A model generated the notes under the pieces. The model had not been told where the DNA came from, ran no database searches, and saw nothing but the letters and a program-made list of their open reading frames with translations. This document shows, in pieces, positions 1 to 64,000 of a DNA stretch of 64,000 nt (within the stretch, counting starts at the first letter, position 1; the number at the start of each line of letters is the position of its first letter). Source of the DNA: Halichondria panicea (Eukaryota > Porifera > Demospongiae > Suberitida > Halichondriidae); the NCBI RefSeq assembly GCF_963675165.1, contig NC_087380.1, positions 6,580,071 to 6,644,070 of the forward strand. Reading direction: 5' to 3'. The translations under genes and the position numbers were made by a program.

Positions 1-459
1 AATAGCTTACCGTATCTGAACAACAACATACACATGCAAGTCATGTAATTAATTAGTCCAAAGTTGGGGGGCTCATAACTTGAGTTTTTATGCAGAGACT
101 CAAGACTCCATGCTCCTCACACGAGCTGCTAATGAAGTGAGCTATACTACAGTATATAATATATCTTTATAACATCACATCACATGACTGTATGGCCATA
201 ATAATTATGGTACACCGTTAATTGTTCATGCATAAAAATCTAATTTTGCTAATAATAGAATAGAATCCTGTGTAGAGTAACAAAAGTACATGCACCCATG
301 CATTCGTAATGATAGCCAAATTAATCCATATTCATTTAAATATGCATTCAAGTTAATTAACCTTGTATGTTACATTGCATGAGTAGGGGAGATATGTGAA
401 GTACGTTACCTGCCCACCAAACTTCTAGGTTACTAGGTAACAAACCACAGCCGTAATAG
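1..459. other. Gene-poor leader with a copied NIDO-exon fragment
   Basis: I see no complete gene here. About positions 80-146 are a near-identical direct copy of part of the NIDO exon at about 21480-21545, flanked by unrelated AT-rich sequence. It has no matching splice sites or neighbouring exons, so it is an exon relic. Confidence 0.5.
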
Positions 460-2095
460 CTGCATGTTGTAGCAATTGTCTGCAGGTACTATAATATGAG
501 GACTCTCAGGCAGGCAAAGCTGTGGCGAGATTGCGAGCCTATTTTGTGATCCAGTTTAAATAGTATAGCGCTAGTCTCGTAGCATGATGAGGGTGGAATG
601 CAGCACACAATGACATTAATTCGTGTCTGTAAGAGAAGGAACCTGAATCACTTGATGAATTAGGTGTGAATTCTCACTTCACAATATTATTGTGTGGTTA
701 ATTAGCTGCACTTATAGGTTATTATAATTATAATTATAGCATGAAGGTTCTGAATCATAAAATTATAGCAAGGGTATACCTGCATGCATGCATGTATCCA
801 TAGATACTATAGTATCTATGATGATCATGACTTGTCTGTCATTGAATGATTGTAATTTCTTAATAATACTGCATACTTTATAACAATAATTATGAGGTTA
901 GCTATACTTATAACTATATATGCATATACTTATGACTCAACAACTTTGATCAGGAGTGTCATAAAAATATAACATTGTAGAAAAATTAGGCGTAGATACA
1001 TGTTTTGATCTATAATGAATAACTATATATGTATGTAGCAAAGGGTTTAGCATACGTATACTGGTTAATATTGTGAGATCATTTGCATACCTGTCACTTG
1101 CAATAGGAGTCCATCTCATTGTAAAACCAGTTGTATAAGTATAGGGATTGGCAACCGATTTGTAGATTTTTAGCAATTTTAGATATAGCCATGCGACTTG
1201 AATGTATATAGTTTATAATTCTGTAAATTACAACGTTAACTCTATAATCTCTTATCTGCCATTATATAATTATTCTAGATTTTAGTGTCTAGTCATGAGG
1301 TAAAACTAACCTTGATCCCCCTATATATACTGTGCACTCCATGTGCATAGTACATCGTACATTCATGTACACAGCACTCATTGCCATGCAGAGTTAATTG
1401 GTCATTATATTCATAAAAAGCACATGCAGAGGTAGATGTACACAACAAGATATCTGACACCATGCACACAAACACTGGCACAAAAAAGCATGAAGTCTTT
1501 AGCTATAGAGGATTCAGGGTTTATATTGGTTGTTATGTCATTGAGCAGTTTCTTCCTTGCCTATATATATAATAGTGTGAAATAGTTCTCCTTCCATTGC
1601 ACTTTGAGCAGCCTCAACAACGACCCCATCTCTGAGTCCGTCTTGAATCCTGCCATCTTCAAATCATGGTCGTTCACTGGTATATCTTCCCTTCTCACCA
1701 AATGACACCGGTCACAGCTGTACCCTCAGTAGCTGGCTGTAGTGTGTGTCTGTGACCTCTCATGACCCTTCAGGCTCGCTCCAACTCGGCCATGCATGCA
1801 CATTGCCTTTGGTGGGAAGCCGTGCAGGGTGAGGGTGGTGCCAGGCTAATACAATTCAGTGTAAGAAGAATGCTGTGTTGCATGTCTCGGGTATTAGAAA
1901 ATCCACCCTCATGTAAGCATAGCCTGTTGATGTGTTGTGGGTGGGTGGCTAGCCTCGAATCCACGCCGATTAAAATTTTAATCGGCGTGGATTCGAGGCT
2001 AGTGGGTGGCTAAACAAGTTAGCTTATATTAGGAACACATTCTCACGGAGTTTCATGTTGCCACGCTATATATGCAAATGTATTATTATCGTGCT
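460..2095 (-). repeat. Inverted duplicate of the NIDO gene promoter and exon 1
   Basis: Read on the minus strand, this stretch matches 10230-11285 in blocks. These include the start-codon region (near 480-530), the part around 1600-1790, and the part around 2010-2095. The copied start codon opens a frame that begins MQLL like the functional gene but stops after about ten codons, so the copy is not coding. Between about 560 and 1600 the two copies differ in length; the right-hand copy instead carries a tandem repeat. The duplicate holds the 52-bp palindromic insertion at 1950-2001 that the other copy lacks. Confidence 0.7.
1950..2001. mobile_element. 52-bp perfect palindromic mini-transposon with 9-bp TSD
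   Basis: The element runs TAGCCTCG to CGAGGCTA and is a perfect inverted repeat with no loop. It is flanked on both sides by the 9-bp sequence GTGGGTGGC (1941-1949 and 2002-2010). The inverted duplicate near 10320-10335 has one GTGGGTGG followed directly by the downstream flank, that is, an empty site. Termini and duplication length match other TAGCCTCG elements in this window (8588-9358, 46018-46733). A 9-bp duplication is usual for Mutator-like elements; the superfamily is inferred. Confidence 0.8.
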
Positions 2096-2459
2096 AGTGA
2101 GGAATTATGCATGATTGGTCAAATTAGTATATACACTGTAGTGTATACAATTGCAAACTAACTAACCAATAGTATACTTAATTAGCTACACCTCAGTCTA
2201 TTTCTAATGTCATGGCGCAGAAAAAGGCGTGGCCTACCTTATCCACATAGATAAAAATTACTGGCACTGACTGTGTAAAAGTGAAAATGATCATATCAGG
2301 AGTCATGAATATTCAATAGACATGCACTCCTGTGTCATACATATAGGTGATATTAGATCTATATATACCTGTGATTTTATAGCTAACTCTCCGGCCATAA
2401 TTATTATTTGCACAGCCTTGATTATGGGCAACAGACTCTAAGTGTTGACATGCATGCAG

Positions 2460-2710
2460 CTGGGACATTTCAGATTTAAAACTCATACTGCAGAACCCAT
2501 ACTTGATGCCCAGCCCCACGAAGCTCAATCTCCCTATCCACCCATCCCATGTGTCGCCGGAGTGAGGATCCGTTACCAGCTGTACCAGGGAAAAACTTCT
2601 CAAGTATAGCACTCGAGTTGCTTTGGAGAGGAGAACCGGGATGACGTGTTCAAGGTCCTCAGTGCAGTAGAAATGGAAACTCCTTCGTATGAGTTTAGCT
2701 GCAGAGTGAG
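2460..2710 (-). pseudogene. Decayed inverted copy of the last exon of the secreted CxxC protein gene
   Basis: On the minus strand this matches exon 3 of the gene at 28083-29049 (about 28823-29030). Shared stretches include those coding for a GWxDREIE-like segment and the GFC part of the zinc-ribbon motif. It contains several indels and frame breaks and no open frame of the right product. The parent lies in inverted orientation on the other side of the duplicated receptor genes, so this relic is part of the same inverted duplication. Confidence 0.65.
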
Positions 2711-4112
2711 AAGTGTGTGCATTCTGAGACTGATATAAATCTAGATATGAACCTAATTATTGCATGACGGACAATGGGTGTAATGGTTCGCATAGCCCAT
2801 CTTGTATGCAGTGCATGCATGCATGTACAGTGGACACCTTTGGAGAACATTGTTTTGGCTTTTACAGAGGTGCCTTTGTTAGGGGTTGTTTTGTACACAA
2901 ACTGTTTACCTTATTGTTACTATTATAAACGAGTACTAATTTTAGCGAATTTGTACACTAAATTAAGTATGTGCTAATAATAAAACGCAATTAAAAATTA
3001 TGAATCTCAAAATAAAAATAACTTTTTTTTTAAAGTATACTTTTGTATAAATCAATGAACTCTTGGTATAATGTAATGTACTTTTGAGAGTATGCTAAGC
3101 AAGCTAGCCCTTTTTTCTGACTACAAACTTTCGATTCAAAAACTCATACTTGTACATATTTTGACTGATGTAATGAATTTGCTACAAATCCACCAAAATA
3201 AGTACCTTAAAAACAGAGAAAAATCTGAAAACGCTAAAATTACTACCCGTCTATAATAACATTAAGGTATTTGGGACCTGGATGCCTGGCGGTTATAATT
3301 ATAGCAGCTGGCCTTTATTTGGAGGTGGTTGTTATCAGAGGTTCCAGTCTTACTGTAAGTATATACCCGTGTACAACCTGCATCATGTTAGTACGCTGTT
3401 TTGAAGATTTGTGGTCGTGCATGGTGCTGCAGTGTTGCCAAGCTGGACATTACTTCTTGCGCTTGACATGTCAAATTGTTCACATTGTATTTAATTGTGC
3501 TTCACTAAAGAGCGCACGAAGTTTGAATGCAGTTTTGTGTAAATACATTTGCACCGGCTAAAACTGCGAAGAGAAGATGAAGTTGTGTTTGCTAGTCCGA
3601 GAATTTTGTAGAACCTATAAATTGATAAAGGTTGTTTTATTGTGAACACATGCATGCATGTATGAGCTCGATCACTATATGCAAGTCCGATGTAGATAAT
3701 ATGCTTGCGGTAAACATGAGTGTGTGAAGTATTAAAATATGAGGTGAGTGCATCTTAATCTCACAAGCAAATGTTACTCTTTCAACATGTCTCTGCATGG
3801 CCTTACTTTATTTGTATAATTATAATTATAGCTATCAACGTAGATGTGTGTTACAGATCGCTCGTATATATATACTGCTAGGACAGCTTCGTACATTTTC
3901 TCACTTATAGCCATGCAGTAAATATATACATGCAACGGTGCTCATTGAGGTAAGGTCTATATAAGTGTATAATATTAAGCCTCTACTAATGCATTACCAT
4001 ATACTGCATGCGTGCAAGTTATGTTGCCAGTTGGACCTGAGATTAACAGCTGAGATTTCCTCCTACATGCATATTCGAGAAAAATTGTATATGGTGGCAT
4101 AACGGTTAGGGC
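2711..4112. other. Non-coding flank of the left receptor copy
   Basis: I find no supported gene. From about 3690 to 4070 the sequence is the reverse complement of about 27420-27740, so the inverted duplication extends upstream of the receptor. In this copy only about 45 bp separate that shared block from the receptor reading frame. In the right copy about 1.2 kb separate them, including the signal-peptide region, so one copy has lost or gained DNA at the 5' end. Confidence 0.5.
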
Positions 4113-6698
4113 ATGGCAAATTATGCTAGCATAACGTTTGGAATAATAGGTGGTGCTGGGACTAGTAGAATCAGAGGAATGAGAGAGACTAGAAATGCTG
4201 ATTTTATCCTCGGTGGACTATTCCCTGTGCATTCCAGGGGGTACTGTGAACACTTCAATCGTATAAACATTGTAGAGGCCATGCTCTTTGCACTGGATAC
4301 CATCAACTCTGACCCAAATCTTTTACCGAATGTTACGCTTGGTTATGATATTCGAGACACCTGTTTTATTGAGCAGATTGGTTTGGATGAAACTGCCGAT
4401 TTGATTATCACACCTATGCAAGGCACGTGCTCAGCAACTGCTGGTGAATCAATAAATCAAACGGTCGCGAACACAACTACTCTAACCACCTTTGGTCTTG
4501 TGGGAGCAGCATCTAGCTCTGTATCAATTCCCGTAGCTGGCCTTACCCGTTTATTTACAGTCCCTCAAGTCAGTTTTGCTTTTACCTCAGATATTCTTGG
4601 AGATAGGGAGCGATACCCGTATTTTTTTCGGACCGTACCTTCAGATTCATTTGAGGTACAAGCTATTATTGACGTGATTCAGCATTTCGGTTGTACTTAC
4701 ATTTCAACAATATTCTCTTGAACACTTATGGCCGCTTTGGGATTGATAGTCTAGTAAGGATAGCTGGTGAAATAGGCATATGTATAGATCTAAACAAAGG
4801 CATTGATGAGACAGCTACTGTATCTGATTATCAAAAAATAGCAGATAAACTTTCAAGATCAACAGCAAATGTTGTGGTGTTTTACTCTACCCGACAGCAT
4901 GTACAAGAACTATTCAAACACCTTGAAAATGTCACAACACGGCACTTTACCTGGATAGGTAGTAGTGGCTGGACGCAACTGGCCAACGAATTTCCTCCAA
5001 ATATAGTGTCCGGTTTCTTTGGAGTTTTGCCTATTTCAAATCATGCTAATTTGTTCCATAGCTACTATTCAAATCTCACACTGGGGAACAATTTACGAGA
5101 TCCGTGGTTTCCCGAGTTCTTCCACAATTTTTTCAATTGCTCTGGTGAAGATTGTCCGCTAGCCGGAGTGACAGCTGGCAGTGATGATTTTTTTGTACCA
5201 TTGGTGATCGATGCTGTGTACACACATGCCCATGCCCTCCAGAACTATTTGAATGACATTTGCGGGTCCCCTGTTGTCTGGAATAGAGAGACGAGCTCAT
5301 GTAATGGCCAAAATGGAACGTTTGATCGATCGAATTTATTACAGTATGTAGCAAATGTGAATTTTACTAGTTTGACAGGCAATCGTGTAGTTTTCAACGA
5401 AAATGGAAGCGTAAAGTCATTTACGTTTAGAGTAACGAATTATCAAGCCAAGACAGAGCAAAATGAAGTTAGCTACAGCCTTGAGAACATTGGAATGTGG
5501 AGTGAGCTCAACGCTTTAGATGTAAGTCAGGACACATCAGTACAATTTTTCGATTTTTCAGGAGCAATGATCCCTGAGGCTGTTAGCTCAGCGTGTAGTT
5601 CTTGTGCTCCTGGCCAGTACATTCGCAGAATCGACGGTGCGTGCTGTGGTCTTTGTGATAGTTGCCTGGGTGTGCTGTTTTCAAATAGTTCGCTAGCTTC
5701 CAATTGCAGTAATTGCTCTGTGTACGGTGAAATGTGGGGTAACACTCCAACTGTTGGAAGTAATGGTTGTGTCGAGATACCCAAAGTATTTTTGTCATTC
5801 AGTCATCCTTTTGCTATTGTGGTTTCAGCTGGATCTGTCCTCGGTATAATCCTGTTGATTGTGGCCGTTGTATTGCTGGCAGTGTTTTGGAACTCACCTG
5901 TCATTAGGGCTTCCAGTCGAGAATCTGTTATACTAGTTCTAATTGGTGCAGCTAGCAGCTTCGTAAGTAGCTTCATCTACTTATCTCCGCCCTCTAGCAA
6001 TTTGTGTTCTGCAGCGAATTTTGTTGTGGTTTTGTTTCTCGCTAATGAACGGATCTTTGCTGATCAAGGTGATTAGAATCACTCGAATCTTTGTCTTTGA
6101 GAGATCGCGGACAAAGCAGCTGAAATGTGTTCAGTGGTATCACCAAGTTCTCTTCTCTCTTTTGATTGTGTGCGGTCAAATGGTTATTGTGTTGCTCTCA
6201 GTCACTATTGTAAATCCCAATGTCTTGCGTGAAGTACGACTTAACACAATGAATCTCAACTCTCAACCAGAAATTATCGTTACCTGTGAGGCTGAGCCAA
6301 TTCTGGGTTTCATTGTTTCAGTTTTGTACGAGGCTGGTCTTATTTTAATCACTGCGGTGCTAGGCACCATGACGTTTAAGAGTCCTGCCAATTTTAACGA
6401 GTCAAAAACCATCTGTGTTTCAGCGTATATCCTACTAACGATTTGGACCATGTTTTTCGTTTCTTATTTCTTCACTGGATCTGCTCAGAGCCTTCAAAAT
6501 GCGTTTATCGCCCTGACAACCACTCTCGGAGCTTATACGATATTAGTCAGTGTTGTTGGACCACGGTTGTTTACTGTAATCATCAGGAAAGATGAGGACT
6601 CTAAAAGTAAACAAACTTATGATGTATCCCCTGCTGTAACGATGAACACTATGACTAGTAATGCTGTGACAATTGGCAGCAACTTATATAGCTAAGTC
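4113..6698 (+). pseudogene. Metabotropic glutamate receptor-like class C GPCR, copy 1 (two frameshifts)
   Basis: Single-exon class C GPCR. A Venus-flytrap ligand domain (about 4170-5530; motif DTCFIEQ) is followed by a cysteine-rich NCD3G linker (about 5580-5790, with CSSC, CCGLCDSC and CSNC), then seven membrane segments (about 5800-6590). The cysteine-rich linker makes it mGluR-like rather than GABA-B-like. The frame breaks twice relative to the inverted copy at 23587-26245: a 1-nt deletion near 4712 and a 2-nt deletion near 5995, which together restore the starting frame. The signal peptide of the other copy is missing here; the sequences diverge just upstream of codon 15. Each lesion is intact in the other copy. 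It could be a recent pseudogene, or the indels could be assembly errors. Ligand is unknown. Confidence 0.8.
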
Positions 6699-8587
6699 CT
6701 ATTTGCTTATATCTACTGCTGCACATTAAAACACAGATTGTATAGTTTGAGTGGCTGACTATTATAGTAACGTGTTCTGTTTTACCTAGGCCTTTTAAGC
6801 CATTGTTTTATTTGTTGTTGTTGTAGTAAAAGTGGTTGAATAAGAAAGCATGAACGTTGCATGGATTTGCCTTGACAATACATTATAATAGGAACATAAA
6901 CTCTTATTGATAGCATTTGTAAACCATATGTGAATGTGTACGTAGTAAACGATGTGTACAAAAATCCGTTTAGGAAGGAAGTAATAGTTAATACATGGCA
7001 ATGAGTACTCCTACTCCTCAGGCACCACAATAATTGAGAGGTGGTGTCCCTATAAAATAATGTTTTGCTGTGTTGGTGAAGGGTGAGAATGTGCATACCA
7101 CCTTAATGTAAAATAGGTGTTTTGAGATCTATAGTGGTGTGCCCTGACCTTGCATGTACTCCATACAATGGCACCATAATCATACAATGGTGACTCTGTC
7201 ACAATAGACTATTAAGCAGTTTAATTATAGTCATTCATACATGCACTTGACTTGTGTAAGATTGGATACAGCCTGGCTGCATGGAGATACAGTGAGGGCT
7301 TGTGAGTATATAGATGCTCCAATTTGTATTTTCCGCTGAGAAACCTTTATTATGTGCATTAAACAGTTCTCTGTTTGTATTCATTACTGATTTATTATCC
7401 CTGCAGTAATATCTTGCCTTGAGCTACAAATGGAGTCATTTCCATGGCAATGGGTCAGAGACCTTTCAATACCGCGGCAATGTACACCTGGGACAGCAAG
7501 TATTGCAAGGCTTCGAGTTTTAGATTTGTCATAGATTGTTTGTTTTTGCGCATAATATTTCACAACTGCGAGCTTAAGGCCCGAAAATTGCATGCAGCCT
7601 TAAATCCTATATACAGCTGTTACACTGTCTACACTCTTGATGGGGTGCAGCCATATGGTGCGGAGGTACGACACACATCTCGTGGTCGCTCTTTTAATTG
7701 CATTCCAATCTTTTTGACATTGGTTTTCAATGTAGTGTATTCCTCATAATAACTTTGTCATTCTGTGACTGAAGTTAATGGTATAGATTAGACCTAGATC
7801 AAACTGTTTCCGTTGCTGAACCCCAGTGAGAAACACACAGAGCTAGCTAGACAGTCAGTTTCTACATGTACAAGCCTAGAGTTTGTCGTGGCAATGTCGC
7901 GGTAAACTGCCAGCTCAGCAAACGTCATCATGCACAATAGAAAAAGTGTCGTACTTCCTCTGGTGCAGCACCAGATTTTATCTCAGTAATGGAACCTGGA
8001 GTGGATTAACACAACAATGTGTAGCATCGATGCGCATGCGCAAGCAGAATATACGGTAGTGCATGTGCATGTTTGTGGGTGTCTGTGTGTGTAGACTGCA
8101 CTGCACAGCTGCTTGGCAAGGCGGATCAATGAAGTCGAAGTAAGAGTTTCCGGATATATAGCTAGTCTAGTCATGTTGTCTTGGACTTCAATTTGTTGAT
8201 TTGCAAAATAATGCTTCCGAGTTATGCCTACTTGGAATGTTATTGCAGCCTTTTCAGAAGAGCTTGTCTCTGTAAGTGTACTACTAATCTCAGGCTTGAA
8301 CTTTTGGCATCGATCGTTTTTAACAACAATCATGGTCGATCATTACCCAGTTTTTGTAATTCTGGATTCTGCCTGAACTCCGCACAACTACATGTAGATT
8401 CTCATGCAAGCATAGATCAACGGATAGGCAATGCCCCACGTGATGCTAGGTAATACAGTGTGTGACATCACACCCTCTGGTTGGAGGCGAGTTGCGCTCA
8501 AGAAAGTACACAATGATCCCTATATCTGCTTATTTTCTCGTAGGGGGCCTAAAAGAGAAATTCAAAGGCATCATGCACACATACACC
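6699..8587. other. Intergenic region with a sushi-domain-like relic
   Basis: No gene model can be supported. Around 7975-8025 the plus strand reads LSNGTWSG followed by a cysteine, the typical end of a sushi/CCP domain. A similar NGTWSG relic sits at about 22395-22435. Neither has a complete exon around it. The rest is AT-rich sequence without consistent coding frames. Confidence 0.35.
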
Positions 8588-9358
8588 TAGCCTCGATTTC
8601 AGGCCGCGAAGAGAAAGGCGGCCTGGTATACTTTGTATGCGCATGCGCGAAATAATTGACAACAATTCCATCATACAAATTGTAAAAAACGGACAAAGTT
8701 ACAAAAAGGAAGAATACGTATGACAATGTTACCACAATGGTAGCTTTCAGAGACACTATTAATCAAAGTAGAATAATTATGCTGCAGCAGTGCTGCTTCT
8801 TCTAGCTCTGTTTATCAATATTAAAGAGACAGTTCAAGAAGGCCTCCCAGACAGTAGAGCGCCAGCTAGGAAGAGTGGTTGACTCTTTAATACATCAGTA
8901 GATCTTGAGTGAATATTAAACTTCCTGAGTATCGAGTTAAAGCTTATTAAAAGCTTTCAGGAGTAATCATTAGCGTCTTTATCTTCAGCAATGGCTTCCT
9001 GTCGAACACAAAGGCAAGATTTAGTAGCAGAAGACTTGCCTGGTCCATATTACCACAGCCTCATCAGGGGACCCACAGGAACACATCATGCCTCTCCTAC
9101 AACATCTGTAGCCTTACAGTGTAGGGTGTCATTAAGTAGAGACTTGGCTTGATACAATAAAGGGCGTAAGAACTCAGTCATCTTTGCACAATACTTCTAT
9201 GTAACGGACTGTAACTTTAGAATACAAATAGTATACGGTTTATTTTACTGACAGTATCCACAAATACACGGATTACCCCCTTTTTGTGGTAATGTACGCG
9301 CATGCGCATACAAAGTATACCAGGCCGCCTTTCTCTTTGCGGCCTGGAATCGAGGCTA
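8588..9358. mobile_element. 771-bp non-autonomous transposon, long TIRs, perfect 9-bp TSD
   Basis: Terminal inverted repeats of about 70 bp begin TAGCCTCGA and pair 8588-8660 with about 9290-9358; they include the shared block GGCCGCCTTTCTCTT. The perfect 9-bp duplication ACATACACC lies at 8579-8587 and 9359-9367. The interior has no transposase-like frame, so the element needs enzymes from elsewhere. Long TIRs and a 9-bp duplication fit the Mutator-like superfamily. It has the same termini as the palindrome at 1950-2001. Confidence 0.85.
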
Positions 9359-9367
9359 ACATACACC

Positions 9368-10786
9368 CAGCACTACTGATAGCTACAGCTGCTATGTTAG
9401 TGCCAAGTTTTCTTTTATTCAGCTTGATTTGTGTGAAAAAAACACCAAATTGTCAGTTTGTGTACCTCTATCTCCAATATGAAATAATTTTATAACATGT
9501 ACGTTTCACATTCAAGTATGTTTATAACTGCATGGAACAATAACTCACTTGGTCCCTTTTATAGGCTACTACTTTTAGTGAAAAGAAAACCTAAAAATTT
9601 ACTATGGAATTCAAAGCATATTTTCCAGCTCTCAATGCAGTGAAGTAGTGGCAGCACCATGAAACGTTTGTCCGAAGTCCAGAAAGTTGCATACCTCTCC
9701 TGCTCTTACGTACTGTACATGGTAATCTAGTTTGAAGTGCTCTAAGACACAGTTTAGGTATTAGAAAGTGGAACACAAGTATCTTTATCTGTATTGTGTG
9801 ATCGAAGAGATGGCATTTGAAGGAGTTGGGAACAGACCTGTTATGGTTTGTAGAGAGTACTGACACCCCCTTTGGAGCTCACTTCCTCATCACTTTGCAT
9901 AAGCAGCTCTAAAAGATTAATAGCCTATGTCTAAGTGTATTTGGTGTCTCCTCAAGAGCACAGCTTGCTATAATACTACAAACACTATAAAATCTTTACT
10001 GACATTTTGAGTGCACACACCCCTTTTTGCTCATTACACACCCCTTTTTAGCAACTCACCTCATCCAACAGACGTGCTGGGCATTGCCTATCCCTTTCTT
10101 TTGTTTTTTGTTTATCTATAATGCAAGCCAATGCGTTTATCATAATTTATATTATGTGTGCTATTAGTATAGCTGCCGTTTGGCACCTCCACCGAGGCAT
10201 CAGCACCTGCGGTGCTTTCATCCTCACTATAGCAGTCACGGTGATAATACAATTGCATATATAGCGTGGCAACATGGAATCCGTAGAGTATGTGTTCCTA
10301 ATTTAAGCTAACTTGTTTAACCACCCACACAACACATCAACAGGCTTGCTTACATGAGGGTGGATTATCTAATACCCGGGACATGCAACACAGGATTCTT
10401 GTATTACCCACCACCCTCTCCTCTTCATAGGAAACTTATATATAATTATCTTCCACTACCAGATTTATATTTATGCAAGATTTGTGATGAGGTGTACATG
10501 CAGTCTACTATAATTCCCTTCCCACTAACGGCAATGTGGCCGATTTGGAGTGAGCCTGAAGGGTCATGAGAGGTCACAGACACACACTACAGACAGACGT
10601 AGCAAGTTTAAGTCTTATCCTCAACTAATCTCCGCATACAGCTGTGACCGGCGTCATTTGGCAGAGGAGGGGAGGAAATGAAAGGTTTTCCGAAGCTGCC
10701 AGTGCCAACGACCATATGATTTGAAGATGGCAGTTCAAAACGGGCTCATAGATGGGGTTGTTGTTGAGGCTATACTCATGAAAGGC
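9368..10786. other. Intergenic region upstream of the NIDO gene
   Basis: No gene seen. From about 10230 onward the sequence is the inverted counterpart of the left end of the window (460-2095). The site near 10320-10335 is the empty target of the 52-bp palindrome. Confidence 0.45.
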
Positions 10787-11145
10787 TCATTCCGAAGTAA
10801 CCATGAAAATTGAGAACATAATTATTAATTTTTTGTGCCATTCAATATAGACACGAATGATATTGAGGCTACATTCCAAAGTAACCATGAAAATTGAGAA
10901 CATAATTTTTAATTCTTTGTGCCATTCAATATAGACACGAATGTGATATTGAGGCTACGAATTAGAGAACTCATTCCAAAGTAACCATGAAAATTGAGAA
11001 CATAATTTTTAATTCTTTGTGCCATTCAATATAGACACGAATGTGATATTGAGGCTACGAATTAGAGAACTCATTCCAAAGTAACCATGAAAATTGAGAA
11101 CATAATTTTGTGCCATCTTCTATATATAGACACAAATGATGTTAC
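10787..11145 (+). repeat. Tandem repeat, about four units of 81-105 bp, in the NIDO gene promoter
   Basis: Units beginning near 10787, 10868, 10973 and 11078 share the core AAGTAACCATGAAAATTGAG followed by a block ending in ATAGACACGAATG. The second and third full units are nearly identical; the last is truncated. The array lies 130-490 bp upstream of the start codon at 11275. The inverted duplicate at 460-2095 does not show the same array, so it probably expanded after duplication. Confidence 0.75.
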
Positions 11146-11274
11146 ATTCCACCATCATCATGTTACAACATCAGCATTGTATACTATAAAAAAGAAAAAG
11201 ACCTCGCAGTTTTGGTACAGCTTTGCCTGCAGTCCTCATATAATTATATAGTACCTGCAGACAATTGCTACACC

Positions 11275-14200
11275 ATGCAGCTGCTGATCATTACTGCAGC
11301 ATTTCTGAGTGCAGTTATGCAAAGGTAAGCCTCCTCTTATGCTGAATGGTTCCCAGATACTCTCTTTTGATGATACAGGAGCTGTTGCCAGGAGTTTGGC
11401 TCGCCACCATTGTGTCTACTCAACCGTTTGGATGTCCTCCCCTGCAGAGTTGTCAATACACACACAACTCTTCTTCCACAAGACAAGTATGTTCAATATA
11501 TAGCTCTTGCGCGCGTGCCCTTATAATTATCTAGTATAAGATCAGTTGCACTCTTTTTTTATATCCACGTTGCATGCAGTGAGTATGCGGTATACAGTAC
11601 AAGGATTCGTGAACGGCCCCTGAGGTGTGAGATTCGTTGCCGTGGTACCAGCCCACAATCTCTCCCTACTGTCGATGGAGATCCCAGAATTTATTATCTT
11701 TTCTCTCCAGGATATGGAAAACAAGAGTAATCACAATGTTTCACATTCAACTACTGTAATTTTTTTGCATACAGCTACGATAACCAGCAGCTAATACGGT
11801 ACAGAGTGCAATGTCCTCGCGACCATTTTTCTTTCTTCAATCTCATGTCTTTGGACCTGGAACCACCTTCTTGCAACAACACAAACACTGGAGAAACAAA
11901 GTGAGAAATCTATCATTATAATTATAATAGACGTTGTATTATCCTGAGCCGTAATTCTTTACAAGGTGTGTGGACTACCTTCAAGTGAGCAGAGGAGGAG
12001 GTGACTTTGGGTTCCTTGAAGTGTGTGGTAACGTCACCCCTGTCTCCCTCCGGTCACAGCTGGACAGCGGTGAGAGATAGTCACACACATAGCAACATGT
12101 CTGTCTGTCTGTGTGTGTGTGTATTCCAGCTATAACTGCTCAACGGTTGCAATGCGACGAAAACTAACAGCTTCTATAGGCTTCTAGCCACGTTCTCTTG
12201 GATTTTGATTCGTGGATTAGCAAACTAAAGCTTCTTTCTCGAGTTATGGCTAGTTTGACTCACATTGAAGGCTGTTGCAGTCTCTTCAGAATCTTTCATA
12301 GCATCATCTGTCCTCACAAACTTTCTATTCAACATATGAGTTAGCCTTGCACTAAAGCGCTAGCTTTTTGTTGTTAAAACAGCTAGCTAGCAGTTTGTGA
12401 AATTGGACACACCCTTTAATTATTCCTGTGGATGTAATGCGCATGCGCGCTCATTCCCCTTCTTCTTCTTCTTCTTCTTTGTAGCCTCCAAATAATGAAG
12501 AGTAGCCCATTGGGCAGACGAAAAAGAATATTGAAAATGGGTATTATTATAACACGCAGTAAGAGGGTGGAGCTTTAAACCAATGTGCTTGTGAGAAGGA
12601 GATCAGCGCGGGTTTGCCTTAGATCTTTGATGAAGAGCAAGAGCCACTCTTGCGCATGGGCAGCTTTCAGCCAGACAAGGCCTTGCAGGAGATTGTAGAG
12701 GGTGTCATGTAGTGCCCTTGGGTCGTGGGGGAGGTGAACACTGATGCAGGATGGGGCATCCTGCAGGAGAGCAAGTCTGCGCATTGAGAGAGCAGGGCAA
12801 CTTACTAAAAAGTGTGAAGGTGATTCTTCTTCAGTGTTGCATAGTTTGCACGATCCATCACCGGGAGAGATATTTCCTCTGTTGCGATATCTAAACCTGG
12901 ACGCATCCAGCTCGAGCCCGTCACAGCCCACTAGGAGCCTGATTCTGAAATTTGAGGGGCCATGCATAGAACGATCCAGCTGACAGCATGACCATAGCAT
13001 CGAAGGGCGACCTAGAAGGGCGGGGAGGGATGAGATAGGGAGATTTGTGCATGTGTCCGTCATCTTGACGTATTGTGTGACTAATGCAGATTTCTTTGCA
13101 GCAGTCTTAAAAGACCCTTTGTTTTTCCCGTTTGAGATCATAGACGAGAGTGAAGGGTAGCAACGAGATAAGACTAGTGTGGACCATGTTTTTAAGAGAC
13201 CTGATGGAGAGTCGGCGAGAAGTCTTTCTACCATAATCTTTTTCGGGAGATCTTCTGAAGACATGCATCCGATAGAGTTAATAAAACAGAGCTGTCTGCA
13301 GTCCACCAATGCCGAGATCTCCAACGAGCCAATAAGGCTGGTGAGGGCGAGTGACGGACATCTTGTAGGCAGGCCTTGAATTGTGCGAAGTAGTTTCCTG
13401 TGAGTTCTCTCCAACATGTTGAGATCGCTCTTTGTTAGGGACCAGAGTTCTGATCCATAGAGCATAATTGGAAGGCAGAGTGAGGAATAAAGCTTGTGAG
13501 AGGTGATTGGGTGGAGGCAGCCGAACCTCGCGCCCACAGAATTCAGGGCAAAGAAGGCACTCCTACCCGCAGAGCAGCGTCCCGAGATTCTGAGGGAGCC
13601 AGAAGAAGACACTAAGCGAAGGACACCAAGGTGTTTGTAACTATCTACCTCCTGGATAATTTCCGAACAAACAGAGAAGGAACGGGACTGGCGTCCAGAG
13701 GTACGTGATCTTGTTGATTCACCAAATACCATGACTGCCGACTTGGAGGAGTTAATTTCATAGCGCCATGTACTCGTATAATGAGAGACGATATTAAGAA
13801 GCTTCTGTAACCCTTCTGGTGAGTCCGCAATGAGAGCAAGATCGTCTGCATACATTGGGGAGGGACAGTGGACCGAGCCAACCATTGCACCTAGGCCACA
13901 GTCATGTAGTTGGGCAAGCAGATCATCAACAAAAACTGAGTAGAGAAGCGGAGACAGGATAGCACCCTGACGAACTCCTTGGGAGATAGGGAAGATTCTT
14001 GAGCGAGACCCTTTGAGAAGAAAGCAGGACGACAGACGAGAGTACCAGTGGACCAGAATGTGCCAAATTCTAGGGTGTATACCCTTTTCTTGAAGTTTCA
14101 CAAAAAGGCCTTTATGCCATACCGTGTCAAAGGCCTTCTTCACATCAAGAAATGCGACAAAGGCTTTCTTGCCACACTCCCTGAGAGATTGAACCGTTTC

Positions 14201-17200
14201 TTGAAATATGAAGGACGTGTGAATTGAGCTGTAACCAGGTCTGAAACCTCCCTGAAGAGGGCTGAGAGATACTCCTTGGTGCAGTATCTTCTCTAAAAGA
14301 AGTTTCTCAAAAAGTTTCCCAACATTAGATAGGAAAGAGATTCCTCTATAATTTGAGGGGTTCTTGAGGTCCTTGTCAGCACCTTTTGGAATAGCGATGA
14401 CTAGACCAAGGGTAAGCAGATCAGGGATGTAGCAGGAAGCAAGCATAGCGTTAAAGATTCTGCACAACTGAAGCTGAACTGCCGGACCAGAGAAGCACAA
14501 GTGTTCTGTTTCAATGCCATCAGGACCAGGTGCTTTCTCACGTTTGAGAGTATCTATAGCGTTGGCAATGTCAGATTGGGTGAGTAAGATATCTCCACCC
14601 TGGGTGGAATCAAGGAGGTCACGAAACCTATTGTTTACACTTTGCAGGTTGTCGGAGTCAAATAGTGGGCTATGACAGGGGGTACCAAGTGTTTCAAAGT
14701 AATTGGCCCAGCCTTCTAAGAGGGTGTCACCAGAATACGAAACATCATTATATACAATGGTGCCAGGGGAAGTTGAGGTGGAGGGAGCGTAGAATCTTTT
14801 GATTTCTCTGAAAAGCTTCTTAGAATCTTTATTGGCCAGGTCTAAGTTTAGTAAATATTGCTCTTTGAGCGAGTGACGATGCTGGCGGAGCAATTTCCTG
14901 AAGTGGCATTTCTTTGACTTATAGATTTCTTTGAGGGGATTTGCCGGGGCCATTGGTTTACCAGCAGATTTCCAGTGACGAAATGCTGATTTCGACTCAG
15001 AGTGGGCAGATTTGAGGTACATAGACCAACCTGGAATAATGTGTTTTTTGTATTTCTTCAGGGGGAGGCCCTTTAATGCCGTGTTATTCATTAAGTGAAT
15101 CAGGTTAGAGATCGAAGAGTCAATGTGAGAGGAGCAGCCCGGAGCAAGAGGGAATGACCAACTATTGACTGCTGTCTCAAGGGGTGAAGTGTATCTCTCC
15201 TCTATTTCAGAACTAGAGAGCTTCGACCAATTCACACGGGGAGTTGAGGAGGAAGTGGTCATGAGAGAGGGAGCTGCAGCAAGGGTGATTTGGATGGTAG
15301 CCGAGATTGGAAGGTGGTCAGAGGTATTCAAGGGGCACTCATCCAAAACTTTAGCGGAGGTGAAAGCATCTAAGAAGCGGGAGTGGCATAGGATATGGTC
15401 AATGGTTGACTCGCTGTTATGAGCCTCGCTGATATATGTGTGGGAGTGAGTAGAGGAGCCGACGTGTGATATCCAAGATCCAGATCCAGATTCTCCTGGC
15501 AGAATCATCTTTGTCTTGAGGGCCTGGTAAGCCACAAAACACTACCATATAACAATATATAGATAACAATATGCATGTACACAGGTCTTTTCTTCTTAGA
15601 TATTATATACACTGAACTACAGATCCTGGAAGAATCAATTTTCTTCTTTCTTGAGGTCCTGGTAAGCCACATAATACAATAAATAACAACAATAGATGCA
15701 TGTAAAAAAGTCTATTCTTCTCAGTGACTTTATATAGATAAGCTAACTTTAATATAAAATTCATTATAGATAACACTCTAATACTTTTGAGCGAAAGCAA
15801 AAACATGGCGAGAGGCATTAGCACAGCGCCAGCTTGAACACTAGTTCTACTATAAAGGAGAAGCAAATTTCAACAAGTTTTGGATTTACTTTACCCTCTC
15901 TCTGACTCTTAAAACTACAGGTACGGTTGAGGTGATACTGAGGACAAGTGAAGACGGACGCTTCCCTGGATTCTCCGCAGCTGTTGTGTGTGTGAGCACT
16001 GCCCTCTTGCAAGGACTTGATGATGGTGGGACGTCATTGCCACGAATTGACGGCAGTGGGGTGTCTGCTAAACTTGATCAATTTGTAAGGCGATGTCATT
16101 ATTATATAAACTATAGATGTGATATTCTTCTGCATGCTATACGTACAGAATTCCAGAGTGAGGAGACAAGTGGAGTATGTGCATCGAGTGAGACGCAGCA
16201 CAGAAGAGCAGGCTAGGAGTCTGGCATGCAGTGTGGATGATGTCAACATTCCCTTTGATGCTGGGATCACGTATAACAACAAAGTCGTCAGCATCGTGGA
16301 CATGGCAACAATGAATGTGATTAGGAGGTATATGCTTACGTGCATACACATGTGGGATTCTGTGTTCATAATTATTATTACTTCATAGGCTGCCAGCTCC
16401 AATTAACAAACTGACAATATTGGATAACAGTGGCTCTCAACAAGAGTTTTATCGAGAGGCCCCCCTAACCAATAGTACTGTCATGATTTTTCCTGGCCCA
16501 GGTGAGTTTGAGTTTGCTCTAACATGCGTGCATACACACTGAGCCTGTCCGCATGTACACACAGGCCCTTTGACTCGAGCTGGAGTGTTTGTCTTCTTCA
16601 CCAGTGTCACGACCATTCCCGAACTAGGCAACATTTCACCACAGGTATAGCCATACCTGATAGTGTAACCATGTTATCGTCCACTCTCTACAGCTGGTTA
16701 TTCCCAGTGGTCAGGATGCTGATGTCACCGCTAGTCTCCTGGCAGGTCATGTGAGTCAGGCATCGAACGGTCAAATTGAGTGTAGTACGTTAAAGTGTTA
16801 TATCGATTGAAAATGTGGTTAAATACATTTTTTGCAGATTACACTGACAATAAGATTCTCCTTGCACTTCTTAACCGGCATATTGTCAACCCAGTGCTGG
16901 AAACAGTGATCGATGTGGTACTCAATTGTACTAACAGGTACATTATGTAACAGAGTCAAGTTATACCCCTTATTTCTATGGACCTGTGATGTTACACTCG
17001 ATCATAATAGTTTAGACTTATATGTAGCACTCAATCATAATTATTTACACTAGAGTTGATTCATAATTCTTTGTTCATAATTATTATGGATTACCATGCA
17101 CTCACATGATCCAGAGAACAACCAGGAAAAATTGAACAAATTGCTGCAAGCATACGTAAGCTGCAAATAATTACAATTGTATTTCCTACTATATATACTG

Positions 17201-20200
17201 TAGTGCTATGGAAATTAAAACTAACATGCATTTTTATCGCACATTAATTTTATTGGCTTTTATTCGAGGCCTGTACATGAAATCGCACCCTTTATCGAGG
17301 AAATAACTTTTTTCTTTGCCTTATATAATTATGGGCCAAAACGCAATATTTTATGCTTGCATATTATTTCTAACACTATATACCGGTACCATTTTGTGAA
17401 CTGTGTCGTGTGTGCACACAAGTTCAACAAATACGTGTAGTAGATGTTGTTTATTGTTACTCGTACAACTTGTATGCACAATACAATGTTCTCTATCCAT
17501 ACAGCACTTGACTTTCAGTTCAGTCAGGAGGTGATCTCTGGAGCAGAAGAAAATGGAACAGTTTGCGTTTGTGTGGAGATAGTTACTGATATCTTCCTGC
17601 CCAGAAATGTGGAAATAAGAGTGTTCACACAAGATGGAAATGCCACTGGTAACTACCGTATAGCGAGAATATTTCGAGGGTATAAAGTTTCTTGGAATGA
17701 CCGCTAGAAAAAGCTTTTGTGGATTTAATGTACACGGAATAGCAGCCTTTCTGCCATGCATGCAATATTTAATTCTTGGGTATAAATGTTCGCGATGCAT
17801 GCGAAAACGGGAAACATTAATTTTATACCCTCGAAATATGCACGCTATACGATATACAGCTAGTCAGTGATGTTATGTTGCTCATTCCCTTATATAGAGC
17901 CGGGTGACTACACTGCTGTCAATGCCACCGTCACGTTTATTAGTGGAACCGTTTGTGACGGACCAGGATCTGAGATGTGCATAGACATTGATATTGTATC
18001 TGATGATAATTTGGTAGAGTTTTTTGATGAAGTGTTCCTGGTGACAGCACAATCCCTCGATCCTAATGTCAACGTCATCAATAATACCACCGTTATTATT
18101 GTAGATAGTGATGGTAGGTGAATTATAATATTTATTGTATGCAATTTGGTACCCTACATGCATTTAACATTTTTTACATACAATCATATACATCGAATGC
18201 TTAGCAACATCTATTTTATACATGCACAAGTACACACAGTTTATGTTGAAGTCGTAGTAACGATGATGCAGTGCATCATTAAAAACTAATTTTTAAAAGT
18301 CTTTGTGTTCTGCAGTGCCGCTTTGTAGCTTTTATCTCACTCTTGCAGCTACCAATAGCTAGTGCTCTAGTACGTGCAGAGCTAACTACTAAGTAGAATA
18401 GCAACTTTCTTAACTGTTTTTGCTATGCAAGAGAACGAAACTGACTTCAATGTGAGTTTTTTTATGTAGATCTAGACTAGCCAGAGCAAAGCTTTAATGT
18501 TGCTTGAGGTTTGAGAAACAGAGTCTTCTTTGTGTTAATAATAGCTTAGCTTGCTTAGCACTATTCTAAATCAGTTATATAGGCCTCGTCCAACGGTCAC
18601 TATGGAGTTTTGAGACCCTTAGGCCCTTAGTAGCACCCTCGCTATGCTCGAGATGCTACAGCCTCGGGCTCGGGTCTCAAAACCCCATAGAGACCTTGGA
18701 CTCAGCCTATTTTTATAACTATTATAATTATACAGGTACCATTTTGTGAACTGTGTCGTGTGTGCACACAAGCTCAAAACAAATATGTGTAGTATAGATG
18801 TTGTTTATTGCTACTCGTACAACTTGTATATGCACAATACAATGTTCTCTATCCATACAGCACTTGACGTTCAGTTCAGTCAGGAGGTGATCTCTGGAGC
18901 AGAAGAAAATGGAACAGTTCGCGTTTGTGTGGAGATAGTTACTGATATCTTCCTGCCCAGAAATGTGGAAATAAGAGTGTTCACACAAGATGGAAATGCC
19001 ACTGGTAACTACCATATAGCGAGAATATTTCGAGGGTATAAAGTTTCACGGAATGACCGCTAGAAAAAGTTTTTTGTGGATTTAATGTACACGGAATAGC
19101 AGCCTTTCTGCAATGCACGCAATATTTAATTCTTGGGTATAAATGTTCGCGATACATGCGAAAACGGGAAACATTAATTTTATACCCTCGAAATATGCAC
19201 GCTATACGATATACAGCTAGTCAGTGATGTTATGTTGCTCATTCCCTCATATATAGAGCCGGGTGACTACACTGCTGTCAATGCCACCGTCACGTTTTTT
19301 AGTGGAACCGGATTAGGATCTGAGATGTGCATAGACATTGATATTGTATCTGAGGATAATTTGGTAGAGTTTGATGAAGTGTTCCTGGTGACAGCACAAT
19401 CCCTCAATCCTAATGTCAACGTCATCAATAATACCACTGTTATTATTATAGATAGTGATGGTAGGTGAATTATAATATTTATTGTATGCAATTTGGTACC
19501 CTACATGCATTTAACATTTTTTACATGATACATACAATCATGCATACATCGAATGCTTAGCAACATCTATTTAATACATGCACAAGTACACACAGTTTAT
19601 GTTGAAGTCGTAGTAACGATGATGCAGTGCATCATTAAAAACTAATTTTTAAAAGTCTTTGTGTTCTGCAGTACCGCTTTGTAGCTTTTATCTCACTCTT
19701 GCAGCTACCAATAGCTAGTGCTCTAGTGCAGAGCTAACTACTAAGTAGACTATAGCAACTTTCTTAACTGTTTTTGCTATGCAAGAGATGGAACCTTCAA
19801 TGTGAGTTTTTTTATGTAGACTAGCCAGAGCAAAGCTTTAATGTTGCTTGAGGTTTGTAGAAACAGAGTCTTCTTAATAGCTTAGCTTGCTTAACACTAT
19901 TCTAAATCAGTTATAGGCCTCGTCCAACGGTTACTATGGAGTTTTGAGACCCTTAGGCCCTTAGTAGCACCCTCGCTACGCTCGAGATTCGGGTCACAAA
20001 ACCCCATAGAGACCTTGGACTCAGCCTATAACTATTATATACAGGTACCATTTTGTGAACTGTGTCGTGTGTGCACATGCACAAGCTCAACAAATACGTG
20101 TAGTAGATGTTGTTTATTGCTACTCGTACAACTTGTATGCACAATACAATGTTCTCTATCCATACAGCACTTGACGTTCAGTTCAGTCAGGAGGTGATCT

Positions 20201-21936
20201 CTGGAGCAGAAGAAAATGGAACAGTTCGCGTTTGTGTGGAGATAGTTACTGATATCTTCCTGCCCATAAATGTGGAAATAAGAGTGTTCACACAAGATGG
20301 AAATGCCACTGGTAACTACCGTATAGCGAGAATATTTCGAGGGTATAAATTTTTGCAGAATGACCGTTAGAAAAAGCTTTTTTTTTGTGGATTTAATGTA
20401 CACGGAATAGCAGCCTTTCTGCCATGCACGCAATATTTAATTCTTGGGTATAAATGTTCGCGATACATGCGAAAACGGGAAACATTAATTTTATACCCTC
20501 GAAATATGCACGCTATACGATATACAGCTAGTCAGTGATGTTATGTTGCTCATTCCATCATATAGAGCCGGGTGACTACACTGCTGTCAATGCCACCGTC
20601 ACGTTTGTTAGTGGAACCGGACCAGGATCTGAGATGTGCATAGACATTGATATTGTATCTGATGATGATTTGGTAGAGTTTGATGAAGTGTTCCTGGTGA
20701 CAGCACAATCCCTCGATCCTAATGTCAACGTCATCAATAATATCACCGTTATTATCGTTAATAGTGATGGTAGGTGAATTATAGTTGTATGCAATTTGGT
20801 ACCCTCCCTCATTTACAGAGCCAGTATTCAGGTTTACACAAGGTGTGGTTACAGCTTGTGAGAGTGAGGGTGTTGCCATGGTATTTGGCATTGAGCTTGT
20901 GTCTTCGACACTTGCTATCCCTATTGACATCACCATTGAAATGGATAATGTGCTCAACACACTGACATTTCCTTCTGGGTCTGTCCCCAACAGTAACACA
21001 ACACTCAATTTAATCACTACCCTCAACGGCACCAATCGGATTCTTTTGGCCATGGCAACAGTGACACCTCTGGGCTCATTTCAATTCAATATGAACTCTG
21101 CCACTGTAGCCCTGTTCACTAATGACAGTGAGTAGTTGAGTGTATGTATCAGCTGTTACTTTGTTGCTTCCTTACAGGTGAGCCAGTGCTCTACTGCACT
21201 TCATTTGTACGAGGTGCCTCATCTGACGATGGATTTGTAGGAGTTAATTTACAGAATGGTCCCTTCAGGTTTCTGGAACAAAATTACACTTCTATCTTTG
21301 TAAGTCTACCCAGTTTGTGTTTTCACTAATTCACAGTACACTTACTAGGTCAGCAGCAATGGATATGTGTCTCTTAGTGCTGCGTTTACAATTTTTTCCC
21401 CAAGAGTGCTCCCACTTGTATCGTCCAACCCCCCGGTATTAGCCCCATTTTGGTCAGATTCAGATCCAAGTGCTGGTGGGTTAGTACTTTATGCAGAGAC
21501 TCAAGACTCCATGCTCCTCACACGAGCTGCTAATGAAGTGAGCACTGCCTTTCCTGGCCAGCCTACCTTCACTCCTATGTCTCTGTTCATTGCTACTTGG
21601 CTTCAAGTCCCTCCCTTTGATGATCCTGAGGTGAGTCGATATAATACTTATCTGCAATAATCATGGATCTTTATTCAGGTAAATACTTTCCAAGTCGTCA
21701 TGGCATCAGATGGTCAACGTTCATTTGTCCTTTTCCTCTACGATGACATACAAGGGACAAACGGTGGTCGTGCACTGGCTGGAATCAATGGTGGTGATGG
21801 TGTCCGCTCTGTGACTGTACCTGGCTCCTTATCACTAAGTATCATGAACATAATGACCACTAGCAATGTGGGGAGGCCTGGAGTGTGGATGTTCAGAGTG
21901 GACACTTCCGCCATCATTGATCCCAGTGAGCCCTAA
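11275..21936 (+). CDS. Secreted CUB / Calx-beta / NIDO domain protein, 22 exons
   Basis: Exons: 11275-11324, 11379-11486, 11580-11726, 11775-11900, 11966-12069, 15921-16084, 16149-16327, 16389-16501, 16565-16644, 16694-16745, 16838-16937, 17115-17155, 17505-17648, 17898-18113, 18861-19004, 19257-19460, 20168-20311, 20566-20769, 20819-21127, 21178-21299, 21349-21630, 21679-21936. Every junction is GT-AG with matching phase and the sum is 1097 codons. Exon 1 encodes a signal peptide (MQLLIITAAFLSAV). Exons 3-6 give a CUB-like domain (FLEVCGNVTP, then DGRFPGFSAAVVC). Next come two furin-like sites (RVRRQ and RVRRS), three near-identical Calx-beta modules each on two exons, a divergent fourth, and a NIDO domain (VSSNGYVSL, VVMASDG). 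It is likely an extracellular adhesion or matrix protein. The final exon could instead splice at GTGAGC near 21926 into further exons I cannot place. Confidence 0.82.
12458..15540 (-). mobile_element. Non-LTR retrotransposon (LINE) in intron 5 of the NIDO gene
   Basis: The element lies antisense to the host gene between exons 5 (ends 12069) and 6 (starts 15921). Its 3' end, read on the minus strand, is a short (AAG)n tail at about 12465-12483, as in CR1/L2-type LINEs that end in microsatellites rather than poly-A. The 5' end is truncated inside the endonuclease region. Sequence around 15487-15600 is partly repeated at 15628-15730, so the 5' junction is not clean. I could not identify a target duplication. 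Confidence 0.75.
12575..15535 (-). CDS. LINE ORF2-like endonuclease (partial) and reverse transcriptase, 986 aa
   Basis: The N-terminus retains only the end of the apurinic endonuclease domain (TIDHIL, then TSDHLPI, residues about 45-80). A reverse transcriptase follows at about residues 340-640: NYRGISFLS, FLDVKKAFD with the first catalytic Asp, GVRQGAILSP, and the YADD box at about residue 562 (13841-13852). The C-terminus has a CxxC...HxxxxC knuckle (CKLCNTEE, HFLVSC). There is no internal stop over almost 3 kb, which suggests recent insertion or constraint, but the missing endonuclease start means this copy should not retrotranspose alone. Clade is probably CR1/L2/Jockey-like; not resolved. 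Confidence 0.88.
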   Translation of the reverse strand: MAYQALKTKMILPGESGSGSWISHVGSSTHSHTYISEAHNSESTIDHILCHSRFLDAFTSAKVLDECPLNTSDHLPISATIQITLAAAPSLMTTSSSTPRVNWSKLSSSEIEERYTSPLETAVNSWSFPLAPGCSSHIDSSISNLIHLMNNTALKGLPLKKYKKHIIPGWSMYLKSAHSESKSAFRHWKSAGKPMAPANPLKEIYKSKKCHFRKLLRQHRHSLKEQYLLNLDLANKDSKKLFREIKRFYAPSTSTSPGTIVYNDVSYSGDTLLEGWANYFETLGTPCHSPLFDSDNLQSVNNRFRDLLDSTQGGDILLTQSDIANAIDTLKREKAPGPDGIETEHLCFSGPAVQLQLCRIFNAMLASCYIPDLLTLGLVIAIPKGADKDLKNPSNYRGISFLSNVGKLFEKLLLEKILHQGVSLSPLQGGFRPGYSSIHTSFIFQETVQSLRECGKKAFVAFLDVKKAFDTVWHKGLFVKLQEKGIHPRIWHILVHWYSRLSSCFLLKGSRSRIFPISQGVRQGAILSPLLYSVFVDDLLAQLHDCGLGAMVGSVHCPSPMYADDLALIADSPEGLQKLLNIVSHYTSTWRYEINSSKSAVMVFGESTRSRTSGRQSRSFSVCSEIIQEVDSYKHLGVLRLVSSSGSLRISGRCSAGRSAFFALNSVGARFGCLHPITSHKLYSSLCLPIMLYGSELWSLTKSDLNMLERTHRKLLRTIQGLPTRCPSLALTSLIGSLEISALVDCRQLCFINSIGCMSSEDLPKKIMVERLLADSPSGLLKTWSTLVLSRCYPSLSSMISNGKNKGSFKTAAKKSALVTQYVKMTDTCTNLPISSLPALLGRPSMLWSCCQLDRSMHGPSNFRIRLLVGCDGLELDASRFRYRNRGNISPGDGSCKLCNTEEESPSHFLVSCPALSMRRLALLQDAPSCISVHLPHDPRALHDTLYNLLQGLVWLKAAHAQEWLLLFIKDLRQTRADLLLTSTLV
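17654..17854. mobile_element. MITE in the Calx-beta module 1 intron
   Basis: Inverted ends TACCGTATAGCG and CGCTATACGATA enclose about 200 bp, each followed inward by ATTTCGAGGGTATAAA. The MITE lies between the two exons of the module. It was present before the triplication, since the same element sits at the same position in the other two units. Confidence 0.7.
18581..18710. repeat. Foldback repeat in the intron after Calx-beta module 1
   Basis: The arm near 18596-18625 (CTATGGAGTTTTGAGACCC) pairs imperfectly with the arm near 18671-18700 (GGGTCTCAAAACCCCATAG). The stretch recurs in the intron after module 2 at about 19915-20030. Confidence 0.6.
19010..19211. mobile_element. MITE in the Calx-beta module 2 intron
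   Basis: Second copy of the MITE at 17654-17854, carried along by the tandem duplication. The left end has a base change (CCATATAGCG). Confidence 0.7.
20317..20522. mobile_element. MITE in the Calx-beta module 3 intron
   Basis: Third copy of the same MITE, again between the two exons of the module. Confidence 0.7.
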
Positions 21937-23586
21937 CAACCAACAATGTGAGTTTATCCCAACATTTGAGCGTGTGAGCTGATTATATATTCTTGTTTTC
22001 ACATGCAGGCTCAAGCTTACACCATTGACTGCTGTATAGTATATCGAATTTATAAGTAGAAATATTATCGTAGTGACAGCATACATAATTATTGCATAAA
22101 TCAACATCGTAATTATAATAAATATGCACAATTGTATATCAGAGACATCGTCCAAGGCCAATTTTTCTATAGAAGAACAGAAGAACAAAAGAGTTGTCTA
22201 TAATTAGCGGGGGGGGATATACTGAACAAACAGAATAGCCGACACTTAGTTACCCACACACTGAGAGTATGAATGTGGTCCGTGGAAGCGATACAGAAAG
22301 GAGCCTTTATTTTAGAAATCGAACAATTCAAGCTCAATTATTATTATTCAAGCTTTACAGTCACAGTGTGAGGTGATGATAGAAGCTTGTGAAAGTAATG
22401 GAACATGGAGTGGATCTGCTCATTGTATACACTGAGAAACCTTTAATATACGTGCATTATAGTTATCATTCATAATGGCAAACTAGTGCGCTGTGGCCAT
22501 TCGCTGTTGTGATGCTGGATACATGAACTCTCAAAGGAAGGAATTGTGGGACTGGAGTGACATGCACTGGCATGCATGGGTCATGTAAAACTTGTCAATT
22601 AAGGTATTATAGAGATTATTGAAACTGAATGTCTAGCATTAAGTTAATACTCAAACAGCTATCTGTTCAGACCTCTCTCTGTACTCAGTATATACATGTA
22701 GCGGAATCACAGTTACAGTCTTGACTGTATATAGTCCATGCATGCAGATCGACTTGAAGGAACTGTTACTATACTCAAAGCTGTTATATACGGCGGCTAT
22801 ATAGTGTCGGCAGGTGGAACAATGAGAATTAACATGTCTGGCAAAGGAGTGAACATGTGGTGTAGCTAGCTAGTGTTAACAGTCTGTCTCTGTTATGTAT
22901 TTGTCCCCATTAAGTACTCAGGGGCATTATATTAGTGACGCCTGTCTGTCAGTCACAATTTGCCAAGCCATCCCCTGCCTTCACTGTATTTCTGGCTGTA
23001 TATCTATAATCTTACCCGAGTGAGTGGTGGCTATCCTGCTTACTGCATGGTATATTGTCGACAGAACCACCACTGTATATATGATGTGCTTTGGTGCCAT
23101 TGAAGAGCATAAAATTATATAAGTATACAAGCAAGGTAAAGCACACCACTGTATGTCACTAGACAGAAGTATAGGCATGGGCAATACAAATTAGCAGTAT
23201 ATGTACCATCTTGTCCCCAGCTATTAGTCAGAACACAGCAACAGAAAAATAAGTTGACAAGATTCCCGGCCATTAAGAATTAACAAGTACTATAATTATA
23301 TAGCATACTGTTAACTATACCTATAGAAACAGATTCTTTACTCTACGTACACAATCACTTACGTACATATGCACTGTGGTTTCCAAACCCTATCAATAAT
23401 TATTGTGTTCCTATATCATGTACTATAAATTTCGAGGTGAGTCAAACAGAAATTTATGCTCGCTTATTTTTCAACCGCTATATACAGACACATTAATTAA
23501 TTAAAAAGGTACAACGCAACAACATTGTGTGCTAGTCAACTACACAAAAGAACAGACCGTGTTTAAATTATAGACAAATACGATTT
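21937..23586. other. Intergenic region between the NIDO gene and receptor copy 2
   Basis: No complete gene. Near 22385-22435 the plus strand reads ACESNGTWSG, a sushi/CCP-like ending, then stops; this looks like an exon relic matching the one near 8000. A G-run lies at about 22207-22217. Confidence 0.4.
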
Positions 23587-26245
23587 AGGCTATTTGCTAT
23601 CAATTGTTACAGCGTTACTATTCATCGTTACTGTAGGGGGTACGTCATACGTTTGTTTATTTTTAGAGTCCTTAGCTTTTCTGAAGATTACCGTAAACAG
23701 CCGTGGTCCAATAACACTGACTAATATCGTATAAGCTCCGAGAGTGGTTGTCAGGGCGATGAACGCATTTTGAAGGCTTTGAGCGGATCCAGTGAAGAAA
23801 TAAGAAACGAAAAACATGGTACAAATCATTAGTAGGATATACGCCGAGACGCAGATAGTTTTTGACTCGTTAAAGTTGGCAGGACTCTTAAACGTCATGG
23901 TGCCTATAGCACCACAGTGATTAGAATAAGGACAGCCTCGAACAAAACTGAAACAATGAAACCCAGAATTGGTTCAGCCTCACAAGTAATGATAATTTCT
24001 GGTTGAGAGTTGAGATTCATTGTGTTAAGTTGTACTTCACGCAAGACATTGGGATTTACAATAGTGACTGAAAGTAACACAATAACCATTTGACTGCACA
24101 TAATCAAAAGAGAAGAGAGAACTTGGTGATACCACTGAACACATTTCCGCTTTTTTGTTAGTGATGTCTCAAAGACAAAGATTCGAGTGATTCTAATCAC
24201 CTTGATTAGCAAAGATCCGTTCATTAGTGAGAAACAAAACCACAACAAGATTCGCTGCAGAACACAAATTGTTAGAGATGGCGGAGATAAGTAGACAAAG
24301 CTACTTACGAAGCTGCTAGCTGCACCAATTAGAACTAGTATAACAGATTCTCGACTGGAAGCCCTAATAACAGGTGAGTTCCAAAACACTGCCAGCAATA
24401 CAACGGCTACGATCAACAGGATTATACCGAGGACAGATCCAGCTGAAACCACAATAGCAAAAGGCTGACTGAATGACAAAAATACTTTGGGTATCTCGAC
24501 ACAACTATTACTTCCAACAGTTGGAGTGTTACCCCACATTTCACCATACACAGAGCAATTACTGCAATTTAAAGCTAGCGAACTATTTGAAAACAGCTCA
24601 CCCAGGCAACTATCACAAAAACCACAGCACGCACCATCGATTCTGCGAATGTACTGGCCGGGAGCACAAGAACTACACACTGAGCTAACAGCCTCAGGGA
24701 TCATTTCTCTAGAAGAATCAAAAAATTGTACTGATGTGTCCTGACTTATATATATCTAAAGCATTGAGCTCACTCCACATTCCAATGTTCTCAAGGCTGT
24801 AGCTAATTTCACTTTGCTCGGTATTGGCTTGATAATTCGTTACTCTAAACGTAAAAGACTTTACGCTTCCCTCTTCGTTGAAAAATACACGATTGCCTGT
24901 CAAACTAGTAAAATTCACATTTGCTACATACTGTAATAAATTCGATCGATCAAACGTTCCATTCTGGCCATTACATGAACTCGTCTCTCTATTCCAGACA
25001 ACAGGGGACCCGCAGATGTCATTCAAATAGTTCTGGAGGGCATGAGCATATGTGTACACCGCATCGATCACCAATGATACAAACAAATCATCACTGCCAG
25101 CTGTCACTACGTCTAGTGGACAATCTTCACCGGAGCAATTGAAAAATGTGTGGAACTCGGGAAACCACGGATCTCGTAAATTTTTCCCCTGTACGATACT
25201 TGAATAGTAGGTATGGAACGAATTAGCATGATTGAAACGGGCAAAACTCCAAAGAAACCGGACACTATATTCGGAGGAAATTCGTTGGCCAGTTGCGTCC
25301 AGCCACTGCTACCTATCCAGGTGAAGTGCCGTGTTGTGACATTTTCAAGGTGTTTGAATAGTTCTTGTACATGCTGTCGGGTAGAGTAAAACACCACAAC
25401 ATTTGCTGTTGATCTTGAAAGTTTATCTGCTATTTTTTGATAATCAGATACAGTAGCTGTCTCATCAATGCCTTCGTTTAGATCTATACATATGCCTATT
25501 TCACCAGCTATCCTTACTAGACTATCAATCCCAAAGCGGCCATAAGTGTTTCGAGAAAATATTGTTGAAATGTAAGTCCAACCGAAATGCTGAATCACGT
25601 CAATAATAGCTTGTACCTCCAATGAATCTGAAGGTACGGTCCGAAAAAATATGGGTATCGCTCCCTATCTCCAAGAATATCTGAGGTAGAAGCAAAACTG
25701 ACTTGAGGGTCTGTAAATAAACGGGTAAGGCCAGCTACGGGAATTGATACAGAGCTAGATGCTGCTCCCACAAGACCAAAGGTGGTTAGAGTAGTTGTGT
25801 TCGCGACCGTTTGATTTATTGATTCACCAGCAGTTGCTGAGCACGTGCCTTGCATAGGTGTGATAATCAAATCGGCAGTTTCATCCAAACCAATCTGCTC
25901 AATAAAACAGGTGTCTCGAATATCATAACCAAGCGTAACATTCAATAGAAGATTTGGGTCAGAGTTGATGGTATCCAGTGCAAAGAGCATGGCCTCTACA
26001 ATGTTTATACGATTGAAGTGTTCACAGTACCCCCTGGAATGCACAGGAAATAGCCCACCGAGGATAAAATCAGCATTTCTAGTCTCTCTCATGCCTCTGA
26101 TTCTAGTCCCAGCGCCACTGGTATCAGCCGGCCCAAAGGCAATAGCCTCAGGTGGTGCATCGTTGTTGTACTGAGTGGTTGCACTAGTGAATATTGGGAA
26201 ACTTGCAGCTAGTAGCACAAAGACAGCAATAGCTTGACCAGTCAT
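23587..26245 (-). pseudogene. Metabotropic glutamate receptor-like class C GPCR, copy 2 (four frameshifts)
   Basis: Inverted near-identical copy of 4113-6698. This copy keeps an apparent signal peptide (MTGQAIAVFVLLAASF), then the Venus-flytrap domain (about 26080-24770), the cysteine-rich linker (about 24690-24490) and seven membrane segments (about 24480-23690). Compared with copy 1 the frame is broken by a missing T in a T-run near 25650, a missing A near 25233, a 4-nt TATA gain near 24755 and a 2-nt gain near 23912. The first one alone truncates the product in the ligand domain. No introns are needed. It is a pseudogene, unless the homopolymer and dinucleotide indels are assembly errors. 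Confidence 0.8.
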
Positions 26246-26459
26246 AGTCTCTCAAACAACAGGTACAATTTGTTATTGGATAATCATGAAAAACAGTATA
26301 TACACAGGATGTTATGTTATAGGAGTGACAGTTATCATATCGTGTCATGCTTCTACTTCTAAACTGCTATGGAATTAGCTTTTCAGTAAACACTATGTGA
26401 AGCCAGTTACCATGCAAAGAAACAATCAAACGCATAGAAAATACAGGTGACCATGGCGG

Positions 26460-26688
26460 TAGCCTCGAGACCAGCCGTTCATTATCTGAAAGAACGCCTA
26501 GTCAAGTTCCAATGTACAACTTGTCGAGCTGAGTCAGCGTTTTACAGCATCATAATGATATTCATGGGTAATACACCTTCTGCAGGCAATTATCGGTCCA
26601 TGAAATTCCTGGACCAATTAGACAAGTTGTATACATTGGAACTTGACCAGGCGTTCTTTCAGAAAACAAACGGCTGGTCTCGAGGCTA
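26460..26688. mobile_element. 229-bp palindromic TAGCCTCG element
   Basis: The two arms (about 26460-26528 and 26620-26688) are near-perfect inverted repeats of about 70 bp around a loop of about 90 bp. Ends are TAGCCTCGAGACC and its complement. The 9-bp flanks, CCATGGCGG and CCGTAACGG, match at 6 of 9 positions, suggesting a degraded target duplication. It sits upstream of receptor copy 2 in DNA that copy 1 lacks. Confidence 0.7.
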
Positions 26689-26864
26689 CCGTAACGGTAT
26701 GTAATTTCTAAGTAATGCTTACACGACATAGTTGACATTTATATACAATCAAGAATCTTGCTCCTCACTAGTAGTAGCTATGAACAACTACATGTACACA
26801 CGTGTCTAACAATGCAGGGTATGTTAAATTCATAGCTTCCAAACTCACTCCTACATGATACTGA

Positions 26865-27030
26865 TTGTATATAGAGCGGGTAATTTTCTTTGGTACAAAT
26901 TTTCGTATAAAAAATATTAAATTATACGCTCAGGATAGTGACGTAGAACCTAGACGTAGTTTTAAACGAAAAAAATGAAAACTTCCACCATATGAAAACC
27001 GCATACAGCGGGAAATTTTCGTGAAGTAGG
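26865..27030. mobile_element. MITE fragment of the AGCGGGTAATTTTC family
   Basis: It begins AGCGGGTAATTTTC and continues to ACCATATGAAAACCGCATAC, matching the outer parts of the element at 45938-46840, which has the same start and end. The boundaries are approximate. Confidence 0.5.
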
Positions 27031-28082
27031 TGCAAAATTTTGCTTTTTTTGAAGGCAGACAGAATACACGAAAATTAAACTGGATAAACTCACACGCACC
27101 GGTATTTCACATGCAAAACTATTGGTGGGTGTGATTTCCTGGTATTAAAACTCAAATATTAAAACCCACGAGCTGATGGTTTTGGAGCCAAATAGCGAAA
27201 ATTTGTACCTGCAAAAATCTCCCATTTCCTGCTAGCCTAGAGAAATACCCAAGCATTAGCAAACTTGTATTACGCAAGCTATAGGTTGTTATTTGAGCAC
27301 CATTGTCTACTTCCACCACCCAACCAAAAGCATTTTCACATTGGGCAGGGAATATACACTTGTTTTGAATACATAAAATTATACGAAGTACAGTAGCAGG
27401 AGGAAATCTCAGCTGTTATTCTCAGGGGCTAAGCAGCTTTCAATAACTTAAATTGCACACAGTGCACAGATATTTAATTATCTGACATGCACACTTACAG
27501 ACCTTACCTGACCTCAATTGAGCACAGTTGTAATGGCTAAGTGAGAAAATGCATGAAGCTAGTGCTGCCTAGCTATACGAGCGATCTGTACACACATCTA
27601 CATTGATAACAGTCTATACAATTAAAGTGATCACTTCTGCATGAGGAGACATGTTGAAAGGGTAACATTTGGTTGTGAGATAATAACACCCACTTCCTAT
27701 TTTAATACTTCACACGCTCATGTTTACCACAAGCACATTAACTAAGTTATAGACATTTAAATTTGATATACAGTGAGTTTACATTAGCTCACAAAAACAA
27801 CCATAGAAACGTAATCAATTATTGTATTACAGAAGTGCCTATAATAGATGTTTGGCGACACTTCTCATGTAATAACGTACATTATAGGGGGAAAGTAAAA
27901 ATGACATTTTAGAGGGGACTCCATGGAATGTACTATACTGGAAGATTCACCTAAAAATAGCATTTCATTTACTTTAAAAGCCATAGATTAAATTGATAGC
28001 CATGCATACTCATAATATAGAGAAAAGAAGAATACAGCGACCATCAAACAGAGAAATAATTTAACTCTATCTACTGAGAAAC

Positions 28083-29049
28083 ATGTTTACACTATCAGTA
28101 ACAATCTCCTCTCTACTCTTGCTAACGCTCGGCTCCCAGCTGGCAGAGAGTTGTCCGTGTCACACAAGAAGAGCGACAGTGATGTCAGTCAACCCGACCA
28201 ATGCATCAGTAGCCATCATTGATGTGATTAGCGGGATTGAAGCTACAAATAGACTTGTGGTAAGTGCAAACGTAACTACTGTAATTCTTTATTATATTCG
28301 CTGCAATTTTAATACAAATTACTTCGCCAATAACTCTGGAGTGCATTTCAAACTGTGTGTATATATTATTTCTTTACTAGGGAAGTACCATTGTCCAGAA
28401 GATACCACAAATAGTTTACGATGTGGACAATCTGACTCGTCCAGCACAAGAAGTAATGTCCAGCTTAGCAACACTGCAACAATATGTCACCATGATCACA
28501 ACTCTTCAAAACAGCGGACTAAACAGCACAGAGCTGGAGCTGTACAAATTGCTACTGCATGCCATACTAAAGGACTCCTGTGAATGGGTAGGAAAATGCA
28601 CACACTTACAGGCTGTAATCAGGCTAATAATTATAAGAGGCTACAATTATGCAGAAGCTAAACCATGCATGGCCGGCCATCATGCAAATAGACCGTTAAT
28701 GATTTATCAAATCTAAATTTAGATATCTTATACCATATTGGTAGCAAGCATTGTCTCAGAATGCACACAATTACAATCACTCACTCTGCAGCTTAACTCA
28801 TACGAAGGAGTTTCCATCGACTGCACTGAGGACCTTGAACACTTTATCCCGGTTCTCCTCTCTCTCGGCCTCCGAAACGAACTGAAGAAAATCGAGTGCT
28901 ACTTGAAAGGGTTCCCTGTGGCAGCTGATATCAAGTCCACACCCGACATATGGGTGGATAGGGAGATTGAGCCTCAGGGCATCAGGTGTGGGTTCTGCAA
29001 TAGGAAGATGGTTAATCTACATTGTCCAAGCTGTCAAGCTGACAAATAA
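28083..29049 (+). CDS. Small secreted protein with C-terminal CxxC-CxxC motif
   Basis: Exons 28083-28259, 28381-28587 and 28723-29049, all GT-AG and phase 0, give 236 aa. A signal peptide (MFTLSVTISSLLLLTLGSQL) is followed by a mature start rich in Cys (SCPC). The middle is helical and without a recognised fold. The end has two CxxC pairs eight residues apart (CGFC and CPSC), which resembles a zinc ribbon or a disulfide-linked knuckle. I do not recognise the family and assign no function. A decayed inverted copy of exon 3 lies at 2460-2710. The acceptor of exon 3 (AAATTTAG) is the only one that keeps phase, so that start is less certain. Confidence 0.65.
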
Positions 29050-29489
29050 TTCGGAGTCAACAGTGTGATGGAATAATCTAACCAATAATCAAAGCTGTAT
29101 ATATGTAGAGTTAAGATCTATAGCTAGAAATATAAATCACAGGTATCTAACGTAGCTTGTTTATTTATACGTAGTTATAGATTGCAAACTTATTATCCAG
29201 GCATAGCAATAACCTCTTTTTTTTATACCATTCTCTCACTTATAATTTTATGTACATGATCATGATCGCTTACACAGTCAGTGCAATAATAACAGTACAA
29301 TCCAATGTCATGTAAATAGGATACTGAAGTGCTGCATGACCGCTCGTTTAGCTACATACGCCCCCTCTTTTTTCTGCCACGTGGGTGCCTTTGCAGGAGG
29401 AGTGGTCACATCAGTGTTTCTCTGGGTACAGGTAATACAGCCAGAGTACAGGCTAGCACTGAATGTTCATATAGCACCGCAGACTAATA
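29050..29489. promoter_or_regulatory. Intergenic region with probable LSM4 promoter and 5' UTR
   Basis: This 440-bp gap separates the secreted-protein gene from LSM4. A less AT-rich stretch at about 29340-29460 (with CCACGTGGG, an E-box) lies just before the ATG-only first coding exon, and probably holds the transcription start. No TATA box is assigned. Confidence 0.35.
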
Positions 29490-32218
29490 ATGGTAAGTAA
29501 AACTGCTTCCCTCCTAGACTCTAAACCAGATCTAATTGCTCTTGTAATGTTAATCTATTGTATTTCTAAAGTTGGTGATGATCAACACTGTACTGATTTG
29601 ATTTGCTTTCTCTGTACGTACATTTAGTTACCTTTGTCGCTGTTGAAGGCTGCTCAAGGCCATCCCATGGTGCGTTACATTTATATCACATCTATCAAGC
29701 ACTTTTCAGGCTGGTATAGGTCCTAGTAACTAGCTTATATGATTGTATTAAAGACAAATGGGGTTTTCCAATTTTAAAATGTGTGGTGCAATTCAGGTAG
29801 AGGTATCGTGACATATGTGAAACGGTCATTTAAAGTGGAATGTCTATATGGGACATTTCTGTTAGCTTGGTAAAGGCGGCTGCACAAATAAGTCAATTTT
29901 AAAACAAATTTACGTGCTTAGTAGAATACGATACAAATTTGCAAGAATGATGCCTACACAATTTTGGAAGCATTCACAAGTACATATAATTACTATCACT
30001 GCAGCTTGTGGAGCTGAAGAATGGAGAGACATACAACGGCCATCTTGTCAACTGTGACAACTGGATGAACATTCAACTAAGAGAAGTCATCTGCACCTCC
30101 CGAGTGAGTTCACACCCCCTCCCACACACACACACACACACACACCAGGGCTGCATTGAGGGGGGTAATTCGCCCCCCCCCTAGGATCTGGCAGATTGTA
30201 CTGCTATACTGGCATTTGTACTGCTATAATTCTGATGACTTCGCCCCCCCCTACATTTTTCATTTGCCCAATTCGCCCAATTTGCCCCCCCCTGATCCAA
30301 AATCCTGGATGCAGCCCTGCACACTCACACCCTCCCCCACACCCACCCACCCACCCTCCCCCATTAACAGTTAGCAATTAAGGTGTACAGAAATATCAGG
30401 CCATGTACACCATCATTATGTCTAGTTAGGCTCTTCATTTTATTATACACTACGTACCACACACACACCCGCCCACACACTCTAGGATGGCGACAGGTTT
30501 TGGAAGATGCCTGAATGCTTTATCAGAGGCAGCACGATCAAGTACCTCAGAATACCCGATGAGGTTAGTACATGTACAGTGTAGAAGTTTTTAGAACTGC
30601 ACGAGCCATTTAGTTAGGAAGGAACCATGGGGTCTTGATAAAGGGTAGCATTTGGGCTGAAACATTGTACATGTATAGATCTAGTTGGTTCTATACATCG
30701 TTATTATGTTGCCTATAAATATAATGTAGTACATGTAGAAAGTACACTTCATTTTCACAAATTATGTGAATGAACTTTGAACTTTGAACTTTGAGGGACT
30801 GAGTCCCAAGCTGTATAGTTTAGTACTGCATGGTAGGGAAAATCCCGTGTACAGAGTTTTGTTGTTGCATCTTTACTATGTAACGAACAGTCTACAGTCA
30901 TATACGAAATGTGTATCATTAAACCTAGGCTATAAAAGTATCTGAGCATTAGAGAAGAAATCCTTGTAACATGGTCAAGTATTTTGGTTATTAATACGTG
31001 TAGTTACAGCAACGTCTTGTACATAGCGTATCACATGATGTCATGTGTCTATATCTTTGGTCGATACTTAATAGTTTGGATGGCATTGTTAACATTACTT
31101 TATGTAGCCTTTTAGGAGCCCCCCATTCATCACATGTGTGATAGCTAGCTAGGTTTAATTCCACCATACTTGTTTTAATTTATTTCAGAAAACACTATGT
31201 ACTCTAGACTACAGCTATTTTTTTGTAGCGGATAAAGGTTGCTATGTAATAATGTGATGTGTTATATGAAATCCACCTTATGAGGAGAAGCTTGATTGGC
31301 CTGGTAGCTAAGGATACTCCATTACCTCACTTCCTGGCTAGCTACATATACTGATGATGTAATGCATTACATCATCAGAACCATCCCTGTGTGAAGGTAT
31401 GTCCTCCGTTATTGCCTGTTGGCCTACACTCTATTGTTGGGTAATTACTGAGGGTCTTCACCAGCCAATATCTATTTCAACATTTCAGCCAACACAAAAC
31501 ACTTGGATGAAAGCAGGTCGATGGAGCTCCGTTTTTCAGACATAATAATTATGTAACCATATATAGCTTGTTATCGACTTAAGTGGAACTCTGTTTGTTT
31601 TACGTTTTTACACCAAAACAAACATGATCTCTATTATGTGTGTACTGTTTTGCACTGTTTGTGAAATTCCTCTAGCTAGGGTGTGTTTGGTTAACAACGT
31701 TTGTATCCATAGCAACACGGTAATTATAGTTAAGCAGAATTCTTGTAAGTGGCCCTCTAGTTCACACATGAGTCAACAGCTGAGGGACCACCCTCTTCTC
31801 ACATGTCTCGTAGATTGAGTTAGTGATTACCCTTTGGATAAATAAAGTACCTGTTTTCGTGAGATGTTTCTCTACAAGTAATAATGTTGTGTGTCCGTCA
31901 TGGATCGATGGTGCAATGTTAAATTCCCATAATACCATGCTGCCTCTCATTTGCTGCCTCTCATTTGCAAGCAATTTCACCGTTTACTGATTTACCGTTT
32001 GTAAGTTAATATCCATCCGCTGTTTTGAACACATGACGTAGCTACACAATGTTGTTTGTTTTGTGTAATCAAATGTTCGGCATGTCATCTGGAAGTGTAG
32101 GACAAATAGCTCTAACAATACATGTATAAACCTACTTCTAATTAAAATACACGTGTATTTGTATGCATACCTGGAGACTTGCATGGACACTGCTCCGACT
32201 CTGCAGTAACCCCCCTCC

Positions 32219-32298
<80 letters not shown>

Positions 32299-35200
32299 AT
32301 CGATATGGTGAAAGAAGAAACCTTCATGCCAAGGAAGTCTGGAAGGGGTGGGGCTGGTAAGTCACATGACCCAGAACAAAGATATGGCCAGGGGGGGTGG
32401 GGGTGGCAGAACAAAAGATTGTTGATTGTATTCGGTATCAGGCCCTAACAGCTAAGTGTCGACATGTGCATGCAAGCTTGTCATTACGTAACACAATGAG
32501 CAGAATGAATGGAATGAAGCCTATAAAAATGTAGGTCACAATAATTAGTCTTCTAATTATTGTCAACATTTACACTGCACCCTGGATGTACGTGACTCGC
32601 GTTACTATGCAACTAAGCTGATCAATCAAGTATGAAAGCCTATCCGCAAGCTTTGCATACTGCGCATACGTGGTACCTAGCACAATATGAGCTCAGTGCA
32701 TGGTACTGGTTTGGCATGTGGTCACGCAATTCTCTGTGTACACCTATTTTCCTGTTTTTGAAAAGCAAGCTGACGATTTGACAATTCACGTTTCATGTTA
32801 GCATTCTTGATGAGATTCTAGGAGATCATGTTAACTAGTCAGCATGTCGATGAACATAGTTATGATACGCTTCTCTACCCAAAAAGTCCCTGCCGATTTT
32901 CTTCCTAGCTACAGTCGATGTAACGTACAATAGTAAATAGCTAGCCCATAGATCTAGATAGGTGTAAGCCGGTTAGCCGTCAATAATAATTTACAGCTGT
33001 TTATTTAAGACAAGGAATTTTCCAGGAGACCTCATTTTCCTCTACCTAATTTAGGACCATTCATGCAGTGGTTCTTCTTAAGGTGGTGTGTGTAAAATGA
33101 GCTAACCTGTTGATCTAGGCACCAAGTTGCCACTCTGCCCCAGGAACCATCTACGTGTTGAGAGCTGCCCCGTTGGAATGCAATTAAAACACATCACTGT
33201 AATGCGTGGGCGGTATGGTTGAGCCTCCCCCAGTTCCTACTCTAGAGCTCTAACAGTACAGTAAGGTAAATGGCGTAGATGGTAACACTAGCTCTCACCA
33301 CGGTAGCTGCCCCTTTCCTGAGAGTGCGGAAAAAGGAAGTGTACTCTTTAGTTTATAATTATCTAGTCTTCAGTATACCAAGATGTTTATTTTATAGCTT
33401 GGAATTTTCCCATGGCATGTTTGTTTAAGCACTTCTTGTACAGCTTCTCAACCTGCACATATGCTTGGTATCCAGCAACCAGTAGCTGCAGCTGTGACAA
33501 TGTGGCCACTCTACAGCTACTCATTACCTATAAAAGTGCACTGGAAATTAAGTCACAGGTTTTAAAATTGCATTGGTATTACTAGCTATTTCTGATTCGA
33601 CCTCAAGTTAAACTTTGCTGTGTTATAGGTCAGACATAGCATTCACACCTCATAAAAGTGTCTCCATCTGCACTGCACACATTCAATATTAATACTCCAA
33701 CCAACCCCTCTAACTGCTGTTTGGGTCTAATATCAACTGTGGTCCCTTTTGAAGTGTCCAGAGCTCAAGTGCAATTTGCTAAAAATTAATAGATAATTTA
33801 ATGCTATGTGTATGTGCCTATACTGTGGTCACTGTAATTATTATCAGTTAGCCTTATAATGAAATTTTATTGCCTGCATATTTACGCTAATATGTTTTGA
33901 TGATTTGATCTGTATAGAAGCTCTGTATACCTAATCGTTGTTTGCATGCACATTAATTATGACTGCATGCCGGGAACAGTGGGGAGAGTTAATCCTGAAC
34001 ATTAGGTATGCTTTTGATGGCTCATGTTTCTAAACTTTTCTGGGTTTTTTCTCATAACGAGTTTTTTCTCATAGCAAAAACAAATTGCCACACACACCTC
34101 ACACTAATTATCACTGCCACACACACTCTGCACACACCTCATCACACACATCACTGCCACATACACACGCACTCCTCACACCTCGCACACATCACTGCCA
34201 CATGCACACACACTCCTCACACCTCACACACATCACTACCACACGCACACACACACACTAGGAGGCCATAGGGGACGAGGAGGAAGAGGAGGTGAGTGTA
34301 TGATGTAATACACATGTATATACGTGGGTACTGTTCCTGTGTACTCTGTACTCACACTCTGCACTTGCTACTGTCAACAAATTCTATACATCTGTAGCCA
34401 CAATAAATTCCCATTTATTTTAATTAGATTACCCATGCATGCATTTTAACAATTATAATATTTATAGGTTCGTACTCTATTGATTAGAGTTTGTTATTAA
34501 TAGCATGTAGTTGGTTGTTACCATTTCTCACTGTCCTCTACTCTATATTTGAAATGCAAACTTTGGTCGATACACAACATTGGATATCAAAATTCAATTA
34601 TGCTAGGAGCCATAACTTAAGGCTCATCTTGCGTGAGTAGCTTTGATGCTCTGTGAAAGTTTACAAGCTTGTTACGAAAGTCTATAAAATTGGAATGTGT
34701 TTGTTGATCAGCTAGTGTCTGTCCACCCACTTACTGAGCGAGTGTCGCTGTTTAGTTTGTTTCTATTGGAAGTTAACTGCTTTGTAATTACTCTTGTAAT
34801 GAATCGTCTGTTATTATGTGGGATGCAATATTTACTATACTCAGTCTCTCCATGTACTTACTAGGAATAATTGCGAATAGTATTTGCAGGATGTTTGCAT
34901 TGTAATACCCCACTGGTTGGGGGCTGCCAGTTATTTAGAAAACTCAAGACTCAACAGTGCATTTGAATAAGTGTGTTGGGGTGTTTATGACACGAAGATA
35001 TTCTATTACCTCATTTGAATGTGTTTAAGGAACTATAACCAATATGAAAACAGTCAATTGTTCGTCTATTTTAAGGGACCACTTGAAAGGTTGTTTTCAT
35101 TCCAACTATATCCTTGTGACAGTGAAACCCTGTCTCTTGTGGTCATTCTGTACGCAGGTCACCCTTCTAGCTAGATTAATGGCCTCCATAGCATGTGTTT

Positions 35201-36143
35201 CTGGCCACTTCTTTATTGCTAAGAGAGTTGAGCTTGAGACAAAAGGTTGTAGCTAAGTTGACAGCCAATGTCGGTTCTTAATGACGATCATATTACAGAT
35301 AGGTATCACTGCATGCATGTACAAGTCATATGATATAGCCACTCGTTGAGCAATTTATTAATGAGCTTGTAATATGAGAAGTGTGTTACTTGGCACTTGG
35401 AAATAATGACTCACTCAATTTCTTTGTTGATGTTTGTCAAGTATGTCTGTTATTATAAATAAACTCTGCCTATGGACAATAATGAATAGGTAAACAACAG
35501 GTTTCCAATAAACACTTTTCGATAGTAACAATAGCTAAATAATGTGGGAGTTTATATACAGCATCAATTGAGCAATGCTTACTCGTTTAGGGAGTGGTGG
35601 TGTTAGACTAGTGGTGCTATTATATGTTGTCGTTGTGCCATGCTGAAATGTGCGTGCTTGACTCTGTAATAGGATAAGTGAGTCCCGTCTAATTATTGTT
35701 GATTAGAACAGTGCCTTTTGAGGTGGTATTGCCTGAGGGGCATACTTACATGATTGCACATGTATATAGCATTCCACGTGCTTGTGTTTGCCCTTGAGCT
35801 AATTCTCTGTGTACATTAATTGGCTTCGTCTCGACTGGAGTCATTCAGACCAAGGTATTAAGCAACCTGATCGATGTATTCCTTCCCACTGTTAAAGTAA
35901 GACAATCTGACTTAAAAAATGTTTACTTAATTGTTAGCTCATGATCCCTGGTACATTCTTATCCCTTAAAAGATACGTACACATGGTGATTTTATGATAT
36001 GCAGCCATGATTCTTGTTTTTGAAATACGAGTGTTATCATCATAATGATATGTGTTTCATTGGTAGAATATTGAATATTTGGTTCTCTCTATTTAGGAGG
36101 TGGCGGTAGAGGTCGCGGAGGTCCAGGGAGGAAGAGGCAATGA
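29490..36143 (+). CDS. LSM4: U6 snRNA-associated Sm-like protein LSm4
   Basis: Seven coding exons: 29490-29492 (only the ATG), 29628-29669, 30005-30103, 30486-30563, 32296-32356, 34262-34291 and 36097-36143. All junctions keep phase and total 119 aa plus stop. The protein starts [15 protein letters not shown], followed by the Sm1 fold ([21 protein letters not shown]), Sm2 (YLRIPDE) and an RGG-rich tail (GRGGRGG, RGRGG). LSm4 is part of the LSm2-8 ring that binds the U6 snRNA 3' end and of the LSm1-7 ring in mRNA decay; the RGG tail is known to promote P-body assembly. It is slightly shorter than the human protein. Introns 4 to 6 make up most of the gene, and three acceptors are preceded by CA-rich repeats. 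Confidence 0.93.
30146..30319. mobile_element. Short hAT-like MITE in LSM4 intron 3
   Basis: Inverted ends CAGGGCTGCAT and ATGCAGCCCTG bound 174 bp, and C-runs lie inside both ends. The element was inserted into a CA-rich tract, so the target duplication cannot be read. CAGGG termini are common in hAT elements; the assignment is tentative. Confidence 0.55.
32221..32295 (+). repeat. (CA)n microsatellite ending at the LSM4 exon 5 acceptor
   Basis: About 37 uninterrupted CA units run straight into the CAG acceptor of exon 5 (exon starts at 32296). There is no pyrimidine tract apart from the repeat itself. Confidence 0.95.
34085..34261 (+). repeat. CA-rich minisatellite abutting the LSM4 exon 6 acceptor
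   Basis: Imperfect units of about 35-55 bp containing CATCACTGCCACA and CACTCCTCACACCTC repeat from about 34085 and end in CACTAG at the exon 6 acceptor. Confidence 0.8.
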
Positions 36144-37153
36144 AAACGAGATCACATGACATTCACATGATTAGCTAGGACACATAATTATCTTTGTTCT
36201 CTTCTCTGTACATTATACATAGCAATTCCTTATTCTGCAGTTCTGTAATGATGATGTAATAATCATTATTTGTTATCTGTAATTTCATGATTTTGTAGTG
36301 TTTACACAGTCCTCTATTTAGCTATAATTATAGTTTATGCTTTTCGAGGCTGAATTTTAACTCTTGTCATGCCAGTGAGAGCTAATTATTATAGCGTTCT
36401 CACACCATCCATGTGAGCACCGCCTGAGGGTTCACTAATATTGCAAACAGCTGCAGATGGCCGCGAGAAAGCTGCCAACACAAGAAGCATTATATGCATA
36501 CCAACCTATTACAGAATTAGCTCAACAATGGCCATCCTAGTTAGTGGTCAAGACAGCTTATTAGTGAAGCATTGGCATTTCACATACAACACCAGCAACC
36601 GTCGCCACCACACTAGAGTTGTGTTACAAAACTGACCAAGGTCAACTGCATGCCCCAGGCTGTGCAGGGGAGCTGCTCGCTAACGCCCACGCGTATAATG
36701 CGCATGTATGTACACGTGTTGGTATGTCGCTTGCGGTTACCTTGTTGTGCATAATCAAGCTAGTTTGTTACTATAAATATGCCTGAAGGTTTAGTCTCTG
36801 TCAAGAAATTCCAAAGCTGACCAGCAAATTGAAGATCAACTCTTCTGTACTCACAGCTGAAAATCACTTGGAGTGCTAAATCAGAAGACTGTAACAAGGT
36901 GTCAACTCTGCAATAAAAAGGCGTGGAAATCAATTTTACAGTGAGTGCAGCATGCACCATGGGCATGCATGGATGTTGCAATGCTTATTTGGTTTTACAT
37001 GCATCTCATGCACTGCAGATCTCAGGTCTAGTTACGAAAATGTGTACGATTCTGCAGACTATATACACTGCACTGCGTATACTTTTTAGTTTGTTTTTCA
37101 TCCTATTTACGATATTTTCTCTACATATCTACACATGCAGATCTATTAACAAA
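36144..37153. other. Intergenic region between LSM4 and TIKI
   Basis: Contains the LSM4 3' UTR and the TIKI 5' region. A 64-codon open frame at 36441-36635 has no recognisable features and no splice context, so it is not called as a gene. Polyadenylation and promoter sites cannot be fixed from the sequence alone. Confidence 0.4.
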
Positions 37154-40100
37154 ATGTCTGTCCATCAAGTGCTCTACATTATTCCGTTCCTGTTATCCCT
37201 CCTCACACTCATCTCCTCCTCTGATGACTGTTCTGAACAGGTACAAAGGTTTCCATTCAAACGTGTAATTTGCATGTATTGTTGTGTTTTATTGTTTCCC
37301 ACGTGAAAGAATTGCCTCAGGAGTAATTTGCTTTAGTTATTGCAGTGTTATGCTTGCATCTTTTACAGTGCTTGGTTGAGTGCCAGAAATGGTTTATAAT
37401 AATAATAGGAATGTCTTTAGTGTCTCAAGAGCAAAATATGGCACTGATATAACTGCTAGTATGGACTATATTATAACCAATCATCCTTGCAGAACTCGTA
37501 CCTGTGGAAAGTAGACACACAACCTCCACTGTACCTCTTTGGGACCATGCACGTGCCCTACACCAAACTGTGGGACTTTATACCTGAAAATGTGAAGACT
37601 GCTTTCAGCTCATGCGATGAAGTGTGCCTAGAACTGCGCCTCTCTGACGACGAAACAAGACAAGAATTATACAACTGCCAGCTGTTGTCAGGTGGTGTGG
37701 AGAGTGTGGAGGAGGTGCTCTCTAAAGATATGGTGCAAAGGATCGAGCAATATCTTGAGTCCATTAGAAAGCTATTCTCAAAATGGCTTCCTCAGTCTGG
37801 ATCTCCACTACTAGGTGGAGTAGACAGGTACATTTGCATCTTGAATGTGATGTGATACAAATACCACTTTCCGTCAATCTGATTAGTGCGTGTAACAGAA
37901 AAGAATCCCACATTCATTTCTTACAAACATAATTACAGTTCATCATCTATTTATCCTAGGGCTAATGTTTTTGTCTTTTTGCTGTATTAATGGCAAATAC
38001 ACTAGCAAACGATTGTAACTAAATATTACTTTTATCAAGTGTACTCCTCCTACCCTCTCATATAGTGACACTATGTTCAAGACAATGACGAATGGCTGGA
38101 AGAATAAACGTCCCGTGTGGATCCTAATGCTCATCAGCTCCCTCACCGAGGAGAACATTATCAATAGAAATATTCCTCTATTGGATCTCTTCATGGATAA
38201 TGTCGCCGAGAAGTTGGGGAAGGAGGTGCAAGCAATGGAGAGCCCTCGAGACCAGTGTCGGCCACTCAACAAGATCAGCGATGAGAAGGTGAGGAGGGGA
38301 TGGGGTAGTACAATGAGAGCATCGTTATGACGACTTAAACATGTAATTAACCTCCCTAAAAAACATGTAGGGGCTGAATTGAATTAACACTTGAGAAGTG
38401 GGTACCTTTAATTAATTTTATGTTCAATTATTGGAACACTCAAAAGTTCAAGTGTGTGTAAATACTAATTAGTTCCAAGATTCATAGTATTTAGAGGTTA
38501 ACATGTAGTTTGAAAACACAGCCTTTGTGTCTTCCTTTTCCCATTGAGAACAAAGCTTTCGGTACATGGTTAACACTTATTTTTAATTGCAAAGAGCTAC
38601 TGATTAATATGCTGTGAAAATTGTTGTTTTTTAGTCTTTAATTGGGTTCAATTGACATCACAAGTGTGTTGGCTGTTGCACTTGCAAGCGAGGAGCTTCA
38701 AAGAATTTCAATCCACATTTTTAAAACTGTATCAGTCACATTCAACCCTGTAGCTATCGACGTTTGCCACTATATCTACTCATGCAGTCTGTTTGCTCTC
38801 AAAAATTAGCACTCTGATTTGATAATCGCAACACTGTATAGTGATTGTCGAATTATAGGCTCTTAATTGAGTTGTTGAGCATCAACAATGCCCTTTGTTT
38901 TGACAGCGGTACTTGTCGTAAATCTGATAATACTAACAACAAAATAGCTATTATTTGATAATTGGCTCTTATATCAAATCGATAATTAATTAAAACTCTC
39001 ACACTTGCTGAAGACATTAACTGCATTCCTTACCATGTTAGTACATCTCAATGTTCACGCGGCATGCTCCTCACTTCAGGTGGAGCTGGCTCTCAGAGTA
39101 CAGCTGGACTATTTGGAGGGACAGCTGGCAATCTCCCCGGACAAAGACCAGGAGAGCAATATCTACACATACAGGTACGGACACGCTACACATTGTATTA
39201 TGCAAAAAATGGCTGTTTTTCCTATCATTATTTTTCATGTCAAATATGGCTTGCTTATATAAAAATCAAATCAAACAACTGAGCTCAAAGTACATATTTT
39301 TCCTACGTAGCATGGGCTCCTTTCATGTGCGTATGAGATTGAAGCCTCAGCATAATTATTATGTTTCTCCCTCTAGGTGTGGTGATTTCAAGAAGCTGGT
39401 ATTGAGCACCTCCTTCCTGCCCCTCCCCCCTTTGGACAACATCACCGTGACCTCCCCGACCCTGACTCCTAACGAGACAGCTGTACTTCACTCCGTTGAG
39501 GACTACCTCTGGAACCAGATGGTATTGAGGAGAAATCGAAGAATGGCTAACTCAATTCATAGCCTTCTTTCAAACACAAGAAACAAAACGTACTTTGTCG
39601 CCTTGGGAGCCGGTAAGTCGGTCGATTTTAAACTTAAAAATTTTGGGTCAATATTTGTGTATGTAAGGAATCTATTTGTTGTAGCAACTGTGGATTGCAC
39701 AGATCTTCGGTATGTCTGTGTATACAAGGCTTGTCATGGGAAAGCATCCCTGTAAATAAAGAGAAATTAAAAGACGTGCATTTTTTTGATCAGAATGTCA
39801 AAAATGCTTCTCTAATTTGAAATTGTTTATGAAGCCTCCATTGTGAACCGTTATTGTGCTTCAGTGCATAATTTAAATAATTAGGTAATTGATGGGCGTA
39901 ATGTGATTGGTTATACATGTAGATGCCTGGTTGCTTGGTAATGGAATGATATGTGAATGTGATATGCACTGGTGGATGCATTAAGTTTTCACACATCGAA
40001 CTATGTTGAGAATGGGAAGCATCAAGCGTATGTGCGATTAGACAGGTGTGTGTTTTGGGGGAATTTTTTAGTAACCCCACCTGCAGATGGATGGGCAATC

Positions 40101-41183
40101 AATGCTTGACCACACACAGGCACACGATTCAGTACTATACCATCACCTTACACATACCCCACCCCACACACACACTCATACACAGGCCATTATCTCAGTA
40201 ACAGCAACGTCATCCAGAGACTGAGAAGGAAAGGACACACGGTGGAACACATTCCCGTGCAAAAAGAAATTGACGGGTAAGAGAGAGAATCAGTTTATTG
40301 TCAGTAGATATTTCTCATGTCAGTATATAGGATCACCCTTTTGGTGACATTAATAAAGAGGTGTCCTGCTAACACAGCATGCTATGGAGACTTGAGGACC
40401 CATTAATGTGCTTATAGAACTTGACCTGGTCTTATAGGAAGATCACAATAGACAACAGCTAGGTTTTCACTGTCGTATGAATACTATATACCAGGTTCTC
40501 TGCACATTACCAATGTATCAATTATTAACCCGCCTCCACTTCCTACAGTCCCACTCTCCCCTCAAACACTGTCCAACTGGGTGACCCCAACAAGCGAGTC
40601 ATAGACCTGGATGCCACCCAGGGAGAGGAGACTCCCCGCAGAGACTACCCCACTCTCTCACCTGAGGCAAATGATCGCATCTGGAACTACATTAAATCTA
40701 AGTAAGTGAAATCTATAATTACGTTAATTATAAAAAAGGAATCCACTAAAATACTAGTACCCTAAAATACGATTTAGACCAGTTGATGTAGTAGACTGGG
40801 TTATGATCATTAACTTAATATCTCACTATTATACTGACTTTGCATCCTGGTAAAGGGTCATGAATGTAATACACTAGAATGCACAAACATTTACAACTCC
40901 ACTCCCTCCCCTGTGCAGACCCCCTGTAGCACCTCCCTCAGAACAACAAGGCGATCACCGGACAGCCAGACAATCCCCTCTCCTCACAGACGCAACACAG
41001 GAACAGGGAACACCCGATTCCAGTAATACACATGGGGACATGTGGTCTCAAGAAGTTATGGACTTATTCCAATACCAGGAACAGTCTGTGTCAGGTTCCA
41101 ATTCTATATTGGTTAGCACAAAACTGAATACCATTTTATTATTAGCGTTAGTTGCTGCATTGTCATTGAGTGCTCTGTGGTAG
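37154..41183 (+). CDS. TIKI: TIKI-type metalloprotease (TraB family), Wnt-inactivating
   Basis: Eight exons: 37154-37240, 37493-37827, 38066-38288, 39080-39174, 39377-39612, 40186-40276, 40549-40701 and 40919-41183. Phases agree throughout and give 494 aa. A signal peptide (MSVHQVLYIIPFLLSLLTLI) is followed by the TraB/TIKI domain: LFGTMHVPYTKLWDF with the N-terminal GxxH metal motif, RPVWILMLISSL, and the second motif GAGH across the exon 5/6 junction, then the VEHIPV strand. The end is a hydrophobic membrane anchor (LLLALVAALSLSALW). TIKI proteins remove the N-terminal residues of Wnt ligands in animals, acting in the secretory route or at the surface. Both metal motifs are present, so activity is expected. 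It converges with the minus-strand ROC gene, 358 bp away. Confidence 0.92.
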
Positions 41184-41541
41184 TGAGCTTTTATATACTT
41201 TTTATTTGGCTTGGCTGGTATATATTTATTTTTAAATCATAACATCATCATCATTACTTCAATCTGCACTCAATCATCATCATTAACAATTCATAATTAT
41301 TTTAATAACTTGAATTGTCATGTGAAAAATTAAAGTACATGCAGGTAATAATTATAAGACATATATACAATGGTCAGATATTGGCTAGCTATAATACGTA
41401 ACTGAAGCTAGATCTTATGTATACATTGTATTCGGCATGCTGTCATAATTAATTTATTGATCCAGCTGATTATAAATTATATCTAATAACGGCCACCAAT
41501 TATTGAACAATTGCTGCATGAAGTTTGTTCACTAACTCTAG
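41184..41541. other. Convergent 3' intergenic spacer
   Basis: This AT-rich spacer lies between the TIKI stop (41183) and the stop of the Death/ROC gene (41542). It should hold both 3' UTRs. No other feature seen. Confidence 0.5.
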
Positions 41542-44500
41542 CTAGTAAGTGTTCATAAAGTTCCTCTCGATATTGTTGGCTAGGGCCCCTCCCTCCACCC
41601 CACGGCCTCTCAAAGCCTCCACCATGTCCGACCAGCTCGGAGATCCTTTCTTGAACCACGCCTCCAGCATTGCAACAAAACACTCGTCCACACGATCGTT
41701 GTGAGACACTTGTATACTCTGAAGATTAAAACGTAAATAAATGAGAGAATGCTACAATATACAGATCGAGTATGCGTGAAGCCTCTCTGTTGTATACCGT
41801 ATAGCGGGTAATTTTCGTGGGGTAAAATATTCGTTATTTTCGTGGGCAAGCTGACCTACACGAAATGTTAACGTAGGCGTGGCTTACCGGAACGTAGGAA
41901 TGCAGTGCAGGCAACGAGACTAAACGAAATTTTTGCTCACGTTTCTCGAATTGAACGAATTTTTACCCCACGAAACTTACCCGCTATATGGTATACATGC
42001 CACATAGCTACACACTTTTAAGTAAACTTTCTGTCCTTTCACCTGCAAATGGGCGACTTTGCGTTCCAGCATGCAGTAGCTATATAATCTACATAGTCAA
42101 TTGGACAATACTTACATCAATAGTTCCAAAGTCCACATCCAAGTTAATGGCCAGGTGGTACCACTTTGCACGAGCATCCCAAGTAGCATCTTTGACAGTC
42201 TTGAGAGTTATGTCACCACCTGTAGCTGTGGCCTCACCTATAGAAAAAAGGGTTAAGATGCCAAAATATTGCGACAGCAAGAACTTAATTATAATACTTA
42301 AAGTGCAACTGTTGTCAAAACAAATGTGGGTATAATTACATACATATATCTTGTAGCCTCCTTGGACTATAAGCAACTGTAGGTATAATGAACACACAAT
42401 TTGGCAAATACTTTAGCATTAATAACTTACTGATACATCTCAAGCAGTGGTGTACTTTGAAGCAGAGCTGCTTGTTCTTGAATACTTCACAAGTGTAGAA
42501 CCCATCGCAATGATCCCTCGTCACTTTGTCCACAGTGAGCACTGATTTATCTCCAACCATCTTGCTATTCTTGGTCCACTCGAAGGAGAGACTTGTGACA
42601 CCAGGGTTAGCAAAGGGGAGGGCATCAAGAACAGCTTCCTCATTCAACTCAACTTCCTGGAAAATGATGATTCACAACTTAAACACATTAACCAAGTAAC
42701 AGTACAATGTAAAATGTAAAAGGCATTTGCTATAACACACGAGAAGTACAAATACATATGCATGTTTCTATGTGTACTTTTACGACCTATGTAATGTAAC
42801 ATTGAATTATACCTTTGCAAACCAGCATTCCTGATGTGGCGGCAGAAAAACACGATCGCCCTCACACTGAAAGAAAGGACTGTGACCCTCCATTAATTTG
42901 CATAAACTCGTTTTTTCAGATTTTTGATGCTTTGGGCACTGACAATCAAACGCAATAATCGGCTCGATCTTCTTAATAATTCCGCTCATCACATACAGGA
43001 CAGTAGTCAGCACATAGGAGCAGAGATCATGCATGTCACAACCATATTTTCTGGTGATTTGAATTTCGTAACAGTCGGCATGGGCTACCAGCGTGAAGTG
43101 GTGTTTGGCACTATCAACTTCAAAAGAGACCAGATTTCTCATGACACGAGATTCTCGCAGATTCCATTTCAGCCCCAAAATCATTTTTTGTCCCTCAGAA
43201 ACCAACTTGCTGATCATGGCACAGAAGACACCAATGGGCACATAGCCAGACTCGAAGGTGATCTTGATAGGAGAGGGTGTGTTGGAGTTGATGGCTGGAG
43301 CATTTGAAAGCTCTTCCTTTGAGGCACACTCGAGGACAGCTGGCATGAAGTAGACTGGTTGGGGACCTTTACCAACTATGGGTGCAAGGAGACTGACATG
43401 CTCAAGCAACTTTACAAGCTTGTCGACCGGGATCAATTCACCTTCCTTCACTTTTGTTTCGTTTGACTCAGAATGGCATCGTTCAATCGTAGAAATTGAG
43501 AATTGCCCCAGTTCTTGCCACTTCTTGATCTCAGCGGTGGCGAAACGAGACTTCTTATTGGATGAGTGTAGAGATAGAAGAGATTCGACGATCAGGAGAC
43601 TGATGCTGTTGAAGACAACATTGGGGCTGCAGATGATACGGTTTTTGAAGTAAGACTCCTTGTCCTCTATGTCAGGGTAGTAGAGAAGGGCCCCCACACA
43701 CTGATGCAAATACCAAATGGTAAACTTCACCTCCTCTTCATCCATCTGCAATGCTTTGCCAATCTGAATACACTCTTCCATCGTCGCAATTTCAAACTCT
43801 TTTCTCAGAATGACGCCAAAAAGGAGCTGTGCTGGGCGAATCGGGAGATTGGCTTTTCGGAAAAATGAGTCAAACACTGTTTGAAGGTGTTCACGAATCG
43901 GATCAATGTCAGCATCTATGCCATTAAAGTTGTCCACAGAGAAGAATTGTTTATCATCTGGGTGGCTGATGACATCATCAAAATTGGAGGCAATGGTGGA
44001 TATGGCTTCGTGCTTTTCTTGGAGTTTTGCCTGCAAACGCTTTTCAGTTTCGTCTTGAATGGTAGAATCTGTGCTCAACTGTTGAACAACTGCACTTGCT
44101 AGCTCGGAGAGGGTTTCGTTACATTGCTTCATCTGGAGGGAAAGTTGAATAGCTTTGGTTGTGTTCCGTTTAAAATTTTTTTGAATTTCAGGAGGTATCG
44201 TTTCCTCGAGAATTTCCACTTTGCTTTGCAATTTGGAATTCTCTTGTGATGTCTGCTGCTTTTTAGTGGAAGCTTTTGCTTTTGCTTTTTGCTCTACATG
44301 TTCCACCAGGTCTTTTAAAAAGGTTTCCAATTCAAGCTGCTTGCCAACCTCTGCCTCTAATTCGGAAAAGATCTCCTCCACCTTCTGCTCCGATTCGATT
44401 TCTTGCTGCACCTCCAGAATCAGTTGTATTGCAGCTCTCAGGGTATTTTTGTCAAGACCGGGGTAGTCCCCCTTGAGCTTTGCCTGAACGACTTCTGCCT

Positions 44501-47500
44501 TAGCTTGAATTTCCAACTTGTCTTGGTAAGTGCCCACTAGACTCACGACAGCCTGGAGGTCTCGAAAATGTTCAACTTTATCAGCAATCTTAGAATCAAG
44601 ATAGGAATCAATTGTGATGTGATGGCTGATGGCTGAAAGAATTTGGGAGAGGGTCTCTCGAATTGTATACTTTGCTTGGTAGGGTGTGATTTTGTCTTGG
44701 TCACGTTCGTAAGAAACTTCATAAAGCTCGTCAACATCTTTATCGAGAGGGAAGAAGGCGAGAAACATCCCTGGGCCTTTGCTCAAAAATGGAAGCATCT
44801 CCATGAAGCCGGGCTGTCCACCTATGTCAATGATGTTGAGCAAAACTTTGCCCACCAACTGTTCCATGTAATTGCCTCGCTTGACAATATCTCGAAGGTT
44901 TTCAATGATTTTGTCGACCTTGGTTTCTGGAGCCTTTGCTACATTCTGTGAAACTTCCTTTGTTTCAAAATCTTTTTTTGGCTTTGAATCATCAATGAGA
45001 TCATCTGTTGGATTAGGAATGACTTCTTCAGATTTGACTACTCTGGAAATGGCAGTATTTACAACTTTTTGCAGGCCAATCAAGTAAGCAAAAATCAGTT
45101 GTGCTTCCTTGTCAATATATCTGTAGAGGCTTTGAGAATCAATTTGGAGTCACTTGACACAGCCAGGACTTGAGTACACTCGGCAAGAAGAGTACTGCAG
45201 CGTTTTCTGTCTTGCGGTGAGATAGATGCCAGGTTAAACAGGTGACCAAGCAGACGTTTTCGGAAGGTAGTTTTGCCGAGCCCTGATAGGCCGATTAGGT
45301 ACAGTTTGAGGTAGCGGAGGTTGATGGTGTTCTTTTTATCTCTCAGCAATTCATTCAGCTTGTGTACGTACTTCAACTGCTCTTTAATAGAGGCTGAAAA
45401 TGAAGGAAAGTTAAAGGTTAAAGTTGATCAATAAAGTGACAACCATTCATGCATCAAATCAATTAGTCGTGTATTGTAGTCTGTCAAATACTTGTACAAC
45501 GTAAAACCTTAATTAAAATCTTTATGGTAACGGATTGGAGTTATGCTCTCGTCTGATTTCTTGTTCCCACGCTTTTTTGTGGTTCCCCTGGCCAATCCTA
45601 GCAATTTTTCACATTGCAAATGTTTTTCTAGTCGGATTCCCTTTCTTTTTCAGTACAGTTTACGTATCATGACATGCATAAGTGAAAAATTAACCACTAC
45701 ACCTACGCACCACTTAAAGATGCGGTCTGATAGTGATGTAGTATGACATACTCATACCGGAACCTGGTTTACACTACAACTGCTACAGTTGGATACTCCT
45801 CTTTATACACTCCTGACGGTATAATATATACATTAGGCTACACTGTACATGGTTATCTGCCATAGGATCTGTACGATGGAGTGATTATGTACACATTTCA
45901 GAAGCCTCGATCTCCATAAATTTCAAGTATTTTGCATACTGTACAGCGGGTAATTTTCGTTGGTTCGTATGAACAATATTTTGTATTTTAAATATTTGTA
46001 CAGCTCAGGATAGTAACGTAGCCTCGTTCCCAGCCGAGTTGTCTCTAAAATAACGCTAGGTCGCCAACTAAGCCTGGTATTGATTGTATCTGGGCGTAGT
46101 TAGGAACCAAAAAACAAAAGCAGAGAGATTTGCAAGAACAACATACCTGTCGACAAGGGTCGGCAGTGTCCGACAGGAGCCTGCATGGGCCTCGGCCTTC
46201 TTGCTTCAGTAAGACAATGTATACGTTGATTTGAACAACTGAAACTTGCCATAGCTAACTAGCTAGATAATCTATGGTTAGATTTTATACTAGAGAGCAC
46301 ATACACGAAGCTAAATTACGGTAATATGACAGGAAACAAAATGTGAAGAATCTCTGCTTTTGTTTCCGGTTCCTAACCACGCAGGGGCGTAACTAGCAAT
46401 GAGTCAAAGGAGGCCCTTGCCTCCTAATTCAAGTGTCATGTGTCACTAGTTCTGGCTAGGTAACTTCTGGATAACTAGCCAACTAGGTATATAGAATAAG
46501 CAGAAAATGAGCTCTATCACTGTCTTGTTGATGAAGAAAAGAGCAGGTAAATAACAGTTATACTGCCATTTAATTAGTGGGTGTGGTTTCTGGGCAGCCA
46601 TTTTGCGGGGGCGTTGCCTCCTTCCCGTAAAATTTATAGTTATGCCCCTGCCACGCCCAGATACAATCACTACCAGGCCGTATTTTTCAACTTCGTTCTA
46701 TTAAAGAAAAATTGGCCTTGAACCGAGGCTATAGATAGTAACATTGAACCTATCTGCGGTAGAATATTCGTAAGATGCTCTTCAATACGAAAAATACGAA
46801 CATTTCCACCATATGAAAATAACCCGCTATACGATACTTTGTAAGGCAGCCGAACCTCGACAAGTCACAACACTCTGAGTCTACCAGTTGTTTTACTACC
46901 GCATTAAACAGTGTATACATAAAGTCTATTTGTGTTGAGGTTGACCTTCATAATGTTGTCATAACTTTGTCATACTTTACTGAAATTCAAAGTTCCATAT
47001 ACCATCGGATTCCTTGTTAAAAATTAAGCGCTTCTATCTATATGATGTAGAGCTGATAAGCTTCGTTTTTTCAACCAGCTAAAAGTTAGCATTTTCTATG
47101 TAGAAGTCCCCTGGCATACTTGTCTACCACATAAACCATAACTGAAGCCATAATTGACCACATAACTTCCGGGGCGAGCTCAACACAAATAGACTTTAGT
47201 ATCACGGTACTCACCTGCTGTGTCTATGGTTTCCTGCATTGAGAAGTCATCACTCTTGATGTACTTGACCTCAATTTCATCAGCAATGTCAGGACGGTTA
47301 ATAACTCGTGACCTTAGGGCTTTAACAACAACAGACCAGGTGGGGTTGGGTGAGGACTGGAGACGTTTTCTAAGCATTGCAGTGAGGCGATCTTCTGAGG
47401 TATGGTGGGTCTCAACAATATCCTGTAGAGCGAAATTCCTTAACATTAACATGTCTATAATTATAATTATAAAGTACAATTTTTCAGGTATAGGAACCCG

Positions 47501-48298
47501 GCCTTCATTGATGCGACGTTTGGACATTTTACTGGTAGCAAATTCGTGTACATAATTTATATAGCCTCGCCCAATATTATTTTTGGTTTAATATACACGG
47601 CACATGCAGAGAGTTTTACAACACTGCATGGTAGCTAATCTTAGAATCTTCAGAGCACTTTATTGCACATTTAATACAGTACATGAAACCATAGAAAGTG
47701 CTAGGAAACTGTACATGCCCTTCAATCACCTCTAGTGTTCTGAATGGTAGATGCAACTCAAGCCCCAGGTCGAACCATCTAGCACGAACATCACACAAGG
47801 CAGCACTCGCCTCTCCTAGTGTAAGGGACCCTGGAAACACATGTAAACAGAGGACAATGTAAAAGGCGTGGTTTTTGAAATACCGTATAGCGTGTATATT
47901 TCGAGGGTATATAATTATGTTCGTGGTTTTCGCTGATTAAGCATGTACCGCAAACATTTATACCAGGCTGCTATTCCGCAAAAACCTTTCGACTATCTAT
48001 ACTGGGCCTATTTGGAAACACTATGTACGTGCAGTGTTTGCATTGATAAGCGGATATATAGTGGTTAGAAAACAATGTGTGAAACCACATAATTAAATTT
48101 GCCAAATCTATTTTAAGCTAGCCGGTGCAGCCTCCTACAAATACTTATCAGCTACTTAGAGCGCCATATATTCGCGGTCAACACAACTCTATATATGCAG
48201 TAAAATTAGCCAGACCCTATTTTGGGTCTGGCTTCCGTGAGACTTAGTTTTATACCGTTTGGTTGCTCTTCGGAGGTAGTCGTATATGAAGCTTCCAT
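41542..48298 (-). CDS. Death - ROC GTPase - Ig - Death domain protein
   Basis: Exons on the minus strand: 48298-48256, 47830-47730, 47422-47215, 45393 to about 45120, about 45120-42813, 42656-42431, 42237-42116 and 41718-41542; about 1150 aa. A first Death domain (WFDLGLELHLP, DRLTAMLRKRL, WSVVVKAL) is followed by a ROC-type GTPase with P-loop GLSGLGKTT and the G3-like DIGGQPGF. Next come a long coiled coil (about 44530-44000) and a winged-helix, COR-like part. An Ig-like domain (SFEWTKN, DGFYTCEV) precedes a second Death domain (WYHLAINL, AWFKKGSPSWSDMVEAL), which ends the protein. No signal peptide, so the Ig fold would be intracellular. The frame slips by one base near 45120-45150, between the P-loop part and KEAQLIFAYL; no canonical intron explains it, so it is a real frameshift or a sequence error. 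Partners are unknown. Confidence 0.78.
41792..41996. mobile_element. MITE, CCGTATAGCGGG family, in the last intron of the Death/ROC gene
   Basis: About 45-bp inverted ends: GTATACCGTATAGCGGG at the left and its near complement (CCCGCTATATGGTATAC) at the right, continuing inward with TTTTCGTGGGGTAAAA. About 205 bp long, no coding capacity. Related ends occur at 17654, 26865, 45938 and 47883. Confidence 0.75.
45534..45665 (+). repeat. Solo copy of the 51.4-kb foldback arm
   Basis: Closely matches the reverse complement of 51420-51550 and the plus strand of 51890-51994 (shared core TGGTTCCCCTGGCCAATCCT). It lies in an intron of the Death/ROC gene. Confidence 0.75.
46018..46733. mobile_element. 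Second-level TAGCCTCG element with 9-bp TSD
   Basis: Ends GTAGCCTCG and CGAGGCTATA, flanked by GATAGTAAC at 46009-46017 and 46734-46742. Inside are two arms (about 46072-46140, and 46345-46380 continued at 46651-46680) that are inverted copies sharing CTGGGCGTAGTTAGGAACC-like sequence, so the element was a foldback before it was split. Confidence 0.75.
46382..46650. mobile_element. Innermost nested element, CAGGGGCGTAACTA ends
   Basis: Inverted ends CAGGGGCGTAACTA and TAGTTATGCCCCTG enclose 269 bp. The flanks show a 5-bp repeat CCACG (46377-46381 and 46651-46655). It interrupts one arm of the element at 46018-46733. CAGGGG ends suggest hAT, but the short flank repeat does not fit the usual 8 bp. 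Confidence 0.65.
47883..47995 (+). repeat. Partial MITE with a CCGTATAGCG end
   Basis: Begins ACCGTATAGCGTGTATATTT then GAGGGTAT, like the MITEs in the Calx-beta introns. A matching right end is not seen, so this is a fragment or one-sided copy. Confidence 0.45.
48208..48233. repeat. Perfect 10-bp stem hairpin in intron
   Basis: AGCCAGACCC and GGGTCTGGCT are separated by TATTTT. It lies just downstream of the first-exon donor of the Death/ROC gene. No tail of T residues supports a terminator role, and none is expected here. Confidence 0.5.
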
Positions 48299-48612
48299 CA
48301 CTGTACATATATAGCGCTTATATTTTGTTTACTTGCATGCATGCAGTCTATGCATCATGTACCATCATTTACCATCATTTATCTCTTTGGCAGGACTGCT
48401 AGGGGGATCGTACTCCACTGTCACACTGACTGTAGACTGCATGGATGGGGTAATGCATGTAGATCATGTAACTACAAGAGGACTGCATGCATTATCATAT
48501 ATGTATATATGCGTATATCAGGATATTTGATGTTAAAACGGGTGATGATGAGGGAACAGCTCAGGAGCATACTACAATCGGCATTTTGTATACTAAAATT
48601 AATAATAATTAC

Positions 48613-50381
48613 CATCAGTGACTTTCCCTCATCATTCTTTAAAGAGAGTGGAGGGGATTGGTATCTGCCATTTCTGAGAAGACCAAGAGGGGGGATATCC
48701 AATGTACCGATAAACCTGCATGTACAGTAGTCATGGATGTTATTTTGACTTATGCAGTACTTACGCGCCTATCAATACCAGACCCCATTACCCCCCCCCC
48801 CCTGTGGAGCGTAGTGGAGTTTCAAGTAATCCCAAAGTGTGGGTTGGGGTGAGGAATTCGACTTTGAATTCTCATAATATCCGGAAAAATATATATAGCA
48901 CGTGCATATGTGTACTCAATTAGTGCATGTCATCAGTTAAATTCCAGGGTTATTAAGTGCATGGGGGTATATGGGAGGGGAAGGGGGGTAGTGCATAGGA
49001 ACTGACATTGATAGGCGCATTATATGTACTATATTATACTAATTCAATCTCACTTGTGACTGTTTATAGTAGCGGATTTTCGAACATTGAATTCTTGGTA
49101 TAAGTCAAACTTGAGTGATTGGGTACTGCTGGTCTGCAAGGGTTCCTTCAGTGGAAACACAAACTCCTACATTTTAAACAAAAGAGTGCAAATATCAAAA
49201 TTCAGTAACGTAATCCGTTTACGTTTACGTATGTATGTATATACATATGCAAAACATGCATGGCTCTATATGCTATTATACATCCGTTTTGAGGTTATAA
49301 GCTAGACAATGACAATGTCCTGAATTCATACATAATTTATCACCTCAAGCCAGTTGACAGTAGAAGTCGGCAGGCTCATTAGCGGTCTCCTTGTGGTAGT
49401 CCGTCTCTCCTTCCCTATGAGTGCAAACATCAAGTCAATGCAAATTAGTGGACAATATTGTTCAACACAAAATGTCGGCCTGGGAAAAGGCAATTCCTAC
49501 AGATTTTAGATTGGATAATTGTCACACCGTAATGGTCCCTGCTATAAATTATCCCCCCCTGGACCAATTATATATGATACCTATACCCTAACCCGGCCCT
49601 GGGGGATAGATAGTCTATTGGCAACTTGACGGTCAGGGCATTCTGCTATACACAGTCGGGGACTCATTTTATACGGGGAACCATTTATGGCATGACATGC
49701 AGGATCACTTGTACCATAGATTGAAGAGTTAGAGGGATAGGAAACGAAGTGGTGCACGTGATAATTTTACATTGAATCTGCAGTGGAGCCTCGAAAACTA
49801 TTCACGTTACGCCCTATGAACGAGGCTATTAAGCACATTTTTGCCGGGTAACTCCCAAAGCTATATATGTTTCCTCGAGACATCATCTCTTTCAGCAATT
49901 TATAACATGCCTAGTCCATGAGCCTTGTGTAGTACTTGCTAATGACTGACCATATCCAGTAAAAAGAGACTTTCCAATAAAGTTATATGTTCCCAAGGCT
50001 GTTTTAGAGCTAATGGAACATGTATAACGTGTAAGCGTGCTGGTTATGACTACTACAATAGGTATAGACCTTGAAATATAAGTGAGTTGCACGGACTAAG
50101 CACAGTTACTTGTAGTTTATTATGCACTGGTGTAGTAGAAATAGGTATTGTTGTGATGGCCTCGATTAAACTGCAGCGTAGCGCGGATGTATTCGAGAAT
50201 ACCAACCGTTTCCTATCCCTCTAACTCTTCAATCTATGCTTGTACGTGGCAGCTTCAACCATAGGTATATTACATATCTACTTCTAGCTAGCTATAGAGT
50301 ACCTTCAAAGGAAATAACCACAAATAAACGTCCATTCCCGGGAAGTTTTGCTGCACTTATCTCCTTTACTCTCAGAGCCAT
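48613..50381 (-). CDS. C2-domain protein (3' end uncertain)
   Basis: Minus-strand exons 50381-50303, 49414-49344, 49166-49054 and 48715-48613 keep phase at each GT-AG junction. They spell a C2-like beta sandwich: MALRVKEISAAKLPGNG, VVISFEG, NWLEEFVFPL, LKFDLYQEF and FIGTLDIPPLG. C2 domains bind phospholipid, often with calcium, but the usual run of acidic calcium ligands is not obvious. An acceptor-like CCAG lies just 5' of the chosen Met, so exons further upstream are possible. After 48613 either the donor GATG-GTAATT is used, or the frame reads on to a stop at about 48472. The phase does not join directly to the Death/ROC gene, whose first exon starts at 48298, so I treat them as separate; a fused gene is the alternative. 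Confidence 0.6.
48767..49020. mobile_element. Possible MITE in a C2 gene intron
   Basis: Inverted ends GCGCCTATCAAT and ATTGATAGGCGC enclose C- and G-rich runs and about 254 bp. No clear target duplication. Confidence 0.5.
49715..50238. mobile_element. 524-bp inverted-repeat element in C2 gene intron 1
   Basis: Inverted ends of about 32 bp begin CATAGATTGAAGAGTTAGAG. The flanks carry the 7-bp direct repeat CTTGTAC (49708-49714 and 50239-50245). A small palindrome bounded by AGCCTCG and CGAGGCT lies inside at 49787-49827. No coding capacity. Confidence 0.7.
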
Positions 50382-50396
50382 CTGATTCTCTGGCTC

Positions 50397-51450
50397 CTGG
50401 GATGCACGCACATGCACGTATCTACGTACATAGACTGTACTAGACTCTATGTATTACGTTCCATTAGCCACCCACCTGGGTGGTTCAGATTGCGGTTAGC
50501 TGTGAGTAAACACAAAGGGCTAAATTTGAGGTGTTATGCATGTTTGTGGGTGTTGCCTGTAGCTTCGTTTTAACACACAGACAGGGATAGGTGTCAGTAG
50601 ATCTACATGCATTAGTAAAACCAGTAGGTTTTACATAGGATTGGCAGTGGGTTTGCCCGTGTTTAGCAATATTTCACTTATTTTGACTTGTGTTCAAACT
50701 GTTCTATCTCTGCAGGGAAAGGCCACATCAAGAAACTGAATAGACAGATAGTTTATTTAGCCTTTTCTCTCTTTGTATCTCTCATTTCATAATCCATGAA
50801 CGTTTTAAATGTATGAATACTGTCATTTTAAAAATTGCACTATTTCGACGTTTCACTGCTCGTTGTCTGACTGACTAAGTAAGTGAGTGAGTAAGTAAGT
50901 TTCTTGCCCAGCATTTACTCCAAGTACAGCCCTCTCCAGGACATTCTGCACAGGGTTTCCAAACGACTACAACCTGGATTACAAAGCGCTTCTTCAGATT
51001 TGCGATTGCTTCCACGAGGCAGATGACCTCTCAGTCTCTATTTCTCTTACCTAGACAATTCCGCCATCTTTAATGACTCAGCAATTGTGTTGTGGCCAAA
51101 ATTAATAATAGATAGGCGTGGTTAAGAAACCGTGCGCCTAAATAAAATCACTGGGTGATGAGTTCGAGTGCAGGCTTTTCCAGAGCCTGAGGTGTTGCTT
51201 TTCTTCACACTGTTCAGCTCTAGCTCCCTTTCTCTGGCAAGCATGCTATATGCACTGGCTAGATATCATGCTCTTAAAATGGCTGTCATTTAATTACTGA
51301 ATACTGATTCACAAATTCAACATTTCAAGCAATATTATTCATTACTAGTCCAGAGATATTCTAGAAGATATCTGATTAGTCCTCTCTTCTCTTCTTGAAC
51401 TGCTGTACTATCTCTTGACGTTCCACTTGTACTGAAAAAGAAAGGGAATC
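50397..51450. other. Intergenic region
   Basis: No gene model can be supported. A stretch at about 50925-51060 has open codons and an acceptor-like CAG but no matching partner exons. A short run of AAGTGAGT-type repeats lies at about 50877-50900. Confidence 0.35.
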
Positions 51451-51996
51451 CAACTAGAAAAACATTTGCAATGTGAAAAATTGCTAGGATTGGCCAGGGG
51501 AACCACAAAAAAGCGTGGAAACAAGAAATCCAACGAGAGCATAACTCCAATCCGTTACAACGTCATGAACATGTACAATACATAGTATATAGACTGTGTT
51601 CCAGATCCATCTACCAGCTTCCATCCACCACATCATTTCATGCATGCAGGTCACCAGTACGGTCCGTGCATGTTACTACGCATGGATATGGACTGTGTGT
51701 ACCTGTGCTCAACACTGCATGTATTAGGAACATCAATTAATTCATCACAAATCATCATGATTATATGCCCGCACATTCCAAAATGGATGTAATAAAAGGA
51801 TTGGTCATCACCCACCAGTAAAAATTGCGTATTTATATTATATTGGCTGGGAAAACATGGAAAACTAGCAGTACATGTGATTGACGTTGTAACGGATTGG
51901 AGTTATGCTCTCGTTGGATTTCTTGTTTCCACGCTTTTTTGTGGTTCCCCTGGCCAATCCTAGCAATTTTTCACATTGCAAATGTTTTTCTAGTTG
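51451..51996. mobile_element. Foldback element with about 110-bp inverted arms
   Basis: Arms 51451-51563 and 51884-51996 are nearly perfect inverted copies (outer ends AACTAGAAAAACATTTGC and complement; inner core CATAACTCCAATCCGTTAC). The loop is about 320 bp and non-coding. A single arm with extra flank is found at 45534-45665. Confidence 0.75.
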
Positions 51997-52635
51997 CATG
52001 GATATAGTAAGTACTACCTAGTCAAGCGGTCGGGAATCAAGCCTATTGTTCTGGCCTGTTACGCAATAGTATCATGAATATCATTCATTCTATCAGTATT
52101 TCTATAAGAAAGCCTGTCAGACAATGTTTGCGCAAATGCAATTAGTGGATGCCCACTACTCAGCTCAGAAAAATCTGACCCGGATTCAATCTGGGTCGAT
52201 TAGATGTCGTGTAAACAGGGCTATACTATAGACTCAAACCGTCTATATATAATAATATAGACGTCTGCGCATGCATTACTTTGCGGAGGAAATATTCGTG
52301 AGTGCAAAATATAACGCCGAGTGTTTCCACCGTTTTCCACAGGAAGGCAACTCATGTCGATCACAGCGGAGCAGATCAGTGCCGATCAGGTGAGTGGGTG
52401 GGTGGGTGGAGCTAACATGTACTGAATGCAGCAGAAATGTCAATCATGCAGACTTAACCTGCTATTGGATATAATTATGCATCAAACTACTCTAGAATCT
52501 ATCAACTAATGTCCTTCCTTCTACTCTAATCAGCTATATATATTATACATAATTATGGGTTAATGTAATTATGGCTTTGCGTAAATGTCACGAAATATGC
52601 TGACTATGCATATAATATTAATGTATTATACTATA

Positions 52636-55274
52636 TTGCGATAATAATGCGTTCTCCTGTTCTCCGCGTTCTCATGGTTCTCGTGGTTCTCCTGTTCTCA
52701 GCGTTCTCATGGTTCTCATGGTTCTCCTGTTCTCAGCGTTCTCATGGTTCTCTTGTTCTCAGCGTTCTCCACGTTCTCATAGTTCTCCGTGTTCTCATGG
52801 TTCTCCTGTTCTCTGCGTTCTCCACGTTCTCATGGTTCTCCTCGTTCTCAGCGTTCTCCTGTTCTCAGGGTTCTCATAGTTCTCCACGTTCTCATGGTTC
52901 TTCTGTTCTCAGCGTTCTCATGGTTCTCCACGTTCTCATGGTTCTTCTGTTCTCTGTGTTCTCATGATTCTCCTGTTCTCATGGTTCTCCTGTTCTCATG
53001 GTTCTCCTGTTCTCAGCGTTCTCCGCGTTCTCATGGTTCTCCGCGTTCTCTTGTTCTCAGGGTTCTCTTGTTCTCAGCGTTCTCATAGTTCTTTTATTCT
53101 CTCCACGTTCTCTGTGTTCTCAGGGTTCTCTGCGTTCTCATGGTTGTCTTGTTCTCCGAGTTCCCGTGGTTCTCCTGTTCTCACAGTTCTCCATGTTCTC
53201 ATGGTTCTCCTGTTTCCCGCGTTCTCTTGTTCTCAGTGTTCTCTTGTTCTCATAGTTCTTTTGTTCTCCACGTTCTCTGTGTTCTCATGGTTCTCCTGTT
53301 CTTCGCGTTCTCATGGTTCTCCGCGTTCTCATGGTCCTCCTCATTCTCCTCATTCTCCTGTTTTTCGGGTTCTCCACGTTCTCTCGTTCTCCGCAATTTC
53401 ACGGTTTTCTTGTTCTCTGGGTTCTCCTCGTTCTCAGATAGCCATGATAATGTGAGAACAGGAGAACAAGAGAACGCAGAGAACGTGGAGAACCAGGAGA
53501 AAGCGGAGAATCCTAAGAACAGGAGAACCATGAGAACGCGAAAAACCATGAGAATGCGGAGAACAGGAGAACCATGAGAACACGGAGAACCCTGAGAACA
53601 GGAGAACCGTAGGAACAGAAGAACCATGAGAACACGGAATACCCTGAGAACAGGAGAACCATGAGAACGTCGAGAACCATGAGAACACAAGACACAGAGC
53701 TCGCCCTGTACGCTGATGATATACTCCTGTTCAAACCTATTGTAACCAAACTGATGTAAAAGACCTCCAACAGGATATCAATAGAATCGTGACCTGGATC
53801 AGTGAGCAAGGTCTCAGCCCCAATCACTCCAAAACCCAGCTCCTTCCAATCACAAGATGTAGAAGACAACCTGCCATCAACGTAACTGTTAATGGCCACC
53901 CAATTTCCCCCAGCAAGTCTGTGAAGTACCTTGGTGTGTCAATCTCCAGCAATCTTACTTGGTCTGACCACATCAGGTCCGTGTGCAAATCGGCCAAAAG
54001 ACAACTTGGCATGATGCATAGGCACCTCCGACATGCCCCGGCAAAATTAAGACACCAAATCTATAAGACCACTACCCTCCCCAAACTAGAGTACTGCTGT
54101 GCGATCTGGGACCCTAGGAGCTCAGTTGATAACTTGGCCCTAGAGAATGTTCAGAAGTTCGCTGGCAGGGTGATCACGGGCAAATGGAAGGAACCGTACA
54201 ATATCCTACTAGAAGAACTAAACTGGTTGCCGCTTACCATCAGAAGAAAAATACAAAAACTAAAAGTATGCTATAATATTCTTAATAATAATTCATGCAT
54301 ACCCTCCAACCTCTTCACGCCTCACCCTCACCCCTCACCCCGTTTCCCGCACTCCAAACCACTTTTTAAGCCATATGTAAGCACTATTGCACACAAGTCT
54401 TCCTTTTTTATAGAAGTTATTACTCACTGGAATACTTTACCTAGGTTTATTGTAGATAGTACATCTTTTTTAGTTTTAAAAAGAAATTACATTGTCTTTT
54501 AGTACGTAGCACTAACTACACTAATTTTAATATTGTTGTCCTTGTTTTGTTTGCTTGTTTTGTTTTTGTTGTGTTGTATTCTATGTTTTTTTTTTCTTTT
54601 TCTCGTTGTGCTGTTATGTCTTGTTTTTCTGTTTTTAGGTTGACATTACCATTAGCTATAACAAGCTATTTTCTGTCCTTCCCTGTATGCAATGCATCAA
54701 ATAATTATTGTTTAAAGAAAAAAAAAAAGAACAGGAGAACGCAGAGAACAGGAGAACCATATGACAACAGAACAACCATGAGAACGTGGAGAACCATGAG
54801 AACACTGAGAACAGAAGAACCATGAGACGAGGAGAACCTTGAGAACGTGGAGAACCCTGAGAACAGGAGAACCAGGGAACAGAATAACCATGAGAACACG
54901 GGGAACAGGAGAACCATGAGAACACGGAGAACCCTGAGAACCATGAGAACGCGGAGAATGTGGAGAACCATGAGAATCCTGAGAACAGGAGAACGCGGAG
55001 AACTATGAGAACGTGGAGAACCATGAGAACCATGAGAACGCAGAGAACAGGAGAACCATGAGCACGCGGAGAATTATGAGAACGTGGAGAACCATGAGAA
55101 CAGGAGAACGCGGAGAACTATGAGAACGTGGAGAACCATGAAAATGCGGAGAACCATGAGAACCATGAGAACGCAGAGAACAGGAGAACCATGAGAACAC
55201 GGAGAACCATGAGAACCCTGAGAACAGGAGAACTATGAGAACGCGGAGAACAGGAGAACGCATTATTATCGCAA
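52636..55274. mobile_element. Foldback (FB-like) element with satellite arms and 9-bp TSD
   Basis: Unique terminal inverted repeats TTGCGATAATAATGC sit at both ends. Inside, the left arm (52651-53440) is a long array of GTTCTC-based units, and the right arm (53455-55262) is the same array on the other strand as GAGAAC units, with a turn of under 20 bp near 53437-53455. Flanks are TATACTATA (52627-52635) and CATACTATA (55275-55283), matching at 8 of 9 bases, as expected for a target duplication. The right arm is split by a LINE fragment at 53689-54728. Long tandem-repeat arms resemble Drosophila FB elements; the relationship is by structure only. Reading frames along the array are artefacts of the repeat. 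Confidence 0.8.
53689..54728 (+). pseudogene. 5'-truncated LINE reverse transcriptase fragment, poly-A tailed
   Basis: Starts within the reverse transcriptase at LYADDILLF (about 53703), then is frameshifted near 53740. A second open frame at 53789-54502 gives the C-terminal part typical of CR1/L2/Jockey-like enzymes (VKYLGVSISSNLTWSDHI, LPKLEYCCAIWDP, LNWLPLTIRRKIQ). The 3' end is an A-run at about 54718-54728. Truncation at 5' and a poly-A tail are normal for LINE insertion by target-primed reverse transcription. It interrupts the satellite arm of the foldback element, so it is younger than that arm. It differs from the LINE at 12458-15540. Confidence 0.85.
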
Positions 55275-55283
55275 CATACTATA

Positions 55284-55775
55284 CAGTAATAGTAACTCCC
55301 AACTACCAACTATGCGTTTGAACTATCAAGTAGCAACTGCGAACTACCAACTACGCATTTGAACTATCAATTATGAACTATCAACTATATATATAGGAGT
55401 AGCACTCAGGGCCACCGTACTCAGAGCCACCGTAAAATGCAGTATTCTAGACCAAGTAATGATGCGTATTGCCCACACACTTAATTTTCCTTTCTCGTTT
55501 CTACAGAACGGCAACTGTTATTGACAAGTTAACATCACCAAACACTATATACCGTGCATGGACCCTATACAATTGAACAAACACTTATTTGTTATGTCAT
55601 AAAGTAGGTTTTTAATTACATGTTGACGTAAACAGCTCATAATTATTGTACACATACCATATACTCTCTAGGTAGTTAGGCTTAGGCATGGGTGGATGTT
55701 CAACATATATAGCTAGTGCACAACAGATAAATTGAAGTCAGTGAATCACACAGAGCCAAAAGAGTTCATTTGCCA
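55284..55775. other. Intergenic, short direct repeats
   Basis: At about 55298-55390 units such as AACTACCAACTA and TTGAACTATCAA repeat several times. The rest is the presumed promoter of the Ig-TM gene, with no assigned elements. Confidence 0.45.
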
Positions 55776-56707
55776 ATGGCTCTTGTATATGCTATACTGT
55801 GGTTCGTATACTCGATAACTTCGCTATGGCCATCAACTCAAGCTCAAGGTATGGTTCACTTCTTGGTGATTATGCATAATAGAGTCATGCAGGCAGGACT
55901 TCTTTTTTTTTTACTGTGCTAACTAGCCGATAACAATTTTGTAACATAATTATAAAGTATACCGGTATGCTATTAATTAGTGGAAGTTTGCCTTACTGAG
56001 TTATATCACTAAAATGTAAGCACTATTTCTCACGATCACATATACACACAGTCACAGGGCCCTGTCGCTACCTATACACGGAGCAGCCTCCACTCGACTT
56101 GCAATGTAATCCCTATCCCGCTAATGTGTTAATATTGAGCTGCGCTGTGACCTACAGCAGGAGCGAGCTGCCTGTCACTCTAAACTGGATCCACTATCCG
56201 AACTCAAACACTCAAACTCCGTTGAGAATCTCACAGACCACAAGCAAGTATAGGGTCACCCCTGGTAGTGTCTTGACGGGTCAAACGAGAAGTACCCTAC
56301 AAATAAACACCCTGACAGATGTAGACGTGGGATCTTATTCCTGTCAAGCAGTATTTACGAATGGGTCTAGAACAGATGAAAGTCAAAGGCTGAATCTGTT
56401 CACAAGAACCGTTTTTACCAGTCAACGCCTTTCATCATGCTCCCAATTCAGTGGAGAATCAACGACACAACAAAAGTGTGCTCTTACAGGTCAAGTCAGT
56501 TCTAATCCTGATAACACTGCCCCGACTAGCTCTGGTGGAGACAATGGCGGAGACAATGGTGGTACAGGAGGTGCGGGAGGGGGCGTGCTAGGACCTCAAA
56601 CTTCTCTTATTTTAGCAGTTATAGGAGTGGTCGTTTTCCTTGTCATAACTACATTTATTCTGGTTTGTTGCTGCGTTATTTTTCAAGGTTGCAAGCATTT
56701 TGATTAA
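55776..56707 (+). CDS. Single-Ig type I transmembrane protein
   Basis: Two exons, 55776-55848 and 56052-56707, joined in phase 1, give 242 aa. Signal peptide: MALVYAILWFVYSITSLW. One Ig-like domain follows, with Cys at the B strand (LILSCAVTY), Trp (LNWIHY) and the F-strand motif DVGSYSCQA. A Gly/Asn-rich low-complexity linker (GGDNGGDNGG) leads to a membrane helix (LILAVIGVVVFLVITTFIL) and a very short Cys-rich cytoplasmic tail (CCCVIFQGCKHFD). The tail lacks signalling motifs, so it is likely an adhesion or recognition surface protein. The ligand cannot be inferred. The start is set by the signal peptide and splice phase. Confidence 0.82.
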
Positions 56708-57214
56708 GCTTTTTTATGCTCTATATAATTATTGTTTCAGTACATTGGCTAGCACTGTTTATTCTTTATTTTGTGTATAATTATAGATACAATTATTTCG
56801 TATGGAACTGAACCGTTACAATGTACCATTACTATATCAATTTATCTAAATGTCTGCCTCAACACCTGCGTATGTACTGAACGTAGTAACCATCGAATCT
56901 GTGCACATTCCAATGCAGTGAAACCACATACCATGCACATTGTTTGCTAGGCAACAAGTTAAACATTTAGAGTAGATATTCAAACAAAAGCCACATAACG
57001 ACAAACTTTCAACAAATGACATACAAAACCAGAACTCTATTAATTACCAATTTGTACAAGCATGCACTGGGTGATACAACCAATCATGTGATCTACGTGC
57101 ATAGCTACGAGAGAATGAAAATATAGAAGCCTTCTGTCTAGAAAATTCAGCAATGCAAAATTAATAAATAAGTGTTGTTCAATATTATAAGTCTGTGTGT
57201 TCGTGCACCTTTAA
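56708..57214. other. Convergent intergenic spacer
   Basis: Lies between the Ig-TM stop and the auxilin stop. AT-rich; 3' UTRs expected; nothing else supported. Confidence 0.45.
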
Positions 57215-60200
57215 TTAGAACAAGGCTTGCGATCCAGACTCCTCGAATCTTGAGTAAGCATCATTGAGTTCATCAAATATGGCTCTAGCTAGGTTCTCAT
57301 GATCAGTGTCCTGAGCCTGAATGGAAACATTACTATAATGAGAGTTGGGAAATGAATAGAGTATACTTACATGTATACATACAGTGAAACTTAAATAGTC
57401 TATTGTAGACACCAGAGATCCTACAAACAGGCCACCCTCTATAATAGTGGCCCCAAAGTCTCCACCCTTTCCTTATTAAAGCCACTGCATATGTTTTAGG
57501 TTATCAAAAATTATAAATGGACATGCTTTCAATTGTCAACGAGATACAGTACAGTAGATGTACAGTGTACGTTACACATGTATATGAAAGTCGAACTATC
57601 ATATTCCGCACTTATTATACTACGCAACCAATCAGTGGTCCATACTAATTACATAAACAGGTGTGTGTTGTACATGCACGTACCTTGTCTGGATGAACAG
57701 AGAGGCAGGCCTTCCTGTAGAACTTTTTCACCTGAGCAGACAACAGTTCGACCATAATAAAAGCCGTGTAACATTCAGTGACATACAAGTTAGTACGACA
57801 TGTAAAAGGGAAACAAGTAAGTCACCAGGCGACCCTTCACTAGCCTGGATAATAAGCTCAACTTAGCCAGCGGTAACAGGCCACTCCTAGATTTATGCAA
57901 TATGCATACATACACCGTACACTGTACAATTGTGAGGTTTCTTGTTGCTGGGTATAGAGGTGTTCTGGGTAGTATAGGATATGTGTAGGAAATAAAATAT
58001 GCTGCATGGTAGTCTATGTGTGATACAATACACTGTATATGCATGAATAAGAGTTGCATGGCCGGTGTGTGCTTATACATGTACCTGATCTGGTTGAACA
58101 AGTTTGTGCATGCCCACTGGAGCCCATCTCGTCTCCCCCTCCCACAGGATCTCGTGTAGTGAGCTGATGAGGGCTCGTATGTTCCTCTCTTTACGATCTG
58201 CCCACGCTGACACCTGGGTAGTGGGTAATGAGCATCAAGTCTACAAAAACATCTTAGAGTGGATCTAGATCTATAGGACTAAGTTAAAAGTGTCTACAAA
58301 CGAACCTTAAAAATTTGGATTGTACACGTTTATTATTTACATTCTATACGTACAGTATGTACAATAGTACAGCTAGGTACCACAAAACTAGCCTCTACCG
58401 GTTTAAGAAGCTATTGTCTAGGTATCACTTTTACCTTAGCCCTGTCAGGGTCCAGTATCACATTGTCAGTGTTCTTCATGGCCTTGAGGGTCCTGGGTTC
58501 GTTGCTGCTCCCAGGGTTGAACCCCGGCCCCAGTAGGTCTCCAAAAGCATTGTTCTTAGGCTTCTGAGGCATCCCTATACATTGTGTACAATTATAATGT
58601 GTGAGCCGCAATCAAATTAATAGAGCATACGTAGTAACAGGTTGTACAGTATGCTTTCAACAAAATAATACACTGTAGCTACATGTATATATTTACACAT
58701 GCATGGTACATAGAAGTACTGTGTCAGCAATTATTTAAAGGAGGCCTACAGTTGTGTAGCTACTGTCATATCAGAACATCACACAATACTTATACAGCTA
58801 ACTACATGTACATGAATACGATACACATGTACTGTACCTGTCTTTGACGCGGGTGCAGAGAAGGTGGGATTGTAATTTGGCTGCCTGGGAGAGGTGGATC
58901 GCTGCTGAGCAGGAGCAGGCTGCTGGGCATTAGGGGACTTGGAATTGGACCGAGATGGATTCGAACTTCGATTCTGTCCATTTTGGTTCTGAGATTGGGA
59001 ATTGGATGTGTTGTTTTTCTGCATATAAAACGGTGTGTACGTTGGATGAGGTGGTTTTTGTGCCATTGCTGACTGTGTAGGTGCAGGTTGTCTGGAGGGT
59101 GGTGGTCTACTTCCTGTCATCTGCTGGAGGTTGAACTGACCAAACGGATCTTGAGATACATTTCCAGTTGAGCCGAATGGAATCGGACTGGTACGAGGCG
59201 AGGTATTCAACGGAGAGGTGTTATGGGACGCAGACCCTCGATTGCCAAAACCACTAGTCGTCGTTTGTTGCCCATTGCCCCCTGAAAGGTTTGGTTGGGA
59301 GTGACTGAATGCATTCGAGGAAAATTGGGTAGTTGGTGGGTTAACGGGTAGAAAGTTTGAGCTGGTGCCAGGAGTGGAAGTGTTACGAGCAACTTTGGTT
59401 GCATCTTGCGTTTGGTTGAATGTGCCTAGGGGATCAAAAGGGTCGAACGTTTGTGAGGGTGTAGTGGGCGTAGGTTGTGAGGGTGGTGTGGGGAGTGATG
59501 GTCCTAAGTCCGCCATAAGCAATTCAAATGCCGTTTTTTGAGTTGACGAACTCTCTGATGACATCATACCAAAGGGGTCAAACTGATTTGAATCAGAGGT
59601 AGTCTTTTCTTTGCCCATTTTCTCAATCTGATTAGAAAACTGTTCCGCTCCAGCTGCAGTCACTTTTGATTGAACGTCTGAAACTCTAGAGCTATCATTC
59701 AAATCATCTAGTCCCAAGAGATTGCTCACTTCTATGTCTGGTTTACTAGTAAACTGGGCTGACCACGGATCAAACTGATTGGTCGCCTGTGAAGGGGGTG
59801 GGTTGGTAGTTTTGGAAGCACTTGGAACATTGTCATCTGAGAAAGAGAAATCAAGTAATTTTCCTTCGGTTGGTGTATTTTGGGGAGGGTTCTGCCTGTC
59901 ATCAAAAGCTCCAAAGTTCGCAATCAATCCTTCGTTACCTTGCACGTTTGAAGGAGGTGGTCTAATTGCATTAATGTCGTCATCAGAACTGGAATCAGAC
60001 CCAGAGGAACTCGAGTCAGAATCCGATTCCTCGTTCGGGTCTCGGAATGCGGTGTAGCCAGCCATTTCTGCTTCTTGTTTCTGCCAATGTATCTGTGAGA
60101 AAAATTCGTCCTTTTGATGCAATTGTTGGTGAGCAGCTGCCGGGGTTTCGGACGAAGGGACGCGATCACTTTGTAACTTTACGAGGTTCCCGCCACCTGC

Positions 60201-62379
60201 ACTCGTACTCTCTTCATCGGGTTTGTGTGTGGGTTGTTGTGAGCGTGTGGAGGGGTGGAGCTGTGTGTGGCGTGGAGATGACGTCTTTTCATTGTCAGTA
60301 TCAACTGTAGAAAGAAAGGGAAGTATTATCACTGTCCTAAACAGTACATACAGTATCGTACATTACATATCAAATTTAGGCCACACTTTGAAATGATTGT
60401 TCTGATCTTTGGCACTCTCTAAAAGCTCCAGAATAAAAATATTAGATCGGTGCTATGGAAAAGCAAAGATAGCTACGGTCACAGACATTAATTATGTAGA
60501 GAGCTTTCACGATAAATGAAGAAATGGCTCACCGAGCAGTTTGAGCACTTCTTGCTCTTCATTTCGTGATGAGAAACAGGTGAGGGGTGTGGCCTTTGGG
60601 TAGGGCAGGTTTTGCCACGAGGCTGCTCTGTGACCAGTGTCTGATTCACGTTCCCATTCCACCTCCAGTGTGACCCGGAATGGGGATGGAAACTTGTCTA
60701 CCTTCTTGACACTGGAACCATCGATGTCATGTCTGCAGAGAGAGGCAAGTACATTAATACCAAATCAACTCTCATGTACACATTTATACGAATAATAAAG
60801 TATTAGCCACATATCACTGCGAGCTACAGTTAAACCTGTTTATAGGGGTCACCCTTGAGCAGACCACTGGCACTGTATAAAGAGGGGCCTGCGAAACAAA
60901 TTATACTATGGGGCTGGGCTTTATTATAGAGGGTGACCTGCTTACAGGGTTAACATAATAGTCAAGACAGTATTGGTAAATGGCATGTACACGCCCTTGG
61001 AGACCATTGCAGCTCACTGAGAAAAGCGTACACCAAACCACACGTACACTCACACACACACACACCCCCACACACCCACACAGTATAGCAGCCCACCTCT
61101 CCATGACGAAAGACTTGGTGTAGGGGTCCAGGAACCCAGTGTGCAACTGCAGCTGGAACATACGCACCGCTGTCATGCCCTGAGGGGAAGTGTCAGTCAA
61201 GCACAGTACAAACTACAGTATATGTACCGTATATGTTACTATTATTGCATACCTCTAGTGATTAAAGGGGTAAAAAAACGCATCTTTTAATGGTGAAAAT
61301 GCATAATCCTACCTCAAGTTTTGAACACTCAAACTCAGCACAAGCTCATTTCGGAAAAATCACCAAGGCATTTTCTCCAAGATTTAATTCTACATAGAAA
61401 GACTTTACAGTAACCCCTAAGTGTGTACTCTTGAAATAAGCAGGACAATATTTCTAGTAGGTGTCAAAGTGTTTGCTTTTAGAACTTCACTGTACATGAA
61501 TGTATCCATGGGATACACAAACCAACGACTCACCAGTCCTGCTTTCCTGGCTACTGGAATGGCACGTACATGGTGCACTACGAGCACCACGTTACCACGA
61601 ACTCCGACCCCTAGCGGGATCTCAACCTCTCTGTCATCGTTATGGAAACTGCGTATCTTGTCGAGTGAATCATGAGTGGCTGACGTGTAAACCCTCTCCC
61701 CATCTTGGTACACCTCCACGAATGGTTTGCATCCAGTTCTGTAAAGGATGGAGGAAGACTAGTTAGAGTTGGATTACAATAGCAAGCTGGATAGATCTTA
61801 TAATGCACAATCAACCAAGATATGTGTACACAGTGTATAGGGCTAGCTTTTTTTAGGCCTATGAACATGTACTGATGGTAAATTGGCCCATGCAAGCACT
61901 GAAGTTCCAAGGAGCACTATGACTCCTCCCCTCACCCACTCACCTGATGGCATTGAAGAGTGGTACAGAGCTCAGTCTGAGCACGCTGAGCTGGAGCTTG
62001 TGGGGGTGTGGCTTGTAGGGGAAGTCCCTGTCCACCAACTGCACTATGTGATGGAGATACCTGCAGGATATCAATCAATTACTCGTTTGGTAACTAGGCA
62101 ATAGGCATTGGCAAAAGTGGAGCTTGTCCAATACAACAGTTGCTGTATTAAAGAGGTATTCTGCTAACACAGGTTGAAATACATGCAATGCTTATTATAA
62201 ATCGAGATTCTGGGATCTCTATTAAATACTGAAACTGTAGATGACCACAATAGACAACAGACAATAGACACACACCTCACCTGTGAGGGGAAACCCAGGT
62301 TGTATATGCTAATATGAACATTTCTGGGGTCTATTAAACTGGTTTTATTATAGAATGACCAAAACTGTAGAATGACGAC

Positions 62380-62422
<43 letters not shown>

Positions 62423-63344
62423 CATCTGCGAGGGGGAGCCCAGACTTGGTGCGGTTGGGTTCCTTCTCTTCCAGAACAGTTTGAGTGCCACTGCCGGGTT
62501 GTTGACCAGCCCCAGGAACAGGAGGTAGCAGGAGACCATGATGGAGGTTACCATCATACCATCCTACAGTGATTAACATGACTGTAATAACCGGTTAGCC
62601 CACTAAAATCTAGAATATACGTACAGACTGTACATGTACGTACAATTGCTATAATGAACGCTCTGATGTAACGATGTATACTGAAAGTGATTGGTTATTT
62701 CCAGGGCGATGGGCTATATGACTATGACACACGATACTTCTAAGTACTGTATTAGTTTGTACATACATGTATACAGAAATTTGTGTAGTGAAAAAATTGT
62801 CTTACATGACAGTGGATGACAATGACATTCTGCCTGTCTGCCCTCAACCATGCATCCATACTGCGACACAGGTCCACCAGCTTCTCCAGCTCTGGGGTAC
62901 CTCGGGGAGGCCACGCAAAGTCGTACACCTGTGGTGGTGGTATTGACAGTTAGTGGTACAAAGTTATGCATAAATATACACCTTAAACGTATGATGTACA
63001 TGCGCACATTGCGTCAGTACTCGATACTGTTACTAGTAGCTTGTCGCAGAGGACACTACTCAAACAAAGGGTCAATTCAGCACAATCAGTTTGCAATCAT
63101 TTATGTACATGTTGAAGTGCATGTAGTTTGTACTAATATCGGCCTCCTCGAGTACATGCATGTACATACATTGATAGTGTGTGAAAGACACAGCATTTCA
63201 TTTCAGTAACTCTAACCTGATTTCCGAGTTTGTTAGGATCGTAGCTGTCCCCTGACAGGTTGAACACAAGGTAACCTGACGGGTGTCTCTCATCAAGCCA
63301 CACCTTCACCTCATCCAGCTGGTCGTTATGGGGACGTGACATCA
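57215..63344 (-). CDS. Auxilin / cyclin-G-associated kinase homologue (5' part outside the window)
   Basis: Minus-strand exons: 63344-63217, 62928-62806, 62563-62421, 62060-61944, 61738-61534, 61179-61097, 60732-60533, 60304-58838, 58574-58435, 58213-58085, 57731-57684 and 57316-57215; all phases agree (about 961 codons). First is a PTEN/tensin-like domain (HPSGYLVFNLSGDSYDP, MDAWLRADRQNV) whose active-site loop reads HCHDGMMVT. The catalytic Arg of HCx5R is absent, as in auxilins. A C2 domain follows, then a long disordered exon with DPF/DPW and clathrin-box-like motifs (NQFDPW, FDPFDPLG, LLDFS) for adaptor and clathrin binding. It ends in a J domain (ALISSLHEILW, YRKACLSVHPDK). The protein recruits Hsc70 to uncoat clathrin vesicles. 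No kinase domain lies within the window, so auxilin versus GAK cannot be decided. Confidence 0.9.
60833..60955. repeat. Foldback repeat in an auxilin intron
   Basis: AACCTGTTTATAGGGGTCAC near the left and GTGACCTGCTTACAGGGTTA near the right are inverted partners. Related single pieces occur at about 57425-57450, 40345-40375 and 62148-62175, so it is an interspersed family. Confidence 0.55.
62376..62420. repeat. (CA)n microsatellite at an auxilin splice donor
   Basis: About 22 CA units; read on the coding strand they form (GT)n that begins exactly at the donor of the exon ending at 62421, so the donor GT is the first repeat unit. Confidence 0.9.
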
Positions 63345-63547
63345 CTATGTGGGACAACAGGATTGCATTGGTTACAACTCTTTACTATAATTATGAAGTG
63401 ATTAGATTAAGGAGAGGAAGTGTGCAGAGTAAATAGTACTTCCTGCTTTAGATAGCATATTATAAGATAACTGTAATACACTAGCTTTCAATCACAATCT
63501 AAGAAACCACTCATACAGCGACTGAGATAACAAAAGCCAACAACAGT
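63345..63547. other. Short gap between the auxilin exon and the papain-fold-like gene
   Basis: Contains no recognisable coding segment. It should include auxilin intron sequence and the promoter of the plus-strand gene at 63548. Confidence 0.4.
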
Positions 63548-63943
63548 ATGACTCTTCAGAAAGCAAAGGACAGCTTCAGCAAGTCTTGTGCATGTGGTGA
63601 GAACTACAGCAACAACTGTGCCCACTATCTATCGAATGCTCTCATCTTGGGTGGCTACTCAGCCATTAATGGAGGGGAAGGAGCAGACTTAAGAATCAGA
63701 AATGGATTTTGTGTGTGCAAAAGCGGTCGCCCGATTCGTGCTAAAGAGCTACGAACTTGGTTTGGAAATAACTGGACTAGCCATTCATCTCCAAAAGACA
63801 ACGGGCTGATGCTAGTTTACCAAGAGAGGGCAAGTGATGGACAAGGACACGTGCTACTGAAGGAGTACAAGGCTGGGAAGCAGGTCAGCTATGCGGGTAC
63901 TGGAGACTACCCAGAATGGGCAACACAGGAGTACTACTATTGA
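63548..63943 (+). CDS. Intronless 131-aa protein, candidate papain-fold (NlpC/P60-like) hydrolase
   Basis: One open frame from ATG at 63548 with no signal peptide and no introns. A candidate nucleophile lies in NNCAHYLSNALILGGY (Cys at residue 24), where a Cys begins a helix as in NlpC/P60-type peptidases. A later GQGHVLLKEY offers the catalytic His. Between them is the segment RPIRAKELRTWF, followed by strand-like LMLVYQE. Other cysteines (CAC near residue 15, CVC near residue 57) could form disulfides or bind metal. It lies opposite to auxilin; since auxilin continues upstream, this gene probably sits inside a large auxilin intron. The single exon among intron-rich neighbours and bacterial-type motif spacing raise the possibility of horizontal acquisition. 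Fold assignment is tentative. Confidence 0.6.
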   Translation: MTLQKAKDSFSKSCACGENYSNNCAHYLSNALILGGYSAINGGEGADLRIRNGFCVCKSGRPIRAKELRTWFGNNWTSHSSPKDNGLMLVYQERASDGQGHVLLKEYKAGKQVSYAGTGDYPEWATQEYYY

Positions 63944-64000
63944 ACTGGATATTGCAGCTACATGTACACTGCAAATATACAATGAACTAGAATTGAAAGG
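63944..64000. other. Window end
   Basis: Immediate 3' flank of the papain-fold-like gene; nothing further can be read. Confidence 0.3.

Follow-up and report, generated by a model that had tools for sequence, protein, structure and literature searches.

A putative foldback DNA transposon family with head-to-head minisatellite arms in a sponge genome

The stretch of the Halichondria panicea genome analysed here (64,000 nucleotides, G000:C4:6580071-6644070; hereafter the window) contains an array of GTTCTC repeats that passes into an array of GAGAAC repeats, with the 15-mer TTGCGATAATAATGC occurring exactly at 52636-52650 (+) and 55260-55274 (-). The question raised by this locus is whether the inverted arrays are the arms of a discrete mobile unit and, if so, where that unit ends and how it moves. 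The window copy was compared with related sequences across the genome (131 Mb, 39 contigs), and its layout is as follows.

52569..52650, + strand: left terminal inverted repeat (90% identity to positions 3-81 of the 81-bp end)
52627-52635, + strand: left "9-bp flank" of the original prediction, within the left terminal inverted repeat
52636-52650, + strand: 15-mer of the original prediction, within the left terminal inverted repeat
52651..53435, + strand: left arm, GTTCTC minisatellite with units mainly of 9 and 8 bp
53433..53453, no strand: strand-switch junction CTCAGATAGCCATGATAATGT, with the word CTCAGATA(G/A)CCAT common to five of the six other two-armed copies
53454..53689, - strand: right arm, inner part, GAGAAC minisatellite
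53690..54728, + strand (limits approximate): insert in the right arm, a 3' piece resembling a non-LTR retrotransposon, with YADD motif, broken frame and terminal A-run
54729..55259, - strand: right arm, outer part, GAGAAC minisatellite
55260..55294, - strand: right terminal inverted repeat, reduced to its inner part (94% identity to positions 81-47 of the 81-bp end)

As had been predicted, the array of the window copy changes orientation from GTTCTC to GAGAAC only once, at about 53436. Within the left arm, successive GTTCTC motifs are spaced by 9 bp in 48 of 73 cases and by 8 bp in 14, the most frequent units being GTTCTCATG, GTTCTCCT and GTTCTCAGC. The right arm is split by an insert of about 1.04 kb that resembles reverse transcriptase and carries an A-run. 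From its motifs we take this insert to be a 5'-truncated LINE; its 260-aa frame gave no Pfam matches. Elsewhere in the window, a tandem array at 10783-11109 is composed of 84-bp and 100-bp units (matches of 93% and 100%); TTGAGAACATAATT occurs in it, but it is not organised as a GTTCTC-type array.

The 15-mer matches the window three times at up to two mismatches, against a mean of 0.14 in shuffled sequences. It had been taken as the whole inverted end, and it does form an inverted pair at the array edges, but alignment of the flanks across copies revealed common sequence outside it, which faces opposite ways at either end of a copy. In other copies the inverted repeat extends outward as far as tips reading GGTTATTAC..., and the 15-mer is the inner portion of a terminal inverted repeat of about 81 bp (GGTTATTACTTTG...GATAATAATGC, with the opening letters GGTTATTACTTTGTGTAAATGTCACG). 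A genome search with the 81-bp end returned 23 matches, including matches of 80-100% at both ends of copies C8, C11a and C11b; the second ends of C10a, C12b and the window copy gave partial matches. The window copy lacks the outer 46 bp of its right end, the break falling after about 55294. A 41-bp tandem repeat (2.4 copies, window 55290-55387) adjoins this broken end and may have taken the place of the missing sequence.

Recurrence of the 15-mer beside such arrays had been proposed as a check, and all 12 exact genome matches directly adjoin GTTCTC/GAGAAC sequence, although at C12c and C15 just a short stretch of it is left. Allowing one mismatch gave 33 genome matches (control, 2). Fifteen of the 21 one-mismatch matches were read, two proving to be element copies and 13 not. 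Five of the 21 read TTGCGATAAAAATGC, and in four of these cases a MULE domain is located on the same strand at a distance of about 1.4 kb. As an element end this word was rejected: in the two such cases that were read, it falls within an open frame belonging to one repeated MULE family, so that the match is coincidental.

Two-armed copies were found at seven loci: the window, C8, C11a, C11b, C12a (left end lost), C12b and C10a. A density map shows the same plan at all of them, one forward block followed by one reverse block, the latter being divided by the insert in the window copy. The word CTCAGATA(G/A)CCAT stands at the switch point in six of the seven; C12b has other sequence at its centre, without this word, and the few bases found after the word in the other copies are missing from C8. 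Pairwise identity in the junction region (200-248 aligned columns) is 72.9-91.4% among the six copies and 69.0-76.0% between these and C12b, but since such arrays look alike anyway, it is the common switch word, and not the percentage, that is the evidence here. Its presence in six of seven copies argues for one ancestral foldback copied as a unit, and makes assembly error an unlikely cause of the switch. Both C11b and C10a have a reversed centre. C11b also shows an exchange of the end variants TTAATG/TTACTG, as expected if the whole element was inserted there in the opposite orientation, while the ends of C10a are uninformative on element orientation.

The sides of the copies range from 161 to 1042 bp on the left and from 516 to 1506 bp on the right (15-mer ends counted, the left start of C12a set by hand, the right side of C10a taken to its tip, and the right side of the window copy left out on account of its insert). 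The flanks of the copies do not match each other over long stretches. In an all-against-all comparison of the loci, from which array-dense rows were dropped, only short repeat pieces were common outside the element, bar two duplicated remnant pairs, which argues against segmental duplication of the two-armed copies. Reduced copies were also found.

C10b, C12c, C15 and two duplicated C9 loci: one-armed remnants, each an end with some array
C10:6950254, C9:5155371, C12:4700491 and C12:4688439: tips without array, the two on C12 being a duplicated pair
C2:2354796: weaker tip without array
C11:4310674: 15-nt bare tip about 170 bp outside C11a

No convincing second tip was seen in the surrounding sequence examined at the tip-only and one-armed loci. 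The element remnants L046 (C9:1808938) and L047 (C9:1795806) are about 13 kb apart and belong to a duplication that matches at 92.6% over 1.9 kb. The C15 remnant (L016 3038-3230) retains an end and about 75 bp of array, and a 488-aa open frame without a Pfam match lies about 240 bp downstream of it. A second copy of this gene follows about 6.3 kb on (L016 and L059, about 9.5 kb, C15 from 1431500), 92.6% identical over 2144 bp. The identity starts about 35 bp past the array, with no match found further upstream, and the remnant would thus appear to lie at or near a duplication breakpoint. Open frames of hAT type (PF05699, PF14291) are located between the two tandem gene copies.

Target site duplications could be sought in C8, C11a and C11b, the only two-armed copies in which both tips can be recognised down to the final bases (one change in the left tip of C8). 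C11a is flanked by the direct 8-bp repeat CAATTGCT (8/8) and C8 by GTTTCAAC/GTTTCACC (7/8); at C11b, with both tips intact, a direct repeat is absent and the comparison at length 8 gives 2/8. For every other length between 4 and 12, the tip flanks of these copies have four or fewer matching bases at any locus. An ectopic exchange between copies was considered as an explanation for the missing repeat of C11b and rejected, as comparison of flanks by eye revealed no partner. Each of the other four two-armed copies (C10a, C12a, C12b and the window copy) has one tip changed or missing; in the window copy it is the right tip that is lost. No empty site was present among the listed matches to the joined flanks of three copies.

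These loci thus display the features of the foldback class, namely long inverted arms with internal tandem repeats, a discrete unit at several places with common ends, and a target site duplication, here of 8 bp at two of the three loci retaining both tips. The element interior contains little besides the head-to-head minisatellite with its one conserved switch, arm length varying by copy. Folding with DNA parameters was computed for five of the seven two-armed copies (the window copy and C12a left out; three shuffles each), and the energies of all five are far lower than those of their shuffles. Cross-arm pairs dominate over intra-arm pairs in four of them (542/81 in C8, 584/142 in C11a, 897/36 in C11b and 533/78 in C12b); C10a, the arms of which are very unequal, has 207 and 202. 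Such computed folding, which does not describe cellular behaviour, shows arms predicted to be able to pair as single strands.

The central proposal of a discrete mobile foldback unit with minisatellite inverted arms is well supported, because there are seven two-armed loci, a junction common to six of them, and 8-bp tip repeats at two of three. The sequences are best read as copies of a non-autonomous class II (cut-and-paste) foldback DNA transposon, to which we assign a probability of roughly 0.88. No transposase was found with these ends, and therefore movement is deduced from the copies and not from an enzyme. A transposase supplied in trans would recognise the ends of about 81 bp, cut the element out and reinsert it with an 8-bp stagger. 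The arms may have had a single origin, from a short repeat beside an end that was then joined head to head, and may later have been lengthened or shortened by slippage or unequal exchange during element copying. With long complementary arms a hairpin can be extruded, and this would promote the loss of an arm; the one-armed remnants could have come about in this way. By analogy with Galileo, the repeated arms may provide extra transposase binding sites, or they may be passive.

A search for an autonomous relative with a transposase between the same ends had been suggested, but none was found in genome searches with the 81-bp end, a 25-mer of it (16 matches at up to three mismatches; reversed-pattern control, 0), a 22-mer tip (24 matches at up to three mismatches; control, 6) or a 15-mer tip (28 matches at up to one mismatch; control, 12). 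Four of the tip matches outside the 23 obtained with the 81-bp end were read. As further ends, C17:4314912, C3:1770432 and C11:3829834 were rejected, as their sequence does not continue as this end; the fourth is the bare tip near C11a, C11:4310674.

Domain searches of the genome gave 31 MULE, 46 P-type, 24 Merlin-type (IS1595/IS1016-type) and 32 hAT matches. Duplications in the Mutator (MULE) superfamily measure 8-10 bp, mostly 9 bp, to be set against the 8-bp direct repeats at two foldback loci. A narrower form of the main explanation, that this is specifically a Mutator-type foldback, is in keeping with the 31 MULE-domain matches. However, the nearest of them is 17 kb from any of the 23 end matches (a solo tip), none was found between foldback ends, and the ends of the single MULE family read are unrelated to those of the foldback; moreover, the P, Merlin and hAT superfamilies, which also make duplications of about 8 bp, have domains in this genome too. 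Assignment to Mutator can accordingly be offered only tentatively, at somewhat below even odds. Nor was a P-type transposase found between foldback ends, the nearest of the 46 matches being 249 kb from an end match, and the ends of the single P-like family read are unrelated as well. The nearest Merlin-type domain is 1.04 Mb from an end match. The transposase domain closest to any of the 23 end matches is a fragment of hAT type at a distance of 3.4 kb from the C15 remnant, where no good right end was found in 12.4 kb (best reverse score 19, versus 77 for the true left end). The hAT superfamily has CAG-type tips; those of the foldback are GGTTATTAC. The genome also carries a P-like transposon of about 3.5 kb (L057 and L058, at C12:3401549-3405055 and C9:702531-706036), the two copies of which are 99.94% identical, and which was probably active recently.

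It is improbable, but worth stating, that the enzyme belongs to an unsampled class and that the array is a working part of the element: the conserved 8/9-bp units would form a long string of transposase binding sites, and the head-to-head junction, with hardly any middle domain, would be kept as both arms must pair or synapse. If true, this would be a natural transposon consisting of almost nothing but binding sites.

The foldback reading was also set against a genomic satellite that inverted locally and never moved, the 15-mer being there by chance or as a spread flank. Arrays of short units are capable of inversion and expansion. However, the array 16-mer GTTCTCATGGTTCTCC has 76 forward and 84 reverse matches in the whole genome (control, 0 and 0), and counts within the element copies are again 76 and 84, so that all 160 matches are accounted for; this result covers one 16-mer, and diverged arrays elsewhere could escape detection. 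The minisatellite thus appears private to the foldback element. Different loci also have the 81-bp ends and the switch word in common, and a local inversion is very unlikely. The unit had been described as built from a satellite; the direction is probably the reverse, since the array 16-mer is found only inside element copies. Homogenisation of the arms within an element was considered and is unsupported: among the six copies with both arms measured (first 300 bp), the own opposite arm was the best-scoring partner for none of the 12 arms.

Inverted repeats are prone to mis-assembly, and opposite-strand reads joined within a repeat could yield such a structure, but the same junction word at six loci with different flanks is unexpected from independent errors, which leaves an artefact hardly credible.

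Scarcely tenable, finally, is the form given in the original prediction, a foldback that ends at the 15-mer, has a 9-bp target duplication TATACTATA/CATACTATA and is linked through it to the TAGCCTCG elements of the window, which have 9-bp duplications. The two 9-mers match directly at 8/9 in the window copy alone (7/9 inverted), whereas in other copies they fall within the longer inverted end and are part of the element itself: the corresponding sites in C11a and C11b, TATACTATG and CATAGTATA, match at 9/9 inverted and 6/9 direct, and those in C8 at 6/9 inverted and 5/9 direct. The window 9-mers are a near-palindrome in the inverted end, decayed into an apparent direct repeat, and the 8-bp direct repeats of two copies lie outside GGTTATTAC. 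A decayed near-palindrome within an inverted end can therefore mimic a target duplication, which becomes visible only by comparing copies. The proposed link also falls away, as the ends of the TAGCCTCG elements are unlike those of the foldback, the tip repeats of which are 8 bp.

Clean 9-bp direct flanks were seen in two of the five inward-facing TAGCCTCG pairs of the window, at 1950-2001 and 8588-9358 (GTGGGTGGC and ACATACACC, respectively). For the pair at 46019-46731, GATAGTAAC recurs in either flank at a distance of one and two bases from the ends, and no such flank repeat was seen for the pairs at 26460-26688 and 47562-49828.

Foldback elements of a comparable general type have been described before. 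TU, a sea urchin foldback, and Rehavkus have inverted ends composed largely of short tandem repeats, with duplications of 8 bp and 9 bp, respectively. The papers retrieved by a search on sponge genomes and transposable elements made no mention of foldbacks, and a search on foldback and Amphimedon surfaced only work on brown algal microRNAs.

A close match is Tetris of Drosophila virilis, an apparently non-autonomous foldback with tandem repeats in its inverted ends and a suggested Mutator-type origin; its three complete copies show duplications of 8-9 bp, and no autonomous copy was found (PMC4079207). The sponge element is similar in structure, in its few complete copies and in having no autonomous partner. 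It differs in that its units are mainly of 8/9 bp and its 16-mer is found inside the element only, while the internal repeats of Tetris (TIR-220) seeded genomic satellite arrays (PMC4079207). Tm1 of root-knot nematodes, a Mutator/Foldback family, has composite ends with varying numbers of an internal repeat of about 14 bp, and some of its copies carry nested inserts (PMC3169594). Short internal repeats in variable number and a nested insert are thus features in common. In Tm1, moreover, duplications are most often of 9 bp, the terminal motifs of 7 bp are asymmetric and a member codes for a transposase (PMC3169594), none of which was found here. Galileo of Drosophila is a foldback-like member of the P superfamily with long, internally repetitive inverted ends, and its internal repeats were tested and shown to hold transposase binding sites (PMC3688188). 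A P-type transposase sets Galileo apart from the present element, and the single P-like family examined here has unrelated ends.

The original prediction was sound in outline and wrong on the ends, the duplication and the linkage. The sponge element is a new family within a known structural class, and adds a clean foldback family for a compact 131-Mb eukaryote genome. It indicates that a head-to-head minisatellite can be both private to a transposon and spread by it, with one conserved junction and variable arm length. What sets it apart is an interior made of minisatellite and junction, almost without a middle domain.
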